Below are positions 1-51,552 of a DNA stretch of 51,552 bases, one piece after another. The DNA is from Planctomyces sp. SH-PL62 (GTDB lineage: Bacteria; Planctomycetota; Planctomycetia; Planctomycetales; Planctomycetaceae): the NCBI GenBank assembly GCA_945905295.1, contig CAMDPX010000020.1:1-51552 (forward strand), in the 5' to 3' direction. The translations under genes and the position numbers were made by a program. How positions within the stretch are numbered: position 1 is the stretch's first letter; each line of letters begins with the position of its first letter. The notes under the pieces are model-generated. The model had not been told where the DNA came from and did not search any database. It was given only the letters and a program-made list of their open reading frames with translations.

Positions 1-31
1 CCAGTCAACCGAACCACTCTCGGCTGCGGCA

Positions 32-57
32 TGAAAAAGACTCCCGACCCCGTCGCG
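32..57. repeat. Half copy of the palindrome found inside the copper ATPase gene
   Basis: These 26 bases are identical to 41468-41493, which is the right arm and flank of the palindrome inside the P-type ATPase gene. The matching left arm would lie before the window start or is missing. The shared stretch includes aaaagactcccgacccc followed by gtcgcg in both places, so the match extends past the arm itself. Confidence 0.75.
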
Positions 58-68
58 ATCACAACTTT

Positions 69-509
69 TTAGACACCGATGTCTTCATTCCAGAGTCGCG
101 GCTTCTCTCGAATCATTCGCCGCATCAGTTCCAAGCAGCGCGGGTCTTGTACGACCTCGACATGGACACCTCGGCTGCGCAGCAAATCCTCTTCGCCGAG
201 GAATGTCTGGTTCTCGCCAATGACAACGCGGGGAATCTTGTAGAGCAGGATCGTGCCGGAGCACATCGGGCACGGCGACAGCGTGGTGTAGAGCACGCAC
301 TCGCGATAGACCGAGGCCGGCAGTCGCCCGGCGTTCTCCAGCGCATCCATCTCGCCATGCAGGATCGCGCTGCCGCGTTGCACTCGGCGATTGTGCCCGC
401 GTCCGATGATTCGACCGCCGTGGACCAGCACCGAGCCAATCGGAATGCCCCCCTCGGCCCAACCCGCTTCGGCTTCGGCAATCGCTTGGTCGAGAAATTC
501 GTCCGACAT
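69..509 (-). CDS. Cytosine/nucleoside deaminase, yeast Fcy1-like
   Basis: Zinc hydrolase of the cytidine deaminase superfamily, 146 residues. It is predicted to deaminate cytosine to uracil, or a related base, in the cytoplasm for pyrimidine salvage. The zinc/proton-shuttle motif HGE lies at residues 51-53 and the cysteine pair PCPMC at 79-83. Blocks resemble remembered yeast cytosine deaminase Fcy1 closely: EGGIPIG, GRGHN, LHGEMDALENAGRL, LYTTLSPC, IPRVVIGEN and a C-terminal W-EDIG, where Fcy1 places substrate-contacting residues. The start at 509 is chosen because AAGGAGG lies 6-7 nt upstream; a longer reading to 566 has no support. Downstream neighbour of csrA on the same strand, separated by a palindrome. 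The alternative is a guanine or tRNA-adenosine deaminase, but the Fcy1-type C-terminus argues against it. Confidence 0.88.
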   Translation of the reverse strand: MSDEFLDQAIAEAEAGWAEGGIPIGSVLVHGGRIIGRGHNRRVQRGSAILHGEMDALENAGRLPASVYRECVLYTTLSPCPMCSGTILLYKIPRVVIGENQTFLGEEDLLRSRGVHVEVVQDPRCLELMRRMIREKPRLWNEDIGV

Positions 510-533
510 GACGCCCTCCTTGTTTATCAAACA

Positions 534-605
534 GGCGAGTGGGGCGGCGTCAGCCCCCCGGTGCATTCGCCGTGAAACCGGGGGGCTGACGCCACCCCGC
601 TCGCC
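534..605. repeat. Long palindrome between csrA and the deaminase gene
   Basis: Left arm 534-562 pairs with right arm 577-605: 29-nt arms with two mismatches around a 14-nt loop. The arms are G/C-rich (centre gtcagccccccggt). No T-run follows on either strand, so it is not a classic terminator. It belongs to the set of long intergenic palindromes that recurs through the window. Confidence 0.85.
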
Positions 606-620
606 AAAACATCTCTTTTA

Positions 621-655
621 ACAAAAACAGCCGCGTCAATAAGAGCGCGGCTGTT
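621..655 (-). terminator. Intrinsic terminator after csrA
   Basis: Perfect 10-bp stem (aacagccgcg at 626-635, cgcggctgtt at 646-655) with a 10-nt loop. Read on the minus strand the second arm runs into a T-rich stretch (gctgtttttgtt). It lies 32 nt after the csrA stop codon, as expected for a rho-independent terminator. Confidence 0.75.
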
Positions 656-686
656 GGGAGAGTTTTCGCGTTGATCGAATCCGACG

Positions 687-878
687 CTACGAATTGGCGT
701 GCTCCGGTTCGTGCTGTTTCTTTTGAATGGCTTGATAGACCTCTTCGCGATGCACGGTGACTTCGCGGGGCGCGTCGATGCCCAGGCGGACTTTGTCCCC
801 TTGGATATCCACCACCATGATGGTGATGTTGTCGCCAATGATGATTTTCTCGTCTTTCTTCCGGCTGAGTACCAGCAT
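687..878 (-). CDS. csrA: Carbon storage regulator CsrA
   Basis: Translational regulator that binds GGA-containing loops in mRNA leaders as a homodimer. The 63-residue product starts MLVLSRKKDEKIIIGD, continues through VRLGIDAP and ends with a short variable tail, the full canonical CsrA fold and length. The key RNA-binding residues of the family are visible: Arg6 in the first strand and the I-A-P-x-x-V/I region following GIDAP. The start at 878 is preceded by AAGGAG, 7 nt away; the longer reading to 938 is unsupported. It is divergent from the diguanylate cyclase gene across a 274-bp gap and is followed by an intrinsic terminator. Confidence 0.95.
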   Translation of the reverse strand: MLVLSRKKDEKIIIGDNITIMVVDIQGDKVRLGIDAPREVTVHREEVYQAIQKKQHEPEHANS

Positions 879-1152
879 GATCCACTCCTTGGTCCGAGAG
901 GTGTTTCGTGCCCGCGACGACAACGGAAGCTCATTCATGAGTCTTTCGCCGCGAGGCTGTCACTGCATCTTTCTTGTCAACTTCTCTGGTCAATCTGGCC
1001 GCCCACTGCGGCTCGCGGGAAAGCTAGGTCAGCCCGCGATTGTGGCCAGCGGCGACTTGAAAGAATCCGCAAGTTGCGGTTCCGCTTGTAACGATCAGGC
1101 GGCGTGCGCTCGGCGTTGACGAATTGGACCGGCCCCTCAATGATCGGCCCAC
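879..1152. other. Divergent intergenic region csrA / GGDEF gene
   Basis: No gene of convincing quality. It must carry the promoters of both flanking genes, but I see no clear -35/-10 pair. The csrA ribosome-binding site (AAGGAG on the minus strand) lies at its left edge. Confidence 0.5.
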
Positions 1153-1797
1153 ATGATGACGACATGGATGATCTCCGGGGTGAGCATGGCCGCTGGCTTT
1201 GCACTGGCTTGGCTGATCTTCGCCCAGCGACCGCGGACCGCGCGACAACAACGCGAGGCCGACGCTTTTTCCACAGAGGCTCGCACCGATGCTCTCACCG
1301 GTTTGAAAAACCGGCGGTCGTTCAACGAGGAGCTACACCGTCAATTCGCTCAACGGCAACGCCAGGGGGTTGTCTTCTCGCTGCTCCTGATCGACGTCGA
1401 TCACTTTAAGCAGGTCAACGACAATCACGGTCACCCGGCGGGAGACTTAGTGCTGCGATCGGTCGCCGAGTTTCTGACGAAAACACTGCGTGATATGGAT
1501 CTCGTCTATCGCTACGGAGGTGACGAGTTCGCGGTGATTTGTCCTGGCTCACGGCTGCACGAAGCCGCGACGGCCGCCGAACGCATTCGACAAACCGCGG
1601 CGACGACTCCCGTGCTGCTCAAGGACGATGGATTCCCCCGCACCCTGAGCATCGGAGTCGCCGAAGTCGATGGTTCGGAAATCGCCGACGGACTGATTCA
1701 ACGCGCGGACCAGGCACTCTACGCGGCCAAACATGCCGGCCGAAATCGGGTCCGACTGCATGACGGAAAACAGTGCGTGCCCGCCATCACCGTCTGA
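1153..1797 (+). CDS. Small membrane-anchored diguanylate cyclase (GGDEF)
   Basis: Predicted to make c-di-GMP from two GTP. Of 214 residues, the first 25 or so form one hydrophobic segment (WMISGVSMAAGFALAWLIF), followed by a short charged linker. A complete GGDEF domain follows, from DALTGLKNRRSF to the C-terminus. The active-site loop YRYGGDEFAVI is intact. An RxxD inhibitory site (RDMD) sits five residues before GGDEF, so product feedback inhibition is likely. There is no PAS, GAF or other sensory domain, so any input would come through the membrane segment or a partner. It lies divergent from csrA. Both act in lifestyle switching in other bacteria, but a functional link here is inference. 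Confidence 0.92.
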   Translation: MMTTWMISGVSMAAGFALAWLIFAQRPRTARQQREADAFSTEARTDALTGLKNRRSFNEELHRQFAQRQRQGVVFSLLLIDVDHFKQVNDNHGHPAGDLVLRSVAEFLTKTLRDMDLVYRYGGDEFAVICPGSRLHEAATAAERIRQTAATTPVLLKDDGFPRTLSIGVAEVDGSEIADGLIQRADQALYAAKHAGRNRVRLHDGKQCVPAITV

Positions 1798-1849
1798 TCC
1801 GCATGGCAAAGATTCGCCGCGCGGCTCATTGATGTGACGCGGATAGATG

Positions 1850-2299
1850 TCAGCCCTCGCCGCCGAGCGCAGTGTCAAAGGACGCGACGACCAATTGCTG
1901 CTCAGACTCCCGATGCCGTTGCGCGGCCTTGATCCAGCGGCGGAGCTTCGGTTTCACTTCGTCGACGATGAACTCAAACGACTGTTCGTCGGCGATACGG
2001 TTTCGCAATTCAAGCAGCGAGAAATACAGCCCTTCGTGCTCGCGATGCAGTCGCTCAACCGTGTTCGACCAGTTCGGGTTTTGCTCGCAGACTTCGGCGA
2101 GGTAGCCGCCTTGATCCTCATACTCGAATTCGTTCGGCAACAGGTTGAGCAACTCTTCGAGGACCGCCAGCAACCAGCGGCGGGTTTCGTTGTCGGGCGT
2201 CTCCTCCAGCAAATCCCGGAGGTCACCGATCAGCAGGTACTCCAGAACTGAAGAGCAGGCATACGCATCACGAGACGTCATTGAGCGATCGAGAGCCAT
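1850..2299 (-). CDS. Hypothetical helical protein, possibly hemerythrin-like
   Basis: 149 residues, almost entirely predicted helical, with alternating acidic and leucine-rich segments (LEELLNLLPNEFEYED). A central block LHREHEGLYFSLLELRN resembles the second-helix H-x-x-x-E pattern of hemerythrin-type proteins, but I cannot place a full iron-ligand set, so the family call is weak. The start at 2299 is chosen because AAAGGA lies 6 nt upstream; a GTG at 2314 is the alternative. It converges with the diguanylate cyclase gene (52-bp gap) and is separated from the aminotransferase gene by a palindrome. Confidence 0.65.
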   Translation of the reverse strand: MALDRSMTSRDAYACSSVLEYLLIGDLRDLLEETPDNETRRWLLAVLEELLNLLPNEFEYEDQGGYLAEVCEQNPNWSNTVERLHREHEGLYFSLLELRNRIADEQSFEFIVDEVKPKLRRWIKAAQRHRESEQQLVVASFDTALGGEG

Positions 2300-2403
2300 T
2301 CGACATCCTTTCACACCAGAGTTCCGAGAACCGGCTCAGGATAGTCAGGCAATCTCGACCTGCAAGAACTTTTCGGGAAATCTTCATGCCCGCCGAATCG
2401 GAG

Positions 2404-2493
2404 GGGTGGCACGCCTTGACCATCGGGAAGGGCGTGGTTTTCCGAGTTGATCAACATTCCCACGCCCTTCCCGATGGTCAGGGCGTGCCACCC
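2404..2493. repeat. Long palindrome next to the aminotransferase stop
   Basis: Left arm 2404-2437 pairs with right arm 2459-2493: about 34 nt, nearly perfect, loop about 21 nt. Within each arm there is also a smaller inverted pair (cacgcc and ggcgtg), so alternative foldings exist. It starts 8 nt beyond the aminotransferase stop. No T-run follows. Confidence 0.85.
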
Positions 2494-2500
2494 ACCGCGC

Positions 2501-3847
2501 TCACGTCCCCAGAACTTCGCTCACCGATTCCGCCATGATCTCGACGATGCGGTCGAGCAACTTGTGCGGAGTGATGATCGGTGGCGCGAGACAGAACACA
2601 TCTCCGCGCAGTCGCGAGTACAAGCCGCGACGCTGCGCGGCCAAGTGAACCTTGTGGCCAATCTGCTCGGCAGCCGGATACTCGGCCTTGGTCGCTTTGT
2701 CCTGCACGAACTCGACAGCACACATCAGCCCTTTGCCGCGAACCTCGCCGACGTGCGGATGCGATGACAACGCCGCTTGCAACCGAGACAAGAAGTACGC
2801 GCCCTTCTCGGTCGCCTGCGCCGGGAAATCTTCTTGCTCGATGATATCCAATGTCCGCAACGCGACCGCGCAGCCAACCGGATGACCGCTGTAGGTGAAG
2901 GCGTGCATCCAGGTTTGCTCGGCGGTGTCCAGCACGTTGGCGATTCGCTCGCTGACACCGATGCCACCCAGCGGGAAGTAGCCCGACGTGATCGCCTTTG
3001 CGAATTGAATCATGTCCGGCTGCACGCCGTAGTGCTGCAAGCCCCACATCTTTCCGGTTCTTCCGAAGCCGGTAATGACTTCGTCCGTGACCAACAGCAC
3101 GTCGTACTGATCGCAGATTTCCCGAATGCGCGGGAAGTAATCGTCCTGCGGCACGATCACGCCAGCCGAACCTTGCACCGGCTCCGCAAAGAACATCGCC
3201 ACGGTCTCCGGCCCTTCGCGCAGAATTGCTTTCTCCAATTCATTGGCGGCAGCAATGCCCTGGCTGACTCCCGCTGGTGCGACATAGCGATACGGATACG
3301 GCGAGGGAATTTGGATGAAGCCCGGCAGCTTCGACTCGAACATCGGCCAGTACGACGCAATCCCCGTGGCGTTCATCGCACCCAGCGTTGTGCCGTGATA
3401 GCCCCACTGACGACTGATGATCTTCGTCTTCTCCAACCGCCCCTGCATCCGCCAGAAATAGCGAGCGGTCTTGAAACAGGTATCGCTCGATTCACCTCCA
3501 CCCGACGTGAAGAAAAATCGCCGGATCGACGGGTAACTCAATCCCGCCAATCGCTCGGCCAATCGAATCACGGTCGGATGCGAGCTCCCCGCATAGGTCG
3601 AGCAATACGCCAACGTCTGCATCTGAGCGGCGGCCGCTTCCACCAATTCCGTGCGTCCATGCCCGGCCACGACGTTCCATAGGCCCGAGAGACCGTCGAT
3701 GAATTCGCGACCATCCGCGTCAACCAGGATGGCTCCGTCCCCTTTGACCCAGACGTGCCCACAGTTCTCATGCAGCTTGCGATTGTGCAACGCATGAATC
3801 AGGTAGGTGAGATCAGTCTGCAAATACTCGGCATTGGTGGTGTTCAT
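2501..3847 (-). CDS. Class III PLP aminotransferase (omega-amino acid:pyruvate type)
   Basis: Transfers an amino group from an omega- or alkyl-amine donor to a keto acid using pyridoxal phosphate; cytoplasmic. The 448-residue length is typical. Visible class III features are the phosphate-binding region FTSGGGESSDTCFK at about 113-126, an aromatic over the cofactor (WGYHG, 148-152), the Asp motif LLVTDEVITGFGRTG at 251-265 (Asp255), and the Schiff-base lysine in QFAKAITSGY (Lys284). The substrate cannot be read from sequence. The omega-amino acid:pyruvate group is suggested by the N-terminal tryptophan and GLSGLWNVVAGHGR block. It is the downstream neighbour of the sialidase-like gene on the same strand (48-bp gap). 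Confidence 0.9.
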   Translation of the reverse strand: MNTTNAEYLQTDLTYLIHALHNRKLHENCGHVWVKGDGAILVDADGREFIDGLSGLWNVVAGHGRTELVEAAAAQMQTLAYCSTYAGSSHPTVIRLAERLAGLSYPSIRRFFFTSGGGESSDTCFKTARYFWRMQGRLEKTKIISRQWGYHGTTLGAMNATGIASYWPMFESKLPGFIQIPSPYPYRYVAPAGVSQGIAAANELEKAILREGPETVAMFFAEPVQGSAGVIVPQDDYFPRIREICDQYDVLLVTDEVITGFGRTGKMWGLQHYGVQPDMIQFAKAITSGYFPLGGIGVSERIANVLDTAEQTWMHAFTYSGHPVGCAVALRTLDIIEQEDFPAQATEKGAYFLSRLQAALSSHPHVGEVRGKGLMCAVEFVQDKATKAEYPAAEQIGHKVHLAAQRRGLYSRLRGDVFCLAPPIITPHKLLDRIVEIMAESVSEVLGT

Positions 3848-3895
3848 GGCGAGGAGCCTAAGGCAACGGACGGGACGCTTTCAATCGGCCAGACA

Positions 3896-4957
3896 TTACC
3901 ACTCAATCCGGAACTTCGTCCAACGGATGCCAGAGACTCCTTGCTCGACGCACCAGTGAGTCTCCAAGAACGTCCCGTCTTGCAAACGGATCGCCGTCGG
4001 GAATCCGAATTGAAAACTGGCAAGTTCATCGACGCCGGTGTTGCCCGATGCTGGGCCGTCACGCAGCGCGCGAGCGTCGTATAGCAGTTGCTCGGTGTGG
4101 ACGGTCCACGCGGTGTCGGTAAACGTCGCGAGTACCGCGACGATCCCTTGTTGTCCGTACCGGCGGTTATAGAGCACCAGCAGCCGATCGCCGCCCAACG
4201 GCAGCGGAGTCATTGTCTGACCGCGAATGCCCGTCGATTGAAACGGCCCCCAAGTCCAACCGCCGTCGCGCGAGATGACAAAACTGTCCGGCTGATCGTG
4301 ATAGTCCCCCAGCGTGATCGTCCACGCGACCGCCATCAGTTGGTTCGGAGCGAACTCGACCAGCTTCTGTTCCCAGAACCCCAACTTGCCAGCCGGGTCT
4401 TTGAAGACCGTGCGATGCGCCGGCCACGTCCGCCCGCCATCATCCGAGACCGCCACGATGACCTCTTCCCCCAACCGCTCTTTGCTGACGAGCAATCCCG
4501 TCGGAGCCAGCAAACGTCCCGACGCGAGCGGCAGCATCGAATGCGACACCTCCAACGGAACATCGGGCATCGGGATCACCTGCGGCGACGACCACGAGTG
4601 ACCGTTATCAGTCGAGACACAAAACAGCGCCTCGCCCCGCCGCTCGCCAAACTTGTCGTCGATCGGTCCCCAGTAGCGAGTCCCATAGGCGTAGATCGTC
4701 TTCCCATCCGGCGAGAGGCTCAGCTTCAAGAAATTCGCCGAGGGCGGATCGCTCGTCGGCGGCAACATGGTTCCTTCCAGCCGCCACGTCACCCCGCCAT
4801 CCGTCGAGCGAACCCAATCGGTTCCTCCATGCACGAACTGCCCGCCCCCCACTCCGAACGAACACAGAATGTCTCCATCCGGCAACTGCACCGCTTGCGG
4901 AAACGCCGACTCGCGCTCATCGAGTCGGCCAGTGTTCAGGATTTGAATGGATGGCAT
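3896..4957 (-). CDS. Sialidase-like BNR-repeat protein
   Basis: Six-bladed beta-propeller of the sialidase/neuraminidase superfamily, 353 residues. At least four Asp-box (S-x-D-x-G-x-x-W) repeats are visible: STDGGVTWR, STDNGHSWSS, VSDDGGRTWPA and SRDGGWTWGP. There is no signal peptide, so a cytoplasmic location or a non-classical substrate is likely. Planctomycetes carry many such proteins annotated as exo-alpha-sialidase with unproven activity. The start at 4957 follows GAGGAA 8 nt upstream; the longer frame to 5107 overlaps the preceding gene and is not favoured. Neighbouring aldolases of the DapA/N-acetylneuraminate lyase family (13.6 and 15.6 kb) make sugar-acid catabolism conceivable but not shown. 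Confidence 0.85.
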   Translation of the reverse strand: MPSIQILNTGRLDERESAFPQAVQLPDGDILCSFGVGGGQFVHGGTDWVRSTDGGVTWRLEGTMLPPTSDPPSANFLKLSLSPDGKTIYAYGTRYWGPIDDKFGERRGEALFCVSTDNGHSWSSPQVIPMPDVPLEVSHSMLPLASGRLLAPTGLLVSKERLGEEVIVAVSDDGGRTWPAHRTVFKDPAGKLGFWEQKLVEFAPNQLMAVAWTITLGDYHDQPDSFVISRDGGWTWGPFQSTGIRGQTMTPLPLGGDRLLVLYNRRYGQQGIVAVLATFTDTAWTVHTEQLLYDARALRDGPASGNTGVDELASFQFGFPTAIRLQDGTFLETHWCVEQGVSGIRWTKFRIEW

Positions 4958-4970
4958 GGCGAGTTCCTCA

Positions 4971-5693
4971 TCAAGGCTGAGCGTCGCGGTCTTCCGCGTC
5001 TCCAGATTGTTGGGCGAATCCGTTACGGTTGGCTTTCCGACAGTTGATGATCTTTGTTGCGTCAATCCTCCAACTCCCCTCAACACGTTGAACCGGCATG
5101 GGGCCAAAGTCAGGGGTGATGATCATCACGTTACCGTCTTCTTCAGATCCTGACACTTGGCTCACGGAGTACGCTTCTGCGATTTCGTCGAGAAGTGGCA
5201 CCACGTCATCAGGATAGGCTCCCTCCCAAAGAATCTCCGCGTCAGGATGCTCAAGGATGAGTGGCTCTATCTCTTCTCTTCTCCCTCGGTAAAGCGCTCG
5301 CGAGAAACGTCGCCAAGCTTTCTCAGGTTCACCTTCCTCCTGGCTGCTTTCTCGCCCCATCATGTCCCGCACGATTTCATCAGGAGACTCCGTCTTCGTC
5401 CTCTCCACATATTCAACCAGCAGGCTCCGCAATCTCTCGATCGCGTCGTCATCATCGCGAGAGCACTCCTTTAGCACATACGGCCACACATAGTTGTTCG
5501 GGAACCTGCACACGGCACATACCAGGTCGTTGAAGAATCGCATTCCGTCGCCGCTGAGCGGTGAGTCTGGTGAGGCATGGGCGTACCCATACAAGTATGC
5601 GCAGACCTCGTAGAACGAGCCGCCGCAGACATACATGCTTCTCCGACGGCAGATGTTTTCAACAAGTTCAATGAAGCTGTCAGTGCTTGTCAT
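4971..5693 (-). CDS. Hypothetical protein
   Basis: 240 residues, no recognised domain. The N-terminal half is helical and cysteine-containing (VENICRRRSMYVCGG, VCAYLYGYAH). The middle is strongly acidic and basic by turns, and the C-terminal part looks beta-rich (NVMIITPDFGPMPVQRVEG). The start at 5693 (MTSTDSF) has AAGG upstream. The gene ends 14 bp before the sialidase-like start on the same strand, so the two may be co-transcribed. No transmembrane segment or signal peptide is seen. The function is unknown; an immunity-type or DUF role is possible but unsupported. Confidence 0.6.
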   Translation of the reverse strand: MTSTDSFIELVENICRRRSMYVCGGSFYEVCAYLYGYAHASPDSPLSGDGMRFFNDLVCAVCRFPNNYVWPYVLKECSRDDDDAIERLRSLLVEYVERTKTESPDEIVRDMMGRESSQEEGEPEKAWRRFSRALYRGRREEIEPLILEHPDAEILWEGAYPDDVVPLLDEIAEAYSVSQVSGSEEDGNVMIITPDFGPMPVQRVEGSWRIDATKIINCRKANRNGFAQQSGDAEDRDAQP

Positions 5694-5769
5694 TCGCCTT
5701 GCCCAATCGTTGAGTGCCTGTTGTGTGAGCGATCTACCGCGAGTTGCTGATGAGCCGTGACGTGTGAGG

Positions 5770-6279
5770 TTATGACGCCACGAACAGTTTCTCGATGACC
5801 GACATTGGGAGAAAGAGCCGTCGCGAATTGTTGGAGACCGGAAGGAATCCAAACTGTTGATAAAAACTGGTCGCTGGGTCGTCCTTGGCGTCGACCAACA
5901 CAGCGGCTGCCGCGATGGGAGTGGCGTGTTTCAATGCTCGTTGCAACGCATCAATCAGCAGCTTCCGACCGACTCCAGGGAAGTTGACGTCCCTAGCCAG
6001 ACGTCCAATCAAGATTGCGGGGACGAGCGGGTATCGCGGTAGCTTCTTCGCGAACGATTCCGGCAATTCACGCAGCGCGATTGCCGTTGCAGACAGCGTA
6101 TAGAACCCCGCGATTCGAGTTGTCTCCGCAGTGGGAACCAAAACATAGACGGCGGCCACACGCCGATCCTGATCCTGCCTGGCTCGTTGCTGAAACCAAT
6201 GATCGAGTTCGTCAACGCCACAACGGAAAGACGTTCGATCGTGCAGCTTCGTCAATGGCTCGCAGACAAACTCAGTCAT
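5770..6279 (-). CDS. GNAT toxin, TacT/AtaT type
   Basis: GCN5-related acetyltransferase of the toxin subgroup that acetylates the amino group of charged tRNAs and stops translation. The 169 residues fit the family. Visible features: the opening PLTKLHDRTSFRCGVDELD-type block, AGFYTLSA (55-64), the acetyl-CoA loop RDVNFPGVGRKLL at 96-108, and the catalytic-type tyrosine in SFYQQFGF (Tyr140). The gene overlaps the upstream antitoxin stop by four bases (ATGA), giving translational coupling, the usual arrangement with a DUF1778 antitoxin first. The aminoacyl-tRNA target cannot be told from sequence. Confidence 0.9.
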   Translation of the reverse strand: MTEFVCEPLTKLHDRTSFRCGVDELDHWFQQRARQDQDRRVAAVYVLVPTAETTRIAGFYTLSATAIALRELPESFAKKLPRYPLVPAILIGRLARDVNFPGVGRKLLIDALQRALKHATPIAAAAVLVDAKDDPATSFYQQFGFLPVSNNSRRLFLPMSVIEKLFVAS

Positions 6280-6605
6280 CGGGAGGTCACCGTCCGGCGG
6301 TGCTCACGAGCCGCCTTCCGCAATGCCGCATTCGGCTCACGCGGTTTCAGCAGCGATTCGACGAACGCATGGCTTTGAACGGAGTTCAATTGAAGAATCT
6401 CGTGACTCTGAATCACTGACTCCGATGCGGACGTCAACGCGCGAACGACAAACTCCGCCACCGTACTTCCCTGGTAGGCAGCCGCTCGTTCGACCAGGGA
6501 CTTCTCGTGGTCAGTCAATCGGGCTTCGAGTCGTGCGAATCGAGTTCCGCTCGGACGTTTGGCGGACGATCGCTTCGCGGCCTTTTGTTTGGTGGACGTG
6601 ATCAT
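6276..6605 (-). CDS. DUF1778 antitoxin, TacA type
   Basis: 109-residue ribbon-helix-helix antitoxin paired with the GNAT toxin that follows. The N-terminal 20 residues are Lys/Ser-rich. The DUF1778 core is then visible: RLEARLTDHEKSLVERAA, TVAEFVVRAL and a C-terminal toxin-neutralising tail starting near LLKPREPNAAL. It probably binds its own promoter with the toxin (conditional cooperativity is known for the family). The promoter would lie in 6606-6771, shared divergently with the second TA module. The two share four bases at the ATGA junction. Confidence 0.9.
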   Translation of the reverse strand: MITSTKQKAAKRSSAKRPSGTRFARLEARLTDHEKSLVERAAAYQGSTVAEFVVRALTSASESVIQSHEILQLNSVQSHAFVESLLKPREPNAALRKAAREHRRTVTSR

Positions 6606-6771
6606 GGCAAAAGAGACTTTCGTATTGAGAGATGACCGACGATCACTCAGTATCGGCGAAAGACTTTACTCGTCGTTCAAATCAACGGGAAGTGCGGTCG
6701 CCTCTTTCGAGGTGAGGCGGCTTGGCCTATGCTGACTGCCAGTCGGCTCGGACGCAAATGGAGAATGAATC

Positions 6772-7002
6772 ATGACGCTACAAGGCCATGTGCAAAACGG
6801 TGTCGTTGTCCCCGATGGCGATTGGGGGCTGCCGGAGAACACGGTCGTTCTGCTGACGCCGCTCGGCAATCAGACCCTGGACCGAAAGCGTCGAACGGAA
6901 TTGCTCGCCGAGGTCCAACGCATCGCGACATTGCCGCTCGAAGGACGGCCGGAGCCATTCTCTGGGTGTGATCACGATCAAGCCTTGTACGGAGAGCCGT
7001 GA
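6772..7002 (+). CDS. Antitoxin partner of VapC-like toxin
   Basis: 76 residues. The start block LQGHVQNGVVVPDGDWGLPENT is of the AF2212/DUF104-like antitoxin type (a small beta domain). The tail SGCDHDQALYGEP is the kind of acidic C-terminus that inserts into a PIN toxin. The start has GGAGA 7 nt upstream. Its stop (TGA) overlaps the toxin ATG by one base. It is likely the labile, DNA-binding half of the pair. Confidence 0.8.
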   Translation: MTLQGHVQNGVVVPDGDWGLPENTVVLLTPLGNQTLDRKRRTELLAEVQRIATLPLEGRPEPFSGCDHDQALYGEP

Positions 7003-7400
7003 TGGTCTTTGTCGATACAGGCGCGTGGTTCGCTTTGCATGTTCCGACCGATCCCAATCACCAACGAGCGGTCGATTGGCTGCAAGACAACGAGGAGCCG
7101 CTAGTGACGACGGACTTCGTGATCGACGAAACATTGACCTTGCTGCTGGTCCGAAAGGAACGCCGCCGAGCACTTGAGGTCGGAAGATTGTTGATTGAAA
7201 GCGGTTCAGTCCGAGTACATTTTCTTTCGCCAGAGGATTTCCACCGCGCGTGGATTCTGTTCCAACGCCATCACGCGGCTGGCTGGTCGTTTACCGATTG
7301 CACGAGCAAGATCGTCTTGGACTCGCTCAAAATCCCGACGGCGTTCGCGTTTGATGATCACTTCCGCCAATTCGGAACGGTCAACGTGGTTCCGAATTGA
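7002..7400 (+). CDS. PIN-domain ribonuclease toxin, VapC type
   Basis: 132 residues of PIN fold, a metal-dependent RNase usually directed at tRNA or rRNA loops. The four-acid site is visible: Asp in FVDTGAW near residue 5, Glu in DFVIDET, Asp in WSFTDCTS, and a later Asp in AFDDHF. It starts at ATG 7002 in a TGATG overlap with the antitoxin; a GTG at 6999 in the same frame is an alternative. Divergent from the TacA/TacT module, so two TA modules share one 166-bp promoter gap. Confidence 0.9.
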   Translation: MVFVDTGAWFALHVPTDPNHQRAVDWLQDNEEPLVTTDFVIDETLTLLLVRKERRRALEVGRLLIESGSVRVHFLSPEDFHRAWILFQRHHAAGWSFTDCTSKIVLDSLKIPTAFAFDDHFRQFGTVNVVPN

Positions 7401-7412
7401 TCGCGGGATGAA

Positions 7413-8879
7413 TCAACTTTCCTCCGGTCGTCCCGGTCGCTTTGGCAACAAGGTCACCGCGACCACGATGCCGCTGAGGATGAACAGGCCGCACACCAGA
7501 AAGCTGAGTCGATAGCCCAACGCGACGGGAGTCATTCCCAACGCCGTCAGCTTGTGCTGACTGACGAAATCGACGATCGCGCCGTACAAGTAGCCGGCGG
7601 GAGCGGCCGGGACCATCAGCATCGTGGCGAATGCCATGTTCCTCCGCAGGTCGTTCGTGCGCGACGCCGAGCAGATGTAGTTCGGCGAATAGACGCCGAT
7701 CAGTTCCCCCGCGCCGAAGATGCCGAAGGCGACCAAGTACCACGGCCCCGTGACCAGAAGCGCCCACACCTGCGCGAGCAGAAAGATCGTCGAGGTCGCC
7801 AGGATTCCCGTGCGCGGATTCGTGCGAGTCAGCACCCAGCCGAGCAAGGCTCCGGCAACGACTTTGAACCCGAACCGCAGCATGTTTTGCAGACCGGCGT
7901 ATTTCTCTGGCGTGTCTCCGAGCACTTCGGGCGAATACAGATTCATGTTCGACGGAATCATGTTCCCCGCGTACACGAGGATCGTGACCACCGTCGCCAA
8001 GAACAAAACTCGCTGCTTCAACAACGAGCGGAAGTGATAGACCAAAGCGACGGCCGCACCGCTCGCTGCGACGTAGCCAGCCCACCGAAACTGCTCGTCC
8101 GATTCGACCGAGGCCGCGTGCAGCAGCGCGACCGAGACGAACATCAGCGGCACGCCGATCAGCAGATCGGCCACGGCCGAGATCGGCTCACGTTCTGGTT
8201 CACGATCTACCGGCGGAACCACCAAGAATCGCGACACGAAGGCTGCCACCGCCATCACCGGGGCACCCGTTCCGAAGAGCGTGACGAAATTCCAGGGATA
8301 GGCCACGCCGGAGAATTTCCAGCCAAACAGATCGCCCCCCAACAGCGCCGTCTGAGCGAACGATCCGAGCACCGCCAAGATCGGCCCGGCCCCGAAGGCG
8401 AGGCTCAGCGCGAGTCCTCTCCGAGATTCATCCGAACCGCGACCGATCGCTTCCCACAAAAGCGCGATCGCCGCCGGCATGACTGCTCCCGAAACGCCCC
8501 CTTGCAGAATGACCATCGCCAGCTTCACCCAGTTCGGCAGCGGCAGCAGCAACGTCACGGCCAGTGTCGCCAACATGCAGGCCGACGTCGCGTAGCACAG
8601 CATCAGATTTCGCTTGAGCGACGCCACTCGCGGCGACAGCCACGCGATGATGGCCGGGATCGCAGTCATCGCGAAGAACAACGTCCCCGGCAGGTTCGAC
8701 GTGCGAGCGTCCGCTCCCAACCGATCGCACAACGACGCCTGCGTGATCCCCACATACAACACCGGGGCCGCGAGGTATTGCATCCCGGTGCAAGACGCGA
8801 AAAGAACGAGATTCCGTCGCTGCTCCGGCCAAGACAACGGGCACGCATCGTTCGGCGATTTGCTGGAAGATTCCGACAT
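7413..8879 (-). CDS. MFS transporter (paralogue A)
   Basis: 488-residue major facilitator with about 12 hydrophobic segments. It shares distinctive blocks with the second transporter at 10946-12241, notably the ends of the two C-terminal halves (LRFGFK-VAG-LGW-LTRTN, and GPWYLVAFGIFGAGEL followed by SPNY). The substrate is not readable; the setting beside Gfo/Idh/MocA dehydrogenases and aldolases suggests a sugar acid or related carbon source. The start at 8879 is preferred to 8888 because AAGGA then sits 9-10 nt upstream. Converges with the VapC-type toxin gene (12-bp gap). Confidence 0.85.
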   Translation of the reverse strand: MSESSSKSPNDACPLSWPEQRRNLVLFASCTGMQYLAAPVLYVGITQASLCDRLGADARTSNLPGTLFFAMTAIPAIIAWLSPRVASLKRNLMLCYATSACMLATLAVTLLLPLPNWVKLAMVILQGGVSGAVMPAAIALLWEAIGRGSDESRRGLALSLAFGAGPILAVLGSFAQTALLGGDLFGWKFSGVAYPWNFVTLFGTGAPVMAVAAFVSRFLVVPPVDREPEREPISAVADLLIGVPLMFVSVALLHAASVESDEQFRWAGYVAASGAAVALVYHFRSLLKQRVLFLATVVTILVYAGNMIPSNMNLYSPEVLGDTPEKYAGLQNMLRFGFKVVAGALLGWVLTRTNPRTGILATSTIFLLAQVWALLVTGPWYLVAFGIFGAGELIGVYSPNYICSASRTNDLRRNMAFATMLMVPAAPAGYLYGAIVDFVSQHKLTALGMTPVALGYRLSFLVCGLFILSGIVVAVTLLPKRPGRPEES

Positions 8880-8909
8880 CGGTGCCATTCCTTCGGAGAC
8901 CGCGCTGAA

Positions 8910-8970
8910 GTTTTTTCTGTCCCCATTTTTCTGTCAGGGCATCTGACAGAAAGATGGGGACAGAAAAAAC
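8910..8970. repeat. Palindrome with 28-nt arms and 5-nt loop
   Basis: Left arm 8910-8937, right arm 8943-8970, one mismatch. Each arm carries tttttctgtc twice in direct orientation (8912-8921 and 8926-8935 on the left), an offset of 14 nt. It lies between the MFS start and the dehydrogenase stop, both minus-strand. It might act as a terminator because of its T-runs, but the arms are far longer than needed. Confidence 0.85.
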
Positions 8971-8991
8971 AGAAAGGGATGCCGATGAAAA

Positions 8992-10038
8992 TCAGGCGAC
9001 TCTCAATGGCAGCGTGACCGCCTCGCCTTTGCGGGCGGAGATCAAGCAGGCTTCGCAGATTTCGACGGCGGCGCGGCCTTCGATTCCGCCAACTTTCGGA
9101 GGACGATGCTCGCGAACGCTATCGACGAACTCTTGGATCACACCGATGTGCGGGAACAGTCGGATCGGCGACTTCGGTTCTTTGAGATAGTCGAATCGCT
9201 CCGGCGAGTAGATCCGCTCCCACTTGTCCCCTTTGCCGAGATCGAGGAACTCAAAGTTTTCCAAGTCGAACATCGCATCGCGGCCAAAAACTTGGAAGCG
9301 CACCTCGCTGCTGGGGAGGCTCGGTGACGGCAACTCGGTCGTGATCCACATGTGGGCCATGATGCCCCCCTCAAATTCGATCTGAGCCATCACCGACTGC
9401 GCGGGAGCGGCGACGTCGCTGAAGGTCGTCGCTTGAGCGAAGACCTTGACCGCGTTGCGTCCGGTCAGCCAGCGCAAGAAGTCGGCGTTGTGCGAGGCCA
9501 TCCCCATGAACAATCCGCCGCTGCGCGGATCGGCCATCCACGGCCGCTCGTCGAACAACTGTTTTGTGAGTGGCAGCGGGAATGCCGAGACGGTCCGCAT
9601 CATGCGGACAGGGCCGATCGTGCCGTCATCAATCAACTGCTTTGCTCGTTGTGTGATCTTGCGGAAGCGTTCGGTCTTCACCACAGCGAGATTCACTCCG
9701 GCCGCCGAGCAATCCGCGATCATCTGATCGCACTCGGCGACGGTCGGAGCCATCGGCTTTTCGGCGAGCACATGCTTTCCGGCCGCCGCCGCCAATCGAG
9801 TCAATCGGGCTCGGTCCTGATCGGGAGTCGCCAAGACCACGGCCTCGACATCCGTGCGAGCCAGCAGCGATTCGACCGACGGCTCGCAGGCCACGCCGTA
9901 GTCGGCGGCTAACTTGTCGGCACGCTTGCCCCCCGTGATCGCGACCAAGTGACAACCCTGAGCGTGATGGCTGACGACCTCGCTGTAGGTTAGGCCCATG
10001 AAGCCGCTGCCGATCATGCCGATGCCGATGGATTCCAT
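8992..10038 (-). CDS. Gfo/Idh/MocA-family dehydrogenase
   Basis: NAD(P)-dependent sugar or cyclitol oxidoreductase, 348 residues. The N-terminal Rossmann fold shows GMIGSGFMG at about 7-15. The family's catalytic EKP is at about 93-95 (LAEKPMAPT). The C-terminal domain has GMASHNADFLRWLTG, giving the usual histidine/aspartate of the active site. There is no signal peptide, so cytoplasmic. Flanked by palindromes on both sides and by MFS paralogue A downstream. The precise substrate is unknown. Confidence 0.9.
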   Translation of the reverse strand: MESIGIGMIGSGFMGLTYSEVVSHHAQGCHLVAITGGKRADKLAADYGVACEPSVESLLARTDVEAVVLATPDQDRARLTRLAAAAGKHVLAEKPMAPTVAECDQMIADCSAAGVNLAVVKTERFRKITQRAKQLIDDGTIGPVRMMRTVSAFPLPLTKQLFDERPWMADPRSGGLFMGMASHNADFLRWLTGRNAVKVFAQATTFSDVAAPAQSVMAQIEFEGGIMAHMWITTELPSPSLPSSEVRFQVFGRDAMFDLENFEFLDLGKGDKWERIYSPERFDYLKEPKSPIRLFPHIGVIQEFVDSVREHRPPKVGGIEGRAAVEICEACLISARKGEAVTLPLRVA

Positions 10039-10070
10039 TTTTGCCTCCTAGGTCGCTGGATTTTGAAGGG

Positions 10071-10134
10071 GCCCGACGAATCGAAGGAGACGACGAATGA
10101 TCTCTCATTCGTCGTCTCCTTCGATTCGTCGGGC
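10071..10134. repeat. gacgaat-family palindrome, copy 1
   Basis: Perfect arms 10071-10100 and 10105-10134 with a 4-nt loop. Each arm contains gacgaat twice, offset by 17 nt. The same family recurs at 12333-12408 and 43137-43206. It sits between the dehydrogenase start and the amidohydrolase stop. Confidence 0.92.
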
Positions 10135-10143
10135 TCTTGTGCA

Positions 10144-10938
10144 TTAAGACAATTCAAACAACCGCTCGGCGTTCTCGCACAGAATCAGCCGCTTCTCGTG
10201 ATCGGTCAGGTCGGCATGATCAATGCGGATGCGTTGCATCGACGTGTGATACAGCGGCGAATCAGTCCCGAACAGGACTCGCTCGGCCCCGACTTCGCGG
10301 ACGGCCCATTCGATGAGGTTCGGTGTGATCGACCGGGCGCTCGATGTGTCGGCGAAGACGTTGCCGTGACGGCTCTGCTGGATGGCTCGAACCTGATGTG
10401 TGTGGTCGCCGTCCCAACCGCAGCCGATGTGAGCCAGGATCAGCTTCGCTTCCGGAAACTGATTGGCGAAGACGACCAACTCGGCTGCGAGACTGTTCTT
10501 CTCGCTGCTGTGCGACAGCACGACGGCGCGGTGCCGAGCGGCGAACTCGAAGATCACCGTGCCGTGGTCCTGAATCAGATAGAGATGTTCTTCCGGGTGA
10601 ATCTTGATTCCGACACAGGTGGGAAGCTGCAGCATCTCTTCGGCTTGTTGGTAGGTCTCCGGCCGACGCGGGTCGATCACGACGTACTGCAACAGTCCCG
10701 GCGCGGCAGCCACGATCCGCGCGGCGTTGCGATTGCCGATGACGGCGTCCGCCTTGCCTCGCGGCAGCAGACTTTCCAGCGGAGAGACAATCGTCAGCCG
10801 GACGTTCGCACGCCGCGCTCGTTCGGCCACGACGGCGGCATCTCCGGTCATCAGTTCGTTGATCAGGTCTGGCCGGCCGCAGTCGTAGCGACCGTAGTGA
10901 GCATGAACGTCGATCGCGCTGATGGATTCAGTTCCCAT
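10144..10938 (-). CDS. Amidohydrolase-family metal-dependent hydrolase
   Basis: TIM-barrel hydrolase of the amidohydrolase-2 type, 264 residues. Metal-site residues are visible: DVHAHYG at 10-16 (His12, His14), a later His in GIKIHPEE, His in LILAHIGCG, and Asp in LFGTDSPLY. No signal peptide. It starts 7 bp after the stop of the MFS gene on the same strand, so the two form an operon. Members hydrolyse lactones or decarboxylate aromatic acids; the true reaction here is unknown, though lactone opening would fit next to a sugar dehydrogenase (inference). Confidence 0.85.
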   Translation of the reverse strand: MGTESISAIDVHAHYGRYDCGRPDLINELMTGDAAVVAERARRANVRLTIVSPLESLLPRGKADAVIGNRNAARIVAAAPGLLQYVVIDPRRPETYQQAEEMLQLPTCVGIKIHPEEHLYLIQDHGTVIFEFAARHRAVVLSHSSEKNSLAAELVVFANQFPEAKLILAHIGCGWDGDHTHQVRAIQQSRHGNVFADTSSARSITPNLIEWAVREVGAERVLFGTDSPLYHTSMQRIRIDHADLTDHEKRLILCENAERLFELS

Positions 10939-10945
10939 GACATTC

Positions 10946-12241
10946 TCACTTCATATCTTGTGGAGCCGGCCGCGCGGGCAGGACAACGATCATCAACAAC
11001 ATCGCCGCCAGCAGGATGCCGGTGGCGGTGTAAAAGCTGGCGATGCGGCCCCAACGATCGGAGATCAGACCGAAGAGCACCGAGGCGAAACCAACTAGCG
11101 AGCCGAGCAAACTCAGGTACGCCATGTTCGCTCGCACTTGCGATTTGCTCGACGACGTAGCGATGTAGTTTGGAAAGTAAGCCCCGAACAGTTCGCCCGC
11201 ACCGAGCAACCCGAACGAGATCAAATACCACGGACCCGTCACGTTGAGCACCCAGCCCATGCCGATTACCAGGATTGTCGTGGTCGTCAGCAGCAATGTT
11301 TTGGCATTGGTTCTCGTCAGCAACCAGCCCAGCCCGAATCCCGCGACCGCCTTGAATCCGAATCGCAGGAATTGCTGAGTCCCCATCGAACTGGCCGACG
11401 CTTCTCCCAGAGCGTCTTTCGCGTGGAGCGAGACGTTATCAAAGATCGCGTTGCCTCCCGAATAGACCAGGAAGTAGCCGATGGCTCCAAAGATCAACGG
11501 GCGGTAGGTGAAGAAGTCTCGCAGTCCGCCGAGGATCTCGGTCAATCGCGATTCGTCGGTTGGCTCGTCCGTCGGCAGCGGCACGACAAAGGACGCTGCG
11601 ATCAGCGTCTCCAGCAACATCAACGGAGCGGCCGCCGCGAACAACACCAGAAAGTTTTGAGGAAACGCCAATCCCAGCGACATCCCCGCGATGGGGGTCG
11701 TCGAGAACAACGCTTGTTGAGCCAACGATCCGACGCAGGCGAACAACGGACCGACTCCAAACGCGACCCCCAGCGCATGTCCGCGTCGCGAAGTCGAGAC
11801 GCCACGGCGCAGCACCTCCCAGAGTGTTGTCAGCATCACGCCATTGCTCATGCCCAGCACCGCGCCGTGAGTGATGACGATGATCGTGACAATGCTGGGC
11901 GACAGCCGCAGCCAGATGGCGAGCGCCACCGCTCCCGTGATGGCGGCCATCAAGATCAACGGAAAGACCAGCAGCGGCTTGAGCAGTTTCGGCTGCGGCA
12001 AAAACCAGGCGACAATAATCGGCACCGCCGTCAGCCACTGATAAACCGCATGGGGCAGGTTGGCGATCGTGTCGCTGTTGCCCAATTCTTTCAGCAAGTT
12101 GGCGTGCGTCAGTCCAACATACGAGACCGGAGCCGCCAAATAGAACAGGCACCAAAATCCCGCGAAGCAAAATATGTTGCGAGCCTGCTGAGCCGGCGAC
12201 AGCGGGCAATCGTCTTCCGTCGGCGGATTCGGTTCGGACAT
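10946..12241 (-). CDS. MFS transporter (paralogue B)
   Basis: 431 residues, about 12 transmembrane segments, paralogous to the protein encoded at 7413-8879 (shared blocks LRFGFKAVAGFGLGWLLTRT and GPWYLISFGLLGAGELFG). The start at 12241 follows GAGGTG 7-8 nt upstream. The longer frame to 12304 has no such signal. First gene of an operon with the amidohydrolase. The unit is divergent from the second Gfo/Idh/MocA gene and is bracketed by two gacgaat-family palindromes. Confidence 0.87.
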   Translation of the reverse strand: MSEPNPPTEDDCPLSPAQQARNIFCFAGFWCLFYLAAPVSYVGLTHANLLKELGNSDTIANLPHAVYQWLTAVPIIVAWFLPQPKLLKPLLVFPLILMAAITGAVALAIWLRLSPSIVTIIVITHGAVLGMSNGVMLTTLWEVLRRGVSTSRRGHALGVAFGVGPLFACVGSLAQQALFSTTPIAGMSLGLAFPQNFLVLFAAAAPLMLLETLIAASFVVPLPTDEPTDESRLTEILGGLRDFFTYRPLIFGAIGYFLVYSGGNAIFDNVSLHAKDALGEASASSMGTQQFLRFGFKAVAGFGLGWLLTRTNAKTLLLTTTTILVIGMGWVLNVTGPWYLISFGLLGAGELFGAYFPNYIATSSSKSQVRANMAYLSLLGSLVGFASVLFGLISDRWGRIASFYTATGILLAAMLLMIVVLPARPAPQDMK

Positions 12242-12332
12242 GCGACACCTCGGCGTTGTTTCGAGGTTCCTTTCTAACAGCAACCTTCGACGAGCGGCAG
12301 GCAACTGGCGGGGCGAATGGGGCAGACGATAA

Positions 12333-12408
12333 AAGAGCCCGACGAATCGAAGGAGACGACGAATGAAATGCAGCCCATTCGTCGTCTCCTTCGATTCGTC
12401 GGGCTCTT
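12333..12408. repeat. gacgaat-family palindrome, copy 2
   Basis: Perfect 33-nt arms at 12333-12365 and 12376-12408 with a 10-nt loop (aaatgcagcc). The arms match those at 10071-10134 for 30 nt. The loop ending tgcagcc is also found in the loops of the unrelated-arm palindromes at 14590-14671 and 15547-15622. It lies in the divergent gap between MFS paralogue B and a dehydrogenase gene. Confidence 0.93.
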
Positions 12409-12441
12409 CTTTTCTTAATCACAGATTCAATTCGAGACGCC

Positions 12442-13485
12442 ATGAGCAATCGAATCTACCGCGCGGGAATCATCGGCCTCGGATTCATCGGCGGCGGCGA
12501 CCAAGTTTCCGGTGACCGGCTCGGCCAACGAGTTACCGACCTGGATGGCAATCATCGCGAGGCGTTTTCGAATCACCCACGAGTCCAACTGGTCGCCGGC
12601 AGCAGCCGCGATGCCGGACGCCGCGAGCGATTCTCGCAACGAACCAACGCGAAGACGTACGCCGATTGGCGAGAGATGCTGGCGAGCGAGAAGCTGGACA
12701 TCGTCGGTGTCGCTTCATTCGCGTCGAGTCATGCGGAGTTGGTCATCGCCTGCGCCGAGAACGGCGTCCGCGCGATTTTCTGCGAGAAGCCAATCGCCAC
12801 TCGGATCGCCGATGCCGAGCGAATGGCGGCCGCGTGCGAGTCAGCCGGGAGTCTGCTGGTCATCAATCACAACCGCCGGTTTCATCCGCAGTATCGCGAG
12901 TTGCAACGCCGCATCGCGGCCGGTGAATTGGGTGAACTCACAGGTGTTTGGCTGCAATGGGGGACCGGCCGGCTCGGCAACGTCGGCACGCATTTCATTG
13001 ATGCCGCGATGATGCTGACCGGCCGCCGAGTCCAAGCCGTGTCGGCGACGCTCGATTCAACGGGCCGTCCCGATTGCCGAGGCTCCGAGTTCCGCGATCC
13101 AGGCGGCTGGGCGATGCTGCGGTTCGACGGCGGACTGATGGGGCACCTCCATGCTCCGGACAACCCGACTGGTCCGGTCATGATTGCGGTTCAAGGAACG
13201 CTCGGCCGAGCACAAGTCGCTGGTGGAATTGCCGAGATCACTTATTGGAACGGCCAACACGAGACGTTGTCGCCGCCCCAAGATCCCGCGACTTCGATGG
13301 ACATCGCCGTACGCGAAATCGTCGCTTGGCTGGATGATCGAATTCCGGTTTGTTGCTCGGCCGAGGAATCGGTGAAGACTCTTGAAATCATTCTTGCCTG
13401 TCACGTTTCGCATGCTCGACGAGCATCGTGGATCGGTCTGCCACTCTCGGGCGCGGATCGCGAATTTGAAGTGCTGAGTGGCTGA
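12442..13485 (+). CDS. Gfo/Idh/MocA-family dehydrogenase
   Basis: 347 residues. Rossmann motif GIIGLGFIGGG at about 9-19, catalytic EKP in CEKPIATR near 115, and active-site block GTHFIDAAMMLTG near 190. It is a separate subfamily from the dehydrogenase at 8992-10038, since the sequences differ well beyond the shared motifs. It starts a short plus-strand series with the aldolase gene that follows, a cacacggatg-family palindrome lying between them. The substrate is unknown. Confidence 0.9.
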   Translation: MSNRIYRAGIIGLGFIGGGDQVSGDRLGQRVTDLDGNHREAFSNHPRVQLVAGSSRDAGRRERFSQRTNAKTYADWREMLASEKLDIVGVASFASSHAELVIACAENGVRAIFCEKPIATRIADAERMAAACESAGSLLVINHNRRFHPQYRELQRRIAAGELGELTGVWLQWGTGRLGNVGTHFIDAAMMLTGRRVQAVSATLDSTGRPDCRGSEFRDPGGWAMLRFDGGLMGHLHAPDNPTGPVMIAVQGTLGRAQVAGGIAEITYWNGQHETLSPPQDPATSMDIAVREIVAWLDDRIPVCCSAEESVKTLEIILACHVSHARRASWIGLPLSGADREFEVLSG

Positions 13486-13494
13486 TCGAACCTT

Positions 13495-13579
13495 CGCACA
13501 CGGATGCGTGAGGCGCACACGGATGAATGGCATCGACGAAACTGTCTTCATCCGTGTGAGCCTCTCGCATCCGTGTGCG
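13495..13579. repeat. cacacggatg-family palindrome, copy 1
   Basis: Arms 13495-13526 and 13548-13579, two mismatches, loop 21 nt. Each arm has cacacggatg twice, offset 19 nt. It begins 9 nt after the dehydrogenase stop. Near-identical arms occur at 14590-14671 and 15547-15622, and a variant at 34190-34300. Confidence 0.92.
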
Positions 13580-13633
13580 TAGTCCGCTTCCGTAAACGAA
13601 AGCCAGACATTTTCTCACTCAAAGGAGTTCCCC

Positions 13634-14575
13634 ATGCCTGACATCACTGAAATCAAACGCACTTTGCGTGGACCGATGATTCCGGTCATCACCAATCTCA
13701 ACGACGATCTGACGATCGACCATTCGGCCATTACCGAGAACGTGCGGTTCGTCGTCGACCGCGGCATCGTGCGCGGCCAAGGGGTGCTGCTGGCGGTCGG
13801 AGCCGGGGGCGATTTTCCGATGCTGAGGCTGGATGAACGTAAGGAAGTCGCTCACACGATCGTCACGGCGGCGAAGGGCCAAGTACCAGTGATTGTCGGT
13901 GCTCAAGATACGAACCCAGCCGTCTCGATCGAGATCGCGCAATGGGCGGAAGAAATCGGAGCCGATGCGGTGCAGATGAGCGCGGGTTACTACTACGCCT
14001 CCAGTGAGGAAGACTGTCTGCGATATTTCCAAGCCGTTCACGACGCGACGAGCCGCATCGGACTCATGATCTACAACACGCATTGGGAGGGCTATAACCT
14101 GTCGCTCGACCAAGTCGCTCGGCTGGCCGAGTTGCCACGCTGCGTGTCGCTGAAGTGGTCGACGCCCGACGGAGGTTACAGCTACGTGCGCGGAGTCCAC
14201 CGCTTCGCAGATCGGTTCGCTGTCGTGGATAACCAAGGACTCGCCGTGATGAATCATTTGTTGGGCGGCACCGGGTTCATCACGCACCTGGCCACGATCT
14301 GGCCGGAGCATCAAGTCGAAATGTGGAAACGTCTGGAAGCGGGCGACTATGTGACGGCTCAGCGAATGCAGACAGAAGCCAAATGGCCTTGGAGCGATTT
14401 TCGATCAAAGATGTGGGACCGCACGGCGGCCGAAAGCCCGGTCGTCAAGGCCGCGCTGGAACTCTGCGGCCGACCGGGCGGGCCGAATCGGTTGCCGACG
14501 CGATCGCTGAATTCGGCTGAACGCGCGGAGTTACGCGAACTGCTGGCACGGATTGGGGTGCCGCATCTTCGATAA
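13634..14575 (+). CDS. DapA/N-acetylneuraminate lyase-family aldolase (1)
   Basis: Class I aldolase of the dihydrodipicolinate synthase superfamily, 313 residues, cytoplasmic. Schiff-base lysine in CVSLKWST (Lys174) and catalytic tyrosine in LMIYNTHW (Tyr147). The carboxylate-binding GTTGE loop of the family is altered to VGAGGDFP near 55-62, so the substrate is probably not the usual pyruvate/aspartate-semialdehyde pair. The start has AAGGAG 6-7 nt upstream. A second, clearly different member lies at 15634-16551. The surrounding dehydrogenases suggest 2-keto-3-deoxy sugar acid or related catabolism (inference). Confidence 0.88.
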   Translation: MPDITEIKRTLRGPMIPVITNLNDDLTIDHSAITENVRFVVDRGIVRGQGVLLAVGAGGDFPMLRLDERKEVAHTIVTAAKGQVPVIVGAQDTNPAVSIEIAQWAEEIGADAVQMSAGYYYASSEEDCLRYFQAVHDATSRIGLMIYNTHWEGYNLSLDQVARLAELPRCVSLKWSTPDGGYSYVRGVHRFADRFAVVDNQGLAVMNHLLGGTGFITHLATIWPEHQVEMWKRLEAGDYVTAQRMQTEAKWPWSDFRSKMWDRTAAESPVVKAALELCGRPGGPNRLPTRSLNSAERAELRELLARIGVPHLR

Positions 14576-14589
14576 GGATTTTTGCGGGG

Positions 14590-14671
14590 CTTCGCACACG
14601 GATGCGAGAGGCGCACACGGATGAAGACAATGCAGCCCATCCGTGTGCGCCTCTCGCATCCGTGTGCGAAG
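14590..14671. repeat. cacacggatg-family palindrome, copy 2
   Basis: Perfect 34-nt arms at 14590-14623 and 14638-14671; the 14-nt loop differs by a single base from that of copy 3. Each arm has cacacggatg twice at 19-nt offset. It lies between the aldolase and the GxxExxY gene, which converge here. Confidence 0.94.
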
Positions 14672-14703
14672 TACCGGCACCAACCGGCACTGATTGAACC
14701 ACT

Positions 14704-15501
14704 TCACTGCACACGAACCCCACGAAGCTCCAACCGCTCTTTCCCAAGGTTCGCAACAACTCCGAAGTGTTGCCGCAGGTTTTTGAGATACGATCGCGCA
14801 CGCTCGATATCGTAGAGGTCGATCCCGTCCCGCAACGCCGTGATCAGGCAAACGATGCGTGAGGACACGCAGAGACATTCCAATTCAAAGAGGCCGATCT
14901 CGTGCGAATTGAACAACGGCAGCACTTTTGGCTTGAGCTGATAGGGAAGCGGCCGCATTCGCAATGCCGTCTGGGCCAACTTCTGGTACGTCGCTTCGCC
15001 GTAGCCCAATCCGAACTGGTGACCAATTTCCAGAAGGATCTCTCGAAGGCTGGTTAGAAGCGTTTTGTCTTCACCTTCAATCGCCCCTTTGACGACATCC
15101 CAATCTTCGTGAATGACCGGCGGCTTCGAGTCAAACAAGATCCGGTCGTCATGGACCCGCCCCAAACCGAAGTTGACCAAGAATCCGAGCCGGATGTCGG
15201 TCGCCTTCAAATACGAGAACAATTGAATGTAGTTCTCACGAGCGAACTCTTCTCGCTGCGCCTTGAGTTCCAGAACGACGCGCTCGGCCACGATGAAGTC
15301 TGGAAAGAACGAGACAGATTTCTGGCCACGATATGTCAGCGAGACTTCTGGCTTCGAGCGGAACGGAATTCGACGAGCCGTAAACGCGGCGATCAACCCT
15401 TTCTGATAGGCGTCCTCCGGAAGCCCTAAACCGACTTGGTTGTGGACGTCGAAGAAGCACCGCTTGATTTCACCTGTCAATTCTTCGTCGACTAATGGCA
15501 T
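14704..15501 (-). CDS. GxxExxY protein with a duplicated domain
   Basis: 265 residues made of two GxxExxY units. The first (about 1-130) has GLPEDAY at 26-32 and a PD-(D/E)xK nuclease-like core: FFPDFIV (Asp68), VVLELKA (Glu78, Lys80). The second (about 145-265) has GYGEATY at 166-172, but the core becomes FELECL, where the lysine position is Glu208, and the PD aspartate is gone. The usual family protein is a single unit of about 125 residues, so this is a tandem fusion with one probably inactive half. The family's function is not known. The gene is bracketed by two nearly identical palindromes. Confidence 0.88.
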   Translation of the reverse strand: MPLVDEELTGEIKRCFFDVHNQVGLGLPEDAYQKGLIAAFTARRIPFRSKPEVSLTYRGQKSVSFFPDFIVAERVVLELKAQREEFARENYIQLFSYLKATDIRLGFLVNFGLGRVHDDRILFDSKPPVIHEDWDVVKGAIEGEDKTLLTSLREILLEIGHQFGLGYGEATYQKLAQTALRMRPLPYQLKPKVLPLFNSHEIGLFELECLCVSSRIVCLITALRDGIDLYDIERARSYLKNLRQHFGVVANLGKERLELRGVRVQ

Positions 15502-15546
15502 GGGGTGTCTCCTGGATTTGGGGCTGTGATTGGGGAGAGGGCACTA

Positions 15547-15622
15547 CGCACACGGATGCGAGAGGCGCACACGGATGAAGACAGTGCAGCCCATCCGTGT
15601 GCGCCTCTCGCATCCGTGTGCG
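15547..15622. repeat. cacacggatg-family palindrome, copy 3
   Basis: Perfect 31-nt arms at 15547-15577 and 15592-15622 with a 14-nt loop differing by one base from copy 2. It lies between the start of the GxxExxY gene and the stop of the second aldolase gene. Confidence 0.94.
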
Positions 15623-15633
15623 AAGCAGTTTCA

Positions 15634-16551
15634 TCACTCGACTACAGGTATCCAACGCGGACACTTCACCCGTACGAACTCCGCAAACCGATCAAACGCC
15701 GCATCCGTCGCCCCGACATACGGCGGCAGTAACCGCAACGGGAAGCGTTCGTCTTGCAGCTTCCAGAGCACCTTGTCATAGGCCGAATCAATGTGAGCGT
15801 TCGGTCCAACAGCGGCGATCAGTTCTTGAAAGATGGAGGCGATCTCCGAATACCGCTCGATCAACAGCGGCAGATCGCGGCGACGGCCCGCCTCGAAGAA
15901 TTCGTTGATCGCCGCTCCATTTGAAGCGAGCGACGCCAGCAAGCCGCACTCGCCCAGTTGGCTCGCATACATGTAGCCGACTTCGCCGGGAAAGTGTTGC
16001 AGTTGCGGCGACAGAGTCATCAAGCCGCGCAGGCGGTCCATCGAGTCGGTGCAGTTCTTTGTTCCGACGAAGTTGGGATGGGCCTCGGCCAACTCGGCAT
16101 ACAATTCTGGCGAGATCAACCGCTTGGTCCGCAGCAGGTTGTAGTGCAGGAACAGACAATCGCGATGTCCGCCGCAGACGGATTGAAAGAACGCGCGGAC
16201 TTCGTCGTCGGTAAGAGCTCCCCAACTCGGCAGAGAGATTTGGAAGTGACGCACACCCAGCTCATGAGCCAGTTCGATCCGCTCAAGAATAGTCGGTAGC
16301 GACAGGCTGATGACGCCTACCATCGGCTCGGCCCCGCCGGCGCGCATTGTGTCGTGGAAAACGCGCGTGATCTGTTTGAACTGGCGATTGCTGACCGCGT
16401 GCCCTTCGCCTGCTGTGCCGAAGACGTAGAGGTGCTTCGTCGTCTTCAGCATCCGCTGGACTTCGTCGACGAACAGGTCTTCGAGGAATTCGTAGCTCTC
16501 ACTCCAAGGAACGACGCAGGTGCAGAGGATGCAGGCGGGATAACGTTTCAT
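15634..16551 (-). CDS. DapA/N-acetylneuraminate lyase-family aldolase (2)
   Basis: 305 residues. The carboxylate-binding loop is conserved (VFGTAGEGHA, 43-52, matching GTTGE). Catalytic tyrosine in LFLHYNLL (Tyr137) and Schiff-base lysine in FVGTKNCT (Lys165). So it looks like a working class I aldolase or dehydratase with a 2-oxo acid substrate. It diverges strongly from the member at 13634-14575. Flanked by palindromes. It lies upstream, on the same strand, of nothing obvious; the next minus-strand gene (sugar isomerase) is 98 bp before its start. Confidence 0.88.
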   Translation of the reverse strand: MKRYPACILCTCVVPWSESYEFLEDLFVDEVQRMLKTTKHLYVFGTAGEGHAVSNRQFKQITRVFHDTMRAGGAEPMVGVISLSLPTILERIELAHELGVRHFQISLPSWGALTDDEVRAFFQSVCGGHRDCLFLHYNLLRTKRLISPELYAELAEAHPNFVGTKNCTDSMDRLRGLMTLSPQLQHFPGEVGYMYASQLGECGLLASLASNGAAINEFFEAGRRRDLPLLIERYSEIASIFQELIAAVGPNAHIDSAYDKVLWKLQDERFPLRLLPPYVGATDAAFDRFAEFVRVKCPRWIPVVE

Positions 16552-16572
16552 GAAGGGGACTCCAATTCGTTT

Positions 16573-16632
16573 GCTCGTAGTGACCCCATTGATGGGGGCG
16601 AGAACGACCCGATGAATCGGGTCACTACGAGC
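16573..16632. repeat. Palindrome with internal hairpins
   Basis: Outer arms gctcgtagtgacccc (16573-16587) and its complement at 16618-16632, one mismatch. Inside are two shorter hairpins in direct order, of form gaccc-at-at-ggg (around 16582-16598 and 16606-16622). It lies in the gap between aldolase 2 and the sugar isomerase gene. Confidence 0.75.
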
Positions 16633-16649
16633 TAGCTAGCGCAGTCGTT

Positions 16650-17711
16650 TTAGGTTTTTCTTCCCAAGAGCCGATCCAGCGAATCTCCCGTTTGAACGAT
16701 CAACGCTTCGGGATGGAATTGGTACGGGTGGAAGTACTCGAAGGTCAGATAACCTTGATAGCCGGTCGCATCGAACGCATCGAGCAGCGCGGGCCAGTTG
16801 GTTGTGCCGTCGAGCAGTGGGCGGAACGACTCGAGCGAATGGTCGGTCCCCTTCTTGGTGAACTCTTTGAGATGCACGTTCTTGATTCGCTTGCCCAGGA
16901 TGTTGACCCAGTGTTCGGGGTACTGGAACAGCGCGATGTTGCCGGAGTCGAAGTGAACGCGAACGTACTCGGATTTGAAGCTGTCCACGAAGTCGGCCAT
17001 CTCGCCGGGGGTCATCAGGTAACCGTTGAAAAAGATGTTCTCGATGTTGAGATGCACCTTCAGTTTCTCGGCAGCAGGGAGCAGCTTTCGCACGGCCTCA
17101 CGCGCACGCTTGTCGCAGACGTCGTTCTGGACCGGATCGTGATCGGTGCGCCACGGAATGCAGACGGCTCCGGGGACGACCAGCAAGTTCTCGGTGCCGA
17201 GGTCATGCGCCGCCTGAGCCATCATTCCGGCAAGTTCCATCCCGCGCGCCCGCTTTTCCGCATCGTTGCTGACGAGCGGGTACGGCCAGAACAAGAACGA
17301 GCACAAGCCGCTGATCGCAATGCCGATCTTGTCAGCCATTGCCCGAATCTTCTGGAAGTCTTTCGTTCCCGACTTCGGCGAGAGGTCGCTGTCGAGGTCG
17401 TAGTTCAACTCGATGCCATCGAAGCCGGCATCCTTCGCGACCTGCAAACATTTTTCGAGCGACCACAGATTCGGATACGGAAACGCCCAGAGGTTGATCG
17501 ACTTCTTCATGTTGTACTTCTTGGCGGGAAGCGGCTTGGCCTGCGCAGTCGCCGTGTCGGCGAGCGCCACTTCACCACGTGGTTCAAACGCGGCGGCGAG
17601 GGACGAGCCGAATGCGAACGCTCCGCCAGCAACGGCACTCGATAGGGCGGCTCGGCGAGAGAGTTCAATTCGGGATTCAGAACCGTGGTCATCGCGAAGA
17701 GGCTGAGTCAT
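16650..17711 (-). CDS. Tat-exported sugar phosphate isomerase/epimerase family protein
   Basis: 353 residues of xylose isomerase-like TIM barrel. The N-terminus carries a Tat signal with SRRAALSS at 18-25, followed by an alanine/glycine-rich hydrophobic stretch, so the mature protein works outside the cytoplasm. Putative metal ligands of the family are visible: Glu in GIELNYD, Glu in LNIENIFF, Asp in VHFDSGN, His/Glu in VHLKEF, and Glu in LTFEYF. Such exported isomerases, often annotated hydroxypyruvate isomerase-like, are common in planctomycetes; their substrates are mostly unproven. Divergent from the dipeptidase gene across 114 bp. Confidence 0.88.
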   Translation of the reverse strand: MTQPLRDDHGSESRIELSRRAALSSAVAGGAFAFGSSLAAAFEPRGEVALADTATAQAKPLPAKKYNMKKSINLWAFPYPNLWSLEKCLQVAKDAGFDGIELNYDLDSDLSPKSGTKDFQKIRAMADKIGIAISGLCSFLFWPYPLVSNDAEKRARGMELAGMMAQAAHDLGTENLLVVPGAVCIPWRTDHDPVQNDVCDKRAREAVRKLLPAAEKLKVHLNIENIFFNGYLMTPGEMADFVDSFKSEYVRVHFDSGNIALFQYPEHWVNILGKRIKNVHLKEFTKKGTDHSLESFRPLLDGTTNWPALLDAFDATGYQGYLTFEYFHPYQFHPEALIVQTGDSLDRLLGRKT

Positions 17712-17825
17712 GTGTGGTCCTTTTCGACAACGTGGCAGACTGGAGATCGACGCCGCTTACCATGACAATCCGTCGCCAACTTTGCCATCGTTCGCCCACC
17801 TTTAACCTCCCCGCGAAAGGCTGCC

Positions 17826-18950
17826 ATGACTGCTCCGCATTTCATCTTCGACGTGCATCTCGATCTCAGCATGAATGCTCTGGAATGGAATCGAGACCTG
17901 CGTTGGTCGCAGGAAAAGATTCGCCGCTGGGAGCAGAACATGAAGGACAAAGTGGACCGCGGTAACACGACGGTCTGCTTTCCGGAGATGCGTCGTGGCA
18001 ACATCGGGTTGTGTGTGGGAACGCAGATCGGCCGGTACTCGCCGTACTTTCATCGGCTGCCGGGTTGGAGTTCTCCGGAGCAGGCGTGGGCTCAGACGCA
18101 GGGACAGCTTGCGTGGTATCGCGCGATGGAGGAGGCCGGCGAACTCGTGCAGATTCGGACGAAGGCACAGCTTGAAGCGCATCTCGATCTGTGGCTGAAG
18201 TCGCCGCCGTGTGATGACGGCACACCGTACATCGTTGAGTCTCGCAAGAAGCCGATTCATCGGCCAATCGGTTACATCCTCAGCTTGGAGGGGGCAGACT
18301 CGATGATCACTCTCAAGCATCTGGAACGCAGCTACGCCGACGGACTGCGAGCACTCGGCCCGGCGCACTACGGGCCGGGGCGGTACGCTCATGGGACCGA
18401 CTCCGACGAGCCGTTGTCACCGCAGGGCAAAGAATTGATCAAAGAGATTGAGCGGCTGGGGATCATTCTCGACGTCACGCATCTGTGCGACTCTGCGTTT
18501 TGGGATGCGCTCGATTGCTACAGCGGGCCGCTCTGGGCGAGCCATCAGAATTGTCGCACGTTGGCTCCGTGGAATCGCCAGTTCGCCGACGACCAAATCA
18601 AAGCGGTGATCGAGCGGGGCGGCGTATTGGGCATGGCGTTTGACGCGATCATGATGATTCCCGGCTGGACGCACCTCCGCAGCAAACCGTCCGACTTCCA
18701 GTTGAAGATCGAACGCATCTGCGAGCACGTCGATCACATCTGCCAGATGGCTGGCAACGCGAAACACGTCGGCATCGGCACCGATCTCGACGGCGGCTAC
18801 GGCACCGAGCAAACGCCAATGGACATGAACTCGATCGCCGACCTGCAATCGCTACCGGCCTTGTTGACGAAACGCGGTTACTCGCCGGCAGATATCGACG
18901 GGATCATGTACCGCAACTTCGTGGACTTCTTGCGACGGACATGGAAATAA
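17826..18950 (+). CDS. Membrane dipeptidase family (M19) peptidase
   Basis: 374 residues. M19 zinc-site pattern: DVHLD at 9-13 (His, Asp), bridging Glu in LSLEGADS, His in LDVTHLCD, His in ASHQN, and Asp in GIGTDLDGG. The family hydrolyses dipeptides, including those with a D-residue. No signal peptide is visible, so it is likely cytoplasmic. AAAGG lies about 6 nt before the start. Its last 99 bases overlap, antisense, the end of the small gene at 18852-19172. Confidence 0.9.
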   Translation: MTAPHFIFDVHLDLSMNALEWNRDLRWSQEKIRRWEQNMKDKVDRGNTTVCFPEMRRGNIGLCVGTQIGRYSPYFHRLPGWSSPEQAWAQTQGQLAWYRAMEEAGELVQIRTKAQLEAHLDLWLKSPPCDDGTPYIVESRKKPIHRPIGYILSLEGADSMITLKHLERSYADGLRALGPAHYGPGRYAHGTDSDEPLSPQGKELIKEIERLGIILDVTHLCDSAFWDALDCYSGPLWASHQNCRTLAPWNRQFADDQIKAVIERGGVLGMAFDAIMMIPGWTHLRSKPSDFQLKIERICEHVDHICQMAGNAKHVGIGTDLDGGYGTEQTPMDMNSIADLQSLPALLTKRGYSPADIDGIMYRNFVDFLRRTWK

Positions 18951-19172
18951 GAGATCACGATCCTCAGAGACGATGGCAGTCGAATCGATCGGTCCCACGA
19001 ATTTGATCTTCGCCAATTCACGTTCGCGTTCTTCCCAATATGGATCGTCTGCGGCGATCTTTCGAGGTGGAAACTTCGGATGCCCCTGGTCGACTTGTGC
19101 GAGTTTCGATTGCGCGTCCGCCAATGCACGCTCCAATTGATGGACTCGTTCTTCCAAGGAAGGATTGGTCAT
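18852..19172 (-). CDS. Small hypothetical protein, overlapping dipeptidase 3' end
   Basis: 106 residues. The N-terminal 30 residues (LEERVHQLERALADAQSKL) form a short heptad-like coiled coil. A proline/charged middle and a less protein-like C-terminal third follow, the last lying antisense within the dipeptidase gene. The start at 19172 is chosen because the coiled coil begins there; the longer frame to 19550 runs antisense through the transporter gene and is rejected. There is no clear ribosome-binding site. It could be genuine up to about 18950 with a longer tail, or a decayed gene. Confidence 0.45.
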   Translation of the reverse strand: MTNPSLEERVHQLERALADAQSKLAQVDQGHPKFPPRKIAADDPYWEERERELAKIKFVGPIDSTAIVSEDRDLLFPCPSQEVHEVAVHDPVDICRRVTAFRQQGR

Positions 19173-19258
19173 GATAGCCCCAGCAAATCGGATCGTGTTT
19201 GTGCAGAGCGCGAATCTACGACAAGCGTTGAAATGTGAGAAGACCCGAAATCGCGAAT

Positions 19259-21523
19259 TCACGCGGCAGCCGATTGAGCCGAAGGCTCGCTGGACTGCCC
19301 AGCGGCCGAGAGATCGGCCACGGGACTTCGACGTCGGCGGTTCGTGACCTTCAGCAGGGCAGGGAGCATCAAGACGTCGCCAACCAGTGCGGCCAACATC
19401 AGCGCGATCATCACCCAGCCGAAGCGAGCGGTCGGTGCGAAGTTGCTCAGCGTCAGACCAAACATGCCGGCGGTGGCGGTCAGCGTGGATTGGATGAACG
19501 GGATACTCGATTCCATGAGGGCGTGTTTCGCGGCGAACTCGGCCGAACAAACCGGTCGGTTCTCCATTGTCAGAGGGATCGCGGCCGATTCCTCATCGGG
19601 CAACACGTTGGCGAGCCGCGCGGCCTCTTCCTCTTCCGCACGCCGCTGGTGGAAGCGGAAGCGGGACATGAAATGGAACGTCCCGTCCACGGACATTCCC
19701 AATGCGATGCTGCCAGACAGCATGATGGCGATATCGATTGGCATGCCCAGCCAGCTCATGCCGCCGTAGATCCAGACCAGCGGGGCAACGTTCGGAACCA
19801 TCGTTAGGAAGCCACGCCAGATCGACTTCAGAAAGATCATCATCGCCACCGTGATCAATCCGACCGCCATGAAGACGCTCTGTGTAAAGCTGCTGAGGAT
19901 TTCTTCCTGGGCGGAATCGACGAGCGCCGTCATGCCAGTCAGCGTGACGGGTTCGTCCTTCAATTGCTCGGCGAGTTCGCGAATGACTTGGCCGCGTGAG
20001 CTTCCATTGGGGACGCGGACGCGAATCGAAACACGCCACAATTCTTGGCCATACGCGGTGAAGTCATCCTCGGAATGCCGACTTTCCGCGCGCTTCAACA
20101 GCAAGCCCAACTTAAGTGAGTCGGAGGGGAGTTCGTCGGGAAAGAATCGAGTCAGAGAGAGCGTTTGATCGACGGCCGGGTGTTTGTGAATTTGCTCTTC
20201 GATGCGTCGCACCAACTCCAGCTTCGCGACAAATGGCAACGAGTCGGTTCCGCAGTTGACGACCGCTTCGACGTCCTCGGTCGCGGTCATCTCGCGATTG
20301 ACGCGTAGGAAATCTTGTTTGACCTTCGAGTTGGCCGGCAAGAACTCAGAGACGGTCATGTCCGATTGGAGGCCGGTGAGTCCGATACCGGTAAACGCCG
20401 TCAGGAGTAATGTCACCCACACAATTTTGCGGCTGCGCGAGACGACGGCGTTTGCCAGCCAATTGCCGCCATTCGCGTCGGCCGCTTTACGGCGCGGCAG
20501 CTTCGGACAGACGACCATCAGCGCGGGAGTCAGTCCCAGGCCCGTCACCATCGACATCACGGAACTGATCGCCGCGGCGTAAGCGAATTGTCGAATCGGC
20601 ACGATGTCGCTGACCGAGAGCGCAAGCTCGCCGAGACACGTTGTCAGCGTCGCGATGCAGGTCGGCCACCACGCCAGTTGCAGGGCGCGCGAGACGGGAT
20701 GCACGGCACCTTCCTCAACCGCTTCTTGGTAGTAGTAGAGGTAATGCACGCAGATCGACATCGTCAGGACCATCGTCAGGACTGGGATCGCGGCCAGAAC
20801 GAAGTTCATCTCGAAGCCAATCAGATCCAGCAATGCGGACGTTGAGTTGATGGTCCACATTGTCACGCCGTAGACCATCGCGGTCAGCCGCCACTCGCGG
20901 ATCAAGTAGTAGAGCAGTCCCAAGCAGATCGACAACGTGATCGTGAAGTAGATCGCGTTGGCCTCTTGGCCACCGAGCCGGTCGAGTTCCGAGGCGAACA
21001 GCGGCGAGCCGACCATCAGCGTGTGTTCGTTGTCGAGCTCGCAATACTTCAGGATCTGACGCACTTCGGCGACCGTGCCCGAACGATTGGCCAAGCCAGA
21101 GTCCGAGAGTGCTGCGGCGATTCCCACCAGCGGACCATCCCGGCTGATGAGTAGTCCCTTGATTCGCTCATCGATTGTCTCGGCGGGGACTTCCAAGTCA
21201 CGCATGATGGTACGCATGCGTTCGGGCGACGTGGCTCGGCGGATGCTCGGCAAGCGTTCCAGTCGTCCGCACAGGGATTCGAGCATTTGCGCGTCGGGAG
21301 CGTTCGGCTTGGACGTGTCGAAGGCAATGAGCAGGAACTCTTCGGCACCGAATGCACGTTTGAACTCTTCATAACGCTGCCGAGCCGGTGACGTCTCCGG
21401 CATCCAAGTCTCGGTGTCGTTGTTTGTCGTGACATTCAATGCCAACCACACGAACGGCAATTGTGTCAGCAGCACCATCGCGACGAGGTGCTTGCTAAAT
21501 CGTTGGTAGAACCGGTTGATCAT
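19259..21523 (-). CDS. MMPL/RND-superfamily lipid exporter
   Basis: 754-residue inner-membrane transporter with two repeats, each of one transmembrane helix, a large extracytoplasmic loop and a five-helix bundle (the sterol-sensing-like layout of MMPL/HpnN proteins). Helix-rich blocks are at about 190-345 (SICLGLLYYLIREW, TMVLTMSICVHYLYYY) and 590-740 (VFMAVGLITVAMMIFL, LSGSIALGMSVDGTFHFM). Family members move hopanoids, glycolipids or polyketide lipids. The start at 21523 gives a leading amphipathic segment; a TTG at 21538 is less likely. It is divergent from the acyltransferase gene that starts the putative lipid cluster, so export of the cluster product is a reasonable inference. Confidence 0.87.
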   Translation of the reverse strand: MINRFYQRFSKHLVAMVLLTQLPFVWLALNVTTNNDTETWMPETSPARQRYEEFKRAFGAEEFLLIAFDTSKPNAPDAQMLESLCGRLERLPSIRRATSPERMRTIMRDLEVPAETIDERIKGLLISRDGPLVGIAAALSDSGLANRSGTVAEVRQILKYCELDNEHTLMVGSPLFASELDRLGGQEANAIYFTITLSICLGLLYYLIREWRLTAMVYGVTMWTINSTSALLDLIGFEMNFVLAAIPVLTMVLTMSICVHYLYYYQEAVEEGAVHPVSRALQLAWWPTCIATLTTCLGELALSVSDIVPIRQFAYAAAISSVMSMVTGLGLTPALMVVCPKLPRRKAADANGGNWLANAVVSRSRKIVWVTLLLTAFTGIGLTGLQSDMTVSEFLPANSKVKQDFLRVNREMTATEDVEAVVNCGTDSLPFVAKLELVRRIEEQIHKHPAVDQTLSLTRFFPDELPSDSLKLGLLLKRAESRHSEDDFTAYGQELWRVSIRVRVPNGSSRGQVIRELAEQLKDEPVTLTGMTALVDSAQEEILSSFTQSVFMAVGLITVAMMIFLKSIWRGFLTMVPNVAPLVWIYGGMSWLGMPIDIAIMLSGSIALGMSVDGTFHFMSRFRFHQRRAEEEEAARLANVLPDEESAAIPLTMENRPVCSAEFAAKHALMESSIPFIQSTLTATAGMFGLTLSNFAPTARFGWVMIALMLAALVGDVLMLPALLKVTNRRRRSPVADLSAAGQSSEPSAQSAAA

Positions 21524-21536
21524 GAATGCTCTCGCC

Positions 21537-21615
21537 AAGGGGAGGGCGAGGCTCCCGTCGAGCCGAGATGGAGTTCCTCTAATGAGCGGCTCGGCGGGAG
21601 CCTCGCCCTCCCTTT
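21537..21615. repeat. Long palindrome upstream of the MMPL gene
   Basis: Left arm 21537-21564, right arm 21588-21615, 28 nt with two mismatches, loop 23 nt. It starts 13 nt upstream of the MMPL start codon, so on transcripts it would lie in the 5' leader and could affect translation. Confidence 0.85.
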
Positions 21616-21664
21616 ATCGGCCATTCCAATCGTGACATTGGGCAGCGTGACGAGATTCGTCATG

Positions 21665-23275
21665 ACCGGAATTGGCGGCAGCACATTCACAATGAGAGCG
21701 ATCCCCGCGACCCGGTTAAGTGGCCGTGAAAGACTGGTAAAGATCGCACAATTGGCGGCAGCACCATGCGATTGGTCGCGCGGGTTTTGACGAATTGAAT
21801 CCTCGCAATTGGCTCGCCGATATGGCCTCGTATTCGCATTCCACTGATCACGCCGATCGGTGTGGCTGATACGGAGTCATTACATGTCGAATGTGCTGCC
21901 CATTCCTTTGGCTCCCTTTGAGGAGTATTTGCTGGCGGATGACCGGCCCGGCTATCGGATGACTTTTCTGATTGAACAGGCATTTGACGGTGAGATCGAT
22001 CGTCCGGCCTTCGAGATCGGAATTGCCGAAGCTTGCCGGCGTCATCCGCTCTTGAGCGCGTTTGTCCGGAAGCGACGCCTTCTCACGTGGCAATGGATTT
22101 CCGCAGGCGACACACAGCCCCCCGTCGATTGGGCGTCACTCAACGAACCGGTGAATTTCCCTGAAGATCCCGGCATTGATCTCGCAAAAGAAATTGGCGT
22201 CCGATTTTTTGTCCGAGTGGGAAACGGCCAATCGCGGCTCGTCACTCAGTTCCATCACGCGTGCTGCGATGGAATGGGTGCGATTCAGTACCTCTCCGAT
22301 TTGTTTGCCGCTTACACGCGCTATTTGTTTCCCAACGCCGAAAAGCATCCGGAATATCAGCCCGTTCAAGCGAGCCACTTGTTGCGGCGAGGCGATTTGA
22401 ACGTTCATCGAGACGAGACGATGTCTTGGTTTCGCCTGTTTCGGCGGACGCTGGGCTATGCGTGGAAGTACGGCGTCCATTCGGCGAAACCGCTGGCCCG
22501 CGCTCTCCCCTCGCCGCAGGCCGCAACCCCACTCACTTATCCGGGCACGCTGACTCGGACCCTGTCGGATTCCGCGCAGCGAGCGCTGAGACAAGTGGCT
22601 CGCCGTCGCAATGCCACCGTCAACGAGCTATTGATCTGCGAGTTGATGTTGGCGATTCGTGATTGGAATCAGCGGCACTCATCGGTCAAAGACACCGACC
22701 AGATCTCGATCTTGGTTCCAACGAATCTGCGAAACTTGGATCACGACCAAATGCCCGCCGCGAACGTGATGGGGCTGGTCGCCTTTCAGCGTCCGGTGTC
22801 CGATTTGAATCAGCCGGAGAAGTTGCTGGAGTCGGTTAAGGAAGAAAGTCACTTCTATAAAAAATGGCGTTATGCCGCCTCGACGTTGGACGGCCTGGAA
22901 GTTGTCCGCTGGATCCCCGGAGGGCTGCGTTTGATTTTGAATCGCAAGAAAGCCATCAGTTCGGCGATCTTGTCGTGCATTGGCGACCCATCACTGGCCA
23001 TCAGCGCGGTTTTCCCGGTCAACGAAGAGGGAAACCCGATCTTGGGCAATCTCATTTTCAGTGACCTAAACTCCGCTCCACCGATTCGGCCGCTGACGCA
23101 TGCTTCGTTTACGACTTGGCACTTCAGCAACAAGTTGCGGCTCGGTGTTCGCTGCGATGCCACCGTCTTTACCCAGGAATCCGCCCAGGAATTGCTCGAC
23201 TTGTACGCTGACCGCGTCATCAAACTCGCGGCCACGGCGACCGATCGACGCGAAGCGGCTCGCGTTGCCGCTTGA
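21665..23275 (+). repeat. Duplicated segment, copy 1 (upstream region plus acyltransferase gene)
   Basis: About 1.6 kb that is repeated at 28055-29666. The similarity begins at gaattggcggcag (21669) and covers the 215-nt upstream region and the whole acyltransferase gene. Within the upstream region, ggccgtgaa, (g)atcgcacaa and ttttgacga blocks are shared in the same order. A weak candidate promoter in both copies is TGAAT, then 17 nt, then CGATA. Direct repeats of aattggcggcagcac lie at 21671 and 21753 in this copy. Confidence 0.8.
21884..23275 (+). CDS. HHxxxDG acyltransferase / condensation-domain-like protein (1)
   Basis: 463-residue stand-alone protein of the CoA-dependent acyltransferase fold, shared by NRPS condensation domains, PapA and wax-ester synthases. 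The catalytic motif is HHACCDG at 124-130. A second conserved part is the PTNLRNLDHDQMPAANVMG block near 283-302. Such enzymes join an acyl-thioester to an alcohol or amine. The start at 21884 follows GGAG 8-9 nt upstream. It is nearly identical in length and sequence to the protein at 28275-29666. It opens the plus-strand run with the hydrolase, monooxygenase and carbamoyltransferase genes. The substrate pair is unknown. Confidence 0.85.
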   Translation: MSNVLPIPLAPFEEYLLADDRPGYRMTFLIEQAFDGEIDRPAFEIGIAEACRRHPLLSAFVRKRRLLTWQWISAGDTQPPVDWASLNEPVNFPEDPGIDLAKEIGVRFFVRVGNGQSRLVTQFHHACCDGMGAIQYLSDLFAAYTRYLFPNAEKHPEYQPVQASHLLRRGDLNVHRDETMSWFRLFRRTLGYAWKYGVHSAKPLARALPSPQAATPLTYPGTLTRTLSDSAQRALRQVARRRNATVNELLICELMLAIRDWNQRHSSVKDTDQISILVPTNLRNLDHDQMPAANVMGLVAFQRPVSDLNQPEKLLESVKEESHFYKKWRYAASTLDGLEVVRWIPGGLRLILNRKKAISSAILSCIGDPSLAISAVFPVNEEGNPILGNLIFSDLNSAPPIRPLTHASFTTWHFSNKLRLGVRCDATVFTQESAQELLDLYADRVIKLAATATDRREAARVAA

Positions 23276-23294
23276 TGACGCGATGGGAAGGCTC

Positions 23295-23499
23295 GTGCCA
23301 CAGATCGCAATTGAACTGCCGTGGAGCCCGAAAATCCCCACGGATGGCATGGCGATACCACGGATGAAAAACGAGAACCCCTGTTTTATCCGTGGTATCG
23401 CCATGCCATCCGTGGGGATCATCGGTCTAAAAACTCAAGGTTTGATCAGCAGGCAGCCAGCGATGGTTCTGGTGGAAGGTTATTTCTGATCTGTGGCAC
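23295..23499. mobile_element. MITE-like element with ccacggatg palindrome, copy 1
   Basis: A 205-bp element bounded by perfect 12-bp terminal inverted repeats, gtgccacagatc (23295-23306) and gatctgtggcac (23488-23499). Inside is a long palindrome at 23334-23419 whose arms carry ccacggatg twice, offset 20 nt. A related element, with the shared left end gtgcc-cagatcgcaattga, lies at 38560-38754. There is no coding capacity and no clear target-site duplication. Confidence 0.7.
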
Positions 23500-23535
23500 T
23501 AGTTGGTTAATGCCATCGGGCAAGATCTGTTGGAC

Positions 23536-24423
23536 ATGCCTCACGACTTGATTTCAATTCCCGGTCAACGGCTGGCGGTACGCGCCGCGAATGAGCAACT
23601 GCGCGGCACGCCCGTGATCTTCATTCATGGAATCACGGCGAACATTGATCTGTGGGAGCCGTCGCTTCCCGAATCCATTCGTGATGGTCGCCGCTGGTAT
23701 TCGCTCAGCCTGCCGGGCCATCATCCCGCGCAAATTGATCGGGCGACGTTTGGCTCTTGGGACGCGGTCACTCCGACAGTTTGGGCCGATTGGTATGAAC
23801 TGGCGCTGGCGCAATTGGTTGGCGATCAGCCGGTCGATGTTGTCGGCTGGTCCACCGGCGGGTTCACCGGGCTGACATTGGCCACGCATTATCCGCAACG
23901 TGTGCGTAGTCTGCTGAGCATTTCAGGTTTCGCCATCGGACTTTGGTTGGGTTGGCTCGGTCTCTTTCAGCGGCTGAGCCTGAGTTCGTTCACACGCTGG
24001 GGCGTGCGGACCGGAATCCGTTCGGTCGGGCGACAGCGTTGGTTGTTTGATCGCTTGATGTTGTCTGCCACCGGCGATGCCTCCGCGTACTACGCCTCGG
24101 CGGTTCGCGAGCGGACCATGCAGGACTGGTTCAGCGCGTTCGCCAACCACGATCCGGTGGTGATGTCAGAGATGTTCCGGAAGATCGCACAGTTCGACTT
24201 GGCCGATCAAATCGGTCGTATCGCTTGTCCGACGCTGATCTCTGCCGGAGACGCGGACCCCTACATTTCGGTGTCCCACACACGTTGGATTGCCGATCAC
24301 GTCCCAAAGGCGGAATTGGTGCTGTGGCCGGGAGCCGGGCACCTGTTTTTCGCAGAGCGAACGCAGGCGTATCAGGATTTACTGGTCCGCTGGCTCGAAC
24401 GGCAGGGATTGCCCAATGGTTGA
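23536..24423 (+). CDS. Alpha/beta hydrolase
   Basis: 295 residues with the full triad: nucleophile Ser in VVGWSTGGFTG, Asp in ISAGDADPYIS and His in PGAGHLFFAE. Oxyanion-hole motif FIHGITANID. The class covers thioesterases, esterases and epoxide hydrolases. In this setting release of an acyl chain from a carrier is plausible but unproven. The ATG at 23536 is chosen; an in-frame TTG at 23503 is possible. Its last eight bases overlap the start of the monooxygenase gene, implying an operon. Confidence 0.85.
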   Translation: MPHDLISIPGQRLAVRAANEQLRGTPVIFIHGITANIDLWEPSLPESIRDGRRWYSLSLPGHHPAQIDRATFGSWDAVTPTVWADWYELALAQLVGDQPVDVVGWSTGGFTGLTLATHYPQRVRSLLSISGFAIGLWLGWLGLFQRLSLSSFTRWGVRTGIRSVGRQRWLFDRLMLSATGDASAYYASAVRERTMQDWFSAFANHDPVVMSEMFRKIAQFDLADQIGRIACPTLISAGDADPYISVSHTRWIADHVPKAELVLWPGAGHLFFAERTQAYQDLLVRWLERQGLPNG

Positions 24424-25846
24424 CGTCGCTTCTTCCTGCGGTCCTCCGCGCAAGGCGTGCATTATTGGAGCCGGATCATCCGGCATCGCCGCGTGTAAGA
24501 CGCTGCGCGAACAAGGCGTCCCCTACGACTGCTTTGAAATTGGCAGTGGCGTCGGCGGGATGTGGCGATTTCAGAATGACAATGGCCTCAGTTCGGCCTA
24601 CCGGTCGCTGCACATCAACACGTCACGCGACACGATGGCGTATTCCGACTTCCCTTTGCCCAAATCGTGGCCGCCATTTCCCGATCACTCCAAAGTGTTG
24701 AAGTACTTTGAGAGCTACGTCGATCACTTCGGCTTCCGCGACACGATCACCTTTCGAACGAAAGTCGTGAAGGTCGAACTGGTCGGCCAGGACGATTGGG
24801 ACGTCACGGTCGTTGGTCCGGATGGGGAGTCTCGCACCAATCGTTACGGAGCCGTCATCGTCGCCAACGGGCATCATTGGAATCCACGCCAGGCGACCTA
24901 TCCCGGCGAGTTCCACGGCGAGCAACTCCACTCGCATCACTATCGCACCCCCGATGTAGGTCTCGGCAAGCGAGTGTTGGTGGTTGGCTTTGGGAACTCG
25001 TCGTGCGACATCGCGTGTGAGTTGTCTCGAATTTCCGATGCGGCATTCATGTCGGTGCGGCGCGGAGCGCACGTCATCCCGAAATACATGTTTGGCCGGG
25101 CGATGGACACGATCATCCCGAAGTTCATCTGGGAGCGGCTCCCGTGGTGGCTGATTCGGCCGGTCTTCGCCTATGGCTTGTGGCTGTCTCGCGGCAGAGC
25201 GAGCTGGTACGGCCTCCCCAAACCGGAACACGGCGTCCTCCAAGAGCACCCGACGATCTCGGCCGATCTCTTCAACGTACTCGGACACGGCTATCTCGGC
25301 ATCAAGCCGAACGTCGAGGAACTGTGCGGCGACTCGGTGAAGTTTGTGGACGGCAGCGTGGAGAAGATCGACGTCATCATCTGGTGTACCGGCTACAACA
25401 TTTCGTTTCCGTTCCTCGATCAACAGATCATCGAGCCGCTCAACAACGAGGTCTCGTTGTATCAGCGGGTCGTACACCCGAATCATCCGAGCCTGTTCTT
25501 TATTGGCCTGGTGCAGCCGTGGGGAGCGATGATGCCCTTGGCAGAGGCTCAATCGAAATGGATTGCCAAATTGCTCACGGGAGAGTCTGGCCTTCCTTCG
25601 CGAGATGAGATGCTGGCTGAGATTCAGCACCACCGCACGCGGATCTCCAAGCGCTACACCCACGGCGCACGGCATACGATCCAGGTCGACTTCTACCCCT
25701 ACCAGCAACTCTTGAAGAAGATGGCTCACCGCGGAAGAAAGTGGCCGAAGAGACCCTTAAATAAAACATTGACCGGCTTGCAGCCGGCGAAACCGGACAG
25801 CCGCGGAGGAAAGTGGCCGGAGAGCCCCTTAAATAAAGCTGCGTAA
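24416..25846 (+). CDS. Flavin-containing monooxygenase (class B)
   Basis: 476 residues. FAD-binding GAGSSG at 18-23, the FMO/BVMO fingerprint region around YPGEFHGEQLHSHHY, NADPH-binding VVGFGNSSCDIA, and the late IIWCTGYNISFPF block of FMOs. It would oxygenate N, S or a ketone carbon using NADPH and O2. It starts inside the previous gene (8-nt overlap). The last 38 or so residues are not family-like: they come from a 37-bp sequence repeated twice with a 72-bp period, giving the peptide KWP-R/S-PLNK twice, so the natural protein probably ended near 25735 before this DNA arrived. Confidence 0.9.
   Translation: MVDVASSCGPPRKACIIGAGSSGIAACKTLREQGVPYDCFEIGSGVGGMWRFQNDNGLSSAYRSLHINTSRDTMAYSDFPLPKSWPPFPDHSKVLKYFESYVDHFGFRDTITFRTKVVKVELVGQDDWDVTVVGPDGESRTNRYGAVIVANGHHWNPRQATYPGEFHGEQLHSHHYRTPDVGLGKRVLVVGFGNSSCDIACELSRISDAAFMSVRRGAHVIPKYMFGRAMDTIIPKFIWERLPWWLIRPVFAYGLWLSRGRASWYGLPKPEHGVLQEHPTISADLFNVLGHGYLGIKPNVEELCGDSVKFVDGSVEKIDVIIWCTGYNISFPFLDQQIIEPLNNEVSLYQRVVHPNHPSLFFIGLVQPWGAMMPLAEAQSKWIAKLLTGESGLPSRDEMLAEIQHHRTRISKRYTHGARHTIQVDFYPYQQLLKKMAHRGRKWPKRPLNKTLTGLQPAKPDSRGGKWPESPLNKAA
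25729..25837. repeat. Two-copy direct repeat at the 3' end of the monooxygenase gene
   Basis: Copies at 25729-25765 and 25801-25837, 37 bp each with four or so differences, both ending ccttaaataaa. Period 72 bp. Between them is a short hairpin, ccggcttgcagccgg (25773-25787). The repeat stays in frame with the gene and adds the tail of its product. Confidence 0.85.
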
Positions 25847-25862
25847 CGAATGAGGTTTTCCC

Positions 25863-28076
25863 GTGTCTGCGGTCTACGGAAAATATGGTCCGACCTGGCC
25901 TCGCCTGGGACGATTCGCTGAGTCGGTGGCCCAGGGTGTTCTGACCGGCTGGTTGCGATTGGGTGGCGTCCATCCGGAACGGAGCCAGTTTGCTCGCGGC
26001 CGAGTGGCGGCGATGCGAGACAAACTCGCTGCCGGAGAGACGGTTTATCTCGCGGGGCTCGGAGTCTCGACACATAACACCGGAATCTCGCTTGTCGAAG
26101 CATCCGCTCGCGACGGCATTCGCCTGATTTCGAACGACGAAGAGGAACGCTTCACCGGCGACAAGCACTGCGCCGACTACCCCGCTTACAGCATTGAATG
26201 CTTTCAACAACGACTGACCGAGCTGGGGATCCAACCGAGCGACATTCACGCCTGTCTGACGAGTTGGGACTTCGACAAGTTGATTCCGTTGGGCGTCCGC
26301 TTGGTCCTCGAGCATCTTCCCCGCAGCCTGCCGCTGCTTTCCCCGTCGTGTACTCCGAAGAACAATTTCGTTCGGCACTTCCTGGAGGTTCCCCGATCCG
26401 CTCGGAAGCTGGAGCAGCAATTGAAGCTGAGTCGCGGTGCTCTGCCACTGATCGGGATGTCGCACCATATGAACCATGCGGCTTTCTCGTATGCCTTGTC
26501 TCCCTTCAATCGCAGCCAGAAGCCGGTCCTGATCACAGTCCTCGACGGGTTCGGCGATACCGGCGCAATCTCGCTGTTTATGGCGGAGAACGGCCAGTTG
26601 CGGTGCTTGCGGGATAACGCCAGCTTCTTTGACTCGCTGGGGATCTTCTATGCCATGATCAGTTCGACCCAAGGTGGTTGGACTTCGCTCAGCAGCGAAG
26701 GACGCTACATGGGAGCGGCCGCTTGGGGCGACGGCGACCGGCTGACGAATCCGTACTACCGCGAGCTGCGACAGATTTTCTATTTCGGACCTGAGGGGCA
26801 GCTTTACATCAACCGCGCGATGGTCAACTGGCACATGAGCGGCGAGCGGAAACCGTATGGCAAGCAGCTGCGCGAGATGTTGGGTGATCCGATCCCACCG
26901 GAAAAGATGTGGAACCCCGATGCCGTATTGAGTGTGGACAACGTCGAGCATTCTCCGGTCACGCGAGATCGAGTCGATCTGGCGGCCGCCACGCAATTGG
27001 TGTTCGAGGACGCGCTGTTCCACATCGTCGAGCACCTGATCCGTTCGACGCAGGCCGATCAACTCGTGTTGACCGGCGGCACGGCTCTGAATTGCATCGC
27101 CAATATGCGGTTGGTCGAACGCTTTGACGAGAAGTGGTATCAGCGAAATCTTGGTCTCAACACGCGGCTTCACATCTGGGTGCCGCCGACTCCGGGAGAC
27201 GCGGGAGCCGCCGCAGGTGCCGCTTTCAACTTTGCGTTGCAGTCGGGGGCTCGGCCCGGCCACGTCATGCAGCACGCCTTCTATTGCGGCCGATCGCCAA
27301 AGAAGTCGGAGATCGAGCAGGCGCTGAAATCAGACTCGGAGATTGGCTTTCTGAGGATGGGCTGTGCTCGCAGCGACGAGCAACTCGAAGCGATTGCGGA
27401 TTTCGCCGCATTCGTTGTGGCTCGTGACGGCGTCATCGGCTTCTTCCAAGGCTCCGCCGAGACCGGCCCACGAGCGTTGGGACACCGTTCGATCGTCGCG
27501 AATCCGTGCAATCCCAACACGCTGGAAAACATCAACAGCCGCGTGAAGTTTCGCGAGCGGATTCGCCCCTTGGCTCCGATGGCCACGCTCGAAGCGGCGC
27601 AACACTTCTTTGAACTTTCGCCCGGTTCGGCGGACGACAATTTCAACGCCTACAACTACATGGTCCTCACCGCGCAGGCTCGACCCGCCGCGTACGCCGC
27701 GATCCCCGCTGTCATCCATCACGATGGCACCGCCCGCGTGCAGATCGTTCGCCGCGAACAGGATCCCTTTACCTACGCTTACCTCAAGGCAATGGGGCGG
27801 CATCTGGGAGTCGAAGTCTCCGTCAATACATCGTTGAATGTCGGCAGTCCGATCGTGCAGACACCCGAGCAAGCATTGGTCGCGTTGAAGAAAGCCAAAG
27901 CGCTGACGGCGCTTTTGATGATCGCCGATGACGGTGAAACTTTTCTCGCTTGGCATCAAGTCGATCAGGCCTCCAAAGATGCCGGACGACAACTGCTGAT
28001 GTGGCAGAAGGAATGGAACAACAATCCAACGCCCACAACCAAACGCTCACAACGACCCGAATTGGCGGCAGTCTGA
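25863..28076 (+). CDS. Carbamoyltransferase, NodU/CmcH family
   Basis: 737 residues; transfers a carbamoyl group from carbamoyl phosphate, via a carbamoyl-adenylate, to a hydroxyl. N-terminal Kae1-like ATPase domain: EEERF at 93-97, metal-site SHHMNHAAF at 200-208, VLDGFGDTG near 226 and SSEGRYMG. C-terminal YrdC-like part: SAETGPRALGHRSIVANP and VNTSLNVGSPIV. All usual motifs are present. The start is GTG at 25863 with GAGG about 8 nt upstream. The last residues (PELAAV) lie in the DNA that is duplicated upstream of each acyltransferase gene. In natural-product clusters this family decorates sugars or polyketides; here it implies a carbamoylated product. Confidence 0.92.
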   Translation: MSAVYGKYGPTWPRLGRFAESVAQGVLTGWLRLGGVHPERSQFARGRVAAMRDKLAAGETVYLAGLGVSTHNTGISLVEASARDGIRLISNDEEERFTGDKHCADYPAYSIECFQQRLTELGIQPSDIHACLTSWDFDKLIPLGVRLVLEHLPRSLPLLSPSCTPKNNFVRHFLEVPRSARKLEQQLKLSRGALPLIGMSHHMNHAAFSYALSPFNRSQKPVLITVLDGFGDTGAISLFMAENGQLRCLRDNASFFDSLGIFYAMISSTQGGWTSLSSEGRYMGAAAWGDGDRLTNPYYRELRQIFYFGPEGQLYINRAMVNWHMSGERKPYGKQLREMLGDPIPPEKMWNPDAVLSVDNVEHSPVTRDRVDLAAATQLVFEDALFHIVEHLIRSTQADQLVLTGGTALNCIANMRLVERFDEKWYQRNLGLNTRLHIWVPPTPGDAGAAAGAAFNFALQSGARPGHVMQHAFYCGRSPKKSEIEQALKSDSEIGFLRMGCARSDEQLEAIADFAAFVVARDGVIGFFQGSAETGPRALGHRSIVANPCNPNTLENINSRVKFRERIRPLAPMATLEAAQHFFELSPGSADDNFNAYNYMVLTAQARPAAYAAIPAVIHHDGTARVQIVRREQDPFTYAYLKAMGRHLGVEVSVNTSLNVGSPIVQTPEQALVALKKAKALTALLMIADDGETFLAWHQVDQASKDAGRQLLMWQKEWNNNPTPTTKRSQRPELAAV

Positions 28077-29666
28077 TCACAACAGGAGCGGTTCGCCTGA
28101 CTCGATTAACTGGCCGTGAATGACTGATACAAATCGCACAACCGACGTCGGAGCCATGTGACTTGCGGCGCGGTTTTTGACGAGATGAATCCCTTCAACG
28201 GGGCTGCCGATAAGACCTCCTATTCGCGATCCGCCGACCAAGCCGGTCGGTGCGGATTGATATGGAGGTCATCCATGTCGGATGTGTTCCCACTCCCCTT
28301 GGTTCCGTTTGAAGAGTACCTGGCGATCGATGATCGACCCGGATACCGGATGACTTTTCTGTTTGAGATGACCTTTGACGGGCGGATCGATCGCCCGGCG
28401 TTTAAGTTTGGTTTGGCCGAGGCATCCGAGCGGCACCCGTTATTGAAAGCGTTCATCGAAAAACGCCGCTTCCGCAGTTGGCGCTGGGTTTCCGCGGGAA
28501 ACACACAGCCCCAAGTCGATTGGCTGTCGTTCAATGAACCGGTGGTTTTTCCGGACGACCCGGGGATCGATCTGACTCAAGAGGTTGGTGTCCGATTTTT
28601 TGTCCGAGTTGGAAATTGCCACTCACGACTGATCGCGCTATTTCATCATGCCTGTTGTGACGGAATAGGCGCGATTCAGTATCTGTCGGATTTGTTTTGC
28701 GCTTATACACGGTTCTTGTTCCCAAGCGCCGAGAAGCATCCGGCCTATCAGCCCGCGATTGCGAGTCACTTGTTGCGGCGAGGTGATTTGGACGTTCATC
28801 GGGACGAAACGATGTCTTGGTTCCGCTTGTTTCGGCGGACGCTGGCCTATGCCTGGAAGTATGGAGTGTATTCCGCGAAGCCATTAGCCCGCGCGCTCCC
28901 TTCGTCACGCCCTGCAACGCCGCTCGTCTATCCGGGCACGCTGACCCGGACGCTGTCTGATTTCGCACAGCGTGCTCTGAGGCAAGTGGCTCGCCGTCAC
29001 GGTGTCACGGTCAACGAACTCTTGGTCCGCGAATTGATGTTGGCGATTCGTGATTGGAATCAACGTCACTCGTCGATCAAAGACACGGACCAGATATCGA
29101 TCTTGGTGCCGACGAATCTGCGAAATTTGGATCACGATCACATGCCCGCTGCAAATATCATGGGGCTGGTCGCCTTTCAGCGTCCGGTGGCCGATCTGAA
29201 TCAGCCGGAAAAGTTGCTGGAGTCGATCAGCGCAGAAAGTCAGTTCTACAAACGCTGGCGTTATGCCGCCGTGACCTTGGATGCCTTGAAAGTACTCCGC
29301 TGGATTCCCGGATCGCTGCGTCTGATTTTGAATCGCCAGAAGGCCACGAGTTCGGCGATTCTGTCGTGCATCGGCGATCCGTCACTGGCGATTGCCGGGA
29401 ACTTTCCCGTGAACGAAGACGGTAATCCGATCCTCGGTAATCTCGTCTTTACGGATCTGAACGCCGCTCCGCCGATTCGTCCTCACACGCATGCCGCATT
29501 CACGACTTGGCATTACAGCAACAAACTTCGCCTGGGTGTTCGTTGCGATTCCGCAATCTTCACTCAGGAAACCGCTCAAGAACTGCTCGACTTGTATGCC
29601 GACCGTGTCGTCGAACTGGCCGCGTCAGCGGTCGATCGTCGCGAAGCGGCGCGAGTTGCCGCATGA
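28055..29666 (+). repeat. Duplicated segment, copy 2 (upstream region plus acyltransferase gene)
   Basis: Second copy of the segment at 21665-23275. The shared part begins within the last codons of the carbamoyltransferase gene (gaattggcggcag at 28061) and runs through the acyltransferase stop. The gene part is more conserved than the leader, consistent with an old duplication under selection. Confidence 0.8.
28275..29666 (+). CDS. HHxxxDG acyltransferase / condensation-domain-like protein (2)
   Basis: 463 residues, the same length as the copy at 21884-23275 and identical at most positions. Catalytic HHACCDG is kept at 124-130 (followed by IGAIQYLSDLF). The start at 28275 follows GGAGG. Differences cluster in surface-like segments, such as 41-70 (KFGLAEASERHPLLKAFIE versus EIGIAEACRRHPLLSAFVR). 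Its stop overlaps a possible ATG start of the ketosynthase (ATGA at 29663), so the two may be translated together. Whether the paralogues have separate substrates is unknown. Confidence 0.85.
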   Translation: MSDVFPLPLVPFEEYLAIDDRPGYRMTFLFEMTFDGRIDRPAFKFGLAEASERHPLLKAFIEKRRFRSWRWVSAGNTQPQVDWLSFNEPVVFPDDPGIDLTQEVGVRFFVRVGNCHSRLIALFHHACCDGIGAIQYLSDLFCAYTRFLFPSAEKHPAYQPAIASHLLRRGDLDVHRDETMSWFRLFRRTLAYAWKYGVYSAKPLARALPSSRPATPLVYPGTLTRTLSDFAQRALRQVARRHGVTVNELLVRELMLAIRDWNQRHSSIKDTDQISILVPTNLRNLDHDHMPAANIMGLVAFQRPVADLNQPEKLLESISAESQFYKRWRYAAVTLDALKVLRWIPGSLRLILNRQKATSSAILSCIGDPSLAIAGNFPVNEDGNPILGNLVFTDLNAAPPIRPHTHAAFTTWHYSNKLRLGVRCDSAIFTQETAQELLDLYADRVVELAASAVDRREAARVAA

Positions 29667-29692
29667 CGACACAGTATGTGGTGGGTTACAGT

Positions 29693-30976
29693 ATGAAACG
29701 TCGAGTTGTCGTGACCGGCCTGGGGTGCATCACCCCTGTTGGGAACACCGTGAATGCGATGTGGAATTCGCTGACAGAGCGGAACAGCGGCGTCGGTCCA
29801 ATCAACTATTTTGATTCTTCGACTCTCCCGACCAGGTTCGCCGCGCAAGTCAAGAACGTTCAACTGTCCAGCTACGTTCCAGACCCGGAGCGATTTCAGC
29901 ACAGCGGCCGCAACATCCATTTTGCGATCGGTGCCGCAGTGCAAGCGGTCAAGGACGCAGGGCTGGACGAACAGAATGTCGATCCGACTCGGTTCGGCGT
30001 GTATCTCGGATCGGGCGAAGGTCAGTTGGATTTTCCCGCGTTCATGCAGATGATTGCCGGTGCGCAGAAAGACGGCGAATTGGATTATTCGCGGTTCACG
30101 GAACTGGGCTTTGTGCATCTGCACCCGGCGCGGGAACTAGAGCAAGAGCCGAACATGGCGGCGGCGCATCTGGCGTCGTTGTTCAACGCGCAAGGGCCGA
30201 ACTTGAGTTGCCTGACGGCCTGTGCGGCTTCCAGTCAGGCGCTGGGTGAGGCCACCGAATTGATTCGCCGAGGCGACGCGGAAGTGATGCTGTCAGGTGG
30301 CGCTCACAGCATGATTCACCATTTCGGGATCACGGGTTTCTCGTTGCTGACCGCGCTGTCGACTCGCAATGACGATCCGCAGGCCGCGTCTCGGCCGTTT
30401 GATCGGGATCGTGATGGATTTGTCTTGGGCGAAGGGTCTGGGATGTTGGTGCTGGAAGAATTGGAACATGCCCAGCGTCGCGGGGCCCAAATCTATGGCG
30501 AGATCATTGGCTACGGGTCCAGCGCGGACTCGTATCGGATCACCGATATGCACCCGGAAGGACGCGGGGCGACGGCTTGTATCAAAATGGCTCTGGACGA
30601 CGCACGAGTGAATCCAGAAGACGTGCATTACATTAACGCACATGGCACGAGCACCGAGGTGAACGATCGCACCGAGACACAGGCCATCAAGCGAGTCTTT
30701 GGCGAACGGGCCTATCAGACACCGGTCTCCAGTACCAAGAGCATGATGGGGCACTTGATCGCCGCGGCGGGTGCGGTGGAAGCCATGATCTGCCTGATGG
30801 CCATCAACGAAGATGTGTTGCCGCCCACAATCAACTATGAAACGCCTGATCCAAATTGCGATCTGGATTACATCCCGAACGAAACTCGCGAGCGGAAAGT
30901 TCGTGTGGCCATGTCGAATAGTTTCGGGTTTGGCGGGCAGAATGTGACATTGGTGTTGAAAGAGTTTTCGATTTGA
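29693..30976 (+). CDS. Beta-ketoacyl synthase, FabF/KS-alpha-like
   Basis: 427-residue elongating ketosynthase. It makes C-C bonds by decarboxylative Claisen condensation on ACP-bound chains. The full triad is visible: Cys177 in LTACAASSQ, His317 in NAHGTST, His353 in MMGHLIAAAG. The gatekeeping C-terminal block SNSFGFGGQN is also present. The start at 29693 fits the family N-terminus MKRRVVVTGLG; an in-frame ATG at 29663 overlaps the previous stop and is the alternative. A second, catalytically empty ketosynthase converges on it 46 bp away. No acyl carrier protein gene is nearby. Confidence 0.93.
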   Translation: MKRRVVVTGLGCITPVGNTVNAMWNSLTERNSGVGPINYFDSSTLPTRFAAQVKNVQLSSYVPDPERFQHSGRNIHFAIGAAVQAVKDAGLDEQNVDPTRFGVYLGSGEGQLDFPAFMQMIAGAQKDGELDYSRFTELGFVHLHPARELEQEPNMAAAHLASLFNAQGPNLSCLTACAASSQALGEATELIRRGDAEVMLSGGAHSMIHHFGITGFSLLTALSTRNDDPQAASRPFDRDRDGFVLGEGSGMLVLEELEHAQRRGAQIYGEIIGYGSSADSYRITDMHPEGRGATACIKMALDDARVNPEDVHYINAHGTSTEVNDRTETQAIKRVFGERAYQTPVSSTKSMMGHLIAAAGAVEAMICLMAINEDVLPPTINYETPDPNCDLDYIPNETRERKVRVAMSNSFGFGGQNVTLVLKEFSI

Positions 30977-31022
30977 TCGACCAAGTCACCATCAGCGGAT
31001 CGCAGTCGGGCCGTCATGCGCT

Positions 31023-32327
31023 TCAGACACCCACCGCCAGCAGCGCGCTGGCTTGCCCCATGCAGGTCACGCTGAGTTTCAAGAAGACTTTGTTCGCGGC
31101 CTTGGCCGGTGAACCGTGAATCACATTCAACCGACACGCCGGATCGGGTGTCCGATAATTCAACGTCGGCAAGACCTCACCGGTCTGAAGTCCGACCAGT
31201 GAAGCAACGATCTCCAACGGCCCCGAACCGGCTCCCGAATTTCCGAAGTAGCTCTTGAACGCCGTCACGGGAATCTCAGCACCTCGCGCCCCGAAGAGAT
31301 CGTGAATCGCCGCCGCCTCCGCGGCATCGACCACGTTGTCGCTCAGACCGAAGGCATTCACATGGCCGACGTCATCCGGTCCGATTCCCGCATCGTGAAA
31401 CGCCGCACGAGCCGCATTGACGAGGGCAAGTCGGAAATTCGGTTTGCCACTCCGATCAATGGCGCATCCCGAGCCCGTTCCCAGGATCTCCCCGTAGACT
31501 TTCGCGCCGCGCGCGGCAGCGTGGGCTTCCGTTTCCAGAATGATTGTCACCCCCGCCTCGCCCAGCACCTGTCCGTTGCGAGTCGCGTCGAACGGACGGC
31601 TCCAAGTTTCCGGAGGCTCCCCCGGAAAGTCCGCCAACTCGTCGTACATCCGCGCGTGCAACGCTTTGATCTGTGTCGTGCGAGTTCCGGTCGCCCCCGT
31701 GATCATGACGTCCGCCTGGCCGCGACGCATGATCCGAATTGACTCGCCAATGCAGAGGTTGCCCGAAGCCTCGATCATCGTCAGCGAGTTACTTGGCCCG
31801 CGTGCATCGGCCAAAATGCTGATGTGACACGACGGCATGTTCGGCAAATACTTCAGCAGCCACAGCGGCTCCATCTTTTCCAAGCCGTCCATCCCCCACC
31901 GGGCCAACTCAAAATTGAGCTTCTTGTCCGAACAGGCGAATGCCGGATCTCGCAAAACACTTGCCGGGGTGTGCATCTGATTGGAGCCGAACTCCACACC
32001 GACCCGCTCGTGCTCGAGGTCCGCCATACTTAACCCAGAGTGCTCAATTCCGATGATGGCAGATGTCACGGCCAATTGAGTCTCACGGCTCATGACCTTC
32101 AGATTTTTTCGTTGGCTCTTCAGCCATTTGGAAGCTGCAGTCTCGTCGTTGAGATCGCTGGCCTCACCGCCCAGATGGCCAGGAACCGCGCTCGCGGGAA
32201 TCAATACAAGTGGAGCAATGCCGCTCTTCCCGGACAGTAGTTCCGACGCAAACGGCTCCAAGTCAATCCCCAATGGGCTGACGATGCCCAACCCGGTGAT
32301 GACAACTCGCTGCGAGGTTTCACTCAT
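31023..32327 (-). CDS. Ketosynthase-like protein lacking the catalytic triad (chain-length-factor-like)
   Basis: 434 residues, clearly homologous to the plus-strand KS (TGLGIVSPLG, RRGQADVMITG, VNAFGLSDNVVDA, LPTLNYRTPDP). By alignment Cys177 corresponds to Glu186 (LTMIEASGN), His317 to Phe326 (NAFGLS) and His353 to Asn363 (YFGNSG). Replacement of all three means it cannot condense by the usual route. In type II polyketide systems such a partner (KS-beta/CLF, usually Gln for Cys) forms a heterodimer with the active KS and sets chain length. The start at 32327 has GGAGA upstream. Being on the opposite strand to its likely partner is unusual. Confidence 0.88.
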   Translation of the reverse strand: MSETSQRVVITGLGIVSPLGIDLEPFASELLSGKSGIAPLVLIPASAVPGHLGGEASDLNDETAASKWLKSQRKNLKVMSRETQLAVTSAIIGIEHSGLSMADLEHERVGVEFGSNQMHTPASVLRDPAFACSDKKLNFELARWGMDGLEKMEPLWLLKYLPNMPSCHISILADARGPSNSLTMIEASGNLCIGESIRIMRRGQADVMITGATGTRTTQIKALHARMYDELADFPGEPPETWSRPFDATRNGQVLGEAGVTIILETEAHAAARGAKVYGEILGTGSGCAIDRSGKPNFRLALVNAARAAFHDAGIGPDDVGHVNAFGLSDNVVDAAEAAAIHDLFGARGAEIPVTAFKSYFGNSGAGSGPLEIVASLVGLQTGEVLPTLNYRTPDPACRLNVIHGSPAKAANKVFLKLSVTCMGQASALLAVGV

Positions 32328-33063
32328 TCTCCATCGCTCGCTGGTACTTCCAAAGGGCCTGCTGAGACAGCCGGCTGACCAACCCTGCTTGGCACAAAAA
32401 CAGAATCGGTCTGATTCGGTGAGTTCCAAGCCGAGGGAAAAAAGAACCTTTCCAATCGCGTCACTGAGAGGAATCTATCGGCATTTGCAAGGCCGGTCTC
32501 AAGTGACCCAAAAAGTCATTGACTCCAGCATGTTCGCGATTCACCGACTCACATTTCACGGTCCAAGTTCTTTAGTAGTTAAAGAAAGCTGAGGCCCTGA
32601 CGGTACTGTGGCCGGAACTTTGGCTCCGAAGTTCATCGACTATGAAACACTTTCGCAGACGCTAAACGAGTCCGAAGGATGAATGCGACGCGTGCGTAAT
32701 TCTGGCTCTCCGCCATTCGTGTTGAGTATTTGAGTGAGCGGCATGGCGCTAGCCGCCGGTGCAGACGAAAACAACCGGCGGCTAGCGCCTTGCCGCTCAC
32801 AGGACACTGGTTTCAGCACGAATGGCGGAGAGCCGTAATTCTTCGTGACTGCCGATGTGCGATTCCGCCTCTGTTGAGCAATGTGGGCCACACCGAGCCA
32901 TTGCGACTCTACCGGTTATTCCGCCAATTGGGCGCAGATGTGACGGTGCGGCAGATTCTGCCGCCGTTCGGTCCATGCGACGTCCCCGTGTCGGTCGATT
33001 GAATCGGAACGACGAGGGATAAGTTCCTCGAACCAATGCCGTCACAAGACAGGAAGTTTTGAC
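32328..33063. other. 736-bp gap between divergent KS-like and desaturase genes
   Basis: No convincing gene. The middle (32704-32834) is a nested palindrome. The rest has no recognised RNA or operator. Promoters for both divergent genes must lie here. A short stretch around 32890-33000 reads as protein-like (LRLYRLFRQLGADVTV) but has no start or ribosome-binding site and may be a gene remnant. Confidence 0.5.
32704..32834. repeat. Nested double palindrome
   Basis: Outer arms ggctctccgccattcgtg (32704-32721) and its exact complement at 32817-32834. Inner arms 32734-32760 and 32774-32800, 27 nt with one mismatch, around a 13-nt loop. The whole can fold as one long interrupted stem. It looks like one palindrome inserted inside another or a two-layer version of the same element type. 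Confidence 0.88.
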
Positions 33064-34113
33064 ATGACGAAGACTCAAGAAGCCGCCCCGTCAGCGATGA
33101 ATATCAAGTTGTGGTTGCATCTGCTCATCATTCCCGCGCTGGATCTAGGTTATCTGTCGCTCATCTTTGGCTGGATCGGCGAAGACCCGCTGACTCGGTT
33201 GGCGATCTCCGTGTGGACGGGGTACTTCCTGCTCTGCTTTGGAAGTTGCTTCCACGAAACGGTGCATCTCACGTTAAGCCGTAAGCGCTGGTTCGATGTC
33301 GGTCTGGGGGAGCTGATCGGGACTGTGATGTTCACACCCTACACCGTCTATCGCGAAAGCCACATTCGGCATCACGCCTACCTCAACAAGCCGTCCGACT
33401 GGGAACTCTGGCCGTACTCGGACCCGACGAAGTCGAAGACGTTTCGGAGGGTTTTTGCGTGGTTTGACCTGTTCGCCGGCGCGGTCGCCGCGCCGATCAT
33501 TTATGGACGAATTTTCTTCGACAAGAACTCGCCGATCACCGATCCACAGATGCGACGCACGATCCGCAAGGAATACATCGCGGCCGGACTGATGGGTGCG
33601 TTTTGGATCGCTGGCGGCATTCTCGGCATGAAGCAAGGTTGGTTGGACACCGAGCGAATCTTGTGGCTGCTGTTGCCTGCCACGATCTATGGCTTCATGC
33701 AGACGGCTCGCAAATTTACCGAGCATCTCGGAATGCAGAGCTACGATCCGCTAATCGGCACGCGAACGGTGATTGGCAAAGGAATGCACACACGGCTGGC
33801 GGCCTTCGTGAACTTCGACATCATCGTGCATGGACCACACCACCGTTATCCGAAGGCTCCGCATGAAGCGCTGGAGGATAAGATGATTCAAAATCAAACC
33901 GCGAATCCACAAGTCGCCTATCCCGTGTTCCCCTCTTACTTCGCGGCGATGCGAGCGATGCTGCCCAGTCTCCTGACAAATCCTGGCGTCGGCATGAACG
34001 TGGGTGCGGCGGCACCGGAGAAGGGCGGACTGAAAGACGGACGAGAATTGGTCGACGGCGACAACGTGGAAACACTAGCGATTCCGGACATCCGAGAACG
34101 AACCGCCGCCTAA
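33064..34113 (+). CDS. Membrane fatty-acid desaturase (1)
   Basis: 349-residue integral membrane di-iron enzyme. Three histidine boxes: HETVH at 64-68, HIRHH at 100-104, and HGPHH at 256-260. Hydrophobic segments surround them (LHLLIIPALDLGYLSLIFGW near 19-38; AISVWTGYFLLCFG near 47-60). It introduces double bonds, hydroxyls or triple bonds into acyl chains; the exact outcome is not readable. It sits with the ketosynthases and a second desaturase, so it probably acts on the cluster's acyl product rather than on bulk membrane lipid (inference). Confidence 0.9.
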   Translation: MTKTQEAAPSAMNIKLWLHLLIIPALDLGYLSLIFGWIGEDPLTRLAISVWTGYFLLCFGSCFHETVHLTLSRKRWFDVGLGELIGTVMFTPYTVYRESHIRHHAYLNKPSDWELWPYSDPTKSKTFRRVFAWFDLFAGAVAAPIIYGRIFFDKNSPITDPQMRRTIRKEYIAAGLMGAFWIAGGILGMKQGWLDTERILWLLLPATIYGFMQTARKFTEHLGMQSYDPLIGTRTVIGKGMHTRLAAFVNFDIIVHGPHHRYPKAPHEALEDKMIQNQTANPQVAYPVFPSYFAAMRAMLPSLLTNPGVGMNVGAAAPEKGGLKDGRELVDGDNVETLAIPDIRERTAA

Positions 34114-34189
34114 GTAACCCTCGCTGACGCTTATTGAAGTGGCGAAATTTCATGACTGACGCATCAATCGATCGCTGTTTCGTGGATTG

Positions 34190-34300
34190 TCTTGATCCGT
34201 GTGGGCTTCCTATCCGTGTGCTTGTGATTCGCGTTTGTCCCCAAGAAGCCTCAGAACACGAACCACAAGCACACGGATAGGAAGCCCACACGGATGAAGC
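34190..34300. repeat. cacacggat-type palindrome, diverged copy
   Basis: Left arm 34190-34229, right arm 34261-34300, about 40 nt with a few mismatches, loop 31 nt. Each arm has cacacggat twice, offset 17 nt, so it follows the architecture of the copies at 13.5-15.6 kb with different filler (aggaagcc). It lies between the two desaturase genes. Confidence 0.88.
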
Positions 34301-34439
34301 AAAACACAACGATTCCTGGAGAACTCGAACGATCAAATTGCTTTGATCCACCAAACACGCAACTTCAAAACTGATGCTTCGGGTGAGTGATCGGGAACAA
34401 TTGGGATCTCGGCAGCGACGGCAAGGAAGCAATCGAATC

Positions 34440-35774
34440 ATGGCGACATCAGCAGCACAGGCCCGGATGCTCAACGACGGGGCGCTCAAGCAAGAGTTGC
34501 AGCGTCTGCGGCAGACCGACAACGTCACCAACTGGTGGTATCTGGCGAAGGTCTACTTGATCATCGCGGCGGCAGTCGGCGGAGCGGTCGCCTTCAATCA
34601 ATGGCAAATGGCCAGCGGCATCAGCTTCTGGTGGAACCTGCCGGTCGCGTATGCCGCACTGGTCGTGGTCGGAGCGTCGCAGCATCAATTCGGCGGCGCG
34701 ACTCACGAGGCGACCCACTACACGCTGTTCCGCAACAAAAAGCTCAACGAACTGGCCTCCGACTGGCTGTGCATGTTTCCGCTCTTTAGTTCGACGTACT
34801 CGTTCCGCATCTATCACCTCGGACATCACCAATTCATCAACGACCCGGACCTCGATCCCGACTTCGCATCGCTGAAGATGAGCGGCCATTGGCTTAACTT
34901 CCCAGCCTCGAAGCTGCGGTTCCTGCGAATGCTGGCTCAGCAGTTTTTGGTCTGGCCGCTGATCAAGTACACGATTGCCCGTGCGAAATACAACGCCGTC
35001 GGCGGCACCAATAACCCGTATGCCTACACCGACCGCCAGTTCTCGAAGTGGCCCTCTCGGATCGGCATCACGTTCTTCGTGACGTTCTTCCCGACGATGA
35101 TTACCGCCAGCTTTCTCGATGCCCGACAGGTGCTGACGATCACGCCGCTCGTGGCCTTCGCGATTGCCGCGACGATGTTCTTGATGATTCCGAAGGAACG
35201 GTACTTCGTCACGAAGCTGCGGCCGATCATCGGGCAGCGGACAACCTGGATCTCGCGAGTCGGCTATTTGACCGGACTGGCGACCGCACTGTCATGGACT
35301 CAGGTGATGACGGGGGCTCCAGTCTGGATCTATTACTACGTCTGGTGGATCGCTCCGATCTTCAGCACGTTCCCGTTCTTCATGATGCTGCGACAGGTCG
35401 TGCAACACGGCAACGGAGATCGCGGCTGGCTGACGAACACGCGAACGTTTTTGGTCAACACCTTTATTCGCTACGCGGTGTTTCCGTTCGGCATGGATTT
35501 TCACTTGGGACATCACATGTTCTCGACCGTGCCGCACTATCGGCTGCCGAAGCTGCACGCGTTCTTGCAGCGTTATCCGGAATACGCCGATGAGGGACTG
35601 GTCGTCGAAGGCTACTTCCTTCCGACTCATGACGGTGAGAATCGCAATCCGACGGTGCTCGAAGTGCTCGGCCCGGAATACGCCCGCAGCGGCGAGGAAG
35701 TCTACATCGACAACAGCGCCGTCGAGATGTGCCACGAAGATCAACTCAAGGATGCCACCAAACGTGCGGCCTGA
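34440..35774 (+). CDS. Membrane fatty-acid desaturase (2)
   Basis: 444 residues, not closely related to desaturase 1. Histidine boxes HEATH at 89-93, HLGHH at 126-130 and, near residue 360, HLGHHMFSTVPHYRL. Several long hydrophobic helices. The start at 34440 follows AAGGAAG 9 nt upstream. The HEATH/HLGHH pattern with spaced C-terminal box is typical of acyl-lipid or acyl-ACP desaturases and of the acetylenases in polyyne clusters; sequence alone cannot separate these. Confidence 0.9.
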   Translation: MATSAAQARMLNDGALKQELQRLRQTDNVTNWWYLAKVYLIIAAAVGGAVAFNQWQMASGISFWWNLPVAYAALVVVGASQHQFGGATHEATHYTLFRNKKLNELASDWLCMFPLFSSTYSFRIYHLGHHQFINDPDLDPDFASLKMSGHWLNFPASKLRFLRMLAQQFLVWPLIKYTIARAKYNAVGGTNNPYAYTDRQFSKWPSRIGITFFVTFFPTMITASFLDARQVLTITPLVAFAIAATMFLMIPKERYFVTKLRPIIGQRTTWISRVGYLTGLATALSWTQVMTGAPVWIYYYVWWIAPIFSTFPFFMMLRQVVQHGNGDRGWLTNTRTFLVNTFIRYAVFPFGMDFHLGHHMFSTVPHYRLPKLHAFLQRYPEYADEGLVVEGYFLPTHDGENRNPTVLEVLGPEYARSGEEVYIDNSAVEMCHEDQLKDATKRAA

Positions 35775-35826
35775 CGCTTTGCGGACAAGACAAAACAACT
35801 TTCTGTTACGCGAGAGAGCTGTGGTC

Positions 35827-35894
35827 CATTCGCGCTCCAATTGATTCGCGCGGCCTTCAGGAATTGGCCGCGCGAATCAAACGAAGCGCGAATG
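35827..35894. repeat. Palindrome with attcgcgc direct repeats in each arm
   Basis: Inner perfect 15-bp arms 35841-35855 and 35866-35880 with a 10-nt loop. Outer arms cattcgcgct (35827-35836) and agcgcgaatg (35885-35894). Read along one arm, attcgcgc occurs twice with a 16-nt offset. That is the same R-n-R plan as the cacacggatg and gacgaat families, with a different word. Confidence 0.85.
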
Positions 35895-35962
35895 AGCCGT
35901 GGAATTAATCGGTCCAAAACACGAAATCATTTTGCCTTGCCGCCTAACCAGAGGAATCACGG

Positions 35963-37897
35963 ATGAGGGGAATCGCCGGGACATTGGCCCTTCGGACGGG
36001 GACCAAGCTCGATGCTGCGGAAGTTCGCATGATGCTGAACGCTCTGCGACATCGCGGAGCATCGGTCTGCTCGTTGACGAATCGCCCCGGCAGCCTCTTC
36101 ACCAGTTGTGGCGGCGACACCGACGTCCGAGACGAACAGCCGTCAGAGATTCCTGCCAATACGCCAGCCGTTGTGCTGGATGGGATGCTGTTCGGCGATG
36201 GCAGCAATCCCACGAGCGACACGCGGCGGATCGCGCAGCTTTGGGAATCCGATCAGGAACGAATGCCAAGATTGCTTCGCGGCCAGTTCGCCTTCGCGCT
36301 GCATGATCCTCGGCGCAATGTCGCGATCCTGGCACGTGACCGATCCGGAATCAGCCCCTTGTTTTGGACGAAGCGTGGTGACAAGCTGTGGTTCGCATCC
36401 GAGATCAAAGCGTTGTTGGCGGTCGGAGCCGCGAAGCCAGAAGTCGATGTCCGTGGCCTCGATCAGCTCTTTACGTTCTTCGCGATCACGGGGAGTCGCA
36501 CCTGCTTTCAAGAGATCTCTGCTGTTCCGGCGGGATGTTTCTTGAAGATCCAATGGCACAACGACGGTTCGCCGGCAACGGTGGCAGTCCACCGCTATTG
36601 GGACGCTTGTTATCCCGATCGTGGCGACGAGATCGACGGTGACGAATCGCAAATGGTGGCCGCGTTCGCCGAACGCTTTGAGCAATCCATGCGGCGGCGC
36701 CTGCAAAACTCGGAGCCGGTTGCCAGCTACCTGAGCGGCGGATTGGATTCGTCGATGGTGCTGACCGTCGGCCGTGCCATCAAAGGGGGACCGCTGCCGA
36801 CATTCACGATCGGTGTGAAAGATCGAGATCTCGATGAGTCCGCTCGCGCTGCCGAGTTCGCGGCTCTGCTGCAATGTCCGAATACGATTGTCGAAAGTCG
36901 CAGTGCGGACGTCGTCGCCGAGTTCCCCAAGATCGTCCACGCGGCCGAGTCCCCCGTGATTGTGACTTCCTGCACCGCCTTGATGCGGCTGGCGCGGACG
37001 GTCAGCGATCACGGTTGCCGATTCGCTCTGACCGGCGAAGGGGCTGATGAGATTCTGGCAGGCCATCCGTGGTTCAAGGTGAATCGCTTCTCGAACAAGT
37101 TTGATTTTGGCCCGCTCCGCATCAGCAATCTCGGTCGAGCCTACGTCCAAAAAGTCTTCGCTCCGGGCTCAAGCTTCCGAGAGACTCGGCGCGAGCAGCG
37201 AGCGCTCGGTGGTTCGAATGCCTATCACGATCTCTACACGATGTTTGGTCTGAGTCGCTTCCTGTTCTACAGCGACGCGATGTGGGAACAACTCGGAGGG
37301 TTTTCGGCCTACGACGATCTCGATTTGAATCTGGCCGGAATGAAACGCTGGGATCCGCTGAATCGCTCGCTGTATCTCGGCCATCATGTGATGCTGCCGG
37401 GGCTGTTGCTCAACCACAAAGGAGACCGGCCGGCCGCAGCGAACGGTGTGCGCACGCTGTATCCGTTTCTCGACGAGGATCTCGTGGAGTTCGTGTCGAG
37501 CATTCATCCTCGCTGGAAACTCCGCGGCCTGCGGCAGGACAAAGTGTTGCTCCGAAAATACGCGGCGACCGTGCTGCCAGAGAACACGATCAAGCAGCGA
37601 AAAGTGATCTTCAAAGCTCCGCTGCCCAGAGACATCTTCAGCGAGTTCCCGTCGTACTCGCGCCAATTGCTCAGCCCCGAATCATTGCGGAAGACGGGCT
37701 ACTTCGATCCTCAGCGAGTTGATTTCTTCTGCCGCCATGTGAATGGCCCCTGGAACCGAAGCATCGGCCGCAGCCTGGTGATTCGCCAGGGCTTGATCGG
37801 AGTGCTCAGCACTCAGTTGTGGCATCACTTGTACGTCGACGCTTCGCTGTGTGATCTTTCCAGTGCCGCGCCGTCACACGGTTCTAAGGCGGCATGA
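35963..37897 (+). CDS. Asparagine synthetase-family protein without the glutaminase cysteine
   Basis: 644 residues with the AsnB two-domain layout. The N-terminal glutaminase domain begins MRGIAG where active enzymes read M-C-G-I, so the nucleophile Cys is Arg2. Other glutamine-site elements are also changed (VVLDGMLFG in place of the NGEIYN-type loop), but ARDRSGISPLFW at 124-135 is kept. The synthetase domain has an intact PP-loop, SYLSGGLDSSMV at 255-266, and LTGEGADEILAGH. It should adenylate a carboxylate and accept ammonia, or another or internal amine, as beta-lactam synthetases and lasso-peptide cyclases do. The start follows AGAGGA. Last gene of the cluster run. Confidence 0.9.
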   Translation: MRGIAGTLALRTGTKLDAAEVRMMLNALRHRGASVCSLTNRPGSLFTSCGGDTDVRDEQPSEIPANTPAVVLDGMLFGDGSNPTSDTRRIAQLWESDQERMPRLLRGQFAFALHDPRRNVAILARDRSGISPLFWTKRGDKLWFASEIKALLAVGAAKPEVDVRGLDQLFTFFAITGSRTCFQEISAVPAGCFLKIQWHNDGSPATVAVHRYWDACYPDRGDEIDGDESQMVAAFAERFEQSMRRRLQNSEPVASYLSGGLDSSMVLTVGRAIKGGPLPTFTIGVKDRDLDESARAAEFAALLQCPNTIVESRSADVVAEFPKIVHAAESPVIVTSCTALMRLARTVSDHGCRFALTGEGADEILAGHPWFKVNRFSNKFDFGPLRISNLGRAYVQKVFAPGSSFRETRREQRALGGSNAYHDLYTMFGLSRFLFYSDAMWEQLGGFSAYDDLDLNLAGMKRWDPLNRSLYLGHHVMLPGLLLNHKGDRPAAANGVRTLYPFLDEDLVEFVSSIHPRWKLRGLRQDKVLLRKYAATVLPENTIKQRKVIFKAPLPRDIFSEFPSYSRQLLSPESLRKTGYFDPQRVDFFCRHVNGPWNRSIGRSLVIRQGLIGVLSTQLWHHLYVDASLCDLSSAAPSHGSKAA

Positions 37898-38005
37898 CGG
37901 GAGATCAGGAAGTCATGCAGAGCAACGCCACAACAGTCGCACAAACGAGCCACCAAGCTGGCAGCTAAGAAAGCGACCAAAAAGAAAACTCACGACGAGA
38001 AATAA
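37898..38005 (+). other. In-frame lysine-rich continuation after the synthetase stop codon
   Basis: Directly after the TGA at 37895-37897, in the same frame, there are 35 open codons ending at TAA 38003-38005. The translation is strongly basic, ending with alternating Lys/Ala/Thr (RATKLAAKKATKKKTHDEK). A separate small frame also opens at ATG 37894, overlapping the TGA (24 codons to 37968). Either is possible readthrough or small-peptide coding. Otherwise the 244-bp gap to the next gene shows nothing. Confidence 0.3.
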
Positions 38006-38141
38006 AGAGCTGGCAAAAAATGGAGAGCCGAAAATGAAGACCGTTGGTCGGCCCCATTTTCGCCCTTCATTGTTCGCCAGCTTGTTTGCATCTCCAGAGA
38101 ATCGGCGATGCTGAACTGCTCCGAATTCAGCAGGCCGAGAA

Positions 38142-38423
38142 CTAAGCGTTCGTGCTTTGCTGACTCTTGAGTTTGGAGATTTCCGCTTGCAGGAGTTGCT
38201 CGCGGAATCCCGAACCCACAACTCCCACAGACACGAAACCGTGAATGGCCACGCCCAGTCCCCAGCCGAGGAACGGATAGAGGCTCCACGGGTGGGCCGC
38301 CGAGAGATAGTTGATGGCGAACAGCAGAATCATCACCAGCACATAGACGGAAAGATGGATATAGAACCCCAGCTTTGCGTCAGCTCGTTTGCGTGCGATC
38401 TGGAGAATTTCTTGCTCAGTCAT
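38142..38423 (-). CDS. Small membrane protein with 2TM domain
   Basis: 93 residues: a basic amphipathic N-terminus (ARKRADAKLGFYIHLSVYV), two transmembrane helices separated by a short AAHPWSLYPFLGWG loop, and a C-terminal coiled-coil-like tail (LLQAEISKLKSQQ). This is the 2TM-domain layout, often found next to regulators or fused to histidine kinases. AGGGAGG lies 4 nt before the start. No clear partner. Confidence 0.85.
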   Translation of the reverse strand: MTEQEILQIARKRADAKLGFYIHLSVYVLVMILLFAINYLSAAHPWSLYPFLGWGLGVAIHGFVSVGVVGSGFREQLLQAEISKLKSQQSTNA

Positions 38424-38559
38424 GATCCCTCCTTGCCAAACAGACTTTGAGTCGACACTCGTTCGGCCAACAGTGGCCGTGCTTCAGTACGACGCGCGGG
38501 ACCATACTACTGAAACAGCAAATCGCACAATCACAATCCTGCGGACGCACGATGCAACG

Positions 38560-38754
38560 AGTGCCGCAGATCGCAATTGACCTGTCATGAAGAGCAACAA
38601 TCCCCACGGATGGCATGGCAAGACCTCGGATAAAGCGGAGTCCCTTGCCTTCCATCCGAGGTGTTGCGATGCCATCCGTGGGGATCTTCGACGAAAGAAG
38701 CACTTTCTGAACGGCAGCGGCACTCTCGTCATCGATCAATTCTGAGTTGTGTCG
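38560..38754. mobile_element. MITE-like element with ccacggatg palindrome, copy 2
   Basis: About 195 bp, related to 23295-23499. Shared left end gtgcc-cagatcgcaattga (38561-38580). The palindrome is at 38600-38685, whose arms begin tccccacggatggcatgg as in copy 1. The right end (38734-38754) matches the complement of the left at 14 of 21 positions, so the terminal repeats are decayed. It lies just upstream of the 2TM gene and beyond the stop of a DUF1080 gene. Confidence 0.65.
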
Positions 38755-38783
38755 CTAGGCGATCCGCACAGTCAGTCGGCGCA

Positions 38784-40118
38784 CTAATTCGGCAAAGCCG
38801 CAGCGCGAATGTTGCGGAAGTCGAGGTTCGTCGTCGGATCATGCCCTTGCAGGCTGAGGTGTCCGCCCTCAAGTCGAAGTCCCTCGCGAGCATTGCCGCT
38901 GGCGTGAGGCTTGCGTTCGTCGGTCCAGACGGTGACCGGGGTGCCGTTCACCCAGGTGGCGAACGTCGGCCCGTGAGCAACCAGCGTGAGCGTCGTCCAC
39001 TCGCGATCGTTCGAGACTACGAACCGCGCGGCTTGGCGACGGAAGATCGCGCCGGTGCCGAAGTCAGCCGGTTGAGTGCGGTCACCGTTCTTGATGCCGT
39101 TTTGAATTTGAAATTCATAACCGGGGTACGCTCCCTCTTTGCCGGGAAGACCACGGAAGAAGATGCCGCTGTTGAGCGCGTCGCCATTCGTCTTCACCTG
39201 AGCTTGTAGCACGAAGTTGGCGAACGTCACTTCGGACTCCCAATAGCCTTGGCCGTTGGTGACGTGGATCGCGCCGTCGAGCACTTCAAACTTGCTCTTC
39301 GAGCCAGGCACCTCACGCCAGCCGGTGAGATCTTTGCCGTTAAACAGATCCTTCGTCCCCAGCGGCTTCACGGACACGTTGCGAAACTTGACCAGCCCGG
39401 AATTCATTTGCAGGCCGATGAAGCCAGACGTCAAAGGCTTGTCGGTCTTGTCGGTGAAGTCGAGCACCTCTTCGCCATCGAGCTTCACAACGACGTGCGG
39501 CCCTTCGGCTCGGATATGAAACGTCTTCCACGCCTCTTCGCCGGAGACTTCCTTCGTCGGCTTCTGCCGCTTCACGAAGCTAGCGGTGTTGAAGCCCTGC
39601 GGATGCGTGTCGCAAATGTTGAGTTCATAGCAATCGGCTCCCGGATCAGTCGGCACGAACGGAGTCCGCAAGAAGACACCGCTGTTGCCTCCCTTGGCCA
39701 TCCAGAAATCACACCGCAGTTCGTAGTCCGCAAACGGCACCGAGGTCAGCAGCAGTCCCGGCTTCGTTCCCTTGTCCGCCGTGATGACGCCGTCAGTCGC
39801 CGACCAGTTCACGTCACTGTTCGCCTTCCAACCGAAGAGCGTCTCGCCATCAAAGAGTTGCACCCAACCGTCGGCGATCTCGTCGGCCGAGAGATGCGGC
39901 TTCGGCGGCTGTTTGGATACGGCCCCCTTTGCCGATTCCTTGTCAGACGCATCGGCGACTGCAACCGACGGCTCGGCCTTTTCAGTGCTGTTTCCCGTCA
40001 CGGCCTCATTGACAACCAGTTGACGCGGTTCTTTCGGAGGCTCACCACCGATGCAACCGGCAATGAGTCCAACACACGCCAGCAGACTACTCGCAAAACA
40101 TGTCAGTGCTCGCATCAT
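38784..40118 (-). CDS. Lipoprotein with two DUF1080 domains
   Basis: 444 residues. Signal peptide with lipobox LIAG-C at 19-22/23, then a low-complexity linker. Two DUF1080 (3-keto-disaccharide hydrolase family, concanavalin-like fold) domains follow: the first at about 85-250 (GWVQLFDGETLFGWKANS) and the second at about 255-440 (DLFNGKDLTGWREVPGSK). Repeated signature blocks are the LFDG/LFNG...GW opening, YELRCDFW/FVLQAQVK, GNSGVFLR/LNSGIFFR and YEFQIQNG. Likely extracytoplasmic and carbohydrate-active. The start overlaps the stop of the antitoxin gene by four bases, so it seems co-transcribed with a TA module, which is odd. Confidence 0.9.
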   Translation of the reverse strand: MMRALTCFASSLLACVGLIAGCIGGEPPKEPRQLVVNEAVTGNSTEKAEPSVAVADASDKESAKGAVSKQPPKPHLSADEIADGWVQLFDGETLFGWKANSDVNWSATDGVITADKGTKPGLLLTSVPFADYELRCDFWMAKGGNSGVFLRTPFVPTDPGADCYELNICDTHPQGFNTASFVKRQKPTKEVSGEEAWKTFHIRAEGPHVVVKLDGEEVLDFTDKTDKPLTSGFIGLQMNSGLVKFRNVSVKPLGTKDLFNGKDLTGWREVPGSKSKFEVLDGAIHVTNGQGYWESEVTFANFVLQAQVKTNGDALNSGIFFRGLPGKEGAYPGYEFQIQNGIKNGDRTQPADFGTGAIFRRQAARFVVSNDREWTTLTLVAHGPTFATWVNGTPVTVWTDERKPHASGNAREGLRLEGGHLSLQGHDPTTNLDFRNIRAAALPN

Positions 40119-40414
40119 TTCCCCGCCTTTCGCTTGTGCTTCCCGTTGGATTTCTTGGCGTATTTCGCGTCAATCCGTTTCCAGAATTCATCGTGAGGAA
40201 TTCCGCCGGACTCGTCGATCTGTCGATCCGACTCGGCCAGAATTTCCATCAACCGCTTGTTGTCAGCCATGAGGAGGCGTTCGACATCTTCTGCCGTTTG
40301 GACGGGAACGAGCACCGCCTTGAAGTGTCCGTTCTGTGTGACGACGGTTGGTTCGCTTTGATTAAGGTAACTCGAGAACTGAGCACGAACGGTCGTCGAT
40401 GTGGCGGTTTTCAT
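40115..40414 (-). CDS. Phd/YefM-type antitoxin
   Basis: 99 residues. The N-terminal Phd/YefM fold is visible in STTVRAQFSSYLNQ and VVTQNGHFKAVLVP. The C-terminal half is helical and charged for toxin binding. Ends with a Lys-rich tail (KKSNGKHKRKAGK). Encoded after its toxin with a four-base ATGA overlap at 40411-40414, i.e. toxin-first order. It also overlaps the downstream DUF1080 gene by four bases. Confidence 0.85.
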   Translation of the reverse strand: MKTATSTTVRAQFSSYLNQSEPTVVTQNGHFKAVLVPVQTAEDVERLLMADNKRLMEILAESDRQIDESGGIPHDEFWKRIDAKYAKKSNGKHKRKAGK

Positions 40415-40728
40415 AGGTCGATCTCCTCGTTGGCGATGTTCAATCGTGTTCGATACTTAACACCGATGGCTAGAACTCGCACGCGTTGCGATCCCTCGAC
40501 ACGGTACAAGACTCGAAACCGATTGTCCGGTCCAAAACGAAGTTCCCATTTCGCGCCGAACGCTGCCGGTTGGCGAAGTGGCTTTCGATTCCGTGTGGCA
40601 ACTTCTGGTTGATGTGTCAGTTGTTGTTTGATGGTGGCACTAATGAGGGTGTGATGTTTTCGTTCGATGGCCGCCAAGTGGATACCAATCTCGTCGGCGT
40701 AGACAATTTCAAAAGGCTCCATTGCCAA
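40411..40728 (-). CDS. RelE/ParE-superfamily toxin
   Basis: 105 residues with the RelE/ParE-like pattern: the opening FEIVYADEIGIHLAAIERKHH helix region, LTHQPEVATRNRKPLR, and the beta-sheet core WELRFGPDNRFRVLYRVEGSQRVRVLAIG. This is the mRNA-interferase-like subgroup that reads as a cytotoxic translational repressor. The start could be 40728 or the second Met at 40722. Encoded ahead of the antitoxin. Possible targets are ribosome-bound mRNA (known for RelE) or gyrase (ParE). Confidence 0.85.
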   Translation of the reverse strand: MAMEPFEIVYADEIGIHLAAIERKHHTLISATIKQQLTHQPEVATRNRKPLRQPAAFGAKWELRFGPDNRFRVLYRVEGSQRVRVLAIGVKYRTRLNIANEEIDL

Positions 40729-40755
40729 TTCTGATTCCCCGATATTTTGACAACA

Positions 40756-43056
40756 TCACGGATCGTTGGACTTGAATCGCCGCAGTCGCAAACTGTTGGT
40801 CACCACCAGCACGCTGCTGGCGGACATGGCGGCGGCGGCGAAGCCCGGTGGCAGGATGATTGCGCCGAATGCCGAAAGCAACCCGGTCGCCAGCGGGATC
40901 GAGACCACGTTGTATGCGAACGCGAAGAACAAGTTTTGACGGATGATGCTCAGCGTGCGCCGAGCTAATTCGATGGCGTGAGCCACCGCTCGCGGGTCGC
41001 TGCCGATGAGCGTCACGTCGGCGGCTTCGATGGCGATGTCGGCTCCGGCACCGATCGCGAAGCCGACATCGGCAGACGCCAGGGCGGGAGCGTCGTTGAC
41101 TCCGTCGCCGATCATGGCCACTCGGCGGCCGGTCGCTTGCAGTGAGCGGACGACGTCAGCCTTCTCCGTCGGCAAGCGCTCGGCCTCGATCAACGTGATG
41201 CCAAGTTTGTGTGCGACGTTCTTCACGACGGCCAAACGATCGCCGCTGACGAGACCGGTGGTGACATGCAGATGCCGCAGAGCCAGAGTCGCAGCGGACG
41301 CCGTCGACCGGACTCGGTCTTCAGCGGCAAGGACGCCGAGCACCTGCTGACTGCGCGCGACAAACAGCGGCGTGCGGCCGAGCGATTCGATGCGAGCGGA
41401 AAGGGGTCGGGAGTCTTTTTCAGGCCGCCGCGAATCGACGTCATTTGCAGTGCGACTTTCGGCGGCCTGAAAAAGACTCCCGACCCCGTCGCGTTCCAAC
41501 CATCGCCAATTTCCGAGCAGAACCGTCTCGCCACTGAGTTCGGCCTTCAATCCAAGGCCCGGTTCGGAATGCACATGGTCCGGTATCGCGTCGAGCGAAA
41601 CAGACTCCTGCTTCGCCAACGTCACGACCGCTCGCGCGAGCGGGTGATTCGAACCAGACGCGATCGTAGCCGCGACACGCAACAACTCGGCGCGAGTGGT
41701 TCCCTCGGACGGAATGACTTCGACGATCTCCGGGCGACCTTCGGTCAGCGTGCCGGTCTTGTCGAACAATGCGATTTGCACGGACGCCGTCCGTTCGAGC
41801 GCCGCTCCATCTTTGAAGAGCACACCGAGTTCCGCCCCTTTGCCCATCGCGACCATGACGGCAGTCGGAGTCGCCAAGCCCAGAGCACACGGGCACGCCA
41901 CCACCAACACCGCGACCGCGCGAGAGATGGCCGTGTGAATGTCGGCGTGAGTGAGCCACCAGATCAAAGTCAGGATCGCAATCGCCAGCACGATCGGCAC
42001 GAAGATGCCTGCCACGCGATCCGCCAGCCGTGCAATCGGAGCTTTGCTCCCTTGAGCATCTCGTACCAGAGCGGCGATGCGACGCAGAGCCATCTCTTCG
42101 CCAACACGTTCGGCTCGGAAACGAAAAATGCCCGATTGATTCACAGAACCGCCCAGCACTTGATCGCCCGGCTGTTTGCGAACCGGCAGCGGTTCTCCGG
42201 TGAAGCTGCTCTCGTCAATCTCAGTGACGCCGGCCAAGACGACACCGTCCACTGGGACACGCTCGCCCGCGCGAACTAACACGACATCGCCGACAACGAC
42301 TTGATCGACGGGGAGATCAACTTCATTTTCTTGGCTCAATAGGTCGTTCGACGAACGCAGCACGTGCGCCGTGGCCGATTGCAAATTCAGCAGACGGCCA
42401 ATGGCATCCGAGGCTTTGCGACGCGCTCGCGTTTCGAGCGTCCGGCCCAACCGCACGAAGACAACGATCAGCACGGCGGCGGTGAAGTCCGATCCGCACT
42501 GGCCGCTCGCGGCGGTGTGATCCAGGTGGCTCAATCCTGATTTCAGAAGCTCCCCAAACGACCACGCTCCGGCGAGGTACGCGGAACCGGCCCCCAAAGC
42601 GACCAGCACATCCATGTCGAGCGCGGCATGACGCAGTGACCGGGCCGCGTTGACGAAAAACTCGCGACCGCTTGTGAACAGCACCAACGTCGCGAGCAGC
42701 AGCATCCAAACCGGCGCGAGCGGCACCGACTCGACGAAGTACGCCAGCAGGACAACCGCCAGCGCCGGCGCGGCGGGCCGGGCGAGGTCACGAAAGCGAA
42801 ACGTGCCGGCGGCGTTGCCGGCCAGCGTGCTCGAATCGACCGCTTCCGGCCGCAGACTCGCGTGATAGCCGACCGCTTCAACGGCCGAGATTACCTCTGA
42901 CGGCGGATCATCGGCGTGTTGAATCCGAGCTTCGTTCGTCGCCAAGTTCACCGCCACGTCAGTCACGCCGGGCAGTTTGCGAATCGCGGACTCGACACGT
43001 GCGACACAACTGGCGCAGTGCATCCCCTCGATGCGATATCGCGTGGTGTGAGTCAT
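40756..43056 (-). CDS. copA: Copper-translocating P-type ATPase, carrying an in-frame palindrome
   Basis: 766-residue P1B ATPase, inner membrane, exports Cu(I). One N-terminal HMA domain with GMHCASC at 11-17. Membrane metal site CPC at 388-390, phosphorylation DKTGT at 432-436, the ATP-site histidine in SNHPLARA at 469-476 and GLGLKA at 500-505, and GDGVNDAPALA near 650. Residues about 523-552, in the nucleotide-binding domain, are encoded by the palindrome at 41403-41487. They add 27-29 residues not expected in the family, between GNWRWLERDGV and SARIESLGRTPLFVA. All core motifs survive, so the protein may still work. Confidence 0.92.
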   Translation of the reverse strand: MTHTTRYRIEGMHCASCVARVESAIRKLPGVTDVAVNLATNEARIQHADDPPSEVISAVEAVGYHASLRPEAVDSSTLAGNAAGTFRFRDLARPAAPALAVVLLAYFVESVPLAPVWMLLLATLVLFTSGREFFVNAARSLRHAALDMDVLVALGAGSAYLAGAWSFGELLKSGLSHLDHTAASGQCGSDFTAAVLIVVFVRLGRTLETRARRKASDAIGRLLNLQSATAHVLRSSNDLLSQENEVDLPVDQVVVGDVVLVRAGERVPVDGVVLAGVTEIDESSFTGEPLPVRKQPGDQVLGGSVNQSGIFRFRAERVGEEMALRRIAALVRDAQGSKAPIARLADRVAGIFVPIVLAIAILTLIWWLTHADIHTAISRAVAVLVVACPCALGLATPTAVMVAMGKGAELGVLFKDGAALERTASVQIALFDKTGTLTEGRPEIVEVIPSEGTTRAELLRVAATIASGSNHPLARAVVTLAKQESVSLDAIPDHVHSEPGLGLKAELSGETVLLGNWRWLERDGVGSLFQAAESRTANDVDSRRPEKDSRPLSARIESLGRTPLFVARSQQVLGVLAAEDRVRSTASAATLALRHLHVTTGLVSGDRLAVVKNVAHKLGITLIEAERLPTEKADVVRSLQATGRRVAMIGDGVNDAPALASADVGFAIGAGADIAIEAADVTLIGSDPRAVAHAIELARRTLSIIRQNLFFAFAYNVVSIPLATGLLSAFGAIILPPGFAAAAMSASSVLVVTNSLRLRRFKSNDP
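41403..41487. repeat. Palindrome inside the copper ATPase gene
   Basis: Perfect 27-nt arms at 41403-41429 and 41461-41487 with a 31-nt loop. Its length keeps the ATPase reading frame open with no stop. The right arm and six following bases are also found at 32-57. It encodes the peptide from GVGSLFQAAE to PEKDSRPL in the nucleotide-binding domain. Confidence 0.93.
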
Positions 43057-43136
43057 TAAGGTCGAGGCTTTCTGACGCGACGCGAAGGAATTTGAGCTTA
43101 ACTCAAAGTGGCTTGGGCAAAGTTGGAAAGGAAGTT

Positions 43137-43206
43137 CCCGACGAATGAAAGGAGACGACGAATGATGATGGTTTTCAACATTCGTCGTCTCCTTTCATTC
43201 GTCGGG
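43137..43206. repeat. gacgaat-family palindrome, copy 3
   Basis: Perfect 28-nt arms 43137-43164 and 43179-43206 with a 14-nt loop. Each arm has gacgaatga twice at 17-nt offset. It differs from the 10.1 and 12.3 kb copies by tga in place of tcg, with the change mirrored in the other arm. It lies in the 167-bp gap between the DUF1080 gene stop and the ATPase start. Confidence 0.93.
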
Positions 43207-43223
43207 CTCCTTTTCTTGAACCA

Positions 43224-43991
43224 TCACTCAGGACGAATTCTGACGCGGCGGAAGTGGACTTCGAAGTCTTCTGATTGAAGCCCGATGAAGCCTTCCGCAA
43301 CATCGCTCGGCTGGCTTTCACAGACCTTGGTTTTATTCAAGAGTGCAGTCAACGCTCCGGCTTTCGAGACGATTTCCAGTGCGTTCCATTCGCCGGCGGG
43401 TTTCCTCGCAGACTCACGAGCCGATCCCTCATCAACGATCTCGAACTTCGCCGCGCCGCCGTTCTCTTTGATCGTCGCCAAATCGGCGTACCTGCCTTGC
43501 ACTTCCAGCGACTTGGGCCACTGCTTGTGCGGTTCGTTGATGTAGATCATCACGCCGGTATTTGGATTGAAATTCTTCGCGGCCGCCTCGTCGGCGGGAG
43601 GAGCAAATCGTAATTCCAACCGCAGCGTGAAGTCGGCGAACTTCTCGTTCGAGTACAGGTAGCCCTTCGGCTTGCCCGTGCAGACGATCGCGTCGTGAAT
43701 CGAGAACCATGTCGCCTGTCCCCCTTGAGGCGGCTTGGCGAAGAAGGGATCGAAGTCCTCCAGCGACAACTTGCGGAAACCGTCTTCCAACGTGAAGTCG
43801 CCATTGGCCAGCGTTTCGGCACTCCAGGCGGATGCCGCCGCCGGTCGTGCGTCGGCCACCGTTGGGGAAGTCACCGAAGCAGGGGAGGGGACTGGGGCCG
43901 GCGGATCGACTGAGCAGCCCAAGGCCAGCAGCGCGAGGGCCGTCCACATCAAAGCTAGGTTGCGGCGACTCCAAACGAGTGTTGCGGTCAT
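43224..43991 (-). CDS. Lipoprotein with one DUF1080 domain
   Basis: 255 residues. Signal peptide with lipobox LALG-C near 22-26, a Pro/Ala/Thr/Ser-rich linker to about 60, then a single DUF1080 fold: GGQATWFSIHDAIVCTGKPKG, FADFTLRLELRF, NPNTGVMIYINEPHK, and WNALEIVSKAGAL. It is presumed exported to the cell surface or periplasm and to act on a modified disaccharide. Downstream of the TfoX-like gene on the same strand (14-bp gap). Confidence 0.87.
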   Translation of the reverse strand: MTATLVWSRRNLALMWTALALLALGCSVDPPAPVPSPASVTSPTVADARPAAASAWSAETLANGDFTLEDGFRKLSLEDFDPFFAKPPQGGQATWFSIHDAIVCTGKPKGYLYSNEKFADFTLRLELRFAPPADEAAAKNFNPNTGVMIYINEPHKQWPKSLEVQGRYADLATIKENGGAAKFEIVDEGSARESARKPAGEWNALEIVSKAGALTALLNKTKVCESQPSDVAEGFIGLQSEDFEVHFRRVRIRPE

Positions 43992-44005
43992 GAAACGACT
44001 CCTGG

Positions 44006-44380
44006 TCAGCGGACGCTCGATTTCCGGCGCGATTGTTTGAGGGAAGATTTCTGTTTTGCTCTGCGAGCGATCGCCACAGATCGCATCGCCCAGACTTTCA
44101 GTTCTTCGGAGTCATCCAGCAAGTCGGTCGGGACTTCAAAGTACGACATCGTCGTCGGTCGATCCGGAAACGGTTTGAAAGCGTCCATTCCGCGGGCCTG
44201 ATAATCGCCACGATTCGAGTCATCGACTTTGAACCACAGTCGGTCGAACGCGACGATCCCGAAAAAGGTCTCTCCGGAATACAGCCCAACGCCGCCAAAC
44301 ATCCGGCGTGCGCGGAGGCTCGGCACCACGCGACCCAAGCGCTCGACCACTTCGTCCGCAAAGTCTGAGTTCATGCTCAT
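44006..44380 (-). CDS. TfoX N-terminal domain protein
   Basis: 124 residues with the TfoX_N pattern: EVVERLGRVVPSLRARRMFGG, GVGLYSGETFFGIVAFDRLWFKVDD, and YFEVPTDLLDDSEELKVWAMRSV. The tail is basic (RRAKQKSSLKQSRRKSS). Unlike competence regulators with two domains, it is the common short single-domain form of unknown role. The start is placed at 44380 (or the Met at 44374). A longer frame to 44485 runs through a palindrome and is rejected. It forms a small operon with the DUF1080 lipoprotein gene. Confidence 0.85.
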   Translation of the reverse strand: MSMNSDFADEVVERLGRVVPSLRARRMFGGVGLYSGETFFGIVAFDRLWFKVDDSNRGDYQARGMDAFKPFPDRPTTMSYFEVPTDLLDDSEELKVWAMRSVAIARRAKQKSSLKQSRRKSSVR

Positions 44381-44450
44381 GCGGGCATTGTTTGGAGCAC
44401 GCCGCAAAGGTGACAAGTCACTCGCGGGCGATACGATGCGGCCCAACCAG

Positions 44451-44480
44451 AAGCCCGGCTTTTTAGAAAAGACGGGCTTC
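44451..44480. repeat. Short palindrome upstream of TfoX-like and esterase genes
   Basis: Stem gaagcccg (44451-44458) with cgggcttc (44473-44480), loop of 14 nt rich in T and A. It lies in the divergent promoter region between the TfoX-like gene and the esterase gene. It could be a leader hairpin or an operator. Confidence 0.6.
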
Positions 44481-44517
44481 TTCACGTCGATTCAAACTCT
44501 TCCAAGGGAGGCCTGAC

Positions 44518-45606
44518 ATGCGCTGTCATTTGTCGGTGTTGTTGATAGCGATCAGTTTCGTCGCGATCTCGTCAATAACTCGCGCTGCGGATCCCGCTCC
44601 GAAATATGCCGAGCATCAAGACTTGTCGTACTACCTCGACGCGAACGGCCAGACGCGTCCGATCAAGTCGCCCGCCGATTGGGCCAAGCGGCGTGAGCAC
44701 ATCGCCGCTTGGATGCAGACGGTCATGGGACCGCTCCCTAAGCCGGTGAAACCGGTGCCGCTCGATGTGAAAGTCGAAGAGGAAGTCGCTGTCGGTGAGC
44801 TGATTCGCAAGAAGATCAGCTATCACACCGACTCCACCGAGCGGCGTGTGAAGGCGTTCCTCTTCCTGCCGAAGACGGACAAGAAGCCAACTCCGGCGAT
44901 TCTGTGCCTGCATCAAACGACCAACATTGGGAAGTCGGAGCCGTCCGGATTGGGAGGCAGTCCGAACCTGCATTACGCGCTGCACCTGGCTCAGCGTGGC
45001 TATGTGACGCTCGCGCCGGACTATCCCAGCTTCGGCGAGTACCCGTTCGATTTCGCTCCGGCACACGGCTACACGAGCGGCAGCATGAAGGCGATCTACG
45101 ACAACATCCGCGCCGTCGATCTGCTGCAATCACTGCCGGACGTGGACAAGGATCGGATCGGCTGCATCGGCCATTCGCTGGGTGGGCACAACACGATGTT
45201 CACGGCCTTCTTCGAGCCGCGCATCAAATGCCTCGTCTCCAACTGCGGCTTCACCCGTTTCCACAAGTACTACAACGGGGCACTCAAAGGCTGGACGAGT
45301 TCTCGTTACATGCCGCTGATCGACAGCCGTCATCACAACAGCCCGGACGAAGTGCCGTTCGACTTCCCGGAAATCGTCGCCGGCTTCGCTCCGCGTCCGT
45401 TCCTCGCAAGCAGTCCCATCGGCGACAGCAACTTCGAGGTCAGCGGCGTGCGCGATTCGATTGCATCCGCCAAACCGATCTACCAACTGCTCGGCGCGGC
45501 GGATGCCCTGCAAGCCAACTATCCGAACTGCGCTCACGACTTTCCCGAAGACGTCCGCAAGGTGGCTTACGATTTCTTCGACAAGCATCTGCGCGGGATG
45601 AAGTGA
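44518..45606 (+). CDS. Secreted alpha/beta hydrolase (acetyl-xylan-esterase-like)
   Basis: 362 residues. Sec signal peptide over the first 23 residues, ending in a Thr-Arg-Ala-Ala region. Alpha/beta-hydrolase triad: Ser in CIGHSLGGHNT, Asp in SSPIGDSNFE and His in NCAHDFPEDV. Family relatives are esterases and dienelactone-type hydrolases that remove acetyl or other esters from polysaccharides. GGGAGG lies 5 nt before the start. Converges with the following minus-strand gene (7-bp gap). Confidence 0.88.
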   Translation: MRCHLSVLLIAISFVAISSITRAADPAPKYAEHQDLSYYLDANGQTRPIKSPADWAKRREHIAAWMQTVMGPLPKPVKPVPLDVKVEEEVAVGELIRKKISYHTDSTERRVKAFLFLPKTDKKPTPAILCLHQTTNIGKSEPSGLGGSPNLHYALHLAQRGYVTLAPDYPSFGEYPFDFAPAHGYTSGSMKAIYDNIRAVDLLQSLPDVDKDRIGCIGHSLGGHNTMFTAFFEPRIKCLVSNCGFTRFHKYYNGALKGWTSSRYMPLIDSRHHNSPDEVPFDFPEIVAGFAPRPFLASSPIGDSNFEVSGVRDSIASAKPIYQLLGAADALQANYPNCAHDFPEDVRKVAYDFFDKHLRGMK

Positions 45607-45613
45607 TCGGAAT

Positions 45614-46930
45614 TCATTTCGCTGGCGGACGTCCGGGACGCGCTGGCCGAGCGGGGCGGTTGGGATTCGTAGGATTCGCCGGTTCCGTTTTCGGTTTGTC
45701 CTTTTCGGTCTTGGCGGTGTCTTTGTCTTCGACCAACTCCGACCAAGTCTTCCAGGTTCCTTCGGCCCAACCGCGAATCACGGGGAACTTGCTTTCGAGA
45801 TGCGGCTTGATCGCCAACGCGATCGCCTTGTCTTCGGCGGCCGGTTCGCGTTTGGCCAACATCTGCAGCGTCTGACCCACGAACGCGACGTTGGTACTCT
45901 CCAACTTCTTGATGATCTCCTGACGCTCGTCATCGGTCAGCGGTTGCTTGAGCTTGGCGGCGGCGTCTTCCTGTTGCTGCTTCGCGTTCGCGATTTGGTC
46001 CTTCTTCTTCTGTTCGATCTGTTGCCGTTCTTCTTCGCTCAGCAGTTTGAAATGGATCTGCATCGGCAAGTCGACCGAGACATTCTCCTGCTGAATCGTC
46101 AGCTTCCCTTTCGACTCGTAGAGCGAAATCAGTCCCTTGTCGGTATCGAAATCGAATGTGCCAGCGGTCTGGAGTTGCAGCTTGATGTTCTTGCCCTCGA
46201 TCGGCGCGGTCTGGAGGTTACAGGTGCGACGGACGGTGACTTTGGAGCCTTCTTGCTTTTGGATTTCGTAACGCAACGTTTCGCCACCGGCGGTGGTCTT
46301 CTTGTTCTTGTCCTCGTTGTTCGAGAGCCGCGGCGGTCCCGGAGTGCGCGTCTCGGATTTGGATTCTTCGATCACCGCGCCGATGTTGGCTTCCCAAGTT
46401 TTCAGCGGCTCCTTCGGGAGCCGCTCAAACGGCAGCAACGAAAGCTGGCCGAGCAGATACGGCAGATGCGACGTTCCTTTGACCGCAACGAACTGACCGG
46501 CCTTCGTCATGCGAACTTCATTGGTCTGATAGCTCAGCCCAGTGATGGGATTGGAACCAAACAGCGGGCCGCGCGGGCCAAATCGTTCTGGACCACCAGG
46601 GCCGCCGGGACCGCGACGTGGTCCGGTGGTGGTTGGTGCGGCCTTCTTCTTTTCGCTGGATTGAACGTTGCCGGTGTAGACGAACTCGATCTGCTCATCG
46701 CCCGACGACTTCACGGTGTAATTGATGATCCCGTGCATCCGATCTTCGGAATCGGGCAAGTCCACGTTGATCGTCACCTCGTAGGCAAAGACGGCACCGG
46801 GCTTCACGTCGTAGCGCAGCTTCGGAGCGTCATCGGCCGACGAGACGGCTGTCATCGACAGCATCAGCAACCCACACATCCAACCGAACCGGGAACCAAC
46901 GGACTTTGAACGATCAATTACCGGGATCAT
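45614..46930 (-). CDS. Secreted protein of unknown function
   Basis: 438 residues, unrecognised. A signal peptide covers about 1-32 (CGLLMLSMTAVSSADDAP). The first part is beta-rich (YDVKPGAVFAYEVTINVDLP), with a glycine/proline/arginine-rich insert (GPRRGPGGPGGPERFGPRGP) and a beta-rich middle. A charged helical segment follows (LLSEEERQQIEQKKKDQI), and the C-terminus is Pro/Lys-rich and disordered. It is probably a planctomycete-specific surface or periplasmic protein. Confidence 0.75.
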   Translation of the reverse strand: MIPVIDRSKSVGSRFGWMCGLLMLSMTAVSSADDAPKLRYDVKPGAVFAYEVTINVDLPDSEDRMHGIINYTVKSSGDEQIEFVYTGNVQSSEKKKAAPTTTGPRRGPGGPGGPERFGPRGPLFGSNPITGLSYQTNEVRMTKAGQFVAVKGTSHLPYLLGQLSLLPFERLPKEPLKTWEANIGAVIEESKSETRTPGPPRLSNNEDKNKKTTAGGETLRYEIQKQEGSKVTVRRTCNLQTAPIEGKNIKLQLQTAGTFDFDTDKGLISLYESKGKLTIQQENVSVDLPMQIHFKLLSEEERQQIEQKKKDQIANAKQQQEDAAAKLKQPLTDDERQEIIKKLESTNVAFVGQTLQMLAKREPAAEDKAIALAIKPHLESKFPVIRGWAEGTWKTWSELVEDKDTAKTEKDKPKTEPANPTNPNRPARPARPGRPPAK

Positions 46931-46970
46931 GTTTGACTCCGATCATCAAAAGGGATTGCTGAATCCAGTC

Positions 46971-47026
46971 GCCTGACTCTCCGAGTCGGGACTTCGTCAA
47001 AAAACGCCCGACTCAGAGAGTCAGGC
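46971..47026. repeat. Palindrome downstream of the DUF58 gene
   Basis: Arms gcctgactctccgagtcggg (46971-46990) and its complement at 47007-47026, one mismatch, loop 16 nt including aaaaaa. Each arm has its own small hairpin, gactc and gagtc. It lies 21 bp beyond the DUF58 stop and could end that operon. Confidence 0.82.
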
Positions 47027-47046
47027 TACGCAATGAGTCGTCTCCG

Positions 47047-47946
47047 TCACCCCAGCCGATGCCGCTTGTCGAGATACGCGGCGAGATACTTCGAGTAGCC
47101 CTCTTTGGTGTTGGCCAGGTTGTAGCTGATCTTCCGCTCGTGGCAGTCGTCTTCGAGTCGTTGTGTGAAGGCTTGGATGCGTTCGAGATATTTCTTTCGC
47201 AGCGATTTCGGATTCACAACAACTTTGCCGGCACCTTCCATGTCATGGAAGCGCGTGATCCGATCAAACGGGAAATTCAATTCCGCGTCGTCGAGCGTGT
47301 GGAAGGCGATCACTTCGTGATTGTTATGCCGGAAGTGTTGCAGGCCGCTGGCGACGTTGTCTTCGTTGTCGATCAAGTCGCTGATGACGATGACCAATCC
47401 GCGCCGTTTCATTCGCTCGGCCGCTTCGTGCAGGACGGTGCCGCAGTCGGTTTCTCCGCCCGGTTCGACACCGTCGAGCGCATCGAGGATGCGGCGGTAC
47501 TGCGTCGGGTGTGCCTTGGGTGGGATGTAGGTGCGGACTTTCGTGTCGAACAGCATCAGCCCGACCGCATCGTTCTGACGTATCAACAAGTACGACAACG
47601 CCGCCGCCAGGTAGCTGCCCCATTGCAGCTTGCTCAGCCCTTGATCGCTGGCAGTGCCTCCCTTGCCGAAGTCCATCGACTTCGAGCAGTCCAACAGGAT
47701 CGTCGCTCTCAGGTTGGTCTCGTCCTCGTACAACTTGACGTAGTACTTGTCCGTGCGTGCGAGCACCTTCCAGTCGAGCATCCGCATCTCATCCCCCGGC
47801 GTGTATGACCGGTGATCGAGATACTCAACCGAGAACCCGTGATACGGACTACGATGCTTGCCGGTCAGAAAGCCTTCGACCACTTGCTTGGCAACCAGTT
47901 CGAGATTGCCGATGCGGGCGAGACCAGCGGGATCTAAGTAGGACAT
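47047..47946 (-). CDS. DUF58 domain protein (MoxR-associated, vWA-like)
   Basis: 299 residues. DUF58 signature: LARIGNLELVAKQVVEGFLTG, SVEYLDHRSYTPGDEMRMLDW, and the MIDAS-like DCSKSM (near 92-97), i.e. a vWA-type metal site, with a later ISDLIDNED. It works with a MoxR ATPase, often in maturation of surface or metal-binding partners. It closes the four-gene minus-strand run that starts at 50063 (9-bp gap to the retropepsin-like gene). Confidence 0.92.
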   Translation of the reverse strand: MSYLDPAGLARIGNLELVAKQVVEGFLTGKHRSPYHGFSVEYLDHRSYTPGDEMRMLDWKVLARTDKYYVKLYEDETNLRATILLDCSKSMDFGKGGTASDQGLSKLQWGSYLAAALSYLLIRQNDAVGLMLFDTKVRTYIPPKAHPTQYRRILDALDGVEPGGETDCGTVLHEAAERMKRRGLVIVISDLIDNEDNVASGLQHFRHNNHEVIAFHTLDDAELNFPFDRITRFHDMEGAGKVVVNPKSLRKKYLERIQAFTQRLEDDCHERKISYNLANTKEGYSKYLAAYLDKRHRLG

Positions 47947-47955
47947 AATGAAACC

Positions 47956-48504
47956 TTATTTCGACGAGGCCGTGGGCAGATTTCGGAGAAAGACGCGTCG
48001 CTCTGGGCCATTGATGGTCAATTCCAACCGAGACACATGCAGAGCACGCATTCCCAAGAGCGGCAGCCGTGGAAAGGAAGTTGCTCCAGAACCGGTGAAG
48101 ACTTCGATTCCATCCGAGAAGTCGATCGGAAATGGCTCAACGTTCGTGTCGTAAGTCAGCTCACCGGGGATGTTGCGATACAACCAGAGAGTCGCTTTTC
48201 TCAGCGAAACTCTTTGGCCATTTACGAGGACATTGGTGCCGAAGACTTCCACGAGATTCGTCAAGCCAGCCCACGACGCCAGTTGCTCTTCGCGAATGTT
48301 GAAGTTGCGACCGTTGCCGGTATCGATCGTCACGGGAAACTTCGGAATGTCGTTACCACTTGGTTGCTCACTGTTCTCGGGCGTCAAACTAGCCCAGCAG
48401 ACAATTTGATTTTGGCGGATCACGTATCGCTCCGTGTCCGTTTGCGGATCCCTCAGTCGGTACTCACGGGAATGGTACGGCAACACATTCAGGATGACGC
48501 TCAT
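47956..48504 (-). CDS. Retropepsin-like aspartic protease family protein
   Basis: 182 residues. A single aspartic-protease half is visible: catalytic-type FPVTIDTGNG (about 66-75), a middle strand GTNVLVNGQRVSLRKATLW, and the final LPLLGMRALHVSRLELTING, the pattern of single-domain retropepsins that act as dimers. No signal peptide or transmembrane helix is evident. Its start overlaps the stop of the preceding gene by four bases (48501-48504). It sits between MoxR and DUF58 genes, not a standard place for a protease. Activity is inferred from pattern only. Confidence 0.65.
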   Translation of the reverse strand: MSVILNVLPYHSREYRLRDPQTDTERYVIRQNQIVCWASLTPENSEQPSGNDIPKFPVTIDTGNGRNFNIREEQLASWAGLTNLVEVFGTNVLVNGQRVSLRKATLWLYRNIPGELTYDTNVEPFPIDFSDGIEVFTGSGATSFPRLPLLGMRALHVSRLELTINGPERRVFLRNLPTASSK

Positions 48505-48977
48505 GCCGTGGGTTCCTCTCGGAAAATCGGTTCGTGTACATCGCACATGTCGATGTCGCCCGACTCGAAATCCAACGCGGCGACATCATCGACGTACCCA
48601 ATGAAATAGTCGCTTGGCGAAAGTCCGCGCGCGTTGCAGTCGCGGATGAGTTCGCGCTTCGTGTCGGCGACCTGATCTCGGCGATCTCCGATGTACAGCA
48701 CCCAGCGTTCGTAAACTTGCGAATCCGCGCAGAGCTTCGGCAAATCGTGTCGAAAGGCTGAACAGGCGACAGAAGCGCCATTCGATAGCTCATCCGCTAC
48801 CGACGTAAAGGCGGTGTTGCCGAACGATCCATCAGAACTACGTTCTCTTAGCAATCTCTCAGCTTCCTGAAGAAGTTGAACAAGCTGCTCGTCAGTCAAT
48901 TCTGGTAGTTCGGAAAAGATGCGCCACGCAGGACTGACAAATGAAACCGCAGGCGTGTCCGAGTTCATGGTAGCCAT
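48501..48977 (-). CDS. Hypothetical protein in MoxR operon
   Basis: 158 residues, no known domain. An acidic helical block (LPELTDEQLVQLLQEAERLLRE) is followed by a cysteine-containing part (ASVACSAFRHDLPKLCADS) and a strongly acidic C-terminus (YVDDVAALDFESGDIDMCD). The start at 48977 has GGGGA upstream; 48968 is an alternative. Overlaps the retropepsin-like gene by four bases, so the two are translated together. Could be a client or adaptor of the MoxR system. Confidence 0.65.
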   Translation of the reverse strand: MATMNSDTPAVSFVSPAWRIFSELPELTDEQLVQLLQEAERLLRERSSDGSFGNTAFTSVADELSNGASVACSAFRHDLPKLCADSQVYERWVLYIGDRRDQVADTKRELIRDCNARGLSPSDYFIGYVDDVAALDFESGDIDMCDVHEPIFREEPTA

Positions 48978-49037
48978 GATTCGAATCCCCGTTGGAAATG
49001 ACAACTCCTCAGTATCATTCCGACATCCGTTTGGAAG

Positions 49038-50063
<1,026 letters not shown>

Positions 50064-50293
50064 TGGTCCTCGTTGGGTGGGCGGTCAGGGGAGGGTGTGG
50101 TCAGGCAAGAGCGGTAACTGGTAGGTCAAACGGAGGGGGTAGGCTAACCCCATCCACGGACGAGTCAATTCACCGCGTGTGACGAACAGGGATTCCTTGC
50201 GGGCTGGCGAGTTCGGTGGTCTAGTGCTGAGGTCGGGCGTTCTGTCGGCGATCCAGCAGAGGTGCCGATTGGCCGACGTCACTTTCACCGCGA
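50064..50293. other. 230-bp divergent gap between moxR and kinase genes
   Basis: Contains the leaders and promoters of both divergent genes. I see no gene, repeat, or clear promoter pair. Confidence 0.5.
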
Positions 50294-51552
50294 ATGGCTG
50301 CGATGCAAATTCAATGTCCTCATTGCCAGGTTGCCATTCAGCTTCTTGAAGCGCCGCCGGAAAGCGACGTCACCTGTCCGTCCTGCGGCAGCCAGATCAA
50401 CAGTGCCGAGCGGACTCAGACCGAGCGGCCCGTCGCACCGCCCGTGAGCGATGGCCGAGAAACAACTTTGCTTCCAGCCTCACCCAGCGGGCTGCCATTC
50501 TCTCTGCCTCCCGCTTCGCAAACAGCCTCTGCATCGGCAACCACACCGACCGCAATACAGCGACCGCCGATGATCGAAGCCTTCGGGCGTTTCCAACTGC
50601 TCAAACGGCTGGGAGGTGGAGCCTATGGCGAAGTCTTTTGGGCCTACGATCCGCAGTTGGACCGAGACGTGGCGATCAAGCGTCCGCATCAGCGGCGGTT
50701 GCCGCCGGAGTTGGCTGAACGGTTTGCTCGTGAAGCGCGATCGGCCGCGCAGCTCCAGCATCGGCACATTGTCGGCACGTATGAAGTGGGCGAGGTGGAC
50801 GGTCGGCCGTACATCGCCAGCGAGTACATCCTCGGCACCGACTTGGCCGCACGGGCGAATGCCCAGAAAGATCAGAACCGGTTGTTGCCGCCGCGAGACA
50901 TTGCTCAGCTCTGCGCTCAGGTGGCCGAGGCGTTGCACGTCGCTCACGAGGCGGGCATCGTGCATCGAGACTTGAAGCCCGCGAACATTCTGATCGGTAG
51001 GTTGGGACTCCGTCCCGACCCGTCTTCAACCCCCGACTCAAATCGTCACTCGAACACCGGTCGGGACGGAGTCCCAACCTACGACGCTCTCCACGCATAC
51101 CTGACCGACTTCGGCATGGCCAAGCGTGACACCGAGGCCGAGTTCGTGATGACGCAAGCGGGTCAACTGCTCGGTTCTCCCGCGTACATGTCGCCGGAGC
51201 AATGGCAAGACAGCCACGCCGTCGATCGCCGCACGGACTTATGGGCCGTGGGGGTGATTCTGTTCGAGCTGCTGACCGGCGAACGCCCCTTCCGCGCCGA
51301 GCGAGACAAGAGACTGCTCATGCAGCAGATTCTGAATGCGGACCCTCCGCCGCCGTCGCAGCTCAACAGTCAAGTCCCCGCCGACCTCGACACGCTCTGC
51401 CTGAAGTGCCTGGAGAAAGACCCGTCCCGCCGCTTCCCCACCGCCGCCGCCCTCGCCCAAGAACTCCACCGCTTCCTCCACGGCGAGCCAATCCACTCCC
51501 GCCCCATCACCCACTGGGAACGAGCCAGAAAGTGGTGCCAACGCAACCCAGC
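50294..51552 (+). CDS. Ser/Thr protein kinase with zinc ribbon, 5' part, carrying an in-frame palindrome
   Basis: Runs off the window end; 419 residues are seen. Start at 50294 (50303 also possible). N-terminal zinc ribbon CPHC at 8-11 and CPSC at 28-31, then a Pro/Ser/Thr linker to about 95. Kinase domain: glycine loop GGGAYGEV at 107-114, VAIK lysine 129, HRDLKPAN at 224-231, DFG at 272-274, and GSPAYMSPEQW. About 30 residues (235-264) between the catalytic loop and DFG come from the palindrome at 50997-51082. Related planctomycete kinases usually have only 8-12 residues there. The kinase core ends near 375; later residues (HGEPIHSRPITHWERARKW) suit the start of a C-terminal sensor or repeat region. 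Confidence 0.9.
   Translation, partial: MAAMQIQCPHCQVAIQLLEAPPESDVTCPSCGSQINSAERTQTERPVAPPVSDGRETTLLPASPSGLPFSLPPASQTASASATTPTAIQRPPMIEAFGRFQLLKRLGGGAYGEVFWAYDPQLDRDVAIKRPHQRRLPPELAERFAREARSAAQLQHRHIVGTYEVGEVDGRPYIASEYILGTDLAARANAQKDQNRLLPPRDIAQLCAQVAEALHVAHEAGIVHRDLKPANILIGRLGLRPDPSSTPDSNRHSNTGRDGVPTYDALHAYLTDFGMAKRDTEAEFVMTQAGQLLGSPAYMSPEQWQDSHAVDRRTDLWAVGVILFELLTGERPFRAERDKRLLMQQILNADPPPPSQLNSQVPADLDTLCLKCLEKDPSRRFPTAAALAQELHRFLHGEPIHSRPITHWERARKWCQRNP
50997..51082. repeat. Palindrome inside the kinase gene
   Basis: Perfect 24-nt arms at 50997-51020 and 51059-51082 with a 38-nt loop. Each arm itself can hairpin (gggac, tcc, gtccc). It lies in frame between codons for the catalytic loop and the DFG motif. 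The translation runs GRLGLRPDPS to TGRDGVPTYD with no stop. Confidence 0.93.

Follow-up and report, generated by a model that had tools for sequence, protein, structure and literature searches.

A GTAG REP doublet within a planctomycete kinase gene, and the differing palindromes found at such sites in related genomes

A Ser/Thr protein kinase gene at the right-hand end of the DNA analyzed here, a stretch of 51,552 nucleotides from Planctomyces sp. SH-PL62 (referred to below as the window), contains a long palindrome between two motifs of its catalytic core. The locus raises the question of what this palindrome is, how it came to lie there and how the protein accommodates it. The features concerned are the following.

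50294..51552, + strand: Ser/Thr protein kinase gene, recognized by its open reading frame, Pkinase match and invariant catalytic residues; cut by the window end
50963..50986, + strand: catalytic loop HRDLKPAN, residues 224-231 (sequence, alignment)
50997..51082, no strand assigned: whole element, a doublet of REPs whose GTAG heads face outward (REPIN, or head-head dimer)
50997..51020, + strand: left REP unit, GTA and then a hairpin whose 8-nt arms are GTTGGGAC/GTCCCGAC (with one G.T pair) and whose loop is TCC, as indicated by compensated stem variants
51021..51058, no strand assigned: 38-nt spacer, predicted to code for a hydrophilic linker (PSSTPDSNRHSNT region)
51059..51082, - strand: right REP unit, identical to the left one in inverted orientation
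51107..51115, + strand: DFG motif, residues 272-274, directly after strand beta8 (sequence, alignment, model)

The position and perfect complementarity of the palindrome, as given in the first-pass annotation, were borne out: the two arms (50997-51020 and 51059-51082) are 24 nt long, enclose 38 nt, and can be extended to 31 nt at 94%. The kinase frame is open from the ATG at 50294 to the window end, and the Pkinase match (Pfam) reached an E value of 3.7e-45. The PknB alignment flanks the insert, covering residues 98-235 and 270-409. Residues H224, D226, K228, N231, D272 and G274 were invariant among 23 aligned kinases, which agrees with the earlier statement that the insert is in frame, free of stops and harmless to the core motifs. 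The distance from ILI to DFG is 111 nt compared with 27 nt in short-loop kinases, a net gain of 84 nt or 28 residues. The 3' end of the gene lies outside the window; its own-genome paralogue on contig C219 continues to a stop. The N-terminus carries a CPHC...CPSC motif, which we take to be zinc-ribbon-like.

In the AlphaFold model of the kinase (mean pLDDT 79.3), strands were predicted at residues 232-236 and 266-270, and pLDDT fell below 50 at residues 239-246 and 248-263 between them. The two strands are presumably beta7 and beta8 of the usual kinase nomenclature, and the insert is, according to this model, a disordered beta7-beta8 surface loop. At the RNA level the element folded with -56.9 kcal/mol (z -10.1), and none of 200 shuffled sequences was as stable. 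No direct repeat of at least 10 nt, as a target-site duplication, was found around the element within 50950-51130.

The element had initially been left without a known identity, a view that had to be abandoned. According to the definition quoted in PMC3686654, a REP has the tetranucleotide GT(A/G)G at its 5' end and a palindrome behind it. With its GTAG tag and palindrome, its dispersed high copy number and its inverted doublets, the kinase element is a GTAG REP doublet, or REPIN. A genome-wide search with the arm at up to 3 mismatches yielded 273 units (130 forward, 143 reverse), and the reversed-pattern control yielded none. In a sample of 81 stretches (1.48 Mb, 17% of the genome), chosen mostly around REP hits so that this family (family 0) is over-represented, 189 units were arranged as 86 doublets and 17 single units, with spacers of 0-99 nt that were mostly unique; 85 of the 86 doublets had their heads outward. 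Positions 1-4 were G, T, A and G in 188, 189, 188 and 188 of the 189 units, respectively, and C preceded GTAG at 108 of 171 ends. The REP sequence of the family, written as a single strand, is GTAGGTTGGGACTCCGTCCCGACC. Stem positions 11/17 and 12/16 varied in equal numbers (10 + 10 and 13 + 13), and did so jointly in the listed elements, which indicates that each REP unit is a hairpin of its own. At least one REP match was present in all 12 genomes of the genus (own genome included) and in 8 of 158 other genomes of the family.

One trait implied by the old name did not hold, as 50 of 103 sampled elements lay inside called genes. An extragenic location belongs to the old REP name and not to the refined definition.

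A candidate for the mobilizing enzyme was found in the same genome, where the Pfam model Y1_Tnp matched 13 places. Two of these, on contigs C225 and C147, are genes for 271-aa proteins flanked, and near the 5' end overlapped, by REP units of the kinase element. Their Y1_Tnp scores were 26.4 and 25.9 bits (cut-off 23), and their scores with the NCBIfam model REP_Tyr_transpos were 57.9 and 51.5, below the curated cut-off of 80 bits. A RAYT match at E 1e-30 or better was obtained in 37 of 170 family genomes. Close copies in G005 and G007 carry the same REP; the copy of G059 (genus g45, 61% identical) is flanked by GTTGCGA-type stem variants and those of G118 and G120 (genus g60, 59-63% identical) by GTAGCC(C/T)GACTC units. 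Different RAYT copies are thus accompanied by different stems, so that RAYT sequence and REP stem change together. At E 1e-30, no RAYT match was obtained in the 89-92% complete drafts of G010, G006 and G002, despite their 100, 125 and 71 units, which speaks against a strict dependence of the units on a RAYT. Judged by sequence, the GTAG REPIN of the kinase probably has a RAYT as its cognate transposase. Within the window, an intergenic GTAGCCTGACTC-type palindrome (family 10), the type that flanks the RAYTs of G118 and G120, occupies 46971-47026.

Long palindromes in general are frequent in this genome. In the 1.48 Mb, 558 palindromes with arms of at least 16 nt were counted (3.8 per 10 kb), compared with 2 in a 468-kb control generated by an order-2 Markov model built from 25 of the 81 stretches. 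They formed 39 families with at least three members (475 elements) and 63 singletons. The first-pass annotation had suggested a general process from two intragenic cases in the window, and this was supported by the census, in which 151 palindromes lay inside called genes, 89 overlapped them and 318 were intergenic. When classified by the coding of their flanks, 96 of 114 same-strand cases were in frame, a stop being present in 6 of the 96. The kinase element and the only other palindrome inside a gene of the window do belong to different families, as had been stated; the latter, at 41403-41487, belongs to family 4 (24 sample members) and lies in frame in a minus-strand gene (40759-43056).

Among the 17 palindromes of the window, 14 are intergenic, 1 overlaps a gene and 2 lie inside genes. 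Certain families occurred only between genes in this sample, among them families 6, 13 and 14, with 0 of 19, 0 of 9 and 0 of 8 members inside genes. In the window, members of these three families start at 10071, 12333, 13495, 14590, 15547, 23334, 38600 and 43137. Located outside genes or at gene ends throughout the sample, these families differ in kind and are perhaps terminators. The idea that stop-poor arms decide which families enter genes was discarded, as no correlation was seen over 25 families (rho -0.17, P 0.41).

The 103 sampled elements of the kinase family comprised, besides the 50 inside called genes, 28 over a gene end, 23 intergenic ones and 2 at contig edges, in a sample of which 85% was called coding with a home-made codon model. 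When 150-nt flanks were evaluated, 39 elements had both flanks coding on one strand, and 36 of these were in frame (P 2e-14 against one third). The stop phase was used by only 1 of 34 in-frame doublets (P 2e-5). Of 4000 random spans, 1854 were flanked on both sides by sequence coding on one strand, so the elements avoid genes only mildly. In-frame insertion into open reading frames, a trait of the Rickettsia palindromic elements, is thus found here as well.

The composition of the spacers also depended on the reading frame. Hydrophobic residues made up 35 of 372 (9%) in the gene frame of intragenic spacers, 76 of 366 and 94 of 378 (21-25%) in the other two sense frames, 32-36% in the antisense frames, and 29% in spacers of elements not inside genes. 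This depletion is specific to the gene frame, so the spacers are probably translated as linkers. Gene-frame spacers contained no stops, which is partly so by construction, as the elements were picked inside open reading frames. Between shared sites, 44 of 58 codon changes in spacers were non-synonymous and the excess at third codon positions was weak (31, 22 and 34 changes at positions 1, 2 and 3), indicating loose coding constraint. The spacer thus appears to be a loose linker that is nevertheless read in the gene frame, and the kinase insert is probably translated, not removed.

All ten proteins considered from genes that carry such copies had Pfam matches, and they include two PSD1 proteins, a ketoacyl synthase, two further kinases, SecA and LeuRS. 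The LeuRS gene with its in-frame copy scored 957 bits with leuS_bact (cut-off 548) and was the sole strong LeuRS match in the genome; the editing-domain model of LeuRS matched just one further place, a valyl-tRNA synthetase, so the one strong LeuRS of the genome tolerates the insert. For SecA four matches were found, and the copy with the insert therefore need not be essential. At locus L381 (G000:C169), a ValRS gene contains three palindromes in an open frame (1981-2088, 199-282 and 1365-1449), two of them of the GTAGGTCAGCCTTTCCAGGCTGAC family.

Comparison with other kinases was possible for 16 of 22 sequences, the remaining 6 having one side missing or broken. The loop held the kinase-element REPIN in 4 of the 16, namely the window gene, its paralogue on C219, the orthologue in G007 (89% identical, with the insert in matching frame) and G007:C117, a distinct paralogue with an unrelated spacer. 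Another palindrome with a score of at least 12 was present in a further 4, with G000:C365 and G001:C565 sharing one family and G009:C22 and G010:C118 making up the rest. Three loops scored 8-11, and five were short (27 nt), in G001, G004 and G006 of the same genus and in G022 and G028 of the family. Several low-complexity loops occur at this position too, and the frame was kept in all the loops compared. The occurrence of several families at one loop indicates that this position took several insertions in kinase paralogues. On whether orthologues carry the same loop sequence, the evidence was mixed: five kinases have the short loop, while the G007 orthologue and the own-genome paralogue share the element with diverged spacers, which means that it is not private to the window gene.

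Two further kinase paralogues, G000:C350 (L331) and G000:C11 (L332), were 83-98% identical in part and either truncated or joined to other sequence, which suggests recombination among copies. The kinase orthologues G010:C116 and G002:C317 are cut by a contig end, and the match of G010:C116 ends just before the insert site. Some copies may thus be hidden where draft assemblies break at such elements.

The reading that we consider very probable is that the kinase insert is a non-autonomous mobile palindrome, a RAYT-associated REPIN that entered in frame and survived in an exposed loop. It would consist of two GTAG-headed REP units inverted around a spacer and would have been moved, probably, by the RAYT-type HUH/tyrosine transposase of the same genome. 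Entry into the beta7-beta8 loop would predate the split of the G000 and G007 lineages. Survival would have depended on a net insertion that was a multiple of three, on entry in either of the two phases in which the TAG of GTAG is not read as a stop, and on a solvent-exposed position, and the spacer would since have evolved as a hydrophilic linker. Mobilization by the RAYT, translation and unchanged kinase activity are the parts of this explanation that we infer.

Other explanations of the kinase insert were weighed against this one. The very stable hairpin within a coding sequence (-56.9 kcal/mol) could point to an insert that is cut from the mRNA like an intron or bypassed by the ribosome; such removal would leave the insert free of coding constraint and would not require freedom from stops, restriction to two phases, hydrophilicity in the host frame only or frame-keeping lengths, and since frame, stop phase and frame-specific composition all oppose it, we regard it as very unlikely. 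No more credible is a decaying pseudogene, to which the truncation of the gene by the window end and the damaged paralogues (C11 matching residues 3-167 only, C350 with stops between two matches) might be taken to point; it was set aside in view of the open frame and invariant catalytic residues, and the same insert stands in matching frame in the G007 orthologue. It is also conceivable that two 24-nt REPs (16 codons in total) were inserted separately around host sequence, so that the preserved frame is a matter of arithmetic and the spacer derives from the host. Spacer lengths of all modulo-3 classes occur with the frame kept all the same, and removal of both arms from the 44 listed doublets leaves an open, linker-like reading; attractive as the arithmetic is, it is contradicted by empty orthologues (C7, C37_15177, C89, C207, C12 and others), which hold 5-15 nt and lack the spacer, and the proposal is extremely improbable. 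Retention of the palindrome for a local DNA or RNA hairpin function, in regulation or mRNA stability, would fit the stronger conservation of arms than of host gene at shared sites. The arms, however, conform to the family consensus and not merely to each other across many unrelated genes and phases, and with homogenization as the simpler account this reading is unlikely.

For the wider question of what happens at such sites over time, 22 intragenic sites were sought in 11 congeners, 18 of which gave comparable loci and 4 none. A selection of the matches listed (30 + 60) supplied the loci, and removal of identical repeats within a genome reduced them from 99 to 97, a non-random sample in which 33 were empty (at most 20 nt), 12 carried the same family, 25 another palindrome, 7 a weak palindrome (score 9-11) and 20 were filled without a palindrome. 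A score of 12 served as the palindrome threshold; in 400 random stretches the 95% point was 8 and the 99% point 15. This threshold was reached in 35 of 99 segments centered on the sites, same family included, compared with 0 of 375 displaced segments from the same loci. Several of the alternative palindromes are of families with many copies in the genome that the window comes from, and others are not.

Same-element comparisons (14 at 9 sites, one with an own-genome paralogue) showed a graded pattern. Arms were identical at 662 of 672 positions (98.5%), a value favored by the definition of the same-family class (at most 5 mismatches per arm); arm mismatches were bimodal, though not purely. Spacers were identical at 313 of 428 positions (73%), and 100-nt flanks, computed with trimmed ends, at 2446 of 2809 (87%); one flank, at C260 (57 of 100), is misfitted or diverged. 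REP DNA is read in differing phases across genes, so the conserved thing is the DNA and not one peptide. Conservation of arms above both flanks and spacers suggests that arms are homogenized or exchanged in place; natural readings of the arm conservation would be homogenization with other copies or selection for recognition by the RAYT.

At site C37_14396, one of two sites in one gene where palindromes with different stems end at the same bases, seven congeneric loci carry full-length stems of type GTAGGTTGGGCAC, GTAGGTTGGCCG or GTAGGTCAGCC. Although the stems differ, the spacer of G001 has 68-70% identity with the spacers of G005 and G006, whereas unrelated pairs reached at most 65% in a null of 134 pairs, three of them from related genes. 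This comparison, from one site, is the main support for a putative exchange of arms in place. The same site has 28-nt in-frame palindromes in G011 (L245/L268) and G003 (L250) that look like REPINs with the center deleted.

Two accounts of the different-family sites were considered. Independent insertions alone, without any exchange in place, would explain them if few positions tolerate 20-30 extra residues, and we give this account an even chance. The hosting positions look like loops or linkers, at least one end differs in position in 18 of the 25 different-family cases, and the kinase loop holds unrelated families along with low-complexity loops. It accords less well with the other 7 of the 25, all from two sites in one gene, where 7 of 7 palindromes with different stems share both end points to the base, and with the spacer identities of G005/G006 and G001, which exceed that of the top unrelated pair (65%). 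Alternatively, and more tentatively, a REPIN site could be a lasting socket in which the active REP family rewrites the arms in place, all four half-stems together, through RAYT action or through conversion involving other copies; the spacer would remain and evolve with the host protein. If that were true, proteins of the genus would carry permanent docking loops for mobile elements.

REPs are usually regarded as extragenic. Here a REP/RAYT system appears to write protein linkers into many genes, among them those of a ValRS and of the LeuRS with its single match. At the same codons, congeners have either a short loop, an element of the same family or one of a different family. Because site states vary in this way, REP movement, target choice and arm homogenization become testable by comparative genomics, and the sites form a natural catalogue of insertion-tolerant loops. 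In the open-access literature, which leaves most subscription papers outside its scope, no paper was found that deals with this genus or with the turnover of REPs in genes of planctomycetes.

The closest precedent is the GTAG REPs of Di Nocera et al. 2013 (PMC3733652), which form head-head dimers, flank RAYT genes (REPtrons), include in-frame intragenic dimers of 20-30 residues and have planctomycetes among their hosts. GTAG tag, short palindrome, dimers, RAYT flanking and intragenic in-frame copies are shared with the kinase family. Those REPs are mostly intergenic with conserved spacers as a rule, whereas in our sample half are in genes (50/103) and spacers of 0-99 nt are mostly unique. That paper also describes different REPs near the same recB site in two Xanthomonas species; many shared sites with different families were found here, beyond that one case. 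The REPINs of Pseudomonas fluorescens (Bertels and Rainey 2011, PMC3116915) are likewise units of an inverted REP doublet with a spacer and RAYT association, but they are described as primarily extragenic (14 16-mers overlap genes) with a set end distance, in contrast to the variable spacers and common intragenic copies seen here.

TnpA-REP of E. coli and Stenotrophomonas requires GTAG for cleavage, and the S. maltophilia REP has an 8-bp stem and 3-nt loop, as here (PMC8266576); the present RAYT, by comparison, is known from sequence and scores below the NCBIfam cut-off. In the REP orthogroups of Nunvar et al. 2013 (PMC3686654), different REP classes also occupy a fixed locus, although the class change described there occurs at orthologous RAYT loci and here at ordinary protein-coding genes. 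Perfect inverted repeats in coding sequence are also known from nematomorph mitochondria (PMC6649704); those are longer, and no link to a transposase was seen in the portion concerned.

Rickettsia palindromic elements (RPE; Matsutani et al. 2013, PMC3767692) resemble the present case in being in frame in open reading frames and in the presence of different RPE groups at the same orthologous locus, for which two readings, hot spot or divergence, have been offered. RPE-4/6 carry a CGTC tag, and CGTC repeats apparently have no dedicated transposase according to the relevant part of PMC3733652, whereas the kinase family has a GTAG tag and RAYT genes. The kinase insert has known precedents in intragenic GTAG REPs and in the RPEs of Rickettsia; it was less expected that congeners would have another palindrome at the matching gene position in 25 of 97 orthologous loci.
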